Made by a program: the position numbers and the translations under genes
Notes under the pieces: generated by a model
The model's database searches: none
Told to the model about the DNA's origin: nothing
Seen by the model: the letters and a program-made list of their open reading frames with translations, nothing else
Shown: positions 1 through 64,000 of the stretch, piece by piece
Layout: each line of letters starts with the position of its first letter
How positions within the stretch are numbered: the stretch's first letter is position 1
DNA from: Nitrosospira multiformis
GTDB lineage: Bacteria; Pseudomonadota; Gammaproteobacteria; Burkholderiales; Nitrosomonadaceae
Length of the DNA stretch: 64,000 nucleotides
Assembly (NCBI RefSeq): GCF_900103165.1
Contig: NZ_FNKY01000001.1
Coordinates: 1,488,001 to 1,552,000 of the forward strand
Reading direction: 5' to 3'

Positions 1-1807
1 CCATCGCATAGGAAATCCAGATAAAATGCTCGATGAATTTGTAGGCAATGTCCTCGTATATTGTGTCGTATTCGCACAGAATAAGGGCCATTTCGAGCAT
101 GCACTGGCAGTAGAACGCCATCCAGGCCGTCCCGTCCGCCTGCTCCAGCGTTCCGCCCGTTGGAAGCTGTGCGCTCCGGTCGAATACGCCAATGTTGTCC
201 AACCCCAGAAAGCCGCCAGCGAAGACGTTGCGCCCCGTGGGATCCTTCCGGTTCACCCACCAGTTGAAATTCAGCATCAACCCCTGAAATGATCGTTCCA
301 GGAAACGAAGGTCCGGCCGGCCGAGTGCGCGCCCCGTTTTGTAGAGGGACAGCGTAGCCCAGGCATGCACCGGCGGATTCACATCGCTGAAGTTCCACTC
401 GTAGGCGGGAATCTGTCCGTTGGGATGAAAATAGAGATTACGCAGCATCAGCAGAAGCTGCTCCTTGGCGAAATCGAAATCCACCAGTGCCAGACCCAAC
501 GTGTGGAAGGCCAGATCCCAGGCCGCATACCAGGGGTATTCCCACTTGTCCGGCATTGAAATCACGTCGGCGTTGAGCATGTGGAACCATTCTGTGTTCC
601 GCACTCCGTGCCGGACGGATTCGAGCAGCGGATGACTATTGTGCTCGCTCAGCCACTGCTCCAGGTCGAAATAGTAATACTGCTTGCTCCACAGCATTCC
701 CGCCAGTGCCTGACGGTGCACCCGGCGTTCATCTTCGTTCAGCGAGTTTGGTGAAATCCGGTCATAGAATTCGTCGGCGTCGGCGATCAGGCTGTCAAAT
801 ATCGGCTCGAAACCGCCAAATGCATCGTCCATGCTGGCGTTTGTCAGACGGAGGCGGACGGTCTTGCTTTCGCCGCCGGGCACGTCGAGAATATAGTGGG
901 CTGCGGCCTTGGTCCCTACCTGCGCGGGATTCACCGCCTCGTCCTGACCCGAGATGATGTAAGCGTGGAACGCATCCTTGACGTAGGGAGAAGCATTAGG
1001 TTGCTTCCAGAGGCGCTGCGCATTGCTCTCATTCTCCGTGAACAGTAGCTCGGGCGCTCCATCGCAATACAGCCAGTACTCGCCCAATTCATGGTGGGAG
1101 GCTTGAATCGTACCTGGCGCCACCATGCGCAGTGAGAGCTTTTGATCATCCGTGCCCCAAGACCACGTGTTTCGGAACCACAGCGTCGGCAACAGACGGA
1201 GCCGGGCTGCTTCCTGCCCGCGATTGTGAGCGGTGATACGGATGAGTATGTCTTCCGGGCCGTTTTTGGCATACTCCAGGAACACGTCAAAATACTGGTT
1301 GTCGTCAAACACGCCGGTATCGAGCAATTCATACTCGAACTCTTCCCGTGACCGTCCCCGGTTTTTCTCGATAAGATCGCGGTAGGGAAACGCCCGCTGC
1401 GGATACTTGTACAGATACTTCATGTAAGAGTGGGTGGGCGTGCTGTCGATGTAGAAGTAGTACTCCTTGACATCCTCGCCATGGTTGCCCTCGCTGTTGG
1501 TGAGCCCATACAGGCGCTCCTTCAGGATAGGGTCATGCTCGTTCCACAGAGCGAGGGCAAAGCACAGCCGCTGTTTTTCATCGCAGATTCCCCCCAGCCC
1601 GTCCTCGCCCCAACGGTAGGCGCGCGAGCGCGACTGATCATGGGAAAAATAGTCCCACGCGTTGCCGTCCTCGCTGTAGTCCTCGCGGACTGTGCCCCAC
1701 TGCCTCTCGCTGAGGTAGGGTCCCCATTTCTTCCACGGGATTCCCGCCTCGCGGGCGTCATTCAACCGCTTCTGTTCCGTTACGTCGACGATTTTTTTCT
1801 CCGGCAT
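1..1807 (-). CDS. MGH1/GH63-like glucosidase, C-terminus outside window
   Basis: Open frame of 602 codons from ATG at 1807, running off the left edge without a stop. The N-terminus reads [20 protein letters not shown]. It is followed by [21 protein letters not shown] and, near the edge, by [24 protein letters not shown] and [12 protein letters not shown]. The acidic FLGLDNIG...ADGTAWM block is typical of the large bacterial glucosidases of the MGH1-like/GH63 (alpha/alpha)6-barrel superfamily, which are usually near 880 residues, so roughly the last third is missing. A Shine-Dalgarno AGGAAGG lies 6 nt upstream. There is no signal peptide, so it is probably cytoplasmic. The natural substrate cannot be told from sequence; glucosylglycerate-like or other alpha-glucosides are possible. 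Confidence 0.82.
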
Positions 1808-2214
1808 GGGTTTCCTTCCTTTTTCTTCTTTTGGAGAGAGTATTTATTTCTACTGTATACCTCCGCTGTTTATACGGTCAATACGTTTTATTGCCGTGCG
1901 TAGCGGGCAAATATATTGTTCCGTTTATGCTATCCCGAAGCCGGGGATGGGCATGAAATGGACAGAATGGTAAAGAAACATCGAGATGAAATATGAGAGA
2001 TGTATATAGGGGAGTCGCAAGGGCAGTCAAAACAGGAATAGGTGGCACGATTGCTTGGAGGTATGCGACCGGATGTTCCGATCCACCCAAATCCTATCTC
2101 ATCTTTGGTACACTTTAACATCAGCCCCTATGGAGTTTTCCACACTGTGCCGGCCTTATCTTGACGATATATCCTGGTTAAGAAATTGGTTATAACGTAT
2201 TGATTGGAAAAATA
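1808..2214. other. Divergent intergenic region, glucosidase / phosphatase
   Basis: 407 bp between divergent genes. It holds the glucosidase promoter at 1854-1882. The short open frames here lack recognisable proteins. No clear promoter was seen for the phosphatase; TATAAC at about 2191 is a possible -10 box without a convincing partner. Confidence 0.6.
1854..1882 (-). promoter_or_regulatory. Sigma-70-type promoter for the glucosidase gene
   Basis: Reading the minus strand, a TTGACC -35 box (1882-1877) and a TATACA -10 box (1859-1854) are separated by 17 nt. They lie about 50 nt upstream of the glucosidase start codon. Both boxes and the spacing are close to the sigma-70 consensus. Confidence 0.6.
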
Positions 2215-2703
2215 ATGATTAAAGTTCTTTTTGTCTGCATGGGTAATATTTGTCGTTCACCTACCGCGGAGGCGGTGTTCAGACATCAAGTCAAGGCCGC
2301 CGGCTTTGAAGAGGCGATCTATATCGATTCCGCCGGTACCCATGATTTTCACACTGGCGAGCCGCCGGATGAAAGGGCTCAAAGAGCAGCCGTGCGGCGT
2401 GGCTATGATGCGAGAGAATTACGTGCGCGGCAGATACATGAGAGGGATTTCGAAGTTTTTCATTATATTCTGGCGATGGATAGGGGAAATCTTGCCATAC
2501 TCAAGCGGGAATGCCCGCCTCAATACAGCCATAAGCTCGGGCTGCTGATGCAATATGGCAAACAGTTTTCTGAAGGTGTAACAGAAGTACCCGACCCCTA
2601 TTTTGGTGGACACCAGGGCTTTGAACACGTTCTGAACTTGGTAGAGGAAGCGGGGAGGGGGTTGCTTGATAGAATTCGTAATGAAGAGATAATTGAACCC
2701 TGA
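2215..2703 (+). CDS. Low-molecular-weight protein-tyrosine phosphatase
   Basis: 162 residues beginning MIKVLFVCMGNICRS. The P-loop C-X5-R (CMGNICRS, residues 8-15) supplies the cysteine nucleophile and the phosphate-binding arginine. The late VPDPYFGG motif supplies the general-acid aspartate. Length and motif order match the family, which hydrolyses phosphotyrosine or small phosphate esters in the cytoplasm. ATG 2215 is preferred to an upstream in-frame TTG at 2200 because the conserved beta-strand starts right after it. No exopolysaccharide or kinase genes are nearby, so the cellular partner is unknown. It is separated from convergent rne by a strong terminator. Confidence 0.88.
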   Translation: MIKVLFVCMGNICRSPTAEAVFRHQVKAAGFEEAIYIDSAGTHDFHTGEPPDERAQRAAVRRGYDARELRARQIHERDFEVFHYILAMDRGNLAILKRECPPQYSHKLGLLMQYGKQFSEGVTEVPDPYFGGHQGFEHVLNLVEEAGRGLLDRIRNEEIIEP

Positions 2704-2851
2704 ATTCGGCAGTTGGCCACTATTCAGTTTAGTACCAAGCGCCGCAAAGAATACCTGCGTCACCTGCGTTTTTTCGTGAGCTGGCTACAGGGTCGACTTA
2801 GGTTAAAGTAAATTTAAATCTATCTTCTGCGCAGATTTGTCACGGTAAGAT

Positions 2852-2882
2852 AAAAAAGGCGGAAGTCATTTCCGCCTTTTTT
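2852..2882. terminator. Bidirectional intrinsic terminator
   Basis: A perfect 13-bp stem, AAAAAAGGCGGAA / TTCCGCCTTTTTT, encloses a 5-nt loop (GTCAT). The A/T flanks give a U-tract on either strand, so it can end both the phosphatase transcript and the convergent rne transcript. Confidence 0.85.
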
Positions 2883-2971
2883 ATTTCTTCGGGTCGAATT
2901 TTCCGCCATTTGTGGCGTTGCAAACAGGCCCTAGATTACGAGTAGTACCCCGCCCCTTTGGGACGGGTTGT

Positions 2972-5773
2972 TTATTTATGCGTTTCGATTTGTACTAACG
3001 GTTCATTATGCTCCACCAATGGTGGGGGAGTGGATCTTTTCCGCCGCGGCTCCGTCAAAGTGGGTTCCTCTGCTGCATCAGTCTCCACGGGTTTTATTTT
3101 TTCCGGAATGGTCTCTATCATGATCAATCCGCTTTCCGCCAGATTCGGTGATTCAGTGACTTGCGGCGCTTGAGGCTGCGGAGATTCTCGCAGTTCTGGT
3201 GCGGATGTTGTCTCAAGCGCTGGCGCGGGAATTCCATCCTGTATCCCAGCTTCATCCTTGATGGGTTCCAGCGCCAGGGTGACGAGGGCAGGCGCATTGA
3301 CAGACGGAGATTCCGGAACGGGCTCCTGCACGGGTAGCTGTTCGCCGGCTCCGGTTTCCGGTTCAACCAATATGGGTACATTGGCGGGTGCCAATGATTC
3401 GTCCAGTGCCGCCGGCTCCGCTACCATGGGTATGGTCTCGTTCGTTTGCAACGATGCGGGAGTGAATGCGGTCTCCGGTTCTGAGAGGATATCCACTGTT
3501 CGCACGGAGGAAGCAGCAGCAATAAGCGCGGAAGCCCCCTGTACAGATGCGGGAATGGCGACTGCCGCCGATGGAAGGTTTCCTTCCGGCGTAGCCTGGT
3601 TGGCTGCATGTTGTGGATGGAGATCTCGCCCATTGGCTTGTTTGTTTTCGTGCGGAAGGCGCTCTGAGCGCTCACCCCGATCACGCTGCCTTCCACCACG
3701 ACGACGGCGGCGTCCGCCATCTTCGCTTTGCTGCAAGAGGTCTTCGGTCGCTGGCCGCTCTTCCCCTGCGGGTAACTTGGCATCGGTCCGGATTTTCTCT
3801 TCACGCGGCGCGCGCTGCTGCTTTTTTTGAGTGGATCGTTCGCCCTGGAGTTTTGGTTCGCCGCGATCGAGCCGCTGAGGTGCGGCTTCCTTGGCCGGAC
3901 TCGAAATACCAGGGGCCTCGCCGCCACGCTCCTCACGTGCGCGTTGACCGCCACGTGGCGGTTTTTCAGTGTATTCACCATCCCGTCCTTCACGGCCGCG
4001 ATCGCGTCGCCCGCGTCCGCGCTCTGGCCGCTGCGGCTGGGTCGTGATCGGTTCCGGCTGGACTTTCCTTTCCTCCCCGCTCATTTGCTTGAACCAGCCA
4101 AATATTTTATCCATAAACGAGAGTTGCTGAGGCTCATGGAGTGATTTTTGCTCACGTACCGGAGCTGGCTGTGATGGCGTGATGCCACGCACCGCCGCCT
4201 GCTGCCGTGCCGGTTTGGCTTCCTGTGCGGCTGACGGCAAAGCAATTTCCTGTGCTGGTTTTTCTACCATCTGATAGCTGGTTTGAACTTCACCAAGCTT
4301 CACATCGTCATGGCGCAAACGTGTGATGTTGTAGTTCGGAGTTTCCAGATGAACGTTCGGGATTAACACGACATTAACCTTCAATCGTGCTTCAATGGCA
4401 TGTATTTCCGCTCGTTTTTCGTTTAACAGGTAGGTGGCGACATCAACCGGTACCTGGGCGTGAAGCACGGCGGTGTTCTCTTTCATCGCCTCCTCCTGGA
4501 TGATCCTGAGAATATGCAATGCGGAGGAATCGGTGCCGCGAATGTGTCCCGTGCCATGGCAACGTGGACAAGAAATGTAGCTGCTCTCGCCCAGCGAAGG
4601 GCGCAAGCGCTGGCGCGACAACTCGAGCAGGCCGAAACGCGAAATCTTGCCCATCTGTACGCGGGCACGATCATAACGTAATGATTCATGCAGACGATTT
4701 TCCACTTCACGCTGATTACGCGTGATTTCCATATCGATGAAATCAATCACCACCAGTCCGCCCAAGTCACGCAGGCGCAGTTGCCGTGCGATTTCATCAG
4801 CGGCTTCCAGATTGGTGTTCAGCGCGGTTTGCTCGATATCGGAACCGCGCGTGGCACGTGCGGAATTTACGTCGACCGACACCAGTGCTTCGGTATGGTC
4901 GATAACGATCGCGCCACCCGAGGGCAGCGTCACCTGGCGTGAATAGGCCGTTTCAATTTGGTGCTCGATCTGGAAACGTGAAAATAACGGTACATCGTCG
5001 CGATAGAGCTTAACGCGGTTTACGTTGGCGGGCATGACATGACTCATGAACTGACAGGCCTGCTCGTAGATGCTTTCGGTATCGATCAGGATTTCGCCGA
5101 TCTCCTGATGAAAGTAATCGCGGATGGCGCGGATTACAAGGCTGCTTTCCTGATAAATCAAGAAAGCGCCATTCTGATTCTTCGAGGCGTCTTCAATAGC
5201 TCGCCACAGCTGTAGCAGATAATTGAGGTCCCACTGTAATTCTTCTTCACTGCGTCCTATTCCTGCGGTGCGGGCGATAATACTCATGCCCGCAGGGACA
5301 TTCAGTTGCGACATTACGTCACGCAGTTCCGCACGATCTTCGCCTTCGATGCGGCGTGATACACCGCCGCCGCGCGGATTGTTGGGCATCAGAACCAGAT
5401 GACGGCCCGCCAGTGAAATATAAGTAGTGAGCGCCGCGCCTTTAGTCCCGCGTTCGTCTTTATCCACCTGCACGATGAGTTCCTGGCCCTCATGCAGCAC
5501 TTCCTGAACGCGAACCCGGGCCGGGTCGGCATTGTCCTTGAAGTAAGAGCGGGAAATTTCCTTGAATGGAAGAAAACCGTGGCGTTCGCCGCCATACTCA
5601 ACAAAAGCGGCTTCGAGACTGGGCTCGAGACGGGTGATGACTGCCTTGTAAATATTGCTCTTGCGTTGTTCCTTGCCGGCGGATTCAATGTCGAGATCAA
5701 TAAGCTTCTGACCGTCAACAATGGCGACACGGAGTTCTTCCGGCTGTGTCGCATTAAATAACATGCGTTTCAT
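2972..5773 (-). CDS. rne: Ribonuclease E
   Basis: 933 residues. The endoribonuclease initiates decay of most mRNAs and processes rRNA and tRNA precursors. The N-terminus [18 protein letters not shown] is the family hallmark. An S1 RNA-binding domain follows (about 35-120). The catalytic DNase I-like domain carries the Mg-binding aspartates in [13 protein letters not shown] and VVIDFIDM (about 303 and 346). The Zn-link CPRCHGTG (about 405) joins the dimers. After about residue 510 the protein becomes Arg/Glu/Pro-rich and low-complexity ([30 protein letters not shown]), as expected for the degradosome scaffold. GGGAGG precedes the ATG. The long upstream gap of about 400 bp may carry a long leader like that used for autoregulation in E. 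coli. Confidence 0.97.
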
Positions 5774-6185
5774 TTTATGCCTCCCGCGCTCTGGTCACGG
5801 GCAGACAGCCTACGCGTGACGGAGACTGTGTCCGACGCACGTATACGAGAACTTTTTAGTCAGGCAACTTTGATCATGGTGTCGGGCTGCTTGTTAAAGA
5901 TGACTATTTCTCTGGCTTGTCACTGGGGGCCCTGCTTTCTTACAAGCAGAACCGGAAAATTAAGTTTCAATCAGGTTTCGACTATGGCTGTTCCGGCAAG
6001 CGGACGCTACGAAACTGAAAACTGAAATCTACGTGTGCTTTGAGCGCGCAAATCAATTACCATCGCTACTTTATTGGTGAGCGACATTAACCAGGTTTTC
6101 GAAGTCGGCTCTTGTCTCTGTCGGACAAAATCTCATCAACAGCGCCATTTTGCGCACCGGATAAAGGATAGGCTGGAACTTCGAA
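5774..6185. other. Divergent rne / rluC intergenic region
   Basis: 412 bp between divergent rne and rluC. Divergent rne and rluC with a long gap is the standard proteobacterial arrangement. An inverted repeat CTGCTTGT / ACAAGCAG (about 5888 and 5950) could fold in the rne leader. I see no convincing protein-coding frame and no confident promoter. Confidence 0.55.
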
Positions 6186-7217
6186 TTGGTAAGTATAAGT
6201 AGAATTAAGGATTTAGGCAAAGAATTTCCTCCACGCGCTGTAATCAAGGAAATCGTAGGGGAGGACAGCGACGGCCAGCGCATAGATAATTTCCTGATGA
6301 AGCGCCTTAGAAGTGTGCCTAAAAGCCATATCTATCAGTTATTGCAGAGTGGACAGGTACGGCTTAACAGCAAGCGCGTCGACGTCGGCCATCCGCTCAA
6401 GCTGGGCGACATTGTGCGTATTCCGCCGGTGAGAATAGCGCAGGATAACCCTCTTTCCAAAAAGAAGATCACCAAATCCGCATTTATTCCATTCAAGGTA
6501 TTATATGAGGATGAAACACTCTTGGTAATCAACAAGCCGGCAGGGCTTGCGGTGCATGGCGGCAGCGGTGTGAGCTTCGGTGTCATAGAGCAACTGCGTG
6601 CTCAGCACCCAGACTGGAAATTCCTGGAATTGGTTCATCGGCTGGACAGGGAAACTTCCGGAGTTCTGCTCCTTGCCAAAAGCCGCGCGACACTCGTGGA
6701 CCTGCACCGTCAAATCCGTGCGGGATTGATAGCAAAGCGTTACCTGACGCTGGTGAAGGGCAGGTGGCATAATGCGCGGCAAAGCGTGAAACTGCCCCTC
6801 AACAAATACGTGACGGCCGCCGGAGAACGGCGTGTAGTCATTGCCACGGGTGCACGGGATAAAATCGGGGGAATGACGGCTCATACGGTATTTACGCTGA
6901 AGAAATCCTGGCAGGGCTTCAGTCTGTTGGAAGCGGAACTAAAAACCGGCCGTACTCATCAGATTCGGGTGCATCTTGCTCACCTCGGTTTCCCTATAGC
7001 GGGTGATGACAAGTATGGGGATTTCACCTTGAACAAGAAGCTGGCGAGAGGCGCCGCAAAACCAAATCTGGAGCGTATGTTTCTGCATGCCTTCCTGGTT
7101 GAAGTGGTGCATCCCGTGACGGGTAAGAGTTTGCTTCTGGAAGCGCCGTTGGCGAAAGATTTACAGGAATTTCTGAATGGATTGGATGTCGACAGTGGCG
7201 GCGGATTCACCGGATAA
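6186..7217 (+). CDS. rluC: 23S rRNA pseudouridine synthase RluC
   Basis: 343 residues; predicted to isomerise uridines 955, 2504 and 2580 (E. coli numbering) of 23S rRNA. The N-terminal S4 RNA-binding domain (about 30-85, DNFLMKRLRSVPKSHIYQLL) precedes the RluA-type catalytic domain with the signature LVHRLDRETSGVLLLAKS, whose aspartate is the nucleophile. RTHQIRVHLAHLGFPIAGDDKYG is the conserved C-terminal motif. The 5'-most start is TTG 6186; a start a few codons downstream is possible because the usual RluC N-terminus is shorter. Divergent rne supports RluC over RluD. Confidence 0.92.
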   Translation: MVSISRIKDLGKEFPPRAVIKEIVGEDSDGQRIDNFLMKRLRSVPKSHIYQLLQSGQVRLNSKRVDVGHPLKLGDIVRIPPVRIAQDNPLSKKKITKSAFIPFKVLYEDETLLVINKPAGLAVHGGSGVSFGVIEQLRAQHPDWKFLELVHRLDRETSGVLLLAKSRATLVDLHRQIRAGLIAKRYLTLVKGRWHNARQSVKLPLNKYVTAAGERRVVIATGARDKIGGMTAHTVFTLKKSWQGFSLLEAELKTGRTHQIRVHLAHLGFPIAGDDKYGDFTLNKKLARGAAKPNLERMFLHAFLVEVVHPVTGKSLLLEAPLAKDLQEFLNGLDVDSGGGFTG

Positions 7218-7434
7218 CCGCAAATTATCCTCACGCCAGTCTGTTAGACCGGATAGAAAGTGAATTCCATGATTCGCGGTTATACTTGATCCGTCTCATC
7301 CATACTGCGATTTGGATTTTTTGGTGACGCACGCCCTACCACTTATAGGGCTACAAAATCGAAAAGCGAGAGGGTAATATTTTTATGAGCAGCAACTATG
7401 CCTATATGGATTTGCTGGTTATTTCACTGGAAGG

Positions 7435-8397
7435 ATGAAACAAATCATGGCGGATTCAGATAATCACAACGAAAACTGGGATAAGCAGGTACTTGAAAAA
7501 CTTCTGCTTTCTTCCGTGCGGGAACAGCGCAAGGCACGGCAATGGGGCATATTTTTCAAATCGCTCACGTTTGTCTATCTGTTCATGCTTTTATTTTTTG
7601 GTTTGGGATGGCTGGGTGACAGCGAAATGTCCATTTCCGGCAAACATACTGCCTTGGTTGAGCTGCGTGGCATTATCTCGTCCGACAGCATTGGCAGCGC
7701 GGATAATGTGAACATGGGCTTACAGAGTGCATTCAAGGATAAGAAAACGCAGGGCGTGATTCTGCGTATCAACAGTCCTGGCGGCAGTCCAGTGCAGGCG
7801 GGTTACATCAACGACGAAATCCGCCGCTTGCGCGCCGAATATCCTCAAATTCCACTTTATGCTGTAGTTGAGGACATTTGCGCCTCCGGTGGTTACTATG
7901 TTGCCGCCGCAGCTGACAAGATTTACGTCGATAAAGCCAGTATTGTTGGTTCCATCGGCGTGCTGATGAATGGTTTTGGTTTCACCGGTGCAATGGAGAA
8001 GCTGGGCGTCGAGCGGCGATTGATCACGGCGGGAAAAAACAAGGGTTTTCTTGATCCTTTTTCACCGCCTAACACCGAACAGGAAGAATACGCCAAAGAG
8101 ATGCTGGGTGATGTCCATGAGCAGTTTATTCAGGTGGTCCGGCAAGGCAGGGGAGAGCGTCTGAAGGATGCACCGGAAATATTCAGCGGCATAGTCTGGA
8201 CCGGCCAGAAAAGTATCGACCTCGGACTTGCCGATGCCATGGGTAGCGCCGAATATGTGGCGCGCGAAATTATCAAGGCCGAACACATCGTGGATTACAC
8301 GGCCCGGGAAGGATTTGCCGAGCGTTTCGCCAAGCGCTTTGGGGCGGTGATGGCGGACACGCTGATCAGTACAGGAAGTGGTTGGGGATTGCGGTAA
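7435..8397 (+). CDS. sppA: Signal peptide peptidase SppA, short form (family S49)
   Basis: 320 residues. An inner-membrane serine peptidase that degrades cleaved signal peptides. One transmembrane segment (about 42-60, LTFVYLFMLLFFGLGWLG) is followed by the S49 domain. INSPGGSP, the nucleophile region ASGGYYVAAAADKI (Ser about 151) and GSIGVL are conserved. The lysine base is probably within TAGKNKG (about 203), giving the Ser-Lys dyad. This is the single-domain form, about half the length of E. coli SppA. Two in-frame ATGs compete: 7435, with GGAAGG directly abutting, and 7447, with the same GGAAGG about 12 nt upstream. 7447 may be the true start. Confidence 0.9.
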   Translation: MKQIMADSDNHNENWDKQVLEKLLLSSVREQRKARQWGIFFKSLTFVYLFMLLFFGLGWLGDSEMSISGKHTALVELRGIISSDSIGSADNVNMGLQSAFKDKKTQGVILRINSPGGSPVQAGYINDEIRRLRAEYPQIPLYAVVEDICASGGYYVAAAADKIYVDKASIVGSIGVLMNGFGFTGAMEKLGVERRLITAGKNKGFLDPFSPPNTEQEEYAKEMLGDVHEQFIQVVRQGRGERLKDAPEIFSGIVWTGQKSIDLGLADAMGSAEYVAREIIKAEHIVDYTAREGFAERFAKRFGAVMADTLISTGSGWGLR

Positions 8398-8407
8398 CAG
8401 GTCCTAG

Positions 8408-9115
8408 TTAACCCTGCAGCAAAAAAATGGCAGGCTTGTTATTAAGATCGGGTAAAGTGTTTTTCCATTCCTTGACTGTTCTGGTTGAAATATACTCGCT
8501 TGCCAGCGTGAGATTGCTAGCAACGCAGAGAACTGTGTCATCGTGACAGGTAAAAACAAGGGATTCCAGCAGCTTCTGATTGCGATACGGGGTCTCAATG
8601 AATATCTGGGTCTGATCGCGGGCTATCGAGTCTCTTTCCAACTCAACGATTGTCTTGACACGTTGGCTTTTCTCTACCGGGAGGTAGCCGTGAAACACGA
8701 AGCGCTGGCCATTCAATCCAGACGCCATGAGTGCCAGCAATATGGAAGATGGCCCCACCAGCGGCACCACCCGAAGATTCTTTTGGTGAGCAAGACGCAC
8801 TAATCCTGCACCAGGGTCGGCTACCGCGGGGCAACCGGCTTCAGATAGTAACCCGACATCATTTCCCGCAAGCAATGGTGTAAGTAAGCCTGAAAGTTCT
8901 TTGGGCTGGGTATGTTCATTTAGCACCTGCATGCTGATTTGCTGTAACGGCAGGATACAGCCAATCTGTTTCAGAAATTGTCTGGCGGTTTTTGGATGCT
9001 CGACAACATAGTGGCCAAGCCCCGTTATACATTGCCTTACGGCGGCGGGGATCATCCAGGCAATATCACCTTCGCCAAGCGGGGCGGGAATGAGATAGAG
9101 CGTACCGGAGTTCAT
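8408..9115 (-). CDS. RsmI-like SAM-dependent methyltransferase (tetrapyrrole methylase superfamily)
   Basis: 235 residues. Family motifs include [10 protein letters not shown] at the N-terminus, [26 protein letters not shown] and [17 protein letters not shown], which form the SAM and substrate cleft of the RsmI/CobA-like fold. Canonical RsmI (2'-O-methylation of C1402 in 16S rRNA) is about 285 residues and begins LYVVATPIGN, so this is the shorter paralogue often paired with maf. Its substrate is unsettled. It overlaps maf by 4 nt (ATGA), so the two are translationally coupled on the minus strand. Confidence 0.85.
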
Positions 9116-9708
9116 ACTATCCTTACACCTTCATATGCCAGCATCTCCACCAGTGCGATCAGCGGCAAGCCAATCAACGCACTGGGGTCGTCGCTCACCA
9201 TACGTTCGATCAATGCGATACCCAGCCCCTCTGCCTTGGCGCTTCCCGCACAATGATACGGCTGTTCTTTATCGAGATAGTTGTCGATTTGCTGGTCGCT
9301 TAATTGGCGAAACTTGACATGGGAAGGAATAAGTCGTGTCTGCATGTTGCCGTTGCGGGCATTGAAGAGGCTCAACGCTGTATGAAATACCACTTCTTTC
9401 CCACGAATGAATTGTAGCTGCCTGCTTGCATTGATACGGTTCAATGGTTTGCCGAGCTGGATGCCTTCCAGCACTGCTACCTGATCGGCGCCGATAATGA
9501 GCGCATCAGGATAGGTTGCCGCAACCGCACGCGTTTTTGCAGCCGCGAGGCGAAGCGCGGTGGTTTCTGGAATCTCATCTATCAGAGGGGTTTCGTCAAT
9601 TTCCGGACTAAATACTTCAAACGGAATTTGCAGGCGTTTGAGTAGTTCATGGCGATAAATGGAGCTGGATCCCAATATAAGTCGTTGAGCGGTTTGTTGT
9701 GTTTTCAA
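9112..9708 (-). CDS. maf: Maf/YceF-type nucleotide pyrophosphatase
   Basis: 198 residues from a TTG at 9708. Maf proteins hydrolyse non-canonical nucleotides; the YceF branch prefers 7-methyl-GTP. Visible motifs are [14 protein letters not shown] (phosphate-binding Ser/Arg loop), [20 protein letters not shown] and GKPLNR. The genetic partner yceD-rpmF-plsX on the opposite strand is the usual YceF context. The reading frame stays open upstream to 10146, but that part is antisense to yceD and unlike the family. TTG 9708, eight codons before LILGSSS, fits family length. The start is uncertain because no ATG or strong Shine-Dalgarno is present. Confidence 0.85.
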
Positions 9709-9873
9709 GTTTGCTGTGAGATGGATTTTGACACCCGGAGGCAAAAAATATATTATGCGCGCCGTATGGGCAGTTGGGCAGCTTCGGGATTCTAATACTA
9801 AAAGCGTTGACTTACCAACTGAAGGCGCGCAGCGCGCGGCCGGCAGGCAACCCGCAACCTGACTGGCGGGGCA

Positions 9874-10410
9874 ATGACGGGATGTGCGCAATTTGATTTT
9901 ATAAAGACTTATATGCCAGGACATCTCATCATAGATGCCATCGATTTTGCCCGTAATGCCGGCGTGCATCATGGTAAAATCTCGATTTCCGAGCTTGGGC
10001 GCTTGCAGGATTATCTGGTTGGTAATTGCGGCGAATTGAAGTATACCGTTGCCGGCACTCTGAGTAAGGGCGAACCGGTTTTGCAAATCACTGTTCAGGG
10101 ATCCATAAACCTCCAGTGCCAGCGTTGTCTCGGGGAACTCAAGCACGTACTGGATGTGCGGACGGATTTATTGCTGGCAAGTAATGAAAGCGAACTTTCC
10201 CGTATCGATGAAGACGAATCGATTGATGTTATTTTGGCGAGATCCGACATGGATGTTCTGGCGCTGATTGAGGATGAAATAATCCTGAGTCTGCCGATTT
10301 CGCCGCGTCATAGAGAGAGTGAATGCGCGATCATCACGGCCGGTAGCGGGGATACAGCGGGTAAAAAAACTCCATTTTCCGCGTTGGCGCACCTGAAAAA
10401 GCTGCATTGA
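9874..10410 (+). CDS. yceD: YceD/DUF177 family protein (23S rRNA accumulation protein)
   Basis: Up to 178 residues. YceD is a conserved partner of rpmF and is linked to 23S rRNA accumulation. The conserved core is [15 protein letters not shown] (a Cys-x2-Cys motif) and the acidic [20 protein letters not shown]. Start options are ATG 9874, preceded by GGCGGGG, and ATG 9913 ([17 protein letters not shown]), where homology seems to begin; the latter may be the true start. The gene sits 27 nt before rpmF and is probably co-transcribed with it. Confidence 0.9.
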
Positions 10411-10437
10411 AACTTATATTTAAGAAGGAGAAACACC

Positions 10438-10617
10438 ATGGCAGTCCAACAAAACAAAAAATCTCCATCCAAGCGCGGTATGCACCGCTCACATGATTTT
10501 TTGACCAGTTCGCCGTTGACGGTGGACTCTAAAACCGGTGAGGTCCATTTGCGTCATCACATCAGTCCCAACGGTTATTATCGCGGCAAGAAAGTCGTCA
10601 AGACCAAGGAAGATTAA
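10438..10617 (+). CDS. rpmF: 50S ribosomal protein L32
   Basis: A 59-residue basic protein, [20 protein letters not shown] and onward, ending VVKTKED. The [14 protein letters not shown] stretch is the L32 signature, and GYYRGKKVV closes the fold. AAGGAG lies 9 nt before the ATG. L32 is a structural protein of the large ribosomal subunit. The zinc-binding cysteines found in some L32 forms are absent, so this is the cysteine-less type. It lies between yceD and plsX, as in most proteobacteria. Confidence 0.97.
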
Positions 10618-10682
10618 ATTTCGCCCCATTGTTCCGGGGACATCGAAATTCCGGCTTATCCCCGGTCTCAAAGGCGTCAATA

Positions 10683-11744
10683 TTGGATATTACCGTAGCT
10701 ATAGACTGCATGGGTGGCGATCACGGCCCTCATGTGACGGTTCCCGCAGTCGTCGATTATCTCCATCATAATCCCGGAACGGATATTGTTCTGGTGGGAT
10801 TGCCCGACGCCATTGAGTCGGAATTGCGCGCCATCAAATTTGCACCCAGTCCGCGACTTAGAATTCACGCCGCGAGCGAGGTGGTGGGTATGGATGAGTC
10901 GCCCGCCCTGGCGTTACGCAATAAGAAAAATTCCTCGATGCGAGTTGCGCTCGATCTCGTGAAAAACGGTGAGGCTCAAGCTTGTGTGAGTGCGGGTAAT
11001 ACGGGGGCATTGATAGCAACTTCACGTTTTGTATTGAAGATGCTTCCCGGCATTGACCGGCCTGCGCTCGCGGTGGTGTTGCCTACGATACGGGGACGCA
11101 CGTATGTGCTTGATCTGGGCGCCAACGTGGATTGTAGCGCCGAGCATCTGCTTCAATTCGGTATCATGGGGGCTACCCTGGTATCCTCCGTTGAAAATAA
11201 AAAGAGACCCAGCGTCGGCTTGCTGAATATTGGCGAGGAAGAGATTAAAGGTAATGAAGTAGTGAAACAGGCTGCGGAATTGCTGAGGGACAGCGGACTC
11301 AATTTTTACGGGAACATCGAAGGCAATGACATTTATAAAGGAACGACCGACGTGGTTGTGTGTGATGGCTTTGTCGGCAATGTTGCCTTGAAAACGTCGG
11401 AAGGGGTAGCACAGATGCTTTCCACTTACCTGCGCGAAGAATTCAAGCGAAATTTTCTCACGAAATTCGCGGGACTTGTCGCCTTGCCGGTCATTAAGGC
11501 ATTCAAACGGCGAGTGGATCACCGCCAATACAATGGCGCGAGCCTGCTGGGATTGCGTGGCATTGTTATCAAAAGCCACGGCGCGGCGGACAGTTATGCA
11601 TTCACTTTCGCCATTGCGCGCGCAGTGGATGAAGTGCGCGGCGGGATGCTGCGCCATCTGAGTGCACGCGCAGCAAAGTTGCCGCATCAGCCGGAAAGTT
11701 TGTCTTCTTATCCAAGATCCATGCCGGAGGAGCATCCGACATGA
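10683..11744 (+). CDS. plsX: Phosphate acyltransferase PlsX
   Basis: 353 residues from TTG 10683. It converts acyl-ACP and phosphate to acyl-phosphate for phospholipid synthesis. The N-terminus [17 protein letters not shown] is diagnostic, and the conserved glycine-rich [14 protein letters not shown] and [13 protein letters not shown] motifs follow. The frame opens 18 codons earlier (10629), but the protein family begins at [12 protein letters not shown], and AAAGGCG sits just upstream of the TTG. Its stop overlaps the fabH start by 4 nt (ATGA), indicating translational coupling. Confidence 0.96.
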
Positions 11745-12700
11745 TGTATTCCAGAATTGTGGGGACAGGCAGCTATCTGCCGGAAAAAATTCTCACAAAT
11801 CATGATCTGGAGCGCATGGTGGATACCAGTGATGAGTGGATACGTACTCGCACCGGTATCGCGGAGCGCCGCATCGCAGCGGACAATCAAATGGCCAGTG
11901 ATCTGGCGCTCAACGCGAGCCGTAAAGCAATGGAGGCAGCGGGTGTTACGGCTGTGGATATCGATCTGATCATTGTTGCCACTACCACGCCGGATGTGAT
12001 TTTTCCCAGCACCGCCTGCATTTTGCAGGATAAGCTCGGGGTCAGGGGTTGCCCGGTATTTGATGTGCAGGCGGTATGCAGTGGTTTCGTCTACGCGCTT
12101 GCCACGGCAGACATGTTTATTCGCGCCGGAAAGTGCCGCACCGCGCTGGTGGTTGGTACCGAAATCTATTCGCGTATACTCGACTGGACTGATCGCAGCA
12201 CTTGCGTGCTGTTCGGTGACGGCGCGGGCGCCGTCATACTGACTCGGAGTGATCAGCCTGGAATACTTTCAAGTCATCTGCATGCTGACGGCAGCCATAG
12301 CAAAATCCTCGCGGTGCCCGGGAGTGTCTGCGGCGGCAAGGTGCAGGGCACGCCATTCGTTACGATGGAAGGTAATACGGTTTTCAAGTTTGCGATAAAG
12401 GTATTGGAAGAAGTGGTATATGAGGCGCTGGCTGAGAATAATCTGCAAGTATCTGATATTGATTGGTTGATTCCGCATCAGGCCAACATCCGTATTATCG
12501 TCTCCACCGCCAGGAAGTTGGGGATTCCGATGGAAAAAGTGGTTGTTACCCTGGACCGGCAAGGTAACACTTCCGCAGCCTCTATTCCCCTGGCGCTGGA
12601 TGCAGCCGTACGTGACGGCCGCATCCAATCCGGCCAGCATGTGCTGCTGGAGGGCGTAGGAGGGGGATTCACCTGGGGGGCAGTGCTGATTCGTTGGTAA
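11741..12700 (+). CDS. fabH: 3-oxoacyl-ACP synthase III (KAS III)
   Basis: 319 residues. It condenses acetyl-CoA with malonyl-ACP to start fatty-acid synthesis. The Cys-His-Asn triad is visible: cysteine in [14 protein letters not shown] (about 112), histidine in [11 protein letters not shown] (about 245) and asparagine in [12 protein letters not shown] (about 275). The ending [16 protein letters not shown] is typical. Two adjacent ATGs (11741 and 11744) could start translation. A 17-bp palindrome downstream separates it from fabD. Confidence 0.97.
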
Positions 12701-12736
12701 AGCGCGGATATTTGTAAATGAGGTGGTCAATAAACC

Positions 12737-12778
12737 AGCAGCCTGTCGGACTTGTTCCTTTAAGTCCGACAGGCTGCT
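12737..12778. repeat. 17-bp perfect inverted repeat (REP-like / terminator-like)
   Basis: Arms AGCAGCCTGTCGGACTT (12737-12753) and AAGTCCGACAGGCTGCT (12762-12778) are perfectly complementary around an 8-nt loop. No long U-tract follows, so termination would be atypical. A related, decayed palindrome lies at 19872-19930, which suggests a dispersed repeat family. It is followed directly by ATCCGGCAGTTG, a motif resembling the one at the right edge of the window. Confidence 0.75.
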
Positions 12779-12890
12779 AGATCCGGCAGTTGACTTATTT
12801 TTCAATTGAATATTCATCACTTATTTATTTTCGGCCTGTAGTTAGTGGATTATCAATTTTTTTATCTGTTCTATTAACGAGGGAACGTCA

Positions 12891-13841
12891 ATGGGAGTCC
12901 CCGTAAGATTTGCATGCGTGTTTCCTGGCCAAGGCTCTCAATCAGTGGGAATGATGAATGGATATGCCGATTTTCCCATCGTGCGCAAGACCTTTGCCGA
13001 AGCATCCGATATTCTCGGGCAGGATTTCTGGACGATGGCCGAAAATGGCCCGGTTGATAAGCTCAATCTAACAGTTAACACCCAACCGCTGATGTTAATG
13101 GCGGGTGTTGCGGTATATCGTGCTTGGGAAAGCCTGGGAGATGCGAAGCCGTTTTTTGTGGCGGGGCATAGCCTGGGAGAATATACCGCACTGGTAGCCT
13201 CGGGAGCATTGGCTTTTGCCGATGCACTGTTACTGGTGCGTTTTCGGGCAGAGGTGATGCAGCAGGCTGTCCCGGAAGGTGTGGGGGGTATGGCTGCGAT
13301 CCTGGGGCTTGAGGATGAGCTGGTGCGCACGGTGTGCAAGCAAGTTACCAGTGCTTCTGATGGGGAATTGCTGGAGCCGGCAAACTTTAATTCGCCTGGC
13401 CAGATCGTAATCGCGGGACATAGAAATGCGGTGATGCGCGGCATGGAACTGGCGGCGTCGAATGGAGCAAAACGAACATTGATGTTGCCAGTGAGTGTGC
13501 CCTCACATTGCTCTTTGATGAGTGAAGCAGCCGAGAAAATGCAACAAAAGTTGGAGCTGGTGACGCTCATGCAGCCAAAAATCCCGGTATTGCACAATGC
13601 GGATGTGCAACAGCACGATGAGCCCGCTGAAATAAAGAAAATTCTGGTGCGGCAATTATGCGAACCAGTGCGATGGACAGAAACTATTCGCTCCTTTGCC
13701 GCAGCGGGTGTTCTTCATGTGATGGAATGCGGCCCAGGTAAAGTGTTGTCGGGACTTAACAAGCGTATAGATGGAAATGTGCAGAGTTTTGCACTGACGG
13801 ATGGCGTGGCACTTCAGCATGCTGCGGCTGTATTAATGTAG
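12891..13841 (+). CDS. fabD: Malonyl-CoA:ACP transacylase
   Basis: 316 residues. It loads malonyl groups from CoA to ACP. FACVFPGQGSQ opens the protein, the nucleophile elbow GHSLGEY carries Ser94, and the partner histidine is in VPSHCSLM (about 203). Gln11 in the PGQGSQ loop forms the oxyanion hole. GAGGGA precedes ATG 12891. It lies between fabH and fabG in the standard fab order. The upstream palindrome may allow separate control from fabH. Confidence 0.97.
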   Translation: MGVPVRFACVFPGQGSQSVGMMNGYADFPIVRKTFAEASDILGQDFWTMAENGPVDKLNLTVNTQPLMLMAGVAVYRAWESLGDAKPFFVAGHSLGEYTALVASGALAFADALLLVRFRAEVMQQAVPEGVGGMAAILGLEDELVRTVCKQVTSASDGELLEPANFNSPGQIVIAGHRNAVMRGMELAASNGAKRTLMLPVSVPSHCSLMSEAAEKMQQKLELVTLMQPKIPVLHNADVQQHDEPAEIKKILVRQLCEPVRWTETIRSFAAAGVLHVMECGPGKVLSGLNKRIDGNVQSFALTDGVALQHAAAVLM

Positions 13842-13897
13842 GATGAAGAAGCTGGGCGTTTGTCGCGCAGAGTGATTCGTATTGAACATACTGGAGA

Positions 13898-14641
13898 ATG
13901 ATGCTGCAAAATCAAATAGCGTTCGTAACCGGCGCCAGCCGGGGTATCGGACAGGCGATTGCGCTTGAACTCGGCAGGCAAGGTGCCACTACGATTGGTA
14001 CCGCCACCACCGAAGATGGCGCCCGGATCATCAGCCATTACCTGAAAGAGGAGGGCATCAAAGGTAGCGGCGTGATGCTGAACGTAAATAATGCGGTCCA
14101 GATTGAAAACGTTCTTAATACGGTACGTCAGGAATTTGGTGATATCGCAATACTGGTGAATAACGCCGGTATTACCCGGGATAATTTACTCGTCCGGATG
14201 AAAGACGAAGAGTGGGATGAAATCATGGAAACTGATCTTAAATCAGTTTTTCGTTTGAGCCGCGCAGTGTTGCGAGCCATGATGAAAGCAAGGTACGGAC
14301 GCATCATCAACATTTCGTCGGTAGTGGGAGCTACCGGCAATATGGGACAGGCGAATTATGCTGCAGCCAAAGCCGGGATATTTGGTTTCAGCAAATCCCT
14401 GGCGCGTGAAGTGGGCAGCCGCAACATTACCGTCAATTGCATCGCGCCAGGTTTCGTGGAGACCGACATGACACGCGCACTTACCGGCAAACAGCACCAA
14501 GACCTGATCCAGCACGTACCGCTGGGCAGATTGGCACAGCCCAAAGAAATCGCTTCAGCAGTTGCATTTATCGCTTCACCGGACGCGGGATACATTACCG
14601 GTGCGACGCTTCATGTAAATGGTGGAATGTATATGGATTAA
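13898..14641 (+). CDS. fabG: 3-oxoacyl-ACP reductase
   Basis: 247 residues. A short-chain dehydrogenase that reduces 3-oxoacyl-ACP with NADPH. The cofactor loop TGASRGIGQ is at residues 10-18, NNAGITRDN is in the core, and the catalytic Tyr-x3-Lys lies in ANYAAAKAG with Ser in NISSVVG. The C-terminal YITGATLHVNGGMYMD is FabG-like. Adjacent ATGs at 13898 and 13901 follow GGAG; the second has the better spacing. Confidence 0.96.
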   Translation: MMLQNQIAFVTGASRGIGQAIALELGRQGATTIGTATTEDGARIISHYLKEEGIKGSGVMLNVNNAVQIENVLNTVRQEFGDIAILVNNAGITRDNLLVRMKDEEWDEIMETDLKSVFRLSRAVLRAMMKARYGRIINISSVVGATGNMGQANYAAAKAGIFGFSKSLAREVGSRNITVNCIAPGFVETDMTRALTGKQHQDLIQHVPLGRLAQPKEIASAVAFIASPDAGYITGATLHVNGGMYMD

Positions 14642-14746
14642 TGGCAGTACTTTAAATTAATGCAGAATGGTGCACGCTATCAGGATGCATCCTGGCTGCT
14701 CATTTTATGGTTGATGGTGTTCTGATTTTATTAATACCGAAAACTT

Positions 14747-14754
14747 GCTAGAAT
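14747..14754 (+). promoter_or_regulatory. Possible extended -10 promoter for acpP
   Basis: TGCTAGAAT-type sequence gives an extended -10 (TAGAAT at 14749-14754 preceded by TG), 35 nt before the acpP ATG. The -35 region is poor. A separate strong acpP promoter is expected because ACP is very abundant. Confidence 0.4.
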
Positions 14755-14789
14755 GACGACGTTTTTCTTACCGGAGAAGAGGAATCTAG

Positions 14790-15026
14790 ATGGAAAATGT
14801 AGAGCAGCGTATAAAAAAGATCGTGGCCGAGCAACTGGGAGTGAATGAGGCGGATGTCAAAAACGAATCATCCTTTGTGGATGATCTGGGCGCCGACTCG
14901 CTTGATACCGTGGAGCTGGTCATGGCGTTGGAAGAAGAATTCAAGTGCGAAATTCCCGATGAGCAGGCAGAGAAAATAAATACCGTTCAGCAGGCCATTG
15001 ATTATATCAATTCTCACTCCAACTAA
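14790..15026 (+). CDS. acpP: Acyl carrier protein
   Basis: A 78-residue acidic protein. It carries growing acyl chains on a 4'-phosphopantetheine attached to Ser37 in the motif [18 protein letters not shown]. Length, acidity and position between fabG and fabF are canonical. GGAGAAGAGG lies just upstream of the ATG. Products interact with FabH, FabD, FabG and FabF encoded alongside. Confidence 0.98.
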
Positions 15027-15061
15027 TTCCTGCTTTAAGCACACCCCGACTCGGAGTCACT

Positions 15062-16309
15062 TTGTCCAAACGTAGGGTAGTTATCACTGGTCTGGGTATT
15101 ATTTCGCCTATCGGAAACACCGTTCCGGATGCATGGACCAATGTTGTCGCGGGAAAATCGGGTGTTACCCGCATTACCCGTTTCGATGCTTCCGCATTTG
15201 CGTCCCAGATTGCCGGTGAGGTCAAGGATTTCGATGTCACAAATTATCTTTCTGTTAAAGATGCGCGCCGGATGGATATTTTTATCCACTATGGCATGGC
15301 TGCGGCAATCCAGGCGGTCAAGGACGCGGGTCTCGGGGAGATAGCCGGTACGAACCTAGATGCCGAGCGTATCGGCGTTAATATCGGCTCCGGAATCGGA
15401 GGCTTATCGATGATAGAGAATACCCACGACACTTATCACGTGGGTGGTCCGCGCAAGATCTCGCCCTTCTTCATTCCCAGTACCATCATCAATATGATCG
15501 CCGGTAACCTGTCCATCATGTTCGGATTCAAAGGGCCGAATCTTGCGATTGTCACCGCCTGTACCACTGCGACTCATTGCATTGGCGACTCGGCACGTCT
15601 GATCGAATACGGTGATGTGGATGTAATGGTCGCGGGTGGTGCGGAGTCCTGCGTAACACCGCTCGCCATTGGCGGATTTGCTTCGGCGCGGGCCCTGTCG
15701 ACTCGCAACGACGATCCCGTTACCGCTAGCCGGCCGTGGGATAAAGACCGGGATGGTTTTGTGCTGGGTGAGGGGGCGGGGGTTCTGGTGCTGGAAGAAA
15801 TGGAACATGCCAAGCGCCGGGGAGCGAAGATTTATGCTGAACTGGCCGGCTTCGGCATGAGTGCTGATGCCTACCACATGACTGCTCCCTCTGAAGATGG
15901 CGAGGGCGCTGCGCGTTGCATGACCAGTGCACTCAGAAATGCAGGGATAGAAGCCGCCGGAGTGGATTACATTAATGCGCATGGCACTTCCACTCCGCTG
16001 GGTGACATTGCGGAAACCATTGCGGTGAAGCGCTGCTTTGGCGAGCATGCGAAGAAACTTGTGGTTAATTCCACAAAATCCATGACTGGACACTTGTTGG
16101 GTGCGGCGGGCGGGGTTGAGGCCATATTCTCTGCCTTGGCGGTGCATCATCAGATTTCTCCTCCCACCATCAATATTTTCGACCAGGATCCGGTATGCGA
16201 TCTGGATTACGTTCCCAATACCGCGCGAGAAATGAAGATTGATGTGGCGATGTCAAATTCATTTGGCTTTGGTGGCACAAACGGTACGCTGATCTTCCGT
16301 AAGATTTGA
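15062..16309 (+). CDS. fabF: 3-oxoacyl-ACP synthase II (KAS II)
   Basis: 415 residues from TTG 15062 (CGGAG upstream). It elongates acyl-ACP chains by decarboxylative Claisen condensation. The Cys-His-His triad is present: Cys167 in [10 protein letters not shown], histidine in [11 protein letters not shown] (about 307) and histidine in [13 protein letters not shown] (about 344). [16 protein letters not shown] closes the protein. The final residues lie 16 nt from mltG, so the two are likely co-transcribed. Confidence 0.97.
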
Positions 16310-16325
16310 CTTATCGTTGTAGCGC

Positions 16326-17324
16326 ATGCGGACGCTAAAACGCATCATTTTCCTTGTGCTGGCCAGTGCAATCCTGTTTGCTGGATGGTTTGCCTATCAG
16401 ATCAACAAACCCGTTCAGCTTCCCGTTGTTCCCTACGAGTTCTCCATCGAACCCGGTAGCAGCTTGAGAAGCGTTGCGAAGCAATTAGTCGATGCGGGCG
16501 TTTTGCACGATGTCTGGTCTTTTGTCCTGTTGTCGCGGGTGATGGGACTTGCATCTTCACTCAAGGCCGGAGATTATGAAATTGCGGCAAGCACTTCCCC
16601 ACTGCAATTACTGGAACGTATCACCAAAGGCGACATCAATCAGAGTGAGATCAGATTTATAGAAGGCTGGACTTTTTCACAGCTTAGACAAATCCTGGAC
16701 GCGCATCCAGCCATCCGGCACGACACCACTCATCTTGCTGACAAGGAAATCCTGCGGTTAATCGGCGCGGGCGAAACGCCAGCGGAAGGATTGTTTTTTC
16801 CCGATACCTATTTTTTTGCGCGGGGCAGCAGCGACATCACCATATTGAGGCGTGCTTACCACGCAATGCAGAACCATCTCAATACGGCATGGGCCGAACG
16901 CGCCGCGGATCTGCCCCTGACAGATCCTTATCAGGCATTGATCCTGGCATCAATTGTTGAAAAAGAAACCGGTAGGGAGAGCGATCGCACCATGGTGGCA
17001 GGGGTATTTATCAACCGGTTGCGATTAGGCATGTTGCTGCAAACTGATCCAACTGTTATTTATGGTCTGGGAAAAAAATTTGACGGCAACCTGCGTAAGA
17101 AAGATCTTCTGACCGATCAGGAATACAATACGTACACGCGCGGTGGCTTGCCACCCACCCCCATTGCCATGCCGGGACTGGCCTCGATTCAGGCAGCGTT
17201 GAATCCCGCTAAAACCAATGCCCTTTACTTTGTCGCAAAAGGGAATGGGGAATCGCATTTTTCCAATAATCTGGCGGATCACAATCGTGCCGTATCAAGG
17301 TATCAGAGACGACAGCCACCTTAG
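16326..17324 (+). CDS. mltG: Endolytic murein transglycosylase MltG (YceG)
   Basis: 332 residues. It cleaves nascent glycan strands within the chain and so limits peptidoglycan strand length. A single N-terminal membrane segment (about 5-24, IIFLVLASAILFAGWFAYQI) anchors it facing the periplasm. A LysM-like region (IEPGSSLRSVAKQLVDAGV) follows. The catalytic domain has SIVEKETGRESDR, with the catalytic glutamate near 221, and LGMLLQTDPTVIYGLG. The usual tmk-holB partners downstream are absent here; instead there is a gap and convergent gshA. Confidence 0.95.
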   Translation: MRTLKRIIFLVLASAILFAGWFAYQINKPVQLPVVPYEFSIEPGSSLRSVAKQLVDAGVLHDVWSFVLLSRVMGLASSLKAGDYEIAASTSPLQLLERITKGDINQSEIRFIEGWTFSQLRQILDAHPAIRHDTTHLADKEILRLIGAGETPAEGLFFPDTYFFARGSSDITILRRAYHAMQNHLNTAWAERAADLPLTDPYQALILASIVEKETGRESDRTMVAGVFINRLRLGMLLQTDPTVIYGLGKKFDGNLRKKDLLTDQEYNTYTRGGLPPTPIAMPGLASIQAALNPAKTNALYFVAKGNGESHFSNNLADHNRAVSRYQRRQPP

Positions 17325-17375
17325 TTTTGCTCCTGTCCACAGGAGAGCGCAAGTCATGGATTATTAATAGAATAA

Positions 17376-17531
17376 TCAATCATGGGCCTTGATCGTCTCG
17401 ATTGCGAATCCATTCCGTTGCCGCCCTTGATTAAGCGGGTAAAGAATCTGGCGCAGGTGTGGAATTTCATAGCCGGTAACCTTCGCAATACCTTCCGGAA
17501 ACAGCCACTGGCTGCAATACCTGTTCCCTAA
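17376..17531 (-). pseudogene. Possible coding remnant, 51 codons without start
   Basis: Between mltG and gshA a minus-strand frame of 51 sense codons reads YCSQWLFPEGIAKVTGYEI and ends GFAIETIKAHD. Its composition looks protein-like, but it is bounded upstream by an in-frame TGA (17534-17532) and has no ATG. I do not recognise the family. It may be the tail of a decayed gene, or chance. Confidence 0.25.
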
Positions 17532-17570
17532 TCACACGATAGATTAAGAAATCGATCGTAAAGGTAACCG

Positions 17571-19223
17571 CTAATTCCGGGTTTTGAGAAAACCGTCCGG
17601 TATATTTTGAGGTAGATTCTGCGAAAGCATGCTGCTGGCGGCGGCATCCTGGAAATAGTTGCTCAGGTAGTGATCGAAAGGAATCTCATGCGTGGCATCC
17701 AGCTGTTGCTGCTGCGCCAGCGATGTTTCGACCTCGAGATCAAAGCGCCTCTTCACCGAAGCATCCAATGTACACTGCCTGAAGTCGCGGGTGTATTCAT
17801 GGGATTTCTGCAACACCAGCTCGGTAATCGACATCTTTTGCGTCCGCATGGCCGACAGCATCCTGGCCGAAGCGGTCAACTCGGGGTGATGGATCACTTC
17901 GACCTGTTTGCTCAACGCCTGGGTGTAGGGTTTATCGCGATCGCCATAATCCAGGATCTCACAGATCTCCTGCATTTGCCCGCACAGCCTCAGCGCCCAT
18001 TGCCGCAGCGGAATCTCCCGCCCATGGTCCAACAGCTTCAGCTCCGGATCCCTGCCCCGGTTGGCCACCGCCAACGCATTCCCGCTAATCTCCTCATGCT
18101 GCCTCAAGTCATGCCCCGCATTGGACTGGAATAAACAGAAAAGACTCAATGCCTCGAGAAAGCGCATGGTCTCGATCGAAATACCCGCAGGCTCAAACAG
18201 ATCGACATCCACCGCGCGTATCTCAATATACTGAATCCCCCGGCTTCCCAGCGCCTGCAGCGGCCGCTCATTGGGTCGCGTCGGCTGCTTCGGCCGCACC
18301 GAAGTGTAATACTCGTTCTCGATTTGCAGGAAATGGGTATTCAACTGCCGGTACTGGCCGCCCACCTTTGCCCCGATCCGCTCGTAGCCGAGATAAGGGA
18401 TCGTAGTCGCCCGGCGCAAGTCACGGATGTACTCCTCCATACTGTTAAAGGAAATATGAAACATCGATTGAACCGGATTCAAATAGCCGATCTCGCTCAT
18501 CCTCAAAGAAGTCGCGTAAGGCTTGTAATAAGAAGTCTCATCGAACTTCTCCAAAGTGCGGGCATGCGCAGACTGACGGCTATCGATGAAGCTCTTGCCG
18601 ACCGCCGGGGACGAACCGAACAAATACAGGATCAGCCAGCCATAACGCTGCAAGTTCCTGATCATTCCCATATACGCCTGCGTCGTGAACGATTGCAGAT
18701 CGCCGGAATGCTTCATGAAATGCTGATATTGCGGCCAGAATGGCTCGGGCAGCGAATAGTTGAAATGGATACCGGCGATGACCTGCATGCAACGGCCGTA
18801 GCGGTAGCTCAACCCCCGCCGGTAGATATGCTTCATCCTCCCCACATTGGAGGTACCATACTCGGCAATGGGAATGACCGGGTCCCGCAAATCGCCGATC
18901 GGCATGCTGGCTGCCAGCAACAATTCATCACCGATGTGCGCGCAGACGTATTGATGCAAATCCGTCAGAAACCCCAGCATCTGGCCTGTATCCGCTAATG
19001 CCGGCGTGATCAATTCCAATAGCGCCTCGGAATAATCCGTGGTGATATGCGGATGCATCAATGCAGCCCCGAGCTGACGCGGATGAGGCAGCTGCGAGAG
19101 GGATCCGGCGCGGGTGATGCGCAGGCTTTCCTTCTCGATCCCTTTCAGACCACCCACTAATACCGGCCGGAGGGATGCGTCAATGGCCTTTTTGAAGCGT
19201 TCATTAGATGACTTGTGTGACAT
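17571..19223 (-). CDS. gshA: Glutamate-cysteine ligase
   Basis: 550 residues. It makes gamma-glutamylcysteine, the first step of glutathione synthesis. GLKGIEKESLRI at the N-terminus and LELITPA, the ATP/glutamate-binding segment, are typical of the proteobacterial GshA class, as are IAGIHFNYSLPE and EIRAVDVDLFEPAGIS. ATG 19223 (MSHKSSNERF) is chosen because AAGGAG lies 9 nt upstream; an ATG at 19271 is in frame but lacks a ribosome site. It is convergent with mltG. gshB is not in the window. Confidence 0.95.
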   Translation of the reverse strand: MSHKSSNERFKKAIDASLRPVLVGGLKGIEKESLRITRAGSLSQLPHPRQLGAALMHPHITTDYSEALLELITPALADTGQMLGFLTDLHQYVCAHIGDELLLAASMPIGDLRDPVIPIAEYGTSNVGRMKHIYRRGLSYRYGRCMQVIAGIHFNYSLPEPFWPQYQHFMKHSGDLQSFTTQAYMGMIRNLQRYGWLILYLFGSSPAVGKSFIDSRQSAHARTLEKFDETSYYKPYATSLRMSEIGYLNPVQSMFHISFNSMEEYIRDLRRATTIPYLGYERIGAKVGGQYRQLNTHFLQIENEYYTSVRPKQPTRPNERPLQALGSRGIQYIEIRAVDVDLFEPAGISIETMRFLEALSLFCLFQSNAGHDLRQHEEISGNALAVANRGRDPELKLLDHGREIPLRQWALRLCGQMQEICEILDYGDRDKPYTQALSKQVEVIHHPELTASARMLSAMRTQKMSITELVLQKSHEYTRDFRQCTLDASVKRRFDLEVETSLAQQQQLDATHEIPFDHYLSNYFQDAAASSMLSQNLPQNIPDGFLKTRN

Positions 19224-19285
19224 TCTATGACTCCTTGGCTTCGTTTCAGACAGCCTGCGAGGAATATGCATGTTGGTTTTGGAGA

Positions 19286-19540
19286 TTATTTCCTCAAGGA
19301 TTCAGGACGATCAGTCAATCGCTTAATCTTTTTCTTGTCATGAATACGCTGTGTTACATCGTATTGTACCCCCAGAAAATAAAATGCCTTACCATCGGGA
19401 TCAAGGAGCGACGTAACTGCCAGGTGGCTATAAAATAATTCACTATTTTTACGATAATTCATTCTACTCACACGGGGATCCAATATTTCTGAGTGGATTT
19501 GTGGAATCAATCCCGGATCTTTCTCAATTATAAACGTCAT
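19286..19540 (-). pseudogene. Truncated LOV/PAS domain fragment
   Basis: An 84-codon frame whose middle, MNYRKNSELFYSHLAVTSLL then GKAFYFLGVQYDVTQR, matches the second half of LOV-type PAS domains (NYRKDG-x-FWN...GxxxxFVGVQxDVT). The first half is missing. Upstream in the same frame is a TGA (19552-19550), and before it RNQFFRLLSDK, which may be a degraded version of the LOV core GRNCRFLQ with the photoactive cysteine lost. No output domain follows: the protein ends soon after the coiled linker. It is probably a gene relic, though a tiny expressed PAS protein from ATG 19540 cannot be excluded. Confidence 0.55.
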
Positions 19541-19871
19541 TATTTTTCCTCAACGTTTATCAGACAACAATCGAAAAAACTGGTTGCGCTTAAACTGTCA
19601 GCTATCGTCTCGAGGCTTGATCTCTCTGCTCTATCTCCATGAATTGCTTGATAGCCTTTACACTTTCTCGGTACTGTCTTGTGTGGCAACTCGAGTAGAT
19701 TTTCAAAAGATTTCATGGATAATTTGAGTTTAAGTATTCAGAGACGCGGGCTGGACGAATCAAGCACTTAATCGCATCGATAGGGATTGGAAGTACACTC
19801 AAAGCACGTTACCCGGTTGAAAAATAATAATCTTGAAAGTCGATTCAGAGCGTTAGGACGAAAATGTTAAC

Positions 19872-19930
19872 TCCTGTTGGACTTGGAGAATCGAAAGTTT
19901 TGCGACCGATTTTCTTTAAGTCCGATAGGA
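19872..19930. repeat. Decayed palindromic repeat related to 12737-12778
   Basis: Arms TCCTGTTGGACTT (19872-19884) and AAGTCCGATAGGA (19918-19930) pair with only two G-T wobbles around a 33-nt loop. The right half, TTTAAGTCCGAYAGG, is shared with the perfect palindrome at 12737-12778. Confidence 0.55.
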
Positions 19931-19958
19931 CATCAGTTTTCTCGATAAACGTAAAAAA

Positions 19959-19986
19959 TTGACATTGCTGTCTTCAAAAGTAGAAT
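19959..19986 (+). promoter_or_regulatory. Sigma-70 promoter for the mcl-mtkAB genes
   Basis: A perfect -35 TTGACA (19959-19964) and a -10 TAGAAT (19981-19986) are separated by 16 nt. They lie about 105 nt upstream of the malyl-CoA lyase ATG, leaving a leader of about 95 nt. Confidence 0.65.
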
Positions 19987-20090
19987 GGCGGGTTATTTAA
20001 TAAATGCCGGGTGTTATTTTTCTTGATTCATCCGGGGAAAATAAAAATTCGGACCTTGTCAATTAAATTGCCTAAATCAGGAAGGAGAAA

Positions 20091-21038
20091 ATGAGTCACA
20101 CATTATATGAAGCTTCTGTCCTACGTGTGCAGCGCTGCGAGTTGGCTGTTCCGGGATCGAACCCGGGTATGTTTGAGAAAGCGATGAAAAGCGGCGTGGA
20201 TTTCATTTTTCTTGATCTTGAAGATGCGGTCGCTCCCGATGACAAAATAAAAGCACGTAAAAATGTAATCGAAGCGCTCAATGATCTTGATTGGAAAGGT
20301 CATGGCGTAACAATCTCAGTGCGTATAAATGGTCTGGATACGCAATTTATGGTTCGCGACGTAGTTGATCTGGTCGAACAAGCGGGCCACAGAATTGATA
20401 CCATTTTGATTCCAAAAGTAGGGGTTTATGCTGATGTCTATATGGTGGAGGCCATGCTGAATCAGCTGGAAATGCAACAGGGGCTAAAGAATAGAATTGG
20501 TACTGAAGCGCTGATTGAAACTGCCTTGGGCATGGCTAATGTAGAGGATATTGCCCGTAATGGCGTATCGGGCCGTCTCGAAGCGCTGCATTTCGGTGTG
20601 GCCGACTACGCTGCCAGTAATCGTGCCAGAACGACGAATATTGGCGGACTCAATCCGGATTATCCAGGCGATCAATGGCATGCCGCCATCAGTCGTATGA
20701 CAGTTGCCTGCCGTGCCTATGGCCTGCGTCCTATAGACGGCCCCTTTGGCGATATTAAGGATCCCGATGGTTATAAACTGGCGGCTAAAAGAGCCGCTGC
20801 GTTGGGTTGTGAAGGCAAATGGGCTATCCATCCGTCACAAATTGTGCTCGCAAATGATGTATTCACACCGCCTGCCGGGGAAATTGAGAAAGCGCACCGT
20901 ATTCTGGCCGCGTTAGCGGAAGCGGCGGCTCAAGGCAAGGGAGCGGCTGCGCTGGATGGTCGATTGATTGATGCTGCCTCGGCAAGAATGGCCAACAACG
21001 TCGTTAAAATGGCAGAAGCAATCGCTGCAAAAACCTGA
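20091..21038 (+). CDS. mcl: Malyl-CoA lyase (HpcH/HpaI, CitE-like)
   Basis: 315 residues. It reversibly splits malyl-CoA into glyoxylate and acetyl-CoA. The TIM-barrel signature includes RCELAVPGSNPGMFEKA (CoA-binding N-terminus), FIFLDLEDAVAPDDK (metal-binding Glu/Asp), RINGLDT, GTEALIETALGMAN and GKWAIHPSQI. Immediate neighbours encode malate-CoA ligase, which makes malyl-CoA lyase far likelier than a citrate lyase beta subunit. AGGAGG precedes the ATG. Together the three enzymes interconvert malate and glyoxylate plus acetyl-CoA, a serine-cycle or glyoxylate-salvage module. Confidence 0.85.
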   Translation: MSHTLYEASVLRVQRCELAVPGSNPGMFEKAMKSGVDFIFLDLEDAVAPDDKIKARKNVIEALNDLDWKGHGVTISVRINGLDTQFMVRDVVDLVEQAGHRIDTILIPKVGVYADVYMVEAMLNQLEMQQGLKNRIGTEALIETALGMANVEDIARNGVSGRLEALHFGVADYAASNRARTTNIGGLNPDYPGDQWHAAISRMTVACRAYGLRPIDGPFGDIKDPDGYKLAAKRAAALGCEGKWAIHPSQIVLANDVFTPPAGEIEKAHRILAALAEAAAQGKGAAALDGRLIDAASARMANNVVKMAEAIAAKT

Positions 21039-21305
21039 TAATGATATTTTAGCGACCCCCGGAACCACCCGTCTGTCGCGGCCCTTTCCTTCGGTGGTGG
21101 CTTCTACCGGCGCGGATGAGTGATGCATTGCCGCGCATGGCGAAGGAGTGTTACTCACGATGGAAATACGCATAATCCCGGACGCAGCGTCGGTTATTTC
21201 CGGTTTGTCACTCGTTTCCGCGGTAACGGGCTGATTTGTTTATGGGTCCGATTAAGATTCAAGTGAATTAGAATTATTTTTTTCTTAAACAGTTAAGGTG
21301 ATGTA

Positions 21306-22496
21306 GTGGACATTCACGAGTATCAGGCGAAAGAGATTTTGGCAAAATATGGCGTTAAGATCGCAGAAGGTGGTTTAGCTTATAGTCCCGAAGAAAGTGT
21401 CCAGCGTGCCAGAGAGATCGAGGGAAATGTCTGGGTGGTAAAGGCGCAGATTCATTCCGGAGCGCGTGGTAAAGCGGGCGGCATCAAGATCTGCAGCACG
21501 CATGATGAAGTTGAAGAGGCTGCGGAAGAGCTGTTGGGAAAAAATTTGATTACCCATCAAACCGGGCCTGCGGGCAAGATTTGTTCAAGAGTGTATATCG
21601 AAGCGGGAACGGATATCGCTAAAGAACTGTATCTCTGTTTTTTGATTGACCGAAGCTCGGAACGCATCGTCATGGTTGGTTCCGCCCAAGGCGGAATGGA
21701 AATTGAGGAATTAGCTGAAACAAATCCCGGAGCAGTCAAAAAAATTTACATTGAACCTGCTGTCGGTCTCCAGGACTTTCAGGCGCGCGAAATGGCATTC
21801 TCATTGGGGCTGGAGGCTACGCAACTCATTCATGCCGTCAGAACTATAAGAGGCTGCTATCGTGCGTTGCGCGACCTTGATGCAAGTATGCTGGAAATCA
21901 ATCCGTTGGTTATCACCGGTAGCGGCGAATTAATCATACTGGATGCCAAGATGAGTTTTGATGACAACGCTCTGTTTCGCCGTCATGAGATTGCCGAGTT
22001 GCGGGATAAAACCCAGGGAGATTCCCGAGAGGTGGCGGCTGCGGACCATGGCCTTAGCTATGTGGGTCTGGATGGGGATATCGGCTGCATGATTAACGGC
22101 GCGGGTCTGGCCATGGCCACCATGGATATGATCAAGCTTGCCGGGGGTGAACCCGCGAACTTCCTTGATGTTGGCGGTGGTGCGTCCGCGGAGCGTACGG
22201 AAAAAGCATTTCGTCTGGTACTGGCTGACAAAGGTGTCAAGGCAATGCTGGTCAATATATTTGCCGGAATTAATCGTTGTGACTGGATCGCCGAAGGGGT
22301 CGTGCATGCGGTCAGGAATATCGATATGAGCGTCCCGCTGGTTGTGCGGTTATCAGGCACAAATGTTGAAGAGGGCCAGCGGATTATTGCTGAGAGCGGC
22401 TTGCCCATCATTACGGCAGGCACACTGGCGGAAGCGGCTGATAAAGTCGTCCGGGCTCGCAATGAAGTCGTTGCGGAAGAGAGTAAAGGAAAATAG
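21306..22496 (+). CDS. mtkA: Malate-CoA ligase (malate thiokinase) beta subunit
   Basis: 396 residues from GTG 21306. It is a homologue of succinyl-CoA synthetase beta: an N-terminal ATP-grasp domain ([36 protein letters not shown]), then LEINPLVIT and the C-terminal CoA-ligase domain with [10 protein letters not shown] and [11 protein letters not shown]. Adjacency to malyl-CoA lyase, rather than to TCA-cycle genes, argues for malate thiokinase. A succinyl-CoA synthetase role is the alternative. The stop codon abuts the mtkB start with no gap. Confidence 0.8.
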
Positions 22497-23384
22497 ATGG
22501 CAATCCTGGTTAATGAAAGTACACGTATCATCGTTCAAGGTTTCACCGGTAAAATCGGTACCTTCCACGCGCGGGATATGATTCGTTATGGGTCTAATGT
22601 CGTGGGGGGAGTTACCCCGGGCAAGGGTGGTCAGCGGCACCTCGATCTGCCTGTATTTAATACGGTGAAAGAGGCTGTACAACAGGTTGGGGCCGAAGCC
22701 AGCATCGTGTTTGTTCCGCCGGCATTCGCGGCGGATTCAATTATGGAAGCTGCTGACGCTGGCATTAAATACTGTGTGGCGATTACCGATGGTATTCCCA
22801 CTCAGGATATGATGACCGTCAAGAACTTCTTGCGTCGTTTTCCTGTCCAGGAAAGAATGGTTCTGACAGGTCCGAACTGTGCCGGAACAATTAGTCCGGG
22901 ACGCGCGATGCTGGGAATCATGCCTGGGCATATCTATATTCAGGGGAATGTTGGCATTGTCGGCCGTTCCGGCACACTGGGCTATGAAGCGGCTGATCAG
23001 ATGAAAATACTGGGAATCGGCATATCGACGTCGGTGGGTATTGGCGGCGATCCAATTATTGGTAGCTCACATCGTGATATTCTTGAAAAATTTGAAGAGG
23101 ATGCTGAAACCAAAGTAGTAATCATGATCGGTGAAATTGGCGGACCGCAAGAGGTTGAGGCCGGTATTTTCGCTAAGGAAAATATGGGCAAGCCGTTAAT
23201 TGCCTACATTGCAGGTTTAACCGCCCCAGAAGGCCGTCGCATGGGGCATGCCGGCGCGATCATTTCGTCGGCCGGAGAAAGCGCCGCGGAGAAAGTAGCC
23301 GTATTGAAGGAACTGGGCATCACTATTTGCCCGACTCCTGCCGCGATGGGTGACACTGTAGCAGCGGTATTGGCCAGGATGTAA
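22497..23384 (+). CDS. mtkB: Malate-CoA ligase (malate thiokinase) alpha subunit
   Basis: 295 residues, homologous to succinyl-CoA synthetase alpha. A Rossmann CoA-binding domain (IIVQGFTGKIGTFHARDM, GGVTPGKGGQ) is followed by the ligase domain with GPNCAGTISPG and the phospho-histidine loop GHAGAIISSAGESAAEK (His about 250). It starts immediately after the mtkA stop, so the subunits are made in equal amounts. Substrate assignment (malate rather than succinate) rests on the neighbouring mcl. Confidence 0.8.
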   Translation: MAILVNESTRIIVQGFTGKIGTFHARDMIRYGSNVVGGVTPGKGGQRHLDLPVFNTVKEAVQQVGAEASIVFVPPAFAADSIMEAADAGIKYCVAITDGIPTQDMMTVKNFLRRFPVQERMVLTGPNCAGTISPGRAMLGIMPGHIYIQGNVGIVGRSGTLGYEAADQMKILGIGISTSVGIGGDPIIGSSHRDILEKFEEDAETKVVIMIGEIGGPQEVEAGIFAKENMGKPLIAYIAGLTAPEGRRMGHAGAIISSAGESAAEKVAVLKELGITICPTPAAMGDTVAAVLARM

Positions 23385-23438
23385 GTCTTATGCGTAGCTG
23401 GTTTTTATCGGATGTGCTTGAGAGTGGAGGCTTAATAC

Positions 23439-23831
23439 ATGGCAATCTGGATGACGGCGCTAAAGATTATTCCATGGGCGGATGTGCTGGAGTCGGCACC
23501 GCATATCGTCAAAGCGGCAAAACGCCTCTTTTCGGCGACAAAGGCTGACGCAACCACCTTCGCGGAATCCTCAACAGAGTCTTCAGCTGCAACGGCCGGC
23601 AGCAGTCTTGCCAACCTGAATAAACGAGTCCGTCTGTTAGAGGCAAGGCTCGTTGAATTGAGCGATGAACAAAAATCGTCTACTGAATTAATCAAGTCGC
23701 TTGCCGAACAAAACGCGCTTGTTGTCGAAGCCATCGAAGTATTTCGAGTCCGGATAAAGATTCTGCTTACTCTCTGTATCGTGCTGATCGGCGTGCTGGC
23801 TAGCCTGGTATTCTGGCTAGTGATGAAGTAG
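23439..23831 (+). CDS. Small tail-anchored coiled-coil protein, unknown function
   Basis: 130 residues, no family recognised. Residues 1-35 are mixed (MAIWMTALKIIPWADVLESA), a Ser/Thr/Ala-rich linker follows (about 36-56), then a heptad-like helix (about 58-100, LNKRVRLLEARLVELSDEQK) and one C-terminal membrane helix (about 108-128, ILLTLCIVLIGVLASLVFWLVM). GGAGG lies 10 nt before the ATG. It is 54 nt after mtkB and may share its transcript. Topology suggests a membrane-tethered coiled coil facing the cytoplasm. Confidence 0.65.
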   Translation: MAIWMTALKIIPWADVLESAPHIVKAAKRLFSATKADATTFAESSTESSAATAGSSLANLNKRVRLLEARLVELSDEQKSSTELIKSLAEQNALVVEAIEVFRVRIKILLTLCIVLIGVLASLVFWLVMK

Positions 23832-24169
23832 ATGAGAACCTGAAAACCTGATGAAGCATTCGAGTACGCATAAAACTATTTTAAGTGATAACGAGAAAAG
23901 GGTTTCTGCGTTTTCATTTCCGGTGGTTGATTGTATGGGGTAATTGAAGCGATGATCGTGGTACCAGAAAGAGTCGTAGTACTGGTGCTACCTGTTTACA
24001 CAAACCAGAGCTAAAGTACGGGCACAATAAAATTGTTTTAATATAAAAAATAGATGTCTTTGTCCCAGGCGGGGACAGAACAGAGAAGATCATGGGGATA
24101 TCCCGTGCATTACATTGCCGCAGCCAAACTTGCGGTGCTTTATGGACCACGGAAAAAAGGAGAAGAGAG
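23832..24169. other. haoA upstream region
   Basis: 338 bp with no supportable gene. It contains the conserved element at 23960-24029 and then an A/T-rich run (24030-24055). GGAG at 24159-24162 serves haoA. The haoA frame stays open upstream to 24092, but the protein family starts at 24170. Confidence 0.65.
23960..24029 (+). promoter_or_regulatory. Conserved upstream element, haoA copy
   Basis: A 70-bp segment starting GGTACCA aligns without gaps to 27120-27189 upstream of cycA; by hand count 55 of 70 bases are identical. The best-conserved blocks are GGTACCA, TACTGGTGCTACC, GTTTA, AACCAG and GTACNGGCANAAT. The last block carries the likely -10 (CAATA here, TAATT at cycA) with no good -35, suggesting an activator-dependent promoter. 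It ends 140 nt before haoA. Confidence 0.6.
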
Positions 24170-25879
24170 ATGGTTGTCAAGCTTGGGCTGAGGCTCATAA
24201 CGCTGACATGCGGGGCGCTGCTGGCGGCGTCTTCATGGGCGAACTTTCCCAGCGTCCCGAAGGAGATGTACAAAGCGCTGAACCTGGAACAAACGGCCAC
24301 GCCCAAGGAACTGCATGAAGCGGTGACCAAGCGCTACAAGGACCCGGCACAAGGGGCGGGACGTGGGACGTTGGCGCAGTACTGGGAACCGGTACCGTAC
24401 AGCATGTACATGGACCCGGCCTCATTCTACAAGCCACCGACCTCGATGAAGGAAGTGGCGGAGCGCCAGGAATGCGTCAAGTGTCACACGGACGAATCGC
24501 CGGTGTGGGTGAATGCGTGGAAGAAGAGCACGCATGCCAACCTGGACAAAGTGCGCAACCTCAAGCCGGACAGCCCGATCTACTACAAGAAAGCCAAGCT
24601 GGAAGACGTGGAGAAGAACCTGCGCTCCATGGGACGGCTGGGCGCGACCGAGAAGCTGAAGGAAGTGGGCTGTATTGACTGTCACGTCGACATCAACACC
24701 AAGAAAAAAGCCGACCACATGACTGAGCTGCGCATGCCCACGGCTGACGTCTGCGGCACCTGCCACCTGCAGGAATTTGCCGAACGCGAATCCGAGCGCG
24801 ACACCATGATCTGGCCGAACAAGCAATGGCCGTCGGGACGGCCCTCGCACGCGCTGGACTGGAAAGCCAACGTAGAAGTTGCGGTATTTGCCGCCATGCC
24901 GCAGCGCGAGATCGCTGAAGGCTGCAGCATGTGCCACACCAACCAGAACAAATGCGACTCCTGCCACACCCGTCACGAATTCTCCGCGGCCGAATCGCGC
25001 AAGCCCGAAGCGTGCGCCACCTGCCACAGCGGGGTTGACCACAACAACTGGGAAGCTTACTCCATGAGTAAGCACGGCAAGATCGTCACCATGATGGGCG
25101 ACAAATGGAACTGGGAAGTCTCACTCAAGGACGCCTACTCCAAGGGCGGCCAGACCGCCCCGACCTGCGCGGGCTGCCACTTCGAATATGAAGGCAAATA
25201 CAGCCACAACGTCACCCGCAAGATACGCTGGGCCAACTACCCTGCCGTACCTGGCATCGCCGAGAACATCAACAGCGAATGGTCGGAAGCGCGCCTGGAC
25301 TCCTGGGTCAAGACCTGCACCTCCTGCCACTCCGAGCGTTTTGCCCGCTCCTACCTGGAATTCATGGACAAAGGCACCCTGCACGGCCTGGCCAAATTCA
25401 AGGAAGCGCACAACGTCGCCGAGCAACTCTACAAGGATGGCCTGCTCACCGGGCAGAAGACCAACCGTCCGGCGCCGATGGCACCGGATAAGGAAATGTT
25501 CGCCGGCTTCACCCAGCTCTACTGGTCCAAGGACAACAACCCCGCGGCGATCGAACTGAAAGCGCTGGAAATGGGAGAAAACGACCTGCCCAAACTGCAC
25601 GTCGGCCTGGCCCACGTCAACCCGGGCGGCTGGACCTACACCGAAGGCTGGGGACCGATGAACCGCGCCTACGTCGAAATCATGGACGAAAACACCAAGA
25701 TACGCGAAATGGCGGCACTGCAGGCACGGGTAGCCAAAATGGAATCGAAACGCACCAGCCTGCTGGATCTTGACAGCAAGGACGACAAGCTCTCGCTGGG
25801 CGGTCTGGGCGGCGGCATGCTGCTGGCCGGCACCCTCGCGCTGGCTGGCTGGCGCCGGCGCGAGAAAAGCGGGCATTGA
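24170..25879 (+). CDS. haoA: Hydroxylamine oxidoreductase (octaheme cytochrome c)
   Basis: 569 residues. This periplasmic trimeric enzyme oxidises hydroxylamine and passes electrons to c554. A signal peptide ([20 protein letters not shown]) is followed by eight CXXCH heme sites at about 102, 168, 195, 252, 262, 282, 333 and 383. The fourth is the expected P460 site, and Tyr490 in [16 protein letters not shown] is the probable cross-linking tyrosine from the adjacent subunit. The C-terminus adds a glycine-rich hydrophobic helix ending WRRREKSGH, a possible membrane anchor. ATG 24170 follows GGAG. Third codon positions are strongly G/C-biased relative to flanking genes. The genus usually carries more than one nearly identical copy of this cluster. 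Confidence 0.98.
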
Positions 25880-27072
25880 CCGCCTCCTCCGCCACAACCC
25901 CCTCCCCCGCAGCACGGGGAGGGCTGGGAACTAAACTCCTCCCGTCACTGGGCATCCTCCTGGTGACGGGAGGTTTACTTTTACTCATCTGGTTTGCCTG
26001 GCTCTGGTTCAACCCGGCGCCCGCACCCTACCGCTACACCCTGGTCAAGGAAGGAGCTAGCACCCAATTTGGCCCGCTGGGCCTCGATGCCTGGCCGGAC
26101 CTCACCGTCGCCCAATATGAAATCCACGCCGACGGCGTGAACGATCCCATCGCCCTGGCCACCACCGCCCGGCGCGGTGCGACCCCGCCCATCCTCATCA
26201 GCTGGGAGAACCGCAGCAGCGAACTGCTCATCTCCCTCGACAGCAAACTCAATGAACTGACCGCGCTGGCTGCCGCCATCGACAAGTATGCGGCCAAGGA
26301 CGCGCGCATCCTGGCGTGGTGGGACACCTCGCGCCAGATCAAACTGCTGGCCGGGCGCGACACCCTGTTTACCCGGCACCTGGGCGAACCCCTCATCCTC
26401 CCCTTGCCCTGGCAGGCCTACAGCGACGCCGTCCGTCACTACGAAGACCAATTCTGGGGCGCCCCGGCCTCGGCTGACGAACAGCGTAACTTCCAGCACT
26501 TCGTCGACGCCCTCATCGCCGAGCCCGTCAAGGGCGCCGCCCTCCTGCGCCAACTGGCCGGCCTGCAGGACAGCGCGGGCAAGACCCCGGACCAGGCCCC
26601 CTCGGAAGCCTACATCGTCATCCACGTCACCGACCTCTATAAACTGGGACTGATGCGCCCCGAGCAATTCGACATCACCTACAAGCACTTCCCCATGGAA
26701 GGCAACATGCACGGCATGATCGGCTACCTCAAGAAATGGATGCAGGAAAACAACTTCGCCACCTACACCCTGCAATCCCTCTCCGACAGCATGGTGCGCG
26801 GCTACTTCCTGCGCGACGAAAAAAGCAGCCACAGCCTCCTGGCGCAGATGCTGCCCTTCACCAACTCCATGCCGCTGGACCTGACCGTCCTGCAACTCAT
26901 CTACCAGCAGGGCGGCTACTGGGTCTACAAAATCCCCTCCGCCGCGGACGCCGCGGCGGCACCCTCCACTCCCGCCCCCGCTGACGCCGCCGGCGCCCAC
27001 ACCGCTCCCCACTCTGACACCGCCCCCGCCCCGGCCGCTCCCGCCCCGGCCGCTCCCGCCCCCGCCTCCTGA
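25876..27072 (+). CDS. haoB: HaoB, membrane-anchored protein of the hao cluster
   Basis: 398 residues from TTG 25876, overlapping the haoA stop by 4 nt (TTGA). One N-terminal membrane helix (about 22-45, [25 protein letters not shown]) precedes a soluble domain, probably periplasmic. The last 50 or so residues are low-complexity Ala/Pro ([14 protein letters not shown]) encoded by a short tandem repeat near 27035-27065. It has no heme motif. HaoB is found only next to haoA in ammonia oxidisers; its role is not established. A 7-bp hairpin spans its stop codon. Confidence 0.92.
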
Positions 27073-27078
27073 GGCGGG
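27061..27078 (+). terminator. GC-rich hairpin across the haoB stop
   Basis: CCCGCCT / AGGCGGG forms a 7-bp stem with a 4-nt loop, spanning the haoB TGA. No U-tract follows, so it is more likely an attenuating or mRNA-stabilising hairpin than a full terminator. Confidence 0.35.
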
Positions 27079-27119
27079 CCAGGCTGGTTGACCGAGGGCG
27101 CACGCGCGGCGGTACCAGT

Positions 27120-27189
27120 GGTACCACAAAGAGTGATGGTACTGGTGCTACCCGTTTAGCGCAACCAGCGATACAGTACCGGCATAATT
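27120..27189 (+). promoter_or_regulatory. Conserved upstream element, cycA copy
   Basis: The second copy of the element at 23960-24029. GGTACCA, TACTGGTGCTACC, GTTTA, AACCAG and GTACCGGCATAAT are retained. An extra GGTACCA at 27111 precedes it. It lies 55 nt before the cycA ATG, consistent with cycAB having its own promoter besides read-through from haoAB. Confidence 0.6.
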
Positions 27190-27244
27190 GGGTTTTATAC
27201 ATATAACAACGATCAACGGATATATTTGCCCGAAGGAGAAGACC

Positions 27245-27952
27245 ATGCGCCATTCCCTGACACTTGCCCTCGCCGCTGCCGCCATGTTTGCGCTGCTATC
27301 CGGCAGCGCCTCCGCACAATCATTTGAAGGCCGCAAGAAGTGCAGTTCCTGTCACAAGAGCCAGGCCGAATCATGGAGCCAGACGGCGCACGCCAAGGCC
27401 ATGGACTCGCTCAAGCCCAACACCAAGGCTGAGGCCAAGAAAAAGGCCAAGCTCGACCCCAAGAAGGACTACACCAAGGACAAGGACTGCGTAGGCTGTC
27501 ACGTCGACGGCTGGGGCAAGGAAGGCGGCTACACGGTTGAGGACCCCAGCAAATTCACCAGCGGCGTCGGCTGCGAATCCTGCCACGGCCCGGGCGCCAA
27601 GTATCGCGGCATCCACCGCAAGGCGGGAGCGGCCTACGAGAAATCGAAGAAGACCGCGCCGCGTTCGACCCTGGCGGAAGCGGGACAGGACTTCGCCTTT
27701 GAAGAATCCTGCAACGCCTGCCACCTGAACTATGAAGGCTCGGGCTGGAAGGGTACCAAGAAGCCCTACACCCCGTTCACCCCGCAAGTGGACAAGAAAT
27801 ACACCTTCAACTTCGACAAATACGTCAAGGACGTCAAAGCCATGCACGAGCACTACAAACTGGACGGCACCTTCGAAGGCGATCCGAAGTTCAAGTTCCA
27901 TGACGACTTCCAGTCCACGGCCAAGGTCGGCGAGAAAGGCTCGGAGGACTGA
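27245..27952 (+). CDS. cycA: Tetraheme cytochrome c554
   Basis: 235 residues. This periplasmic carrier takes electrons from HAO and hands them to cM552. A signal peptide ends SGSASAQS. Four CXXCH sites follow: CSSCH, CVGCH, CESCH and CNACH. The body is Lys-rich, fitting a basic c554 that docks on acidic HAO. ATG 27245 is chosen because GAAGGAG lies 7 nt upstream and the signal peptide starts there; the frame is open earlier, to 27188. The stop overlaps the cycB ATG by one base (TGATG). Confidence 0.97.
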   Translation: MRHSLTLALAAAAMFALLSGSASAQSFEGRKKCSSCHKSQAESWSQTAHAKAMDSLKPNTKAEAKKKAKLDPKKDYTKDKDCVGCHVDGWGKEGGYTVEDPSKFTSGVGCESCHGPGAKYRGIHRKAGAAYEKSKKTAPRSTLAEAGQDFAFEESCNACHLNYEGSGWKGTKKPYTPFTPQVDKKYTFNFDKYVKDVKAMHEHYKLDGTFEGDPKFKFHDDFQSTAKVGEKGSED

Positions 27953-28557
27953 TGGGAATACGCGCGGGCGGCACCCTGCTCACGGGTGCCTTGCTGGGGG
28001 TAGTCATGGTAGCGGTGGTATTCGGCGGCGAGGCCGCCGTCTCCACCACCGAATTCTGCACCAGCTGTCACTCCATGTCCTATCCGGCGGAGGAGCTCAA
28101 GACCTCCTCGCACTATGGCGCCCTGGGCGCCAACCCGGGCTGCAAGGATTGCCACATCCCGCAGGGCTTCAAGAACTTCCACCTGGCGGTGGCGACGCAC
28201 GTGGTGGATGGGGCGCGCGAACTGTACCTGGAATTTGCCAACGACTACTCCACGCTGGAGAAATTCAACGAGCGCAGGCTGATCATGGCGCACGATGCGC
28301 GCATGAACCTGAAGAAGTGGGACAGCAACACCTGCCGCGAATGCCACAAGAACCCGCAGCCGCCGGGGGCTGATGCCAAGGCCGCGCACAAGAAGATGGA
28401 GACCGAAGGGGCCACCTGTATCGACTGCCATCAGAACCTGGTGCACAAGGAAGTCGCCGAGACCGACCTCAATGCCAGCCGCAAGGAAGGCAAAATGGTC
28501 CTCAAGCCTGAAAAGAAGGATAAGGACGACGAGGAGGAGGAAGAGGAGGAGGGGTGA
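27952..28557 (+). CDS. cycB: Tetraheme cytochrome cM552, NapC/NirT family
   Basis: 201 residues. A membrane quinone reductase that passes electrons from c554 to ubiquinone. An N-terminal helix (about 8-25, LLTGALLGVVMVAVVF) anchors the protein. Four hemes bind CTSCH (36-40), CKDCH (64-68), CRECH and CIDCH, in NapC/NirT spacing. The tail KDKDDEEEEEEEG is unusually acidic and encoded by a run of GAG/GAA codons. It is translationally coupled to cycA. Confidence 0.96.
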   Translation: MGIRAGGTLLTGALLGVVMVAVVFGGEAAVSTTEFCTSCHSMSYPAEELKTSSHYGALGANPGCKDCHIPQGFKNFHLAVATHVVDGARELYLEFANDYSTLEKFNERRLIMAHDARMNLKKWDSNTCRECHKNPQPPGADAKAAHKKMETEGATCIDCHQNLVHKEVAETDLNASRKEGKMVLKPEKKDKDDEEEEEEEG

Positions 28558-29101
28558 TTCGGCCTGACAGTATTCCGGCTTAATGGATAAGGTTTATCAG
28601 TCCAGATGCGGTTTCCCGGTAATGGTAGGCCGCATGTAATTCTGCGTTGCCACGTGTTGATGTCTATCTTTGCCCGGAATCCAACGCGGTGTATCCGTAC
28701 CAATGGTGCTGCGGATGCTACACGCAGTCAATATTCAGCTTACTTGAAGTTTTTCAATGAGTCGGCAAACTCGTCATACCGTATGACGCTGGTCGAGTGT
28801 TATTAAAAAATTAATCAGAGATTTTGTGAATAACCTGGATCATCGGAGAGACTTGGCTTGCCTGTGAGTGACTGACGGTTTTAACGGTAAATCAGATGGC
28901 TTCATAACAATTCACAATTTTGTCGAAAAGGGATCTTTGGTCACTTCTTTGATTTAATCTTCTTATTTATTAGCGCTCAGATGGGTTTCAGGTTAGTGCT
29001 TCTCTCAATGTCACGAGACGGTGAATGTCACGAGACTGTAACATATCCATCGTAATATCTAGCCTCCTCGAAAAACCCAACTTTTACTGAGGCATTTGTT
29101 T
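28558..29101. other. Non-coding region between cycB and pstC
   Basis: 544 bp without a supportable gene; notably no pstS. A weak inverted repeat ATGCGG / CCGCAT (28606-28635) may mark the end of the hao transcript. The Pho-box promoter lies at 29009-29058. Confidence 0.65.
29009..29058 (+). promoter_or_regulatory. Pho-box-like PhoB-dependent promoter of pstCAB
   Basis: Half-sites TGTCAC (29009), TGTCAC (29026) and TGTAAC (29037) are seen. The last two are 11 nt apart, as in a Pho box of direct repeats. Ten nt after the last half-site is TAATAT (29053-29058), a good -10, with the Pho box in place of a -35, as in known PhoB-activated promoters. pstC starts about 44 nt downstream. Confidence 0.65.
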
Positions 29102-30034
29102 GTGACCACGGAGTCTCCCACTGATACCAATCAGCCCGGAAAACTTGGGTATAGTTACAGTCGTCACTTGGGTGAACGTTTCATTGAGGCCACGCTATTC
29201 CTGATGGCGTTTGTTTCAGTTGCAATTACGATCGCCATCGTGGTGATGCTGGTGAAAGAGTCGTTTGTGTTTTTTGAACACGTTCCGCTCTGGGATTTTC
29301 TCACCGATACCCAATGGACACCGCTGTTTGACGATGCGCACTACGGCATACTCCCATTGATCTCCGGGACCGTCGTGAGTTCCGCTGTGGCGCTATCGGT
29401 AGCGATTCCCATGGGTACAATAACTGCCATATATCTTTCCGAATTCGCACCTTTTGCCGTGCGTGAAATCGCCAAGCCATTTCTTGAGCTGCTGGGTGGT
29501 GTGCCAACAGTGGTTTACGGTTATTTCGCGTTACTGTTCGTTACACCCCTGCTGCAACAAATTTTCCCCGAGTTACCCGGCTTCAGTCTGCTTTCCGCCG
29601 GCCTGGTGATGGGCATCATGATTATTCCCTATGTCAGCTCCATGGCGGAGGACGCCATGCGTGCGGTGCCGATGCACCTGCGCGAGGGCTCCTATGCGAT
29701 GGGCGCCACGAGACTCCAGACCGCTATCCGGGTAGTGATGCCCGCCGCCTTTTCCGGCATTGCCGCCGCCTATATTCTTGGTATCTCCCGTGCGGTAGGA
29801 GAGACCATGGTGGTGGCGATAGCTGCCGGCATGCAGCCGAACCTCACATGGAATCCAATGGAGCCAGCGGCCACAATCACCGCCTATATTGTGCAGGTAA
29901 GCTTGGGCGATCTGCCCCATGGCAGCATTGGCTATCAGACCATTTTTGCCGCCGGACTTACATTACTGCTATTAACGCTGGTATTCAATGTTATTGGCCA
30001 CCTGCTACGCAAGCGGTATCGCGAGATTTATTGA
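29102..30034 (+). CDS. pstC: Phosphate ABC transporter permease PstC
   Basis: 310 residues; one of two inner-membrane channel subunits of the high-affinity phosphate importer. About six membrane helices are visible, starting at residue 28 (ATLFLMAFVSVAITIAIVVML). The EAA-like loop EGSYAMGATRLQTAIRVVMP contacts PstB. GTG 29102 is preferred, since GAGG lies 9 nt upstream; an in-frame TTG at 29096 is only 3 nt from it. pstS, which normally precedes pstC, is absent. Confidence 0.92.
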   Translation: MTTESPTDTNQPGKLGYSYSRHLGERFIEATLFLMAFVSVAITIAIVVMLVKESFVFFEHVPLWDFLTDTQWTPLFDDAHYGILPLISGTVVSSAVALSVAIPMGTITAIYLSEFAPFAVREIAKPFLELLGGVPTVVYGYFALLFVTPLLQQIFPELPGFSLLSAGLVMGIMIIPYVSSMAEDAMRAVPMHLREGSYAMGATRLQTAIRVVMPAAFSGIAAAYILGISRAVGETMVVAIAAGMQPNLTWNPMEPAATITAYIVQVSLGDLPHGSIGYQTIFAAGLTLLLLTLVFNVIGHLLRKRYREIY

Positions 30035-30136
30035 GTCTTATAGGAATTCTGTATTTAACCAGCCTGGTTTTTTCTGCCGCTTGATTTGCGGTCTTCTAAT
30101 GAATATACCTTACTGATTTTTCCCCGGATCCGGTTG

Positions 30137-31063
30137 ATGAGAGATGAAAAAAACCTGAACGAGATTCGTGCCATCATCGCACGTCACAAGCTTTGGGATC
30201 TCATTTTTATGATTATCGGGGTACTCGTGCTGATGATTGCGATACTGACATTCATGGCATTATTCTCCCGCATGCTCATCGACGGGATGCCGCGTTTGTC
30301 ATGGGATTTTTTTAGTTCTTTCCCATCGCGCCGCGCGGGTTCGGCGGGTATATTGTCTGCCTGGGTCGGAACGACGCTGGTCATGATGGTGACGGCGGTG
30401 GCTGCCGTGCCGATGGGTATTGGAGCGGGCATTTATCTGGAGGAGTATGCATCTAAAAACCTCCTCACCGAGATTATTGAAATTAATGTGACCAATCTTG
30501 CAGGTGTGCCGTCCATTATCTATGGGCTGTTGGCGTTGAGCCTGTTCGTGCATCAGTTGGGATTCGGACAGAGCATTTTGTCGGCGGGCCTCGCGCTGGC
30601 ACTATTGATCCTGCCAGTTGTGATCGTTGCAACCCGTGAGGCCATACGTTCGATTCCCGTGGCTATCCGCGAGGGTGCGTATGCACTTGGGGCAACCAAG
30701 TGGCAAACTGTTTCTGATCATCTTATTCCGTATTCCGCAGCCGGTATTTTGACGGGCGTCATTATCGGTCTTGCCCGTGCGATTGGAGAAACAGCGCCCA
30801 TCATCACCATTGGCGCGCTGACTTTCATCGCATTCCTGCCGCCGTCCCCGATAACAGCGGAATTTCCCTTTTTGTCTTTTGATTGGCTGATGGCGTCATT
30901 CACAGTGATGCCGATCCAGATGTTTAACTGGGTGTCGCGGCCGGAGGAAGAATTTCAGGCCAACGCAGCGGCGGCGGGACTTGTTCTGGTAGTGATGACG
31001 CTCACCATGAACGCATTAGCTATTTATTTGCGCTATCGCATGCGAAAGAATATCAAATGGTAG
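30137..31063 (+). CDS. pstA: Phosphate ABC transporter permease PstA
   Basis: 308 residues from ATG 30137; the second channel subunit of the phosphate importer. Six hydrophobic helices, the first [21 protein letters not shown], and the PstB-contact loop [21 protein letters not shown] are seen. [16 protein letters not shown] is characteristic of PstA. The frame is open upstream to 30086, but MRDEKN is the natural start, about 100 nt after pstC. It overlaps pstB by 7 nt. Confidence 0.93.
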
Positions 31064-31866
31064 AGAATTTCCCGCGAGACAACTCCGTTGCGGATATCAC
31101 ACCGATTCCGTGCAAATCCGAAGTCAGAGATCTGAGTTTTTATTATGGCGCATTTAACGCGCTTAAAAACATTAACATGACGTTGCATGAAAAACAGGTC
31201 ACCGCATTGATCGGTCCGTCCGGCTGTGGCAAATCCACTTATCTTCGCTGCTTCAACCGTATGCATGACCTCTATCCAGGGAATCGTTATGTAGGCGAGA
31301 TTATTCTGCACCCGGATAACGTCAATATTCTTTCCCGTAACGTGGATCCGATCGAAGTGCGAATGCGTGTCAGTATGGTCTTTCAGAAACCCAACCCATT
31401 TCCAAAATCCATCTATGAAAATGTGGCTTATGGCCTGCGAGTGCGTGGGGTAAGGCAGCGCGCGGTGCTGGATGAGAAAGTGGAACAGGCATTGCGCGAC
31501 GCGGCATTATGGGACGAAGTGAAAGATCGTTTGAAACAGCTTGCTTACAATCTTTCGGGTGGCCAGCAGCAACGTTTGTGTATCGCCCGGGCGCTCGCCA
31601 CGGATCCTGAAATCCTCTTATTCGACGAGCCTACTTCGGCGCTTGATCCTATCGCCACCGCCAGCATCGAAGAGCTTATCGCTGACCTGAAAGACAAGGT
31701 TACCATTCTCATCGTTACTCACAATATGCAACAGGCGGCGCGTGTATCGGATTACACCGCCTATATGTATTTGGGTGAAATCATCGAATTTGATGTGACC
31801 GACACTATTTTCATCAAGCCTAAAAATAAACAGACGGAAGATTACATTACCGGTCGTTTTGGTTGA
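31057..31866 (+). CDS. pstB: Phosphate ABC transporter ATPase PstB
   Basis: 269 residues. It powers phosphate uptake through PstCA. Walker A GPSGCGKS, signature LSGGQQQR, Walker [14 protein letters not shown] and the switch histidine in VTHNM are all intact. The PstB-specific [12 protein letters not shown] and [15 protein letters not shown] are present. Its start overlaps pstA. phoU, normally the next gene, is missing: the following 281 bp are non-coding, and then comes tpiA. Confidence 0.97.
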
Positions 31867-32147
31867 ACCTAAATCCGACAGGTAACCGCTCTAGCGTTCT
31901 CGACATAAGAAATATCAAACGCGGAAGATATTATTTATATTACAAATATCTTGCGATGCACTTGAACGGTTCTCAGCGCCCGTTCCTGCAAATCACAGGG
32001 GATCAATACCCTTCATTCCAGCCATTCCATTCTCATCCACGGTTTTTAGTATTTTCGAACTTTATTCGGGGCGGTATCCCTTGCCTTCTGATTGACCCGA
32101 TACCCATTCACAGGTAACATTCGCTGCTTTTAAGGACAAAGGCGGCG

Positions 32148-32912
32148 ATGATGGCTATGCGTTCGAAGCTGGTTGCAGGCAACTGGAAAATGCATGGCGG
32201 AATGGCGCAGAATCAGGACTTGCTGGGCGCAATCGTCGCGGGAACGGCAGCCCTGCGTAACGCCGGTTTTGCGGTATGCGTGCCTTATCCCTACCTCGCT
32301 CAGACACAAACATTGCTGCGGGACACGCCTATCCAGTGGGGTGCCCAGAATGTAAGCCAGTATGACAAAGGCGCTTATACGGGTGAGGTATCGGCGGCCA
32401 TGTTGATGGATTTCGGCTGTCGTTATGCTATTGCCGGTCATTCGGAACGGCGCGCATTATATGGTGAAGATAGTCGTACAGTGGCGCTTAAATTCAAAGC
32501 GGCTCAAGCGGCCGGCTTGATACCTATCCTATGTGTTGGTGAAACGCTGGATCAGCGTGAGGCTGGCATTACCGAGCAAGTGGTAGCGGAACAACTGGAT
32601 GCAATTATTGAATCGGCGGGCATCAACGCGCTGGTTCAATCGGTATTGGCCTATGAGCCGGTATGGGCTATCGGAACCGGGAAAACCGCTACACCCAGTC
32701 AGGCCCAGGATGTGCATGCCTTCATTCGCGATAGAATCGCCGCTCACAGTCCCGAAGTGGCTGCCGGGTTAAAGATTCTTTATGGCGGCAGCGTCAAGGC
32801 AAATAATGCCGAGGAGCTATTCGCCATGCCGGATATCGACGGGGGATTGATTGGCGGCGCTTCGCTTGTTGCCGATGAATTCATCGCGATCTGCCGGGCG
32901 GCAAATAATTAA
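32148..32912 (+). CDS. tpiA: Triosephosphate isomerase
   Basis: 254 residues. It interconverts dihydroxyacetone phosphate and glyceraldehyde 3-phosphate, for glycolysis and the Calvin cycle. The active-site residues are present: Lys in VAGNWKMHG, His in IAGHSERR and the catalytic Glu in AYEPVWAIGTGKTA. The phosphate loop is YGGSVKANN. Starts at ATG 32148, 32151 or 32157 are all possible; the last gives the commonest length. It lies 18 nt upstream of secG. Confidence 0.96.
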   Translation: MMAMRSKLVAGNWKMHGGMAQNQDLLGAIVAGTAALRNAGFAVCVPYPYLAQTQTLLRDTPIQWGAQNVSQYDKGAYTGEVSAAMLMDFGCRYAIAGHSERRALYGEDSRTVALKFKAAQAAGLIPILCVGETLDQREAGITEQVVAEQLDAIIESAGINALVQSVLAYEPVWAIGTGKTATPSQAQDVHAFIRDRIAAHSPEVAAGLKILYGGSVKANNAEELFAMPDIDGGLIGGASLVADEFIAICRAANN

Positions 32913-32930
32913 TTCATTTTGGAGTAGGCG

Positions 32931-33281
32931 TTGGAAACACTTATTTGGGTAGTGCATGTACTGACGGCCATAACTGTAATTGTTTTGGTTTTATTGCAAC
33001 ATGGCAAAGGGGCCGATATGGGAGCCGCCTTTGGCAGCGGCTCGTCGGGAAGTTTATTCGGTGCCAGTGGTTCAGCAAATTTTCTGAGCAGGACAACAGG
33101 GGCGTTGGCTGCGGTATTTTTTATCACCAGTCTCGGGCTTACCTACCTTTCCAGCCACAAGACAGAAGGAGGAGGGGTTATGGACAAAGCGGTGCCGGTT
33201 CAATCAGCCAAGCCGGTAGAGCCGGCCCCGGCAGCTCCTGCTGAAGGAGAAGCTTCCAAGGCCACTGAAATACCGAAATAA
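32931..33281 (+). CDS. secG: Protein translocase subunit SecG
   Basis: 116 residues from TTG 32931 (TTGGAG upstream). An accessory subunit of the SecYEG channel. Two membrane helices (about 3-22 and 53-73) flank the conserved cytoplasmic loop HGKGADMGAAFGSGSSGSLFGASGSANFLSR. The C-terminal tail is Pro/Ala-rich (VEPAPAAPAEGEA). The order tpiA-secG-tRNA-Leu-nuoA is widely conserved in proteobacteria. Confidence 0.95.
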   Translation: METLIWVVHVLTAITVIVLVLLQHGKGADMGAAFGSGSSGSLFGASGSANFLSRTTGALAAVFFITSLGLTYLSSHKTEGGGVMDKAVPVQSAKPVEPAPAAPAEGEASKATEIPK

Positions 33282-33363
33282 CATTTCTGATGAGTTAATT
33301 GAACAATTAATTAAAGCTGCGTTCTAATAAAATTGCGCCTCTGACTAGAACTCAAGTTAAGCC

Positions 33364-33448
33364 GCCGACGTGGTGAAATTGGTAGACACGCCGTCTTGAG
33401 GGGGCGGTGGCGAAAGCTGTGCGAGTTCGAGTCTCGCCGTCGGCACCA
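33364..33448 (+). tRNA. tRNA-Leu (anticodon GAG)
   Basis: 85 nt including an encoded CCA. The acceptor stem GCCGACG / CGTCGGC pairs perfectly. The D arm TGGTGAAATTGGTAGACACG has the class II form, the anticodon loop CTTGAGG gives GAG (reads CUC and CUU), a long variable arm follows, and the T arm is GCGAG-TTCGAGT-CTCGC. It sits between secG and nuoA. Confidence 0.95.
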
Positions 33449-33538
33449 ATTATGGGATAGGGCTGAGAATCAGAGTAAACAGATGCGTAGAGCATAAATG
33501 GTAACCTGGTTTCTAGTTCTTTATTTTTGATAATATCG

Positions 33539-33895
33539 ATGCTCGAAAATTATTTTCCTATCCTGCTATTCATTCTCATCGGCCTTGCCGTCGGTGTGGT
33601 GCCCATGGCGCTTGGCTGGCTGTTCGCTCCCAATCGCCCCGATAGCGAAAAACTTTCACCCTACGAGTGTGGTTTCGAAGCGTTCGAAGATGCGCGCATG
33701 AAGTTCGACGTACGCTATTACCTGGTTGCCATTTTGTTCATTCTATTCGATCTCGAAATCGCCTTTCTGTTTCCATGGGCGGTGGTGTTGAATGAGATCG
33801 GCATGTTCGGCTTTGTCGCCATGATGGTTTTTCTTGGCATCCTTGTCGTTGGCTTTATTTACGAATGGACAAAAGGTGCTCTGGAATGGGATTAA
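33539..33895 (+). CDS. nuoA: NADH-quinone oxidoreductase subunit A
   Basis: 118 residues with three membrane helices (about 4-26, 60-82 and 88-110). It is part of the membrane arm of complex I, next to the quinone site. The conserved loop [21 protein letters not shown] is clear. ATG 33539 gives the family length; an in-frame TTG lies 12 nt upstream. It is the first gene of the 14-gene nuo operon. No clear Shine-Dalgarno is visible. Confidence 0.96.
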
Positions 33896-33899
33896 TGCT

Positions 33900-34379
33900 A
33901 TGAGTACTAACGGCGGCGTAATGGAAAAAGGTTTTGTTACCACAGGTCTGGATAATGTCATTAACTGGGGGCGAACCGGATCCATGTGGCCGATGACTTT
34001 TGGCCTCGCATGCTGTGCCGTGGAAATGATGCAGGCGGGCGCTTCACGCTACGATCTTGATCGTTTCGGCATCGTTTTTCGGCCCAGCCCACGTCAGTCG
34101 GATGTGATGATTGTAGCCGGCACATTGTGCAACAAGATGGCGCCCGCACTGCGCAAAGTTTACGATCAGATGGCTGAGCCGCGCTGGGTAATCTCCATGG
34201 GTTCCTGTGCCAACGGTGGCGGTTATTATCATTATTCTTATTCCGTTGTGCGGGGTTGTGACCGTATCGTGCCGGTGGATATCTATGTTCCCGGCTGTCC
34301 GCCAACGGCGGAAGCATTGCTCTACGGCATTATCCAGCTCCAGAACAAGATCCACCGCACCAATACCATCGCCCGCTGA
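33900..34379 (+). CDS. nuoB: NADH-quinone oxidoreductase subunit B
   Basis: 159 residues. It holds cluster N2, the last [4Fe-4S] centre before quinone. The ligands are the adjacent cysteines in [10 protein letters not shown] and the cysteines in MGSCANGGG and [14 protein letters not shown] 33900 ([12 protein letters not shown]) starts 4 nt after nuoA; the frame is open earlier, but there it overlaps nuoA. In ammonia oxidisers complex I is believed to operate partly in reverse. Confidence 0.97.
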
Positions 34380-34386
34380 GTTAACT

Positions 34387-35004
34387 ATGTCTTCCTCCCG
34401 CTTGGAAACGCTCGCCCTTTGCCTTCAAAATGTGCTGGCCGATAAGCTTGGCAACATCAGCGAGCGGTTGGGCGAATTAACGATCACGGTGTCTCCCGCG
34501 GATATGCTGTGGTCGATGGAGACTTTGCGCGATCATCCGGATCTGGGTTTTGAAATGCTCGCCGACTTATGTGGTCTGGATTATTCGGCCTATGGTTCCG
34601 AATCTCCCTCCGGGAACGGCTGGGAGGGCAAACGTTTCGCTGTCGTGTATCACCTGCTTTCCATCAGCCATAACTGCAGGTTGCGGGTCAAGGTATTCGC
34701 CGATGACGATGAATTCCCGGTTCTGAATTCGGTAATTGGCATATGGCCATCCGCCAACTGGTTCGAGCGCGAGGCATTTGATCTTTACGGCATCGTCTTT
34801 ACGGGTCACCCCGATTTGCGTCGCATTCTCACAGACTATGGGTTTATCGGCAGTCCGTTCCGCAAGGATTTTCCGTTAAGCGGAAATGTCGAGATGCGCT
34901 ACGATCCCGACCAGCAGCGGGTAATTTACCAGCCGGTCAGCATTGAACCGCGCCAGATCACGCCGCGCGTAATCCGCGAAGAGCATTATGGGGATAGCGA
35001 ATGA
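34387..35004 (+). CDS. nuoC: NADH-quinone oxidoreductase subunit C
   Basis: 205 residues. A peripheral-arm subunit of the 30-kDa family. The signature [29 protein letters not shown] and [12 protein letters not shown] are present. ATG 34387 (MSSSRLETL) is 7 nt after nuoB; the longer open frame from 34207 lies over nuoB and is not family-like. It is a separate protein from NuoD, unlike the fused form in E. coli. Confidence 0.96.
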
Positions 35005-35031
35005 GATCTCCGTGGAAAGGATTTCTTAAAT

Positions 35032-36285
35032 ATGGCTGAGATACGCAACTACACCATGAATTTCGGTCCGCAGCATCCGGCGGCGCATGGCGTGTTGCGC
35101 CTGGTGCTGGAGCTGGATGGCGAAGTCATACAGCGTGCCGACCCGCACATCGGCCTGCTGCATCGCGCGACCGAAAAGCTGGCCGAATACAAAACCTACA
35201 TTCAGTCAGTGCCGTACATGGACCGGCTGGACTACGTGTCCATGATGTCCAATGAGCACGCCTATGTAATGGCCATTGAGAAGCTGCTTCAACTTGAAGT
35301 ACCTTTACGTGCGCAATATATTCGCGTGATGTTTGATGAAATCACACGCATACTCAATCATCTATTGTGGCTGGGCGCGCACGCGCTGGATGTGGGCGCA
35401 ATGACCGTGTTTCTCTATGCTTTCCGCGACCGCGAAGACCTGATGGATTGTTACGAGGCGGTTTCGGGCGCCAGAATGCATGCCGCTTATTACCGTCCTG
35501 GTGGTGTCTATCGGGATCTGCCGGATTCAATGCCGCAATATCAGGCGTCGAAAATCCACAACGAAAAAAGTACCAAAATTCTCAATGAGAACCGTAGTGG
35601 TTCGCTGCTGGATTTCATCGAAGACTTTACCAATCGTTTTCCTACCTATGTAGATGAATATGAGACACTGCTAACCGACAACCGTATCTGGAAACAGCGG
35701 CTGGTAGGCATCGGTGTGGTCTCGCCCGAACGTGCCATGGCCCTGGGTTTTACCGGTCCGATGCTGCGCGGTTCGGGTGTGGAATGGGATTTGCGGAAAA
35801 AACAGCCGTATGAAGTTTATGACCGGATGGATTTCGACATACCGGTCGGTGTCAGCGGCGACTGCTATGATCGTTATCTGGTGCGAATAGAAGAGTTTCG
35901 TCAATCCAACCGTATCATCCGGCAGTGTGTCGAATGGCTGCGTAAGAACCCGGGACCCGTCATAACCGGCAACCACAAGATCGCGCCACCGGCACGCGTT
36001 GAAATGAAGCAGAACATGGAAGAGCTGATTCATCATTTCAAGCTTTTTACCGAGGGGTTTCATGTGCCGCCGGGTGAGGCTTACGCCGCGGTTGAGCACC
36101 CCAAGGGTGAATTCGGCATTTACCTGGTATCGGATGGCGCCAATATGCCTTACCGGCTTAAAATTCGCGCACCAGGCTTTCCCCATCTGGCGGCGCTGGA
36201 TGAAATGTCGCGTGGACATATGATCGCCGATGTGGTGGCCATTATCGGTACGCAAGACATTGTATTTGGTGAAATCGACAGATAA
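35032..36285 (+). CDS. nuoD: NADH-quinone oxidoreductase subunit D
   Basis: 417 residues, the 49-kDa subunit forming the quinone cavity with Nuo[23 protein letters not shown] holds the quinone-site histidines. [18 protein letters not shown] and the C-terminal [18 protein letters not shown] are conserved. GAAAGGA lies upstream of ATG 35032. Confidence 0.98.
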
Positions 36286-36339
36286 ACAGACAGATCCATT
36301 GACCGTTACCCGGATAGACAGTGAAGCAGCCAAATTGAC

Positions 36340-36816
36340 ATGTTAAGCCCTGAGTCCATTAAAAAAATTGACCATGAGCTCACCAAATATCCCGCCGATC
36401 AAAAACAGTCGGCGGTAATGTCGGCGCTCGCCATCGCGCAGGATGAGAAAGGATGGCTGGCTAATGAAACCATGGATTTCATTGCCCGCTATCTTGGCAT
36501 GCCGCCGATAGCCGTGTATGAGGTGGCGACGTTCTACAACATGTATAACCTTCAGCCACTGGGTAAACATAAGCTTACCGTCTGTACGAACCTTCCCTGC
36601 GCACTTTCCGGCGCCAACGATGCGGCGACCCATATCAAACAAAAACTGGGTATCGGTTTCAATCAGACCACCGCCGACGGAAAATTTACATTGAAGGAAG
36701 GCGAGTGCATGGGGGCATGCGGAGATGCGCCTGTGCTCCTGGTGAATAACAAACGCATGTGCAGCTTCATGTCCAACGACAGTATCGACCAATTGCTGGA
36801 GGAGCTGAACAAATGA
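36340..36816 (+). CDS. nuoE: NADH-quinone oxidoreductase subunit E
   Basis: 158 residues, the thioredoxin-like 24-kDa subunit with [2Fe-2S] cluster N1a. The ligands fall in [10 protein letters not shown] and [12 protein letters not shown]. The N-terminal helical part includes [15 protein letters not shown] and [11 protein letters not shown]. The stop overlaps nuoF by 4 nt (ATGA). The product is part of the NADH-dehydrogenase module with NuoF and NuoG. Confidence 0.96.
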
Positions 36817-38090
36817 CCCAGCCTACGCAGGTATTGCTGGCGGGACTGAATCCATCGGATCCCGAGAACTGGCGGCTTAGAAATTACGAGCAGCGCGACG
36901 GGTATGCCGCGCTGAGAAAAATTCTGGACGAGAAAATTCCGCCTGAGAAAGTCATCGAGGAAGTCAAGAAATCCGCATTACGCGGACGTGGCGGCGCGGG
37001 TTTTCCGACCGGGCTGAAATGGAGTTTCATGCCCAAGCAGTACGAGGGCGATAAGTATCTGGTATGCAATTCCGACGAAGGCGAGCCGGGCACCTTCAAA
37101 GACCGGGATATCATGCGTCACAATCCGCACATCCTGATAGAAGGCATGATCATCGGCGCCTACGCGATGGGTATCAAGGCGGGTTATAACTATATTCATG
37201 GCGAAATCTGGGATACCTATGAGCGCATGGAGGAAGCGGTAGACGAAGCGCGTGCCGCGGGATACCTGGGGAATAACATTCTGGGCTCCAACTTCAGTTT
37301 CCAGTTATACAATCATCATGGTTATGGCGCCTATATCTGTGGCGAGGAAACCGCGCTGCTCGAATCGCTGGAAGGCAAGAAAGGCCAGCCGCGTTTTAAA
37401 CCCCCCTTTCCGGCGAGCTTCGGACTCTATGGTAAACCTACCACCATTAACAATACCGAAACATTCGCCTCAGTGCCCTGGATCATTCGTAACGGTGGCG
37501 AGAAGTTTTTGCAGCTGGGCAAACCCAACAACGGTGGCACTAAGCTTTTCTCGGTGTCAGGTCATGTCAACAAGCCTGGTAACTACGAGGTGCCGCTGGG
37601 TACGCCGTTTGCCACCCTCCTGGAAATGGCGGGCGGCATGCGTGGCGGCCGAAAACTGAAAGGATGTATTCCCGGAGGTTCATCCATGCCGGTGTTGCCC
37701 GGCGACATCATGATGCAGACCGACATGGATTATGACTCCATTGCCAAAGCCGGTTCCATGCTGGGTTCCGGCGCTGTCATCATTATGGACGACACTACCT
37801 GCATGGTAAAAGCGCTGGAGCGATTGTCATACTTTTATTTTGAGGAATCCTGCGGTCAATGCACACCTTGCCGCGAAGGAACCGGCTGGCTTTATCGTGT
37901 GGTGCATCGAATTGAAACCGGCACGGGGCGGATGGAAGATCTCGATCTGCTCAACAATGTTGCTGACAATATTCAGGGGCGGACCATTTGTGCACTGGGT
38001 GACGCGGCCGCCATGCCGGTACGCGCCATGATTCAGCATTTCCGGGATGAGTTTGCTTACCATATTGAGCACAAGAGATGTATGGTGTAA
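36813..38090 (+). CDS. nuoF: NADH-quinone oxidoreductase subunit F
   Basis: 425 residues. It binds NADH and FMN and holds [4Fe-4S] cluster N3. [18 protein letters not shown] is the FMN/NADH glycine-rich loop, [20 protein letters not shown] is conserved, and [13 protein letters not shown] plus a distal cysteine bind the cluster. ATG 36813 overlaps the nuoE stop. Confidence 0.98.
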
Positions 38091-38167
38091 CCGCATAAGC
38101 ATGGATAAAAAATTGCCTTTCTTTTTTAGCTGCGTCTATTCGCGATTAATCCGAGAATAAGTGCCCA

Positions 38168-40597
38168 ATGATCAATTTCGAAATCGACGGAAAACAGGTA
38201 TCTGTGCCCAAGAATGGTACCGTCATGGACGGTGCCAACCAGCTGGGTATATATATTCCACATTTCTGTTATCACAAGAAACTGTCCATCGCGGCCAATT
38301 GCCGCATGTGCCTGGTGCAAGTAGAGAAAGCGCCCAAGCCCTTACCCGCGTGCGCCACTCCCGCCATGGAGGGCATGAAGGTCTTTACGCACTCCGGACA
38401 GGCGGTAACCGCACAGAAAGGCGTGATGGAATTTCTGCTTATCAATCATCCGCTGGATTGCCCCATTTGCGACCAGGGCGGTGAATGTCAGTTGCAGGAT
38501 CTTGCAGTGGGCTATGGAGCGAGCGCCTCACGTTATACCGAAGCCAAGCGGGTGGTAGCGAACAAGAATCTGGGTCCGCTGATTTCCACCGATATGACCC
38601 GCTGCATCCATTGCACCCGTTGCGTGCGCTTTGGCCAGGAAATCGCCGGCATCATGGAGCTGGGTCTGGCGGGCCGCGGCGAACATGCGGAAATCCTGTC
38701 ATTTGTCGGCAGTACGGTGGACTCGGAGTTATCCGGCAATATGATCGATCTTTGTCCGGTCGGCGCGCTGGTCAGCAAGCCTTTCCGTTATTCGGCCCGT
38801 ACCTGGGAGCTGTCCCGCAGGAAATCAGTGAGTCCGCATTGCGGTCTTGGTTCCAATCTCGTGGTTCAGGTGAAGCAGAATCGTGTCATGCGCGTGTTGC
38901 CGCGCGAGAACGAGGAAGTCAACGAGTGCTGGCTGTCGGATAAGGATCGCTTTGCCTATGAGGGGCTAAACTCGCACGAGCGCCTGAGCACACCGATGAT
39001 AAAGCGCAATGGCGAGTGGCAGGAATGCGACTGGCAAACCGCGCTGGAATTCGTTGCAAATGGATTGAGCGCCGTAAAAGAGAAACACGGCGCCTCGAGT
39101 ATTGGTGCGTTGGCTTCTCCTCACAGCACACTGGAAGAACTCTATCTGCTACAAAAACTTGTGCGGGGATTAGGTAGCGGAAATGTGGATCATCGCTTGC
39201 GTCAATCCGATTTCCGCGCGGATCAACAGTTGCAAGGCGCGCCGTGGCTGGGAATGAGTGTTGCCGGTATTTCCCATCTGAAGTCGGCGCTGGTTATCGG
39301 CAGTACCCTGCGCAAGGATCATCCTCTCATTGCGCAGCGCTTGCGCCAGGCGGTGAAGCAGGGCGCTCAACTGAATCTCGTTAATCCGGTGGATGACGAT
39401 CTGCTGACCAAGGTGGTTAATCGTGCCATCGTCGCACCTGCCGCAATGGCGGCGGTGCTGGCGCAGGTCTTGAAAGCCGCCGCCGAGCTGAAGGAGGTGG
39501 AGATTCCCGATGCAGCGAAAGCAGCATCGGATTCCGTCGGCGTGACGGATGCCGCGCGGGCGATGGCGGCCAGCCTCATTGATAATAAGCCCGCCGCGAT
39601 TTTTCTTGGCAACATGGCGCAGCATCATCCGCAATATGCGGATATTCACGGGCTGGCGCAGCATATTGCGCATATTGTCGAGGCGGAGTTTGGCGTATTG
39701 GGCGAGGCCGCCAATAGTGTCGGCGCCTATATTGCCGGGGCAATTCCTGACCACGGCGGCTTGAGCGCGGCTGCCGGAGATTCCGGCCAGCCTGAACCGG
39801 AAAACATGAATGCTTCGCAAATGCTCGGGACGGGTGCAGCCACACATGCGTCGCAACCATGCCAGGCCTACATGCTGATGAATCTGGAGCCGGAGCTGGA
39901 TAGCTACAATCCGCATCAGACGATGAAAGCACTGGACGCGGCGGAGCTGGTGGTGGTGATGAGCGCATACAAAAACCGTGCCGTTCTTGAGGGTGGTTAT
40001 GCGGATGTGCTATTGCCGATCGCGCCATTCACCGAAACCTCGGGTACCTTTATCAATACCGAGGGCCGCGTGCAAAGTTTCAATGGCGTGGTCGCACCCC
40101 TTGCCGATACGCGTCCTGCATGGAAAGTCCTGCGGGTATTGGGCAGCATGCTGGAACTTGATGGGTTTGCCTACGATACGCCGGAGCAGGTGCGTGCGGA
40201 GATTCTTCCGGCAGGTGGCGATATCAGCGCCCGCCTGAGCAACAATCTGAAAAATTTCGCCACAGGTGGACTGATGAATGAGCCGAAGAATGGCGGAATT
40301 CAGCGCATCGGTGAAGTCCCGATTCATCAGGCCGACCCTATTGTGCGCCGTGCCGATTCGCTGCAGCGCACACGGGATGCCGCCACGCCGCTGGCTTGGA
40401 TGCCGGGTGATTTGATGGATACGCTCGGCATAAATCCGGGTGACAATGTAAGGTTGAAACAGGGCGAGGGCGAAGCGCAACTGCCGGCGGCCCGGGACGA
40501 CAAGCTGCCTTCAAATTGTGTGCGGGTGGCTTGCGCACATCCCCTGACCGCGGCATTGGGTGAAATGTTCGGTGAAATAGTAGTGGAAAGATTGTAA
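38168..40597 (+). CDS. nuoG: NADH-quinone oxidoreductase subunit G
   Basis: 809 residues, the 75-kDa iron-sulfur subunit. The N-terminal ferredoxin domain binds [2Fe-2S] through [18 protein letters not shown]. The His-Cys motif [18 protein letters not shown] and [10 protein letters not shown]...DLCPVGAL bind further [4Fe-4S] clusters. The large C-terminal part is a degenerate molybdopterin-oxidoreductase domain without cofactor. ATG 38168 follows a 77-nt gap after nuoF, with no obvious promoter. Confidence 0.97.
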
Positions 40598-40619
40598 TGC
40601 AAGAAACCAGAGTGATTTG

Positions 40620-41720
40620 ATGGAATACGCGCAACAATTATTCGGGGACCTTTTTGGTTCGGAGTGGGGTCCTGCTCTTTTCGTTCTGACGAAGAACGCG
40701 CTGCTGATCGTGGCCATCATATTGCCATTGATGCTTGCCGTGGCCTATCTCACGTTTGCGGAACGCAAGATTATCGCCTTCATGCAGCTGCGGGTCGGAC
40801 CCAATCGCGTGACTTTCTTCGGTATTCCCTGGCTGGGCGGCTGGGGGCAGCCCATTGCGGATGCGGTGAAGGCCGTGATGAAAGAAATCATCATTCCCAG
40901 TGGCGCGAACAAGTTTTTGTTTGTGCTGGCTCCGGTGCTGACATTCGCGCCAGCGCTGGCGGCGTGGGCGGTAGTGCCGTTTTCTCCCGAGGTCGTATTG
41001 GCCGACATCAATGCGGGCCTGCTTTATATTCTGGCCATGACTTCCATGGGAGTCTATGGGGTTATCATCGCGGGCTGGGCCTCCAATTCCAAGTATGCCT
41101 TCCTCGGCGCGATGCGGTCCGCCGCGCAGGTGGTTTCTTACGAGCTGGCGATGGGCTTCGCATTGGTATGCGTGCTGATGATGTCGCAGAGCCTGAACCT
41201 GAGCGATATCGTCAAGGGCCAGCAGGGCGGGAGTTTTATCAACTGGTATCTTATTCCACTGTTTCCCATGTTTCTGGTGTACTTCATTTCCGGCGTGGCG
41301 GAAACCAATCGTGCTCCGTTTGACGTGGCCGAGGGTGAGTCGGAAATCGTCGCCGGATTCCATGTTGAATATTCCGGCATGGCGTTCACGGTATTCTTTC
41401 TGGCGGAATACTCCAATATGATCCTGGTGGCAACGCTTGCCAGCATTATCTTTCTGGGAGGATGGCTGCCGCCGGTCGATATCGCACCATTTACCATGAT
41501 TCCAGGTTTTATCTGGCTGGTGCTGAAAATATCGTTTTTATTGTTTTGTTTTCTCTGGTTCCGTGCCACCTTTCCGCGCTACCGCTATGATCAAATCATG
41601 CGTCTTGGCTGGAAGGTGTTCATTCCGATCACGCTTGTCTGGATACTGCTGCTGGGTTTGATAATGCAATTTCCACCGTCCGTTCGGAACGCCTTTCCAC
41701 TTAACCTGTGGTTCCACTGA
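40620..41720 (+). CDS. nuoH: NADH-quinone oxidoreductase subunit H
   Basis: 366 residues with about eight membrane helices. It links the peripheral arm to the proton pumps and lines the quinone tunnel. [17 protein letters not shown] and the acidic loop [28 protein letters not shown] (glutamate-rich E-channel) are hallmark sequences. ATG 40620 is taken; a TTG at 40617 is adjacent. Confidence 0.97.
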
Positions 41721-41734
41721 GACAGGAGAAAGCC

Positions 41735-42223
41735 ATGAACCGTGTCAAGGATTTTTTCCGTACTTTCCTGTTGTTTGAACTGGTCAAAGGGATGATGCTG
41801 ACCGGGCGATACATGTTTGCGCGTAAAATTACGGTGCATTTTCCCGAAGAGAAAACGCCGCAATCCCCCCGGTTTCGCGGTCTTCATGCGCTACGCCGCT
41901 ACCCCAATGGAGAAGAGCGCTGTATCGCGTGCAAGCTGTGCGAAGCGGTGTGTCCCGCGCTGGCGATCACTATCGAATCCGAGCAGCGCGATGACGGAAC
42001 CCGCCGTACCACACGATACGACATCGATCTGACAAAATGCATATTTTGTGGTTTCTGCGAGGAATCCTGTCCGGTGGATTCGATTGTCGAGACCCGGATT
42101 CTCGAATATCACGGCGAGAAGCGCGGTGATTTGATCTATACCAAGCAAATGTTGCTGGCGGTGGGAGATCGATATGAGGAGCAGATAGCAAAAGACAGGG
42201 CGGCGGATGCGGGCTACCGATGA
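41735..42223 (+). CDS. nuoI: NADH-quinone oxidoreductase subunit I
   Basis: 162 residues. An 8Fe ferredoxin-like subunit carrying clusters N6a and N6b through [12 protein letters not shown] and [20 protein letters not shown] lies 6 nt before ATG 41735. Frame extension to 41708 is possible but lies in the nuoH-nuoI junction. Confidence 0.97.
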
Positions 42224-42319
42224 ATTGGAAAATGAAGGGAATTTGCCGGCTGAATTGTCAGATAAGGCAAGGCTACGCTAACCCGACCTACAGAGCTTTG
42301 AATTGATAGAAATGCCCAC

Positions 42320-42925
42320 ATGAGTTTTCAAGATATCACTTTTTATTTTTTTTCGGCCGTGCTGGTGTCATCCGCATTGGGCGTCATTACCGCTCGTAAC
42401 CCGGTGCATTCGGCATTACTGCTGGTACTGGCTTTTTTTACGTCTGCCGGACTATGGCTGCTGCTGGAAGCGGAGTTTCTCGCGATTACGCTGGTGCTGG
42501 TGTATGTCGGGGCGGTGATGGTGCTGTTCCTGTTTGTGGTCATGATGCTTGACATCAATCTCGATCAACTGCGTGAGGGGTTCTGGAAGTGGTTTCCGGT
42601 CGGCGCGTTCCTGGGGCTGGTGATGGCGGCCCAAATGGTGATGGTGCTGATGGGCGAGCAGTTTGGCGCTGATAAAATGCCGGCACCATCCTCGCGCCCT
42701 GCGGATTACAGCAATACCAAGGAACTGGGCCGTTTGATCTATACCGAATATGTTTATGCGTTTGAGTTGGCGGCGGTACTTTTGCTGGTGGCGATAGTGG
42801 CCGCCATAGCCCTGACTTTGCGCCGCCGTACCGGTCTCAAGAGTCTCGACGTAGCGAAGCAGGTGGCGGTAAAGCGTAAAGACCGGGTGCGGATGGTATC
42901 GATGCCATCCGAGAAGAAAGAATAA
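42320..42925 (+). CDS. nuoJ: NADH-quinone oxidoreductase subunit J
   Basis: 201 residues with five membrane helices; membrane-arm subunit. ITFYFFSAVLVSSALGVITARNPVHSALLLVL and YVGAVMVLFLFVVMMLDI (pi-bulge helix) are diagnostic. The C-terminal tail is long and basic (KQVAVKRKDRVRMVSMP). A 96-nt gap separates it from nuoI. Confidence 0.95.
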   Translation: MSFQDITFYFFSAVLVSSALGVITARNPVHSALLLVLAFFTSAGLWLLLEAEFLAITLVLVYVGAVMVLFLFVVMMLDINLDQLREGFWKWFPVGAFLGLVMAAQMVMVLMGEQFGADKMPAPSSRPADYSNTKELGRLIYTEYVYAFELAAVLLLVAIVAAIALTLRRRTGLKSLDVAKQVAVKRKDRVRMVSMPSEKKE

Positions 42926-42996
42926 AGCCGGAAAAGAGAATAAAAAGCGGTTGTATGACGTTGTTTTGATGTTGTTCTGAAAAAGGGGTCGTTAGC

Positions 42997-43302
42997 TTGG
43001 TTTCATTATCCCATTACCTTGTCCTCGGCGCGATTCTGTTCGCCATCAGCATTGTCGGGATTTTTCTCAACAGGAAAAATGTAATCATCCTGTTGATGGC
43101 GATCGAACTAATGCTCCTGGCGGTAAACATGAATTTCGTCGCATTTTCGCATTACCTGCAAGATGTGTCGGGGCAGATTTTTGTGTTTTTCATTCTTACC
43201 GTGGCTGCGGCGGAATCCGCCATCGGGCTGGCAATATTGGTGGTTCTGTTTCGCAATCTGCGTACGATCAATGTGGATGATCTGGATAAACTCAAGGGGT
43301 AA
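42997..43302 (+). CDS. nuoK: NADH-quinone oxidoreductase subunit K
   Basis: 101 residues from TTG 42997 (AAAAGGGG upstream). Three membrane helices carry the conserved glutamates in [14 protein letters not shown] and [13 protein letters not shown], which belong to the proton path. Length is exact for the family. Confidence 0.95.
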
Positions 43303-43367
43303 TCATACGATCTGGATCAGATCCGTAATCAGAGACATGTGTTTTAAAAACAAGAAGATGAATCTTA

Positions 43368-45323
43368 ATGACTGAGATGCAAAAACTTTACCTACTGGTT
43401 CCGCTGGCTCCGCTGGCGGGAGCGCTTATCGCCGGATTGTTCGGCCGAATGATCGGGCCAGCCTGGAGTCATCGGACCACCATTGTGTTGATGATGGTGT
43501 GCGTGGTCGCATCCATTACCGTTTTCATGGATGTATTGAAAGGAAACATCTATAACGGCAGCGTTTATACCTGGATGATTTCTGGTGATACGCGTTTCGA
43601 GGTTGGATTTCTGATCGATCAACTCTCGGCCATGATGATGGTTGTGGTGAGCGGCGTGTCGTTAATGGTGCACGTATACACTATTGGCTACATGCATGGG
43701 GATCCGGGTTACCAGCGTTTTTTCAGCTATATCTCACTCTTCACCTTCTCGATGCTGATGCTGGTGATGTCGAATAATTTCCTCCAGCTTTTCTTTGGCT
43801 GGGAGGCGGTTGGACTGGTTTCTTATTTGCTTATCGGCTTCTGGTATACCCGTCCTACCGCGATTTATGCCAACTTGAAAGCTTTTCTGGTCAATCGTGT
43901 CGGCGATTTTGGTTTTCTACTCGGTATCGGCCTGGTATTGACGTATTTCGGCACGCTGGATTATGCGGCGGTATTTGCCCAGGCGCCGCAACTCATGACG
44001 CAGACGATTGAAGTCATTCCCGATTCGCCGTGGGCGCTATTGTCCGTGGTTTGCATTTTGCTGTTTGTCGGCGCAATGGGTAAATCTGCACAGTTTCCGC
44101 TACACGTCTGGCTACCGGATTCGATGGAAGGCCCAACGCCCATTTCCGCACTGATTCATGCCGCGACGATGGTCACCGCGGGTATTTTCATGGTGGCTCG
44201 CATGTCGCCATTATTTGAATTAAGCGAGACGGCGCTGTCGTTCATCCTGGTGATTGGCGGTATTACCACGCTATTCATGGCCCTGGTGGCGATTGTGCAG
44301 AACGACATCAAGCGTGTGGTGGCCTATTCGACCCTGTCGCAACTGGGTTACATGACTGTGGCGCTGGGTGCATCGGCTTATTCAGCGGGGGTTTTTCACC
44401 TCATGACCCACGCCTTTTTCAAGGCGGTACTGTTTTTGGGCGCTGGCTCGGTAATCATCGCCATGCATCATGAACAGGACATGCGAAAAATGGGCGGCCT
44501 CAAGAAATACATGCCCATCACCTACTGGACAATGTTTATCGCCGCAGTGGCAAGCGCGGGTGTGCCCGGTTTCTCCGGATTCTTTTCCAAGGACGCCATC
44601 ATCGAGGCCGTGCATTTCACCACTATTCCTGGTGCGGGTTTTGCCTACTTCTGCGCGGTAACCACCGTGTTCGTTACCGCGTTCTACACCTTCCGTCTCG
44701 TATTCATGACTTTCCATGGCAAGCCGCGCATGGATCATCACACCGAAGAGCATCTTCATGAATCACCCTGGGTAGTGACGTTGCCATTGATTGTCCTGGC
44801 AATACCTTCCATCGGTGCGGGCTGGCTGATCGGGCCGATGCTGTTTGGAGACTATTTCGGCAGTGCCATACAAATCCTGCCCCAGCATGAAGCCCTCGCG
44901 AAAATGTCGGCGGAATTCCATGGCATAGGGGGAATGATGACCCACGCTGTTACAACCCTGCCATTTTGGTTCTCGGTCAGCGGCATTTTCGCCGCGTGGT
45001 ATCTGTATAGGGTGAATACCGATTTGCCGGGGAAAATAAGCCAGGCAGCCGGGCCACTCTATACCTTGCTCGATCGTAAGTATTTTATTGACGAGTTCTA
45101 TTCTTGGCTATTCGCTGGTGGCGCACGCGCGCTGGGTGGCGGATTTTGGAAATTCGGCGACGTAAAAGTCATTGATGGATTCTTTGTCAACGGCACGGCA
45201 CGAGCGGTGGCTGGAATCGCCATGCTGGTACGCCGCTTTCAGTCCGGCTATATCTATCATTATGCGTTCACCATGATCGTTGGCGTATTTGTATTGATGA
45301 GTTTTTGGTTGTACGGGTCCTAG
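43368..45323 (+). CDS. nuoL: NADH-quinone oxidoreductase subunit L
   Basis: 651 residues. The distal antiporter-like proton pump with the long lateral helix. FFGWEAVGLVSYLLIGFW carries the key glutamate. LPDSMEGPTPISALIHAATMVTAG and HAFFKAVLFLGAGSVI contain the pumping lysine and histidines. AATCTTAATG precedes the start. The C-terminal horizontal helix and final anchor are complete. Confidence 0.97.
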   Translation: MTEMQKLYLLVPLAPLAGALIAGLFGRMIGPAWSHRTTIVLMMVCVVASITVFMDVLKGNIYNGSVYTWMISGDTRFEVGFLIDQLSAMMMVVVSGVSLMVHVYTIGYMHGDPGYQRFFSYISLFTFSMLMLVMSNNFLQLFFGWEAVGLVSYLLIGFWYTRPTAIYANLKAFLVNRVGDFGFLLGIGLVLTYFGTLDYAAVFAQAPQLMTQTIEVIPDSPWALLSVVCILLFVGAMGKSAQFPLHVWLPDSMEGPTPISALIHAATMVTAGIFMVARMSPLFELSETALSFILVIGGITTLFMALVAIVQNDIKRVVAYSTLSQLGYMTVALGASAYSAGVFHLMTHAFFKAVLFLGAGSVIIAMHHEQDMRKMGGLKKYMPITYWTMFIAAVASAGVPGFSGFFSKDAIIEAVHFTTIPGAGFAYFCAVTTVFVTAFYTFRLVFMTFHGKPRMDHHTEEHLHESPWVVTLPLIVLAIPSIGAGWLIGPMLFGDYFGSAIQILPQHEALAKMSAEFHGIGGMMTHAVTTLPFWFSVSGIFAAWYLYRVNTDLPGKISQAAGPLYTLLDRKYFIDEFYSWLFAGGARALGGGFWKFGDVKVIDGFFVNGTARAVAGIAMLVRRFQSGYIYHYAFTMIVGVFVLMSFWLYGS

Positions 45324-45405
45324 GAAAACAAGAACAGATAAATATTATTACGGTTTTCAGCCCGGCATTTTGCTACACGCTAATGAATAAAAAAACGGAA
45401 TAAAC

Positions 45406-46890
45406 ATGTTGTTTGGCCTTCCCCTGTTAAGTCTAGTCATCTGGCTGCCCATTTTTGCCGGCATTGGCGTGCTTGCCACCGGTGGCGACCGTAATGCCCA
45501 ACTGGCAAGATGGCTTGCACTCGTTGGATCGGTAGCGGGCTTGCTGGTGGCAATTCCGCTCTATACCCAGTTTGATCCGCTGATGAACGCCATGCAGTTT
45601 GTGGAGCATAGCGCCTGGATCGAGCATTTCAATATTCATTATCATCTTGGTGTGGATGGCATCGCCATGCCGCTGATTCTGCTGAATTGTTTTACCACAC
45701 CGCTGGTGGTAATCGCGGGGTGGCAGGTGATAAGCAAGCGCGTATCCCAATACATGGGTGCGTTTCTTATCATGTCGGGTATCGTCAATGGCGTGTTCTC
45801 ATCACTCGATGCGATTCTGTTTTATATCTTCTGGGAAGCTTCGCTGATCCCGATGTTTCTCATTATTGGTGTTTGGGGTGGTCCCAACCGCGTGTATGCC
45901 GCAATCAAGTTCTTTCTCTACACGCTATTGGGTTCCCTGTTAATGCTGGTGGCATTCATCTACCTCTACCAGGTTTCCGGCGGCAGTTTTTCGATACTGG
46001 ATTATCATAAGCTGCCGCTGCCGCTGACGCCGCAAATCCTGATATTCGTCGCGTTCCTGCTGGCGTTTGCGGTAAAGGTGCCGATGTGGCCCGTGCATAC
46101 GTGGTTGCCGGATGCGCACGTGGAGGCACCCACCGGCGGTTCGGTGGTACTGGCCGCGATATTGCTGAAACTGGGTGGTTATGGCTTCTTGCGTTTTTCG
46201 CTGCCGATCGTGCCGGATGCAAGCCAGTATCTCTCAACCATGATGATCGTATTGTCATTGATTGCGGTTGTCTACATCGGACTCGTTGCCCTGGTGCAGG
46301 CGGACATGAAAAAGCTCATTGCCTATTCGTCGGTGTCGCACATGGGATTTGTCACGCTTGGTTTCTTTCTGTTTAACGCTTATGGACTTGAAGGCGCGAT
46401 GGTGCAGATGATTTCGCACGGCTTCATTTCCGGCGCCATGTTTCTATGCGTGGGGGTGCTCTACGACCGCCTGCATTCACGTCAGATCGCCGACTATGGC
46501 GGCGTAGCCAATAAAATGCCGGTATTCGCCGCATTTTTCATGCTGTTCGCCATGGCCAATGCGGGGTTACCCGGGACCAGCGGTTTTGTCGGTGAATTCA
46601 TCGTCATCATGGCCGCCGTCAAGGTAAATTTCTGGTATGGCTTCCTTGCCGCCACCACCCTTATTACCGGCGCCGCCTATACACTCTGGATGTACAAGCG
46701 AGTCGTGTTCGGTGCGGTGGCGAGTCCCGGAGTGGAAGCGCTGAAGGATATTAACGGACGCGAGATTCTGATCCTGACGGTTCTGGCAGTGGCGGTACTG
46801 GGAATGGGCCTTTACCCGTCGCCATTCACGGAGGTCATGCATACCACGGTGGACGATTTGCTGGCGCATGTCGCCCGCAGCAAACTGTAG
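45406..46890 (+). CDS. nuoM: NADH-quinone oxidoreductase subunit M
   Basis: 494 residues, the second antiporter-like pump. FYIFWEASLIPMFLIIGVWGG holds the conserved glutamate. VKVPMWPVHTWLPDAHVEAPTGGSVVLA and SVSHMGFVTLG are family motifs. It starts 82 nt after nuoL. Confidence 0.97.
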   Translation: MLFGLPLLSLVIWLPIFAGIGVLATGGDRNAQLARWLALVGSVAGLLVAIPLYTQFDPLMNAMQFVEHSAWIEHFNIHYHLGVDGIAMPLILLNCFTTPLVVIAGWQVISKRVSQYMGAFLIMSGIVNGVFSSLDAILFYIFWEASLIPMFLIIGVWGGPNRVYAAIKFFLYTLLGSLLMLVAFIYLYQVSGGSFSILDYHKLPLPLTPQILIFVAFLLAFAVKVPMWPVHTWLPDAHVEAPTGGSVVLAAILLKLGGYGFLRFSLPIVPDASQYLSTMMIVLSLIAVVYIGLVALVQADMKKLIAYSSVSHMGFVTLGFFLFNAYGLEGAMVQMISHGFISGAMFLCVGVLYDRLHSRQIADYGGVANKMPVFAAFFMLFAMANAGLPGTSGFVGEFIVIMAAVKVNFWYGFLAATTLITGAAYTLWMYKRVVFGAVASPGVEALKDINGREILILTVLAVAVLGMGLYPSPFTEVMHTTVDDLLAHVARSKL

Positions 46891-46928
46891 TGCTAATGAG
46901 ACGAGTTCCGCCTGTTCGAGGACACTAA

Positions 46929-48374
46929 ATGAATTTTATGCCGCCTGATTTCGCCCCCGCCTACCCGGAGATTTTTCTTCTGGTCATGGTATGCGTGGTG
47001 TTACTGGCCGATATCGCATGGGGCGAAAAAAAGCCCTATGTGGCTTACTTGCTGTCGCAAATTACGCTGCTCGGTTGTGCGCTGATTACTTTTGGCACTT
47101 CCGTGCCCGGTGTGGTTTATACGTTTTCGGGCATGTTCGTGGATGACGCCATGGCCGACATACTGAAGATGCTGGTGTATATCACCGTCGCTACGGTGCT
47201 GGTGTATTCGCGTGCCTATATCTCTGTACGCGGCATGCTTAGCGGCGAATTCTTCAGTCTGGCGTTATTTGCCACGCTCGGCATGATGGTGATGATTTCC
47301 GCCAGTCATTTCCTGACACTTTATCTGGGGCTGGAACTCCTGTCGTTGTCGCTTTACGCCATGGTTGCATTGCGACGCGAATCAGCGGCGGCAACCGAGG
47401 CGGCCATCAAGTTTTTTGTCCTCGGAGCGCTCGCTTCCGGTTTTCTGCTGTATGGCATGTCCATGATTTACGGAGCAACGGGTTCGCTTAACATTGCTCG
47501 CGTAACGGAAGTGATACAAGGCGGCGTGAGTAATCATGCGGTGCTGGTGGTGGGGCTGGTATTCATCGTCGCCGGTATCAGTTTCAAGTTGAGTGCGGCG
47601 CCGTTTCACATGTGGGCACCGGATGTTTATCAGGGAGCGCCCACAGCCGTGGTACTGTTTATCGGTGCGGCGCCGAAACTGGCGGCGTTCGGTTTCGTCA
47701 TGCGCCTGCTGGTGGAAGGCATGGGAGCAATGGTGGCGGATTGGCAGGGAATGCTCGTCATTCTGGCGGTGATGTCCATGATGATTGGTAATCTCGCCGC
47801 TATTGCCCAGACCAATATCAAGCGCATGCTGGCCTATTCCACCATCTCGCACATGGGTTTCATGCTGCTGGGTTTTATCGCCACCGATGAAAACGGCTAT
47901 AGCGCATCCATGTTCTACGTGGTGGTCTACATATTGATGACCCTGGGGACATTCGGCATGATCATGCTGCTGTCGCGCGAGGGATTCGAGGCCGATAAGC
48001 TCGATGATTTCAAGGGGCTCAACCGGCGCAACCCGTGGTACGCATTTATTACGCTGCTATTGATGTTCTCGATGGCCGGCGTTCCGCCTACGGTGGGAAT
48101 TTATGCCAAGCTGTCGGTGCTACAGGCGGTGTTGAGTGCCGGCTACATATGGCTGGCGGTAGTGGCGGTGCTATTCTCGCTGATCGGCGCGTTTTATTAC
48201 CTGCGTATCGTTAAACTGATGTATTTCGATGAGCCGGAAACTGATGCGCCTATCCTGCCGGAAAGTGACGTCAAGCTATTGATCAGCGCGAATGGCCTGG
48301 CGATACTCGCATTCGGGCTTTTCCCCCAGGCCCTGATGGCGTTGTGCGCCTACGCTATTCAGCAATCCATATAG
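46929..48374 (+). CDS. nuoN: NADH-quinone oxidoreductase subunit N
   Basis: 481 residues, the third antiporter-like pump and last gene of the complex I operon. [43 protein letters not shown] and [14 protein letters not shown] are conserved. GAGGACACTAA precedes the ATG. The small genes (DUF2818, nudix hydrolase) that often follow nuoN in betaproteobacteria are not present; accessory genes follow instead. Confidence 0.97.
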
Positions 48375-48611
48375 CGATGGGCAGTGCCTAGCCAGGCAGC
48401 CTATTGGTCGAGCTAAGGTGGATGGCACGTTTTCGAATATCACGCTCGCAGGCTGCCAGGACTTCATCTGGCAAGCTGCAATGCAGGGTAGTGATCAAAG
48501 GCAATTGCCATAAGGAATGATATCTGGGCAGGCTCGCGATGAGTTGACGAACCGGACGGACTGGCGTAAGAACATTGTGGGTTATTCGATAATTTGTTAG
48601 GTTACGCAGGT

Positions 48612-49162
48612 ATGGCCGCACTGGCAGAGTCGCTTGTAGATGAATGGTTAAACCGTCAAGGATTTTTCACGGTTCGTGGCATCAAACACGGGGTAGATGA
48701 AATTGACCTGCTCGGTGTTCGCCCCGCGGCACTAAGCACCACGATGCTTGGCACGTTGAAGTACAGTCGAGCTTTCGACCCATCGGCTACATCTGTCCGG
48801 CCTCCAAGGAAATTGCTGCCGAGTTCAGCGCGTCCAAGACGAGTGCCAAGAAGCGTCCCATCGAAATAGTCCAAAAGTGCGCTGAGTCTTGGGTTCATCG
48901 GAAATTCGGCGCCGAAACAAAGAGGAAAGCCAGAGAGATTGCTTGGCCAAACCTCAATTGGCACTTTGTCCTCGTTCATGCTGTTGTACGCGAGCCTACT
49001 GAGCTTAACTTCATTGCGGCGGCAGGTGTTCAAATCATAGCTCTCCATAAGGTGCTAGCTGAGTTGAAGCACGGGTCATCCAAAGGCATTCGCGGTGGTG
49101 CTGGCACCGATTTATCAGAGGTCATTGAATATTTCAACGCTCACAATATGTGCGCCAAATAA
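48612..49162 (+). pseudogene. Frameshifted PD-(D/E)XK nuclease-like gene
   Basis: Two frames join into one protein of about 183 residues. Frame 1 from ATG 48612 reads ALAESLVDEWLNRQGFFTVR then GVDEIDLLGVRP. After a run of four C (48722-48725) the sense continues one frame over as RGTKHHDAWHVEVQSSFRPI and runs to TAA 49160-49162. Adding one C restores a single frame, and the total span (551 nt) is one base short of a multiple of three. EIDLLG...WHVEVQ resembles the D-x(n)-E-x-Q/K core of PD-(D/E)XK nuclease folds. It is either a recent pseudogene or a sequencing error in the homopolymer. Confidence 0.7.
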
Positions 49163-49249
49163 ACACGAATCTGTTTACTCATATCAAGTAGATGGTTACT
49201 GCACGCTGGTTCGGACACTCGTATCAAATGTGAGCCTTCGTAAACGCGT

Positions 49250-49882
49250 ATGGCATATTCCCTCGCCGTCTCAGCGTATCTTGAGCGAATCGATGGTCTT
49301 CTAAAAGACGGAACCGACGCTAGTCTGCTGTACGCCGCTCTTGAGTTGCGGTGTGGCGTGGAAGCGCGGATGAAAGAGTATCTTGAGCCACTGGAACACA
49401 TACCGAAGTCACAAAAAAAAGAGTGGGCTATCGCGAAGCTCGCGCGTAGCATCGAGAAGGCTTTTCGCGTTGGCGACAAGATCATGATTTTCACTGTGCG
49501 CTCCCACAGACTAGATACTGAGTGTACCTTGATGTACACCCCTGTCAGTTCTCGACTTCAGGAGGTCACGAATCGTCTCGGAGTTTACTTGCATTTCCCG
49601 AAGGATAATTCCGTCCCCGACCCAACTTGGTGGAACCACCTTCGAGAACTCATTTGCGAAGGATATGGGGAGCTTCTCCTCGCGAACTCCGGTGAGCTCA
49701 TCGGGCTACCCCTACTACACAAACCCACCGGGCGAATAAACGTCCGAGCAGTGATCCCCAATGGAGATCCAAGAGAAAATTTCATTGCGGAACTTGTGGC
49801 ATCAGGGGAGGCCCATGTGATAAACGTGCAGTACATAGAGCCTCGACCAGGCAAGAAGATCTTTGGTATCGATGGAAATTAG
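49250..49882 (+). CDS. Unknown accessory protein
   Basis: 210 residues, no family recognised. The N-terminal part is helical (SLAVSAYLERIDGLLKDGTD then LLYAALELRCGVEARMKEYL), faintly HEPN-like but without an R-x4-6-H motif. The C-terminal half looks beta-rich (IMIFTVRSHRLDTECTLMYT). It begins 87 nt after the frameshifted nuclease-like gene and in the same direction, so the two may form an accessory pair. Position at the end of the nuo operon, where conserved neighbours are missing, fits insertion. Confidence 0.6.
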   Translation: MAYSLAVSAYLERIDGLLKDGTDASLLYAALELRCGVEARMKEYLEPLEHIPKSQKKEWAIAKLARSIEKAFRVGDKIMIFTVRSHRLDTECTLMYTPVSSRLQEVTNRLGVYLHFPKDNSVPDPTWWNHLRELICEGYGELLLANSGELIGLPLLHKPTGRINVRAVIPNGDPRENFIAELVASGEAHVINVQYIEPRPGKKIFGIDGN

Positions 49883-49937
49883 TATAGGGCACCACCCATT
49901 TCCTTATCCCGACCGGCGGATCTATTCGCCTTTGATC

Positions 49938-50351
49938 TCAGACGAAATTGCCATCCACATAGAACCACTTCCCCGCCTCGCGCACAAAGTGGCTGATTTC
50001 ATGCAAACGATGCGCACGGCCACCCACCTTATAGCGCGCCACAAATTCCACCACCGAATGATCCGACTCCGGCTGTTCATGGCGCCTCACTTCCAGTCCC
50101 AGCCATTTGCGTGGTTCGCCTTCCAGTTTAAGTGAAGCCGGGCGTGTAGTGTGATGCCATGTCGCCAGCAGATAATCTTCACGACCGAGAGTGTACGCGG
50201 TGTAGCGCGAACGCATCACTGCTTCCGCAGTGGGTGCGGCTTCGCCGCCATCCAGATAGTGGCCGCAGCAGTCGGCGTATTTTTCGTTGCTGCCTTGGGT
50301 GCCCGGCCGTTTCGCCGTTAACCCCATGCCACCACAGGGGCAGGGCATCAT
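49938..50351 (-). CDS. ychJ: YchJ family SEC-C motif protein
   Basis: 137 residues. The N-terminal CPCGGMGL with the later CCGHYLDGGEAAPTAEAVMRSRYTAY is the YchJ/SEC-C zinc-binding signature. The rest is an NTF2-like fold (WLGLEVRRHEQ, VEFVARYKVGGRAHRLHEIS). Function is unknown; it is a cytoplasmic zinc protein. Adjacent ATGs at 50351 and 50348 are possible starts. Confidence 0.9.
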   Translation of the reverse strand: MMPCPCGGMGLTAKRPGTQGSNEKYADCCGHYLDGGEAAPTAEAVMRSRYTAYTLGREDYLLATWHHTTRPASLKLEGEPRKWLGLEVRRHEQPESDHSVVEFVARYKVGGRAHRLHEISHFVREAGKWFYVDGNFV

Positions 50352-50441
50352 TTTCGTATCCGTATTAACCTCAAAAACTTGATTAACTGCTTTCAGTTAT
50401 ATTTTTTCCAATAGTCATTCCGTGAACCTTCGGAATAACCG

Positions 50442-51446
50442 TCATGCGTGCCACAGCGGCGGCTCATCCATCAGGGCGATCTGTTCGCGCAATTCGAGGA
50501 TGCGATCCTGCCAATAGCGTTGGGTGTTGAACCACGGGAATGTCTGCTTGAAGGCGGGATCGTCCCAGCGCTGCGCGAGCCATGCCGCATAGTGGATCAA
50601 GCGCAGGGTGCGCAGCGCCTCGACCAGATGCAATTCGCGTTCATCAAAATCGCAAAAATCCTCATATCCTGCCAGCACGCCGGTCAACTGTTGTACCCTG
50701 TCGGCGCGTTCGCCCGACAATAGCATCCACAAGTCCTGTACCGCCGGTCCCATGCGGCTGTCGTCAAAATCCACGAAGTGCGGACCGTCGTCCGTCCACA
50801 GCACGTTGCCTACGTGGCAGTCGCCGTGCAGGCGCAATGCGCGCACTTCACCCGCGCGCGCAAAGCAGTGGCGCACGCCGTCCAGCGCCTGATCCACCAC
50901 AGCGCGATAGGCTGCATCGAGATCAGCCGGAATAAATGCATGCGTCAGCAGATAATCGCGCGGTTGTTCACCGAAGCTGGCGATATCCAGTGTGGGGCGT
51001 TCGTGAAATGGCTTGAGTGCGCCGATGGCATGGATGCGCCCGAGGAAGCGCCCCATCCATTCCAGCGTGTTGCGGTCTTCCAGTTCGGGTGCACGGCCGC
51101 CGTGTTTTGGAAAAATGGCGAAGTGGAATCCCTCGAAGCTGTGCAGCGTGATTCCATCCAGTATCAATGCAGGCACGACAGGTATTTCGCGCTCGGCCAG
51201 TTCCCGCACGAAGGCGTGTTCCTCGAGTATGGCGGCATCCGTCCAGCGTTTGGGCCGGTAAAATTTTGCTACCAGCGGCGGTCCCTCTTCCATGCCGATC
51301 TGGTAGACGCGGTTCTCGTAGCTATTGAGAGCCAGCAGCCGGCCATCGCTGCGGAAGCCTATACTCTCCAGCGCGTTCAATACCCTATCGGGAGGGAGTG
51401 TAGAGAAATTCAGAGGGGACGGCTTGCCCGTTATTATCACCGCCAA
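50442..51446 (-). CDS. srkA: Stress response kinase A (YihE/SrkA family)
   Basis: 334 residues. A Ser/Thr kinase of the aminoglycoside-phosphotransferase fold, linked to survival under stress in E. coli. ALNSYENRVYQIG is the nucleotide loop, VAKFYRPKRW carries the ATP lysine, LRLHGDCHVGNVLW is the catalytic HxDxxxxN loop and FVDFDDSRMGPAVQDLWML contains the metal aspartate. It lies 48 nt downstream of the sugar dehydrogenase gene on the same strand and probably shares its transcript. Confidence 0.93.
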   Translation of the reverse strand: MAVIITGKPSPLNFSTLPPDRVLNALESIGFRSDGRLLALNSYENRVYQIGMEEGPPLVAKFYRPKRWTDAAILEEHAFVRELAEREIPVVPALILDGITLHSFEGFHFAIFPKHGGRAPELEDRNTLEWMGRFLGRIHAIGALKPFHERPTLDIASFGEQPRDYLLTHAFIPADLDAAYRAVVDQALDGVRHCFARAGEVRALRLHGDCHVGNVLWTDDGPHFVDFDDSRMGPAVQDLWMLLSGERADRVQQLTGVLAGYEDFCDFDERELHLVEALRTLRLIHYAAWLAQRWDDPAFKQTFPWFNTQRYWQDRILELREQIALMDEPPLWHA

Positions 51447-51494
51447 TTACTCAACATAAGATTTTCTCGCTTGGGTTTGCGCCGGCCTGAGTTC

Positions 51495-52613
51495 CTAAGG
51501 TTTCTTGTAGCTGATCCGGTAGATAACCCCGGCGTAATCGTCGGAAACCAGTAGTGCTCCGTCGGGCATTACCAGCACATCCACCGGTCTTCCCCAAACA
51601 TCCTGCTCTTGCAGCCAGCCTTCGGCGAACACTTCCTGTTTGACGACCTTGTTGTTTTTTATCCGCACGAGCTGAAGCCGGTAGCCGATTTTATTACGGC
51701 GATTCCATGAGCCGTGCTCGGCAACAATAATACTGTTGCGATATTCCGGCGGGAACATTTTGCCGGTGTAGAAACGCATACCCAGCGGGGCAACGTGCGC
51801 GTCGAATTTGGCCACGGGGGCAGTAAGCTTGCCGCAATCACGCTTTGCGCCGTACTTGGGGTCAAGAATATCGCCTGCGTGGCAGTAGGGATAGCCGAAG
51901 TGCATACCCTTTGCGGGTGCGCGGTTGAGTTCATCGGGCGGCAGATTATCACCCATCCAGTCGCGGCCGTTATCCGTAAACCATAGCTCCTTCGTTTCCG
52001 GATGCCAATCAAAGCCCACCGTGTTTCTCACGCCATATGCATAGATTTCATGGCTGGTACCGTCTGGCTTGATACGCGCGATCAATGCAAAACGCTCCGG
52101 ATCGGGTTCGCAGATATTGCAGGGTGCCCCTACCGGCACATATAGCAGACCATCGGGACCGAAAGCGATGAATTTTCCTCCGTGGTGCTTTTCAGTGGGA
52201 AAACTATCGGTTATCACTACCGGTTTTCCCGGTTGGTCGAGTTTTTCTTCGATTCCATCAAAGCGCAGAATGCGCTCCACTGCGGAGACATAGAGTGCAC
52301 CATCCCGGAATGCTACCCCCAATGGGGAATTGAGCCCGCTGGCAAGGGTCCTGACCTGCCGTGTCCCACCATTGTCCGTGATGGCGTAAACATTACCCGC
52401 CTCCTTGGAGCCGGCAAATACCGTACCATTTTTTCCCAGCGTCAACCCACGCGCATTGGGGACTTCCGCCCACAAATCAATGGAAAATCCGGCGGGCAGT
52501 TTGATTTTGTCCAATGGCAGCGAGCGGCCCTGGTATTGTGCAGCGGTGGGCAAGACGTAGCAGCAGAGACTAAGGGCGACAACAGAACGGATGAAGGCTT
52601 TTATGGCACACAT
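51495..52613 (-). CDS. PQQ-type soluble sugar dehydrogenase (beta-propeller)
   Basis: 372 residues. A signal peptide (FIRSVVALSLCCYVLPTAAQ) sends it to the periplasm. The six-bladed propeller of the GDH-B/Yli family follows, with LPAGFSIDLWAEVPNARGL, GLNSPLGVAFRDGALYVS, HHGGKFIAFGPDGLLYVPVG (candidate catalytic His), WHPETKELWFTDNGRDWMGD and GRPVDVLVMPDGALLVSDD. ATG 52613 has CCGGAG upstream; the frame is open to 52793 but overlaps the htpG leader. The substrate is unknown. No pqq synthesis genes are in the window. Confidence 0.87.
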   Translation of the reverse strand: MCAIKAFIRSVVALSLCCYVLPTAAQYQGRSLPLDKIKLPAGFSIDLWAEVPNARGLTLGKNGTVFAGSKEAGNVYAITDNGGTRQVRTLASGLNSPLGVAFRDGALYVSAVERILRFDGIEEKLDQPGKPVVITDSFPTEKHHGGKFIAFGPDGLLYVPVGAPCNICEPDPERFALIARIKPDGTSHEIYAYGVRNTVGFDWHPETKELWFTDNGRDWMGDNLPPDELNRAPAKGMHFGYPYCHAGDILDPKYGAKRDCGKLTAPVAKFDAHVAPLGMRFYTGKMFPPEYRNSIIVAEHGSWNRRNKIGYRLQLVRIKNNKVVKQEVFAEGWLQEQDVWGRPVDVLVMPDGALLVSDDYAGVIYRISYKKP

Positions 52614-52716
52614 GCTAGAACTCCGGAGTATTTGGAATATCCATGAATTTAAAATGGATAAAAAAGAAGAAAATCGCTTCTGAACGAGGTTTTGGCAGTT
52701 TTTTGAAGCGGGATGG

Positions 52717-52742
52717 CTTGAAAACCGCCGATCCACCCTCAT
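52717..52742 (+). promoter_or_regulatory. Sigma-32 (heat-shock) promoter of htpG
   Basis: CTTGAAA (52717-52723) and CCCTCAT (52736-52742, followed by TAT) are 13 nt apart when counted from CTTGAA. This matches the RpoH consensus CTTGAA-N13-CCCCATNT at all but one core base. It lies 31 nt before the htpG ATG. Confidence 0.65.
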
Positions 52743-52773
52743 TATCTTATTGCATTTTTTTAGGAGAGAACCC

Positions 52774-54696
52774 ATGCAAGCGACAGCTACCAAAGAACAT
52801 CTAAGTTTTCAGACTGAAGTCAAACAGTTGCTCAATCTGATGATTCACTCCTTGTATAGTAACAAGGAAATTTTCCTGCGCGAACTGATTTCCAACGCAT
52901 CGGATGCCGCCGATAAGCTACGCTTCGAGGGATTAACCGATGGCGCGCTGTACGAATCCGATTCGGATCTGAAGATCCGCGTGAGCCATGATGCCGCGGC
53001 ACGCACCATCACCATCGCCGATAATGGTATCGGCATGTCCCGGCAAGAGGTTATCGACCATATCGGCACCATCGCCAAGTCGGGTACTCGCGAATTCTTC
53101 AGTGCATTAACCGGTGATCAGGCCAAGGATGCGCACTTGATTGGCCAATTTGGCGTTGGCTTTTATTCGGCGTTTATTGTCGCGGACAAGGTAACGCTTA
53201 TTACCCGCCGCGCCGGCTTGACCACTGAACATGGTGTGCGCTGGGAGTCTGGCGGTGAGGGGGATTATACGCTTGAGACCGTGGAGAAAACAGATCGCGG
53301 TACGGAAGTCATTCTGCATTTGCGCGAGGGTGAGGATGATTTGCTCAGCGGCTGGCGGTTGCGCGCCATCATCCGCAAGTATTCCGACCATATCACGCTG
53401 CCTATTGTGATGAAAAAAGAGGAGTGGTCGCAGGAAAAGAACGAAAACACGATTACCGATGAAGACGAGACCGTCAATCAGGCGAGCGCACTCTGGGCAC
53501 GCGCCAAAAGCGAGATTACGCCGGAGCAGTACGAAGAATTCTACAAGCATGTGGCGCATGATTTCGAGCCGCCGCTGGCCTATCTTCACGCCAGGGTAGA
53601 GGGTAAACAGGAATATACCCAGCTACTCTACATTCCGTCACGTGCTCCCTTCGACTTGTTCGATCGCGAACCGCGTCACGGTATCAAGCTTTATGTGCGG
53701 CGGGTATTCATCATGGACGATGCGAAACAGCTACTGCCGAATTATTTGCGCTTCGTGCGCGGAGTAATCGATTCCAATGATTTGCCGCTGAACGTTTCGC
53801 GCGAAATATTACAGGAATCAAAAGATATTGAAGCCATACGTGCCGGCGCGGTGAAAAAGGTATTGGGGTTGCTCGACGATCTGGCGCAAAGCGAGCAGGA
53901 AGATGAAAAAGCCAAGTTCAAAACCTTCTGGAAGGAATTTGGCCAGGTCCTCAAAGAGGGTGTGGCGGAAGACTACGCCAACCGGGAACGCATTGCCAAG
54001 CTGTTGCGTTTTGTTTCCACCCATGTCGATACGGACGAACAAGCGGTGTCGTTCAGCGACTATGTGGGCCGCATGAAGGAAGGGCAGGAAAAAATTTATT
54101 ATGTCACCGCCGATAGCCTCAAGGCGGCCAGAACCAGTCCGCACCTGGAAGTCTTCCGCAAGAAAGGCATCGAAGTTTTGCTGCTGGCCGAACGCGTGGA
54201 TGAGTGGCTGGTTGCGAATTTGACCGAGTTCGAGGGCAAGCCGCTGCAATCCGTGGCCAAGGGCAGCCTTGATCTGGGGAAATTGGAAGACGAGGCGGAG
54301 AAGAAGGAACAGGAGAAAGAGGCGGATGACTACAAGGAGCTTACCGAGAAAATAAAGAGTACGCTCGGCGAGCAGGTGAAGGATGTGCGCGTCACGTTGC
54401 GCCTGACCGAATCTCCCGCCTGCCTTGTGGCGGATAGCCACGATATGAGCGGAAATCTGGAGCGCCTGCTAAAGTCGGCTGGGCAAAAAGTGAATCCCAC
54501 CAAGCCTATCCTGGAGATCAACCCCTATCATCCCATGATACAGCGCCTGAAGTCCGAGCAGACACACTTCACCGACTGGAGCCACATTCTGTTCGACCAG
54601 GCATTGCTGGCCGAAGGCGGTCAGCTTGAAGATCCGGCAGGTTTTGTTAGGAGGATCAATGAGTTGCTTTTCCTGACGGCTTCAAACGGAGAATAG
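52774..54696 (+). CDS. htpG: Chaperone protein HtpG (Hsp90)
   Basis: 640 residues. An ATP-dependent cytoplasmic chaperone. The N-terminal GHKL ATPase has [25 protein letters not shown] and [19 protein letters not shown]. The middle domain contains [19 protein letters not shown] with the catalytic arginine, and the C-terminal dimerisation domain is complete. TAGGAGAG lies 5 nt before ATG 52774; eight upstream in-frame codons are not part of the family. Confidence 0.98.
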
Positions 54697-54731
54697 GCTG
54701 ATAGGGAGGGGCTCGATCTCCAGCAGTTTCC

Positions 54732-54764
54732 GGTGATGGGTGGAGCAAAGCGCAACCCATCACC
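54732..54764. repeat. REP-like hairpin, copy 1
   Basis: A perfect 10-bp stem GGTGATGGGT / ACCCATCACC has a 13-nt loop (GGAGCAAAGCGCA). Sequences of the type GATGGGT...AAGCGCAACCCATC are dispersed in many proteobacterial genomes. It also lies where an htpG terminator would be expected. Confidence 0.7.
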
Positions 54765-54859
54765 GAGTTACCCACTCCCTCACCAAGCTGCCGTTATGCC
54801 GGTACCAGGTTTTGTTTTGATGTGCCCTTATTTTGATAGGTTGTGTGGTGTGTGGTTTT

Positions 54860-54886
54860 GATGGGTTGCGCTTCGCTTTACCCATC
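54860..54886. repeat. REP-like hairpin, copy 2 (inverted)
   Basis: GATGGGT / ACCCATC arms surround TGCGCTTCGCTTT, which is close to the reverse complement of the loop of the copy at 54732-54764. The two copies are thus inverted relative to each other, about 120 bp apart. Confidence 0.7.
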
Positions 54887-55091
54887 CTACACAGGCGTCA
54901 AACCGAGAATGATTCATAGGTATTAGGCAGCTCTCCGAGCCTGCCCGAGCACTGCTGGTCGGTTTGTGGCCATTTTCGCCGCTTGCCCGGGGTCTATAGA
55001 CCAAACTATGGATTTCTCCCAACCGGAAAACTGTCTCCTCGCAACCTGCCTCACCATCATCTCGCGTTCTAGTGGATTATCCGGATTGAAA

Positions 55092-56051
55092 TCATCTTTT
55101 TATTGAACGAGTAACACGGGTCGGGGTTTCCGCCGGTGAGCGCGAATAGGTGTCCAGGTTGGCGAACAGCTCCCGGTGAGCGGTATCATTGATGGCCACG
55201 ACTGCGGGATGCGTAAGCCGGCGTTCCATCGAGATGGCGTAGAACTGCTCGGTAACCTCGTTTGTATGGCCTAGAATAGTAACGCCATGTTCCCGCCGCA
55301 CTTCCTCGGCGATCACCGATGGTGCAATGAAAATACCGGTGCCGGCCTGCCCGAAAGCCTGCATCAGCGCACTGTCGTCAAACTCACCCACGATATGCGG
55401 CCGGATCTGGCGGGCCTCGAACCAGCGCATCAGCGGTATTCGCACCGCAGCTTCTTTTCCGGGGATAAGCAAAGGGGCGGAATTAAGAACAAGGGGCCAT
55501 TTATCCGTGTATTGCGCAGCCAGCCGCGGTTCGGCGAAAAACGTGATACCGCAATCTCCAAGCTTGTGGCTAAAGCCTTTCACATGAGTTCCGGCCGGTA
55601 TGGGCTGGTCGGCGAGCACCAGATCAATACGCTGAATTGCCAGTTCCACCAGTAAACGCACCAGCTTATCTTCCCGGCAAACAAGGCGTACCGGCTCGGC
55701 AAGGGACATTGCCGGCGTCAATAGCCTGTAAGCGATGGATTTGGGCACCGCATCGTCTACCCCCACGCGAAGTTGAATGGAGCGGCTTTCGGGACGGCTA
55801 CGCAGTGCTTCTTCCAGCTCGTTTCCTATCTGGAAGACCTCATCGGCATAGGACAGCGCAAGCCGGCCGGTTTCGGTTAACTCAAGGCGTCTTCCGATGC
55901 GTAAGAACAACGCCACACCCAGCGTTTCTTCCAGGAGTCCAATCTGACCGCTCAAGGTCTGAGGTGTGAGATGCAGCCGTTCGCTCGCCCGGACAATACT
56001 GCCCGCCTTGGCGACGGCCCAAAAATAATGTAACTGTTTGTAATTGAGCAT
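55092..56051 (-). CDS. NhaR-type LysR-family transcriptional activator
   Basis: 319 residues from ATG 56051 (MLNYKQLHYFWAVAKAGSIV). The N-terminal winged HTH (ASERLHLTPQTLSGQIGLLEETLG) and effector domain (LVLADQPIPAGTHVKGFSHKLG) are those of NhaR, a Na+/Li+-responsive activator. It is divergent from the RND efflux operon with 228-243 bp between, suggesting it may control that operon. A 7-bp palindrome overlaps its start codon. An ATG at 56066 is an alternative start. Confidence 0.87.
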   Translation of the reverse strand: MLNYKQLHYFWAVAKAGSIVRASERLHLTPQTLSGQIGLLEETLGVALFLRIGRRLELTETGRLALSYADEVFQIGNELEEALRSRPESRSIQLRVGVDDAVPKSIAYRLLTPAMSLAEPVRLVCREDKLVRLLVELAIQRIDLVLADQPIPAGTHVKGFSHKLGDCGITFFAEPRLAAQYTDKWPLVLNSAPLLIPGKEAAVRIPLMRWFEARQIRPHIVGEFDDSALMQAFGQAGTGIFIAPSVIAEEVRREHGVTILGHTNEVTEQFYAISMERRLTHPAVVAINDTAHRELFANLDTYSRSPAETPTRVTRSIKR

Positions 56052-56067
56052 TGTATGTCGATACAAT
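56050..56067. promoter_or_regulatory. Palindromic candidate operator at the regulator start
   Basis: ATTGTAT-GTCG-ATACAAT is a perfect 7-bp inverted repeat with a 4-nt centre. It overlaps the ATG of the NhaR-type gene and could serve autoregulation. LysR-type sites are usually further upstream, so this is tentative. Confidence 0.4.
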
Positions 56068-56294
56068 GTGTAATAATAGATCGTAAATATCGATTATATT
56101 ATCAGACAGATACTACTTTTATTGATGCAAATTTTATTTTAGACTGAATAAAATCAATAGCTGTACCTTGTTTCACCCCTAATTGATTTTTTTATAATAT
56201 TGAGCAGTGCTCGGATCATCTGTTTAAGGTACCAGCTTATTTACGGTGATTGAAGCGAGTTTCATTTCTTTCAGAAATATAAAAAAGGTAGTAG

Positions 56295-57788
56295 ATGCAA
56301 ATATCACCCCGCTTCCGCATCTTGCTGAGCCTGATTCTCATCTCTTCCTATACTGCTGTTTCAGCTCAAGTGTCGCCCATTTTTGGACCTGGGTCTGCTA
56401 CTCCCCTGTCGGATAGCATCCCGCCCCCCGTTCTACCTTCGATCACTGAGCCATCCGTCCCGACACCAGCTGTTCCCGCACCTGCTGTCAGGGCACCTTC
56501 TTCTGTCCGGACACCTTCCATTCCGGCATCCGCTGGCGGGAGTGCTTTTGATAAGATACCTTCTTTCACCTTGCCGGGCGCTACTGCTTCCGTCGTCATG
56601 CCGCCTGGCGCGCTCACCATCGACGCCTTGCAACGAGTGGGACTGGAGGCCAATGGTATGGTGCGTGCTGCGCAATCTCAAGTGAGCATCGCCGAAGCAG
56701 GCGTGATAGGAGCCGCTGCTTACCCCAATCCACAATTGAGCGTAGTGGCAGGGCCTCAACATGCGCGAATCGCACTGGCACATCCTGCAACCAACACGCG
56801 TCAGTTGACGGTCACTCAAACCATTGAAAATCCATTTATGCGGGGTGCACGCATCGGTTCGGCCGAAGCGGGAGTAGCGGCCAGTCGCGCCAGTTATCAT
56901 CAGGTACGTGCGGATCTGGCGGCCCAATTACGGGTGCGCGCATATGAATTGGTGCTGCGCCAGGAAATTGCGCGCATGGAGGAGAGTATCTTTGATCTGA
57001 TGCAGGAGGTGCGGCGGCGCATCAGCATGGCCGTGGGTGTGGGCGAAACTGCGCGCTTTGAACTAGTCCGCGCCGATGCCGAAGTGCTGAACGCGGCTAG
57101 CCGCAAAGAAGCAGCGGAGCTGGGCGCGTTGCGGGCACGCGTTGCACTGATGCAGTTTACCGCGGGTGCCCTGAAGCCGGATTTCACGATCAACGCGTCC
57201 CTGTTCGATCCGGTCAGCCTGCCTCCGCTGGAAGAGCTGCGTCAGGAGGTGCCGGCTGTCAACCCCGATGTATTGCGGCTGCAGGCAGAGTGGGAACGGG
57301 CTCGCTTGCGAATAGATCAGGAACGGGCCTCAGTGCTGCCGTCGGTGGACATCGCATACAGCCATTATCAAGATGCTCAATACACCGACAACAGAGCGGG
57401 GATGAACGTAAGGGTTCCCGTGTTTTATCGCCGCCGCGGGGAAATCGACGCAGCCGTGGCGGACTCCGCGCGGGCGCGGGAAACCCTGGAATTCCGCCGT
57501 TACGAAATTGGCCAGTTATTTGAATCCGCCTGGCAGGCCTTGCAGATTGCCCGCCGCAGGGTGGAGATGTTCGAAGGCGGGATCATCAAGGAAGCCGAGA
57601 ACGCATTGCGGATTGCCCAGGCGGCTTACCGCTTTGGCGAGCGCCCCCTGATTGACGTACTCGATACCCAGCGTATTTTACGGGGGATTCTTATGGACTC
57701 GTTGCAGGCACGCTTTGATCTACAGGCTGCCGCCGCTGAAATAGACCGGTTGCGGGCTTATTATCCCAGGGAGCAGGGTGTCGAATGA
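56295..57788 (+). CDS. Outer membrane efflux protein of RND system (TolC/CzcC family)
   Basis: 497 residues. A signal peptide (ILLSLILISSYTAVSAQ) is followed by an unusual Pro/Ala/Ser-rich stretch (about 27-105, with TPAVPAPAVRAP). The OMF fold then begins at LTIDALQRVGLEANGMVRAA. Two repeated long-helix domains with YPNPQLSVVAG and RFGERPLIDVLDTQRILRGI are typical of CzcC/CusC. Its stop overlaps the periplasmic adaptor gene by 4 nt (ATGA). It forms the exit duct for the pump. Confidence 0.88.
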   Translation: MQISPRFRILLSLILISSYTAVSAQVSPIFGPGSATPLSDSIPPPVLPSITEPSVPTPAVPAPAVRAPSSVRTPSIPASAGGSAFDKIPSFTLPGATASVVMPPGALTIDALQRVGLEANGMVRAAQSQVSIAEAGVIGAAAYPNPQLSVVAGPQHARIALAHPATNTRQLTVTQTIENPFMRGARIGSAEAGVAASRASYHQVRADLAAQLRVRAYELVLRQEIARMEESIFDLMQEVRRRISMAVGVGETARFELVRADAEVLNAASRKEAAELGALRARVALMQFTAGALKPDFTINASLFDPVSLPPLEELRQEVPAVNPDVLRLQAEWERARLRIDQERASVLPSVDIAYSHYQDAQYTDNRAGMNVRVPVFYRRRGEIDAAVADSARARETLEFRRYEIGQLFESAWQALQIARRRVEMFEGGIIKEAENALRIAQAAYRFGERPLIDVLDTQRILRGILMDSLQARFDLQAAAAEIDRLRAYYPREQGVE

Positions 57789-58942
57789 AAAAAGCAATAC
57801 GGATCACCGGTATCGCTGTCACTATCGTGTTGCTTGCCGCAGGTTGCGGCAGCAAGGAAGCCGCAGCCCCAGTCAATGAAGCCAAGCAAGCACCGGAGGA
57901 TGTAAACAGTATTACGATCAGGCCGGAAATGGTGCCGCGTATAAAGATCGGTCAACCCACCATGGTCGATCTCGCTGATAAATTACAGGTTCCCAGTCAG
58001 GTCGAGGTGGATGAGGAGAGGCTTGTCCGGATCGGGTCTTATGTGACGGGGCGTATTACCGATTTATACGTCATGCTGGGTGATAGTGTTAACGCCGGAC
58101 AGCCACTGGCACGACTTACCAGCCCTGAATTGACCCAGGCGCAGCTGGCCTATCTGCGTGCATATTCACGGACTGTGCTGACCGAAAAAGCGGCCCAGCG
58201 TGCTCAACATTTACTGGCCGCCGACGTGATCGCCGTCGCCGAGGTGGAACGGCGCGAGTCGGAGCTGGAAGTCGCGCGCGCCGAGCTGGGGGCGGCGAAG
58301 GACCAATTGCGCCTGCTGGGAGTGGATAGCGCCGTGCTGGCAGAACTGGCGAAGCAGGGGCAAATCCTGCCTTCCGTTACCATCAACGCATCAAGAAGCG
58401 GCATTATTATTGCGCGGAGCGTCATCATCGGTCAGGTGGTGCAACCGGCCGATCAGTTATTCGGGGTGGCCGATCTTTCCTCCGTCTGGGTGGTGGGTGA
58501 CGTGCCGGAGCAGATCGCGCGCAATGTGCAGGTTGGTCAACATGTGGAGATTCATGTTCCGGCGCTGGGTGATGTGACCCTCGATGGTCTTATCATATTC
58601 GTTGCCGATACGGTGAACCCGCTGACCCGTACCGTAATGGTGCGCACAATGGTGGAGAATCCGCAGCGCAAACTTAAGCCCGACATGCTGGCCACCATGC
58701 ATATTACCGATAATGCGCACAAAAGCCTGGTCGTGCCGGTAACAGCGGTAGTGCGCGAGGCCAACCGCGATTATGTCTTTCTGTTTCAAGGCAACAACCG
58801 GTTTTTGCGTATCCCCGTAGAATTGGGTCCCGAAGTAGCCGACATGTATCCAGTGCTAAACGGGGTTACCATCGACCAAAAGATTGTGGTGGATGGCGCC
58901 TTTCACCTGGATAACGAGCGCAAGCTCGCCGAGCTGGAGTAG
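57785..58942 (+). CDS. RND efflux periplasmic adaptor (CzcB/CusB family)
   Basis: 385 residues. A lipoprotein signal with lipobox LLAAGCGS (Cys21) anchors it to the inner membrane. The membrane-fusion-protein core follows: the barrel-sandwich hybrid around LVRIGSYVTGRITDLYVMLGD and SRSGIIIARSVIIGQVVQPADQ, an alpha-hairpin (about 115-185) and the beta-barrel. No His-rich N-terminal metal-binding segment is visible, unlike CzcB. It lies 2 nt before the pump gene. Confidence 0.9.
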   Translation: MKKAIRITGIAVTIVLLAAGCGSKEAAAPVNEAKQAPEDVNSITIRPEMVPRIKIGQPTMVDLADKLQVPSQVEVDEERLVRIGSYVTGRITDLYVMLGDSVNAGQPLARLTSPELTQAQLAYLRAYSRTVLTEKAAQRAQHLLAADVIAVAEVERRESELEVARAELGAAKDQLRLLGVDSAVLAELAKQGQILPSVTINASRSGIIIARSVIIGQVVQPADQLFGVADLSSVWVVGDVPEQIARNVQVGQHVEIHVPALGDVTLDGLIIFVADTVNPLTRTVMVRTMVENPQRKLKPDMLATMHITDNAHKSLVVPVTAVVREANRDYVFLFQGNNRFLRIPVELGPEVADMYPVLNGVTIDQKIVVDGAFHLDNERKLAELE

Positions 58943-58944
58943 CG

Positions 58945-61900
58945 ATGCTTGCCTCCATTGTCCGCGTCATGCTCAGACAGCGCCTGATAGTTGTAGTGGT
59001 GTCGCTTGCTCTGTGTGCCGCAGGCATTCTTGCCGCGAAGAATCTCTCGGTCGACGCTTTTCCGGATGTGACCAACATTCAGGTCCAGGTCGCCACGGTA
59101 GCGGTCGGACGCAGTCCGGAGGAGATCGAGCGTCTGGTTACGGTCCCGGTGGAAATAGCCATGACCGGCCTGCCGGGGCTGGTGGAGATGCGCTCCCTGA
59201 ACAAGAGCGGGTTGTCGCTTATCACCCTGGTATTTACCGATAAGACCGACGTTTTCTTTGCGCGCCAATTGGTGATGGAACGGCTGATCGAGGTTTCTCC
59301 CCGGCTCATACCGGGGATTACGCCGGTGCTTGGGCCCGTATCAACCGGTCTGGGTGAGGTATACCAGTACACGATCGATCATCCCGACGATGGCCAGCGC
59401 GCACTAACCGTTGAGGAGCTGACCGAACGGCGCACGATCCAGGATTGGGTGGTGCGGCCGCTCCTGCGTTCGGTCCAGGGTGTGGCGGAAATCAACTCAA
59501 TAGGCGGCCATGTCAAGGAGTACCAGGTACTGGTCGACCCCAACCGGTTGCGTCACTATGATCTGACGCTGACGGCGGTTGACCGGGCCATTGCCAGCAA
59601 TAATGCGAATTCCAGCGGTAACATTCTGCCCTTGCATGCGGAGCAGTATCTGATCCGTGGCGTCGGCCTGATCCGCACGCTGGACGATATCCGCAATATC
59701 GTGCTCAAAGAGCGGGATGGGGTGCCGGTCTATGTGCGTGATGTGGCTGATGTGCAGTTCGGCGGGGAGGTGCGCCTGGGGGCCAGCATCAAGGACGGCT
59801 ATACCGAGTCTGTTACCGGCATCGTGATGATGCTGCGCGGCGGCAACGCCAAGGACATCGTTGGGCGGGTGAAGGAAAAGGTTGCCGAGATCAATGAGCG
59901 CAACCTGTTGCCGGGGGGGCTCCAGATCGTGCCTTTTTATGACCGGACCGTTATGGTGGATGCCGCGCTGGAGTCCGTGTACCGTGTATTGATCGAGGCG
60001 CTGGTCTTCGTGATCCTGGTAATGATTATCTGCCTGGGTAATTGGCGCGTGAGCCTGGTGGTGTGTGCGACACTTATCATCACGCCGCTGGTCACGTTCA
60101 TGATCATGAACTATCTGGAAATTCCGGCCAATCTGATGTCGCTGGGCGGGCTGACGATCGCCATCGGGCTGATGGTCGATCCCACCGTGGTGGTAGTGGA
60201 GAATATCTTCTTGCGCCTGAGCCACGCAAACGGTGACGAGCCGAAGAGCGAGACGATTGCGAAGGCGGCAGCCGAGGTGGGGGCCCCGGTCATCTACGGC
60301 ATCATCATCATTGTCCTCGTGTTCCTGCCGCTGATGTCGCTGCAGGGCATGGAAGGCAAGATGTTCAGTCCCCTTGCCGTCACCATTTCCATCGCGCTGC
60401 TGGTGGCGCTGGTCGTTTCGGTGCTGTTGTCGCCGGTGCTATGCGACTATGCTTTGAAAGGCGGCAGCGAGGAGGACACCAAGATTGTCTCTATTCTCAA
60501 GACTCTTTACTTGCGCCTGCTCTATTTAGCGTTGAGGAATCCAAAGGCGACTGCCATGGTATCGGTAGGCTCTCTTTTGCTGGCGGTCGGCCTGTACCCG
60601 TTTCTTGGCAAATCTTTCATTCCAATCATGCGGGAGGGCGCGGTGACGCCCGTGATCATCCGTGTACCCTCGATCTCGCTGGAGGAAGCGATCAAGCTGG
60701 AAACAGAAGCGATGAAACTGATCGCCAAGATACCCGGGGTCGTGTCTGTTGTGTCCAAGCTCGGCCGGGGGGAATCGCCGGCCGACCCGGCGTCGCAGAA
60801 TGAATCCGACCCTATTGCGTCTCTGGATCTGGAAGGATCGGGCCGCACCCAGCAGGAGATCGAAGAAGATATCCGCAAGGCGTTGATGGTGCTGCCCGGC
60901 GTGAACATCGCGTTGTCGCAGCCGATCGCGCAACGGGTGGACGAGATGGTGACGGGGGTGCGCTCGCAGGTCGCGGTCAAGATCTTCGGCGACGACCTGG
61001 AAGAGTTGCGCAAGTTGTCGGAGCAGGTGGCACGCATCGTCAAGTCAACACGCGGCGCCCAAGATCTCCGCATCGAGCGCCTGTCGGGACAGCAGGAATT
61101 GACCATCGACATTGATCGCCGAGCCATCGCCCGCCATGGTATCAATGTTGCCGATGTGAACGAGCTCATTGCAACCGCCATCGGCGGCAAGGCGGTCACC
61201 CAGGTTTTTGAGGGCGAGCGGCGTTTTACGCTCCTTCTGCGCTTTCCCGAACAGTTCCGTGATGATGTCGAAGCTATCCGCGATCTTTTGCTTCGTCCCC
61301 CCGGCAACGCCGGCCCCGAGGGTCTAATGGCGCGCGGTGGCGTTCTGGTGCCGTTAAGTGCTGTCGCGGATATCCGGGTCATCGATGGCCCGGCAATCGT
61401 CTCGCGCGAATATGCCAAGCGCCGCGTGGTGGTCGGCGCTAATGTGCATGATCGTGACCTTGGCGGTTTCGTTGCCGAACTGCAAGAGCGTACCGCGAAG
61501 GAGGTCAAATTACCCTCTGGTTACTATTTTGTCTGGGGCGGGCAGTTCGAGAACATGGAGCGCGCCATGGCCACTCTTGCGGTGATCGTGCCGATTACCT
61601 TTGCCGTAATCTTCTTCCTGTTGTTCATGCTGTTTGGTTCGGTCAAACTTGCTGCGCTTATCTTTACAGCTCTGCCATTCGCTTCCGTCGGCGGTGTTAT
61701 CGGCCTTTTTATCACCGGCGAGTATCTATCGGTACCGGCATCGGTGGGTTTCATCGCAGTATGGGGCGTCGCCATATTGAACGGTGTGGTATTGATTTCT
61801 TTTATCAAGGAACTGCGCGAACAGGGACTCAGTGTGGCCGATGCGGTGAAAACCAGTTGCGAGGCGCGCTTCCGTCCCGTGTTGATAACCGCCGCGGCTA

Positions 61901-62196
61901 CGATACTGGGCCTGGCGCCATTCCTGATTGCTACCGGCCTCGGCTCCGAGGTACAGAAGCCGCTAGCCATTGTGGTGATCTGCGGACTGATTACCGCGAC
62001 TGTGATGACGAAGGTGGTGGTACCCATGCTGTACCGCTATTTCGACCCGCTACCTGATGTCGCTGACAAGGGCACCACTCAGCCATCCGTTGACGTGCCT
62101 GACAAGGGCATCGCTCAAGAGACCAGCCATCGTCCCAATCTACTCGCCAGAATACGCGCACGATTCAGGAGAAGTCCCCAAACTCCTGGCGCGTGA
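58945..62196 (+). CDS. RND efflux pump, heavy-metal-efflux branch (CzcA/CusA-like)
   Basis: 1083 residues with 12 membrane helices and two large periplasmic loops. It starts MLASIVRVMLRQRLIVVVVS and has FPDVTNIQVQVATVAVGRSPEEIE, typical of HME-RND pumps. The TM4 motif AIGLMVDPTVVVVENIF keeps the Asp and Glu of the proton relay but lacks the first aspartate of CzcA (DFG), and so is nearer to CusA. However, the methionines of the CusA porter site are not at the equivalent places. The substrate is therefore unresolved. It is last in a three-gene operon. Confidence 0.9.
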   Translation: MLASIVRVMLRQRLIVVVVSLALCAAGILAAKNLSVDAFPDVTNIQVQVATVAVGRSPEEIERLVTVPVEIAMTGLPGLVEMRSLNKSGLSLITLVFTDKTDVFFARQLVMERLIEVSPRLIPGITPVLGPVSTGLGEVYQYTIDHPDDGQRALTVEELTERRTIQDWVVRPLLRSVQGVAEINSIGGHVKEYQVLVDPNRLRHYDLTLTAVDRAIASNNANSSGNILPLHAEQYLIRGVGLIRTLDDIRNIVLKERDGVPVYVRDVADVQFGGEVRLGASIKDGYTESVTGIVMMLRGGNAKDIVGRVKEKVAEINERNLLPGGLQIVPFYDRTVMVDAALESVYRVLIEALVFVILVMIICLGNWRVSLVVCATLIITPLVTFMIMNYLEIPANLMSLGGLTIAIGLMVDPTVVVVENIFLRLSHANGDEPKSETIAKAAAEVGAPVIYGIIIIVLVFLPLMSLQGMEGKMFSPLAVTISIALLVALVVSVLLSPVLCDYALKGGSEEDTKIVSILKTLYLRLLYLALRNPKATAMVSVGSLLLAVGLYPFLGKSFIPIMREGAVTPVIIRVPSISLEEAIKLETEAMKLIAKIPGVVSVVSKLGRGESPADPASQNESDPIASLDLEGSGRTQQEIEEDIRKALMVLPGVNIALSQPIAQRVDEMVTGVRSQVAVKIFGDDLEELRKLSEQVARIVKSTRGAQDLRIERLSGQQELTIDIDRRAIARHGINVADVNELIATAIGGKAVTQVFEGERRFTLLLRFPEQFRDDVEAIRDLLLRPPGNAGPEGLMARGGVLVPLSAVADIRVIDGPAIVSREYAKRRVVVGANVHDRDLGGFVAELQERTAKEVKLPSGYYFVWGGQFENMERAMATLAVIVPITFAVIFFLLFMLFGSVKLAALIFTALPFASVGGVIGLFITGEYLSVPASVGFIAVWGVAILNGVVLISFIKELREQGLSVADAVKTSCEARFRPVLITAAATILGLAPFLIATGLGSEVQKPLAIVVICGLITATVMTKVVVPMLYRYFDPLPDVADKGTTQPSVDVPDKGIAQETSHRPNLLARIRARFRRSPQTPGA

Positions 62197-62354
62197 TTTG
62201 TTCATGGACGGGGCTTTTTCGCGTCTGCAATCTGGCATAATCCCGAACAACGTTGAACACCCCTGGCGAACTCCAGTTGCTGTGATTCATTGCGCTAGAC
62301 TGGAAAATGAGTGGTCAACGTCGGATTCAGGATAATATACTCAAAAATTCATAG

Positions 62355-63251
<897 letters not shown>

Positions 63252-63324
63252 TTTTCAGGCATATTTCCTTACGGACATTTTTAAGCTATGGTGTTATCCA
63301 ATCGCGGAACTCATCGAGTAACGT

Positions 63325-63918
63325 ATGTCAGCTAAACCCGGTGAAAGGAGAGATCAGATCCTGCGGGTTCTCGCGCAAATGCTGGAAGAGCCTCGTCCGG
63401 TGAAAATCACCACCGCGGCGCTGGCGGTCAAGCTGGATGTTTCCGAGGCGGCGCTATATCGGCATTTTGCCAGCAAGGCTCAGATGTTCGAGGGCTTGAT
63501 CGAGTTCATTGAAGCCACCTTGTTCAGTCTTATCAATAGATGGACGGCGGAAGAGAAAAGCGCTATGCGGCAAATCGAAGGGATATTGTCGCTATTGCTT
63601 GGTTTTGCGCAGAAAAATCCGGGTATGACGCGAGTGCTGACCGGCGACGCACTGATAAACGAAAATGACCGCCTGCAGCTACGCATCAATCAACTGCATG
63701 ACCGGCTTGAGGCGACGCTGAAACAGGTGTTGCGCTTCGCCGTCAGCGAGGGGGAAATCCCGGCAAATCTTGATGTCTCCGCTCAGGCGAACCTGCTGAT
63801 GTGTTATGTAGCCGGGCGCTGGCACCAGTTCGCCAAAAGTGGATTCAAGCGCGATCCGATGGAATATTGGGAAGCGCAGCGCAGAGAATTGCTGTCATGT
63901 GCCGTAGCTCAGACGTAA
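63325..63918 (+). CDS. slmA: Nucleoid occlusion factor SlmA (TetR family)
   Basis: 197 residues. It binds DNA sites and blocks FtsZ ring assembly over the nucleoid. The HTH KITTAALAVKLDVSEAALYRHFASKAQMFEGLIEFIE is very close to SlmA. YVAGRWHQFAKSGFKRDP is the conserved C-terminus. It follows argB, as in many betaproteobacteria. GAAAGGAG is internal, and the ATG 63325 context is weak. Confidence 0.92.
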   Translation: MSAKPGERRDQILRVLAQMLEEPRPVKITTAALAVKLDVSEAALYRHFASKAQMFEGLIEFIEATLFSLINRWTAEEKSAMRQIEGILSLLLGFAQKNPGMTRVLTGDALINENDRLQLRINQLHDRLEATLKQVLRFAVSEGEIPANLDVSAQANLLMCYVAGRWHQFAKSGFKRDPMEYWEAQRRELLSCAVAQT

Positions 63919-63930
63919 GTTGACCGGATA

Positions 63931-64000
63931 ATCCTAAATCCGGTAGTTGGACGAGGTGAAGTGTGCGGTTTTTGGGGTGCAGGGCGAGGCGCAACGACGC
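63931..64000. repeat. Probable start of a dispersed repeat, cut by window edge
   Basis: After slmA the sequence turns to ATCCTAAATCCGGTAGTTGG, followed by a GC-rich stretch with GGGCGAGGCGCAACGACGC. It resembles the left end of large palindromic repeats scattered in betaproteobacterial genomes. The short motif ATCCGGCAGTTG also occurs at 12781-12792. The other half would lie beyond 64000. Confidence 0.45.

Follow-up and report, generated by a model that had tools for sequence, protein, structure and literature searches.

The 64,000-nucleotide stretch of Nitrosospira multiformis DNA analysed here (the window) contains a hydroxylamine oxidation cluster in which haoA and cycA are preceded by similar segments of DNA, and the question that this locus raises is what the shared element is and what reads it. 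The four genes of the cluster, like all the features described below, are on the forward strand. haoA (hydroxylamine oxidoreductase, 24170..25879) was named from its gene order with haoB and cycA and from its multiheme sequence, its sole NCBIfam match being a hydrazine dehydrogenase model, below the cut-off. It is followed by haoB (25876..27072; NCBIfam TIGR04392, 372 bits, cut-off 200), by cycA, coding for cytochrome c554 (27245..27952; NCBIfam NF043010, 440 bits, cut-off 400), and by cycB, coding for a NapC/NrfH-type quinone reductase (cM552, 27952..28557), which was assigned from its position after cycA, as napC/torC-type models remained below the cut-off.

The explanation that we favour, at little better than an even chance, is that the element is the cycA promoter with its operator, that it was copied in front of one haoA, and that it is read by a MocR-type regulator encoded next to a hao cluster. 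A sequence-only reading had proposed either one regulator or one duplicated promoter for the two genes; this is partly supported, as both ideas would apply if a duplicated promoter held an operator with one likely reader.

Anatomy of the shared element

The segments upstream of haoA (23960-24029) and cycA (27120-27189) are identical, without gaps, at 55 of 70 positions, just as had been counted by hand. In fact, the best-matching pair of 70-mers that the two intergenic regions contain has 56 identical positions, while in 2000 mononucleotide shuffles of one of these regions the match never exceeded 38 (mean 31.7), and the haoA copy, used as a genome-wide query, retrieved the cycA copies at E 3.5e-11. 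The core TACTGGTGCTACC has the same letters in both copies, and the reported distances to the start codons are correct (the haoA ATG, at 24170, is 140 nt away and the cycA ATG, at 27245, is 55 nt away). The conserved unit begins further 5′ than the segments first delimited, by 2 nt in the haoA copy (GTGGTACCAG) and by 9 nt in the cycA copy (GGTACCAGTGGTACC). The flanks of the two copies in the window are not homologous.

Conservation was read from an alignment of 36 elements of genus g1, one per class and genome, that leaves aside two G011 rows (near copies of G012) as well as two elements found later, the G014 element and a second G009 element; the latter alters one column that is invariant in the alignment (AGAG to AGTG). 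Columns 7-64 are gapless in the 36 rows, and two operator-like blocks stand out on either side of a variable linker. In the haoA copy, the left block, GTGGTACCAGAAAGAGT (23958..23974; columns 7-23), has 94.8% mean pairwise identity and the right block, ACTGGTGCTACC plus TGT (23981..23995), 97.3% over columns 30-41, both ungapped, while the linker (23975..23980) is constant in length at 6 nt with 59% mean identity. The genus alignment places the left block of the cycA copy, GTGGTACCACAAAGAGT, at 27118..27134, followed by the 6-nt linker GATGGT (27135..27140) and the right block (27141..27155). The right block is an imperfect dyad in both copies (ACTGGT-GCT-ACCTGT before haoA, ACTGGT-GCT-ACCCGT before cycA) and a perfect one, ACTGGTTCTACCAGT, in the sister genus g2. 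Additionally, the cycA copy carries an extra upstream half-site, GGTACCA (27111..27117), which is retained in cycA copies and absent from most haoA copies. This half-site falls within inverted repeat arms (27111-27126 and 27137-27152, 75% complementary) that the repeat finder detected in the cycA copy only, with none in the haoA copy.

Downstream of these blocks lies a core-promoter-like block, AACCAGAGCTAAAGTA in the haoA copy (24003..24018) and, from the genus alignment, AACCAGCGATACAGTA in the cycA copy (27163..27178). It contains a TAxAxT hexamer (TAAAGT and TACAGT, respectively), in which the four fixed letters T, A, A and T show no change in any of the 36 rows. Over the genus, mean identity is 86% in columns 52-68, which correspond to this block, versus 56% in columns 69-78. 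The 3′ block first described, GTACNGGCANAAT, is present, but it runs into the weakly conserved part, where the −10-like hexamers CACAAT (haoA copy, 24023..24028) and CATAAT (cycA copy, 27183..27188) are found. No sigma-70-type hexamer pair (TTGACA-like and TATAAT-like, 16-18 nt apart) was found around either copy. The −10 proposed in the sequence-only reading is poorly conserved, and TAxAxT, 11 nt 5′ of it, is at least as good a candidate.

The element starts 133 to 294 nt before the ATG of cycA (in G020, where an assembly gap intervenes, the figure is 344) and 114 to 284 nt before that of haoA; such a rigid internal spacing combined with a variable distance to the ATG is as expected for an operator or promoter. 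A coding leader was rejected, as variability over columns 7-66, summed by codon position (1.58, 1.94 and 2.36), has no clear codon pattern. It might also be thought that the element acts as RNA, through an attenuator, stability hairpin or riboswitch formed in the 5′ leader from GTGGTACCAG...CTGGTGCTAC, since an 8-pair stem is predicted from the 36 g1 rows and transcription of haoAB may also continue through the cycA copy. Nevertheless, none of the 8 pairs is changed on both sides (a weak test, given the few variable columns), no Rfam match was obtained up to E 0.1, a −10-like sequence lies 3′ of the stem, and the spacing to the start codon spans a range of some 160 nt or more. Moreover, a G to T change in the g2 right block (GGTGCTACC to GGTTCTACC) would, by eye, disrupt one pair of the stem, and a C to A change just after it makes the block's own dyad perfect. 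A structured RNA was rejected for want of covariation and of an Rfam match, and we regard an RNA leader as very unlikely.

Copies in the genome and range among lineages

The source genome has four copies of the element, before all three cycA genes and before one of the three haoA genes, and these hao/cyc sites were the sole ones at E<=10 in a heuristic first look at the genome. Thus, no copies at unrelated loci, which had been named as a refuting case, were found, and a copy before amo or nirK, where the earlier reading suggested searching, was not found either at that threshold in the same first look. Among the other hao copies, where a search had also been suggested, two haoA genes lack the element, so that control of "both halves" of the pathway is not general. 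The HaoA protein is 100% identical among the three copies, yet only the one in the window is preceded by the element-type promoter region. The two others have TTGACA-N17-TAGGCT promoters, and across genomes an ordinary sigma-70-like promoter precedes 11 of 11 other haoA copies, in one case (G004) 248 nt 5′ of the ATG. Next to the window haoA are mcl-mtkA-mtkB-orf130, a set of neighbours that recurs at just 3 of 11 loci examined (G003, G016 and G019), so the wider locus of the element-bearing haoA is not conserved.

The element itself is real and old. It is present in 22 of 23 genomes of g1 and, before cycA only, in five genomes of g2, and when 84,980 species were scanned with its pattern, matches came from Nitrosospira-group records only. 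Five genomes with long contigs have three cycA matches and one haoA match each, and G004 has two and one. Identity between haoA and cycA elements is 72.6% within genomes (16 genomes) and 72.4% between genomes, and this equality indicates that the two lines are separate and old. A haoA gene match was seen beside 10 of the 19 haoA-class elements; the other nine lie near contig ends, all with an ATG after a GGAG-type ribosome site and eight with a HaoA-like first peptide, the first peptide being unlike HaoA for the haoA-class element of G010. Genus g4 groups with g1 and g2 in the CycA tree and has at best a decayed element, in one of five cycA promoters read (G037).

A mobile or repetitive element (REP- or MITE-like) that landed by chance beside two hao genes would agree with the non-homologous flanks in the window. 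However, sites in the genome are hao/cyc only, and the genus-wide search added a single weak match (G003, E 0.0086, surroundings unread); this origin is extremely improbable and is refuted in practice by the genome, genus and 84,980-species scans. Weak matches in G029 and G092 (L091 and L092) were discarded, as they have no hao/cyc gene nearby and look repetitive by eye, and the remaining g2, g3 and g4 matches, at E 0.03-0.1, were discarded unread. Plasmid transfer was likewise rejected, with just two chance-level matches, in Nitratiruptor plasmids, at E 0.8.

For Nitrosomonas europaea, PMC3772326 reports that haoA and cycAB are transcribed from separate promoters, so that cycA has its own promoter there as well. 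In 7 of 9 Nitrosomonas-type genomes, cycA is preceded by TTTACA-N16-TA(C/G)AAT, and the core-promoter-like block of the cycA copy can be aligned by eye with this type of region (TTTACANAAAC..CGATA..TACAAT). By contrast, the two-block operator is lacking in Nitrosomonas-type genomes, where it had also been suggested that the element be sought. The alignable proximal part would suit a plain core promoter, selected for strength, that was copied to one haoA and has no regulator of its own, but conservation is highest in the two upstream blocks and not in the −10/−35 region, no sigma-70-like pair was found, and the sister haoA copies are already on ordinary promoters (11/11). We consider a plain promoter quite unlikely.

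A shared cis-regulatory unit is supported because the sequence is kept genus-wide, the spacing is rigid, the distance to the ATG is variable and no unrelated loci carry it in the genome. From these features we infer promoter function: the element would be the promoter-operator module of cycAB, with a two-block operator (GTGGTACCAGAAAGAGT, 6 variable nt, ACTGGTGCTACC) at a fixed distance 5′ of a core promoter devoid of a usable sigma-70 −35. Prior to the radiation of the genus, a second copy would have come to lie in front of the haoA gene in one hao cluster, where it would have been kept, putting one haoAB operon under the same control as cycAB and leaving the other haoA copies on ordinary promoters.

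A candidate regulator downstream of cycB

A gene for a MocR-type regulator (GntR domain plus PLP-aminotransferase fold) lies directly downstream of a cycB and co-directional with it (G000:C1:3076059-3077540). In 6 of 6 long-contig g1 genomes it sits between a hao and an amo cluster, with cycB and amoB as neighbours, and in g2 it adjoins cycB at 5 of 8 loci, the other three being at contig ends. The cluster that it follows in G000 and G003 is not the one with the haoA element, and by eye no copy of the element was seen in the region before it. At E<=1e-60, the gene was found in 14 of 125 genomes, only in g1 and g2, the genera with the full element, and it was not found in g3 or g4, although a range shared by two sister genera counts as just one co-occurrence and is statistically weak. 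Only 6 of the 23 g1 genomes yielded it. The remaining 17 are split into 20-450 contigs, where a gene that occupies a 1.9-kb gap flanked by two multi-copy clusters could sit on a missing, very short contig.

The protein has an N-terminal GntR-type wHTH (PF00392, 55.2 bits, cut-off 27, residues 22-84) and a C-terminal class-I aminotransferase-like domain (PF00155, Aminotran_1_2, 81.2 bits, cut-off 19.7, residues 154-450), it matches GabR and 7pq9 in the PDB, and its PLP Schiff-base lysine, in FSKSMG, is invariant in 14 of 14 orthologues. This architecture, and putatively PLP-linked control, is shared with the MocR regulons of PdxR, GabR, TauR and others presented in PMC5320631, where operators have 2-4 direct or inverted boxes, mostly with TGT or TGG, and a regulator gene commonly diverges from the genes that it controls. 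The present gene instead has the same direction as cycB and lies downstream of it (in g1, with hao on one side and amo on the other), and the putative targets are a chemolithotrophic electron-transfer module. The inverted TGG/CCA half-sites (cycA arms and alignment stem) would be compatible with a repeated-box operator. Counting against a MocR reader, along with this gene position and the detection of inverted arms in the cycA copy only, the half-sites are unlike (TGGT-ACCA without a spacer on the left versus TGGT-GCT-ACC on the right) and AAAGAGT is unexplained by dyad symmetry.

The same promoter-operator module might be read instead by another regulator, either global or of a different family, with the MocR protein governing, for instance, vitamin B6 metabolism, which we hold possible, if rather doubtful. 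The protein scores above the equivalog cut-off of the PdxR model (NCBIfam NF052282, vitamin B6; 424.3 bits, cut-off 320), a name under which it may govern other genes; AAAGAGT is, in our judgement, not a typical MocR feature; and the right block resembles FadR-type GntR operators, which have the form TGGT-N3-ACCA. However, the genome yielded just two GntR proteins, the MocR protein and one with a UTRA domain, neither of FadR type, and a FadR-type regulator was rejected on this ground. Furthermore, no pdx gene (pdxST etc.) directly adjoins the MocR gene, whose neighbours are cycB and, in g1, amoB (in g2, amo and hao were the only genes looked for on the far side), and the element and the MocR gene share their lineage range. 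The MocR regulator encoded downstream of cycB in another cluster is the most likely reader; it would recognise the inverted TGG/CCA half-sites and turn transcription on once a ligand meets its PLP-lysine.

Possible ligand and meaning for hydroxylamine oxidation

Hydroxylamine attacks the PLP-lysine Schiff base, yielding a PLP oxime. It is conceivable, though we think it unlikely, that the MocR protein linked to hao senses hydroxylamine directly and activates cycAB and one haoAB operon through the element: hydroxylamine, the intermediate that HAO removes, would form the oxime and convert the protein to its activating form on the element, and expression of both operons would rise at the very time when this toxic compound enters the cytoplasm. 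A narrow literature search turned up no regulator sensing hydroxylamine via PLP. DnfR of Alcaligenes faecalis would be a parallel case: PMC12575085 places it in the MocR family as the regulator of dnf/dirammox genes, through which hydroxylamine is handled, and PMC11440038 states that its ligand is still to be identified. The comparison covers regulator family and pathway; the host is a heterotroph and the target enzymes (DnfABC) are unrelated. Another ammonia oxidiser, Nitrosococcus oceani, has a GntR-family gene, Noc0891, listed just before haoA (Noc0892) of haoA-haoB-cycA-cycB in Table 1 of PMC3772326, although this organism is gammaproteobacterial and the gene is upstream instead of downstream.

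The element provides a precise candidate operator for hydroxylamine-oxidation genes and would explain why the three hao clusters, nearly identical as they are, are not equivalent, one of them having a different haoA switch. There is also just one candidate regulator, and in each of the six long-contig Nitrosospira-group genomes read its gene is placed between a hao and an amo cluster. Operator, cluster difference and regulator are each amenable to in vitro work without genetics in a slow-growing host. If hydroxylamine sensing were true, it would represent a new chemical principle of sensing, which would be useful for nitrification control in soil.

Copies of the element and their distribution

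The stretches upstream of haoA (23960-24029) and cycA (27120-27189) are identical at 55 of 70 ungapped positions, as the sequence-only reading had counted, the best 70-mer in 2000 shuffles reaching 38. The source genome (G000, 3.5 Mb), in which the window occupies C1:1488001-1552000, has three haoA-haoB-cycA-cycB clusters encoding four proteins that are 100% identical among clusters. Between the haoA ribosome site and the cycB end, over 4.4 kb, the DNA of the clusters is 99.9% identical. The cycA-type element has the same sequence in all three, and the haoA-type element is confined, in this genome, to the cluster of the window. For the DNA upstream of position 24157, blastn found nothing similar in front of the other two haoA genes, whose promoters read TTTTCTTGACA-N17-TAGGCTA. 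Beyond the known sites, no match in the genome reached E 10, and amo, nirK and other loci are without the element at that sensitivity.

Among the 23 genomes of the Nitrosospira group, searching with the cycA copy gave matches in 21, and R1, a model built from 36 elements, in 22; the sole miss, G015, is 80% complete. Five genomes with three assembled clusters have three cycA elements and one haoA element each, and G004 has two and one. In the small genomes of the sister genus, the element was found in five, always before cycA; G029, G032, G041 and G044 have no convincing match (E 0.0037 in G029 and 0.1 in G041), and cycA is not assembled in any of the four. In a further genus of the family, one of the five cycA promoters read, that of G037, has a trace of the element (R1 E 4.4e-5), which we read as decayed. 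The cycA match of this same genome (loci L115/L090) is in two pieces, one with internal stops. No convincing match was found in Nitrosomonas-type genomes (best E 0.0075, none at 1e-4), and an exact degenerate pattern, applied to 84,980 species, matched 35 stretches, every one of them under the title Nitrosospira, Nitrosovibrio, Nitrosomonadaceae or Nitrosomonadales.

In six long-contig genomes, all 11 haoA copies that lack the element have TTTTCTTGACA, a spacer of 17 or 18 nt and TAGGCT (TAGTCT once), at most 240 nt from the ATG in ten of them. In the remaining one (L133, G004:C1:1247700-1248900), a TTGACA promoter lies 248 nt from the ATG, and the sequence immediately before this codon looks, by eye, like the leader of the copy that has the element; the G004 leader is possibly recombinant. 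In the 240 nt before haoA at loci L013 and L014, and also in G003, AGGGTAG and ATAGTCTAGACGGA-like motifs appear by eye to be conserved downstream of the promoter, and they possibly constitute a second control element.

Other features of the neighbourhood were also observed. Directly before the element-bearing haoA (20091-23831), there are genes that look like a malyl-CoA lyase/citrate lyase beta gene and a malate-CoA ligase (mtkAB), and after them comes a small ORF, one end of which is hydrophobic; the same order was seen in G003, G016 and G019, and was absent at eight other loci examined. In the product of haoB, TIGR04392 matches up to residue 353 of 398, and a Pro/Ala-rich low-complexity tail (26940-27072) lies past this point. 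A pst phosphate-transport set (pstC, pstA and pstB by eye; 29096-31866) follows the cluster.

Anatomy and promoter reading

In the alignment of 36 elements (percentages are average identities), two blocks stand out, GTGGTACCAGAAAGAGT on the left (94.8%) and ACTGGTGCTACC on the right (97.3%), separated by a 6-nt linker (59%) and accompanied by the block AACCAGCGATACAGTA (86%). Columns 7-64 are gap-free in every row, and spacing within the element is rigid. The element begins 133 to 294 nt before the start codon of cycA (344 nt in G020, where an assembly gap intervenes) and 114 to 284 nt before that of haoA. The left and right blocks are mutually inverted; a repeat finder reported the arms in the cycA copy and, at the settings used, none in the haoA copy. 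The alignment gives an 8-pair stem, with no covariation. Together with the next three bases, the right block of cycA forms an imperfect dyad, ACTGGT-GCT-ACCCGT; its counterpart in the sister genus, ACTGGT-TCT-ACCAGT, is perfect.

No sigma-70-like hexamer pair was found at either window copy. CAYAAT had been proposed as the -10 from the sequence alone, and this region is 56% identical; a TACAGT/TAAAGT hexamer is at least as good a candidate, because its T, A, A and T are kept in 36 of 36 rows. In Nitrosomonas-type genomes, TTTACA-N16-TA(C/G)AAT is found upstream of cycA in seven of the nine read (the exceptions being G027 and G030). In the Nitrosospira element, the equivalent TTTANA is 11 or 22 nt away from the two candidates, and neither distance suits. 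From the sequence, we infer that the element is probably an activator-dependent promoter.

A candidate regulator

In the source genome, two members of the GntR family were found, one of the UTRA type and one of the MocR type. The latter combines GntR and aminotransferase domains, PdxR-like is its best NCBIfam name, its relatives with known structure are GabR and 7pq9, and the PLP lysine is constant in 14 of 14 orthologues. The gene (11585-13084 of L013, or G000:C1:3076041-3077540, outside the window) starts about 150 nt past cycB of one hao cluster and precedes a convergent amoCAB cluster. The six long-contig genomes (G000, G001, G003, G004, G012 and G021) all keep this position, between cycB and convergent amoB; the haoA element belongs to the adjacent cluster in four of them and to a different one in G000 and G003. 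In the sister genus, the gene follows cycB at five of eight loci, the remaining three being at contig ends, and no amo gene was seen alongside. In a paper on Nitrosospira briensis C-128, the tags given for the hao genes (F822_0873-0876) and the amo genes (F822_0880-0878) are separated by a single one, which may correspond to the MocR gene.

At E<=1e-60, orthologues are present in 14 of 125 family genomes, six from the Nitrosospira group and eight from the sister genus, and in none of the Nitrosomonas-type genomes or those of the further genus. The other 17 Nitrosospira-group genomes gave remote matches only (best E 5.5e-28, 27% identity). They were counted as uninformative, rather than as losses, because their assemblies are fragmented, with between 20 and 450 contigs each, and a very short contig absent from the data could hold a gene that lies in the 1.9-kb gap between two multi-copy clusters. 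In a CycA tree (27 rows, G037 left out, midpoint root for drawing), the further genus groups with the Nitrosospira group and its sister (100/99; these two alone, 93/86), apart from the Nitrosomonas type, and the decayed element therefore goes with the absence of the regulator. The match between element and regulator is a single co-occurrence, not many, and it suggests the MocR protein as a candidate reader.

Origin and proposed mode of action

Comparing haoA with cycA elements gives the same identity within a genome (72.6%, 16 genomes) and across genomes (72.4%). The cycA copies are more alike (81.8%) than the haoA copies (73.2%). Consequently, the separation of the haoA element most likely predates the radiation of the genus, with no overwriting afterwards, although the coding clusters stay identical. 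In the sister genus, all matches are at cycA, which makes this site the likely source.

Hydroxylamine attacks PLP-lysine aldimines, which makes it conceivable, though quite improbable, that the MocR protein senses hydroxylamine directly. A narrow literature search found no hydroxylamine-responsive regulators in ammonia oxidisers, and the portions available on GntR proteins and hydroxylamine in Nitrosospira do not describe the element or the regulator. We make no claim that the element is described here for the first time, as the cycA promoter may be mentioned in a 2005 paper about the structure of hao clusters. In Alcaligenes, the dirammox genes are controlled by DnfR, a protein of the MocR family (PMC12575085), for which finding the ligand was set out as future work (PMC11440038). 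A table for Nitrosococcus oceani prints a GntR gene, Noc0891, just before haoA (PMC3772326).

According to PMC5320631, MocR operators contain between two and four boxes, in direct or inverted orientation and for the most part with TGT or TGG; this fits a reading of the element by the MocR protein, without proving it. In the mechanism that we propose, a MocR dimer would bind the inverted TGG/CCA half-sites and recruit the polymerase to a promoter devoid of a -35, which would tie one haoAB operon to cycAB.
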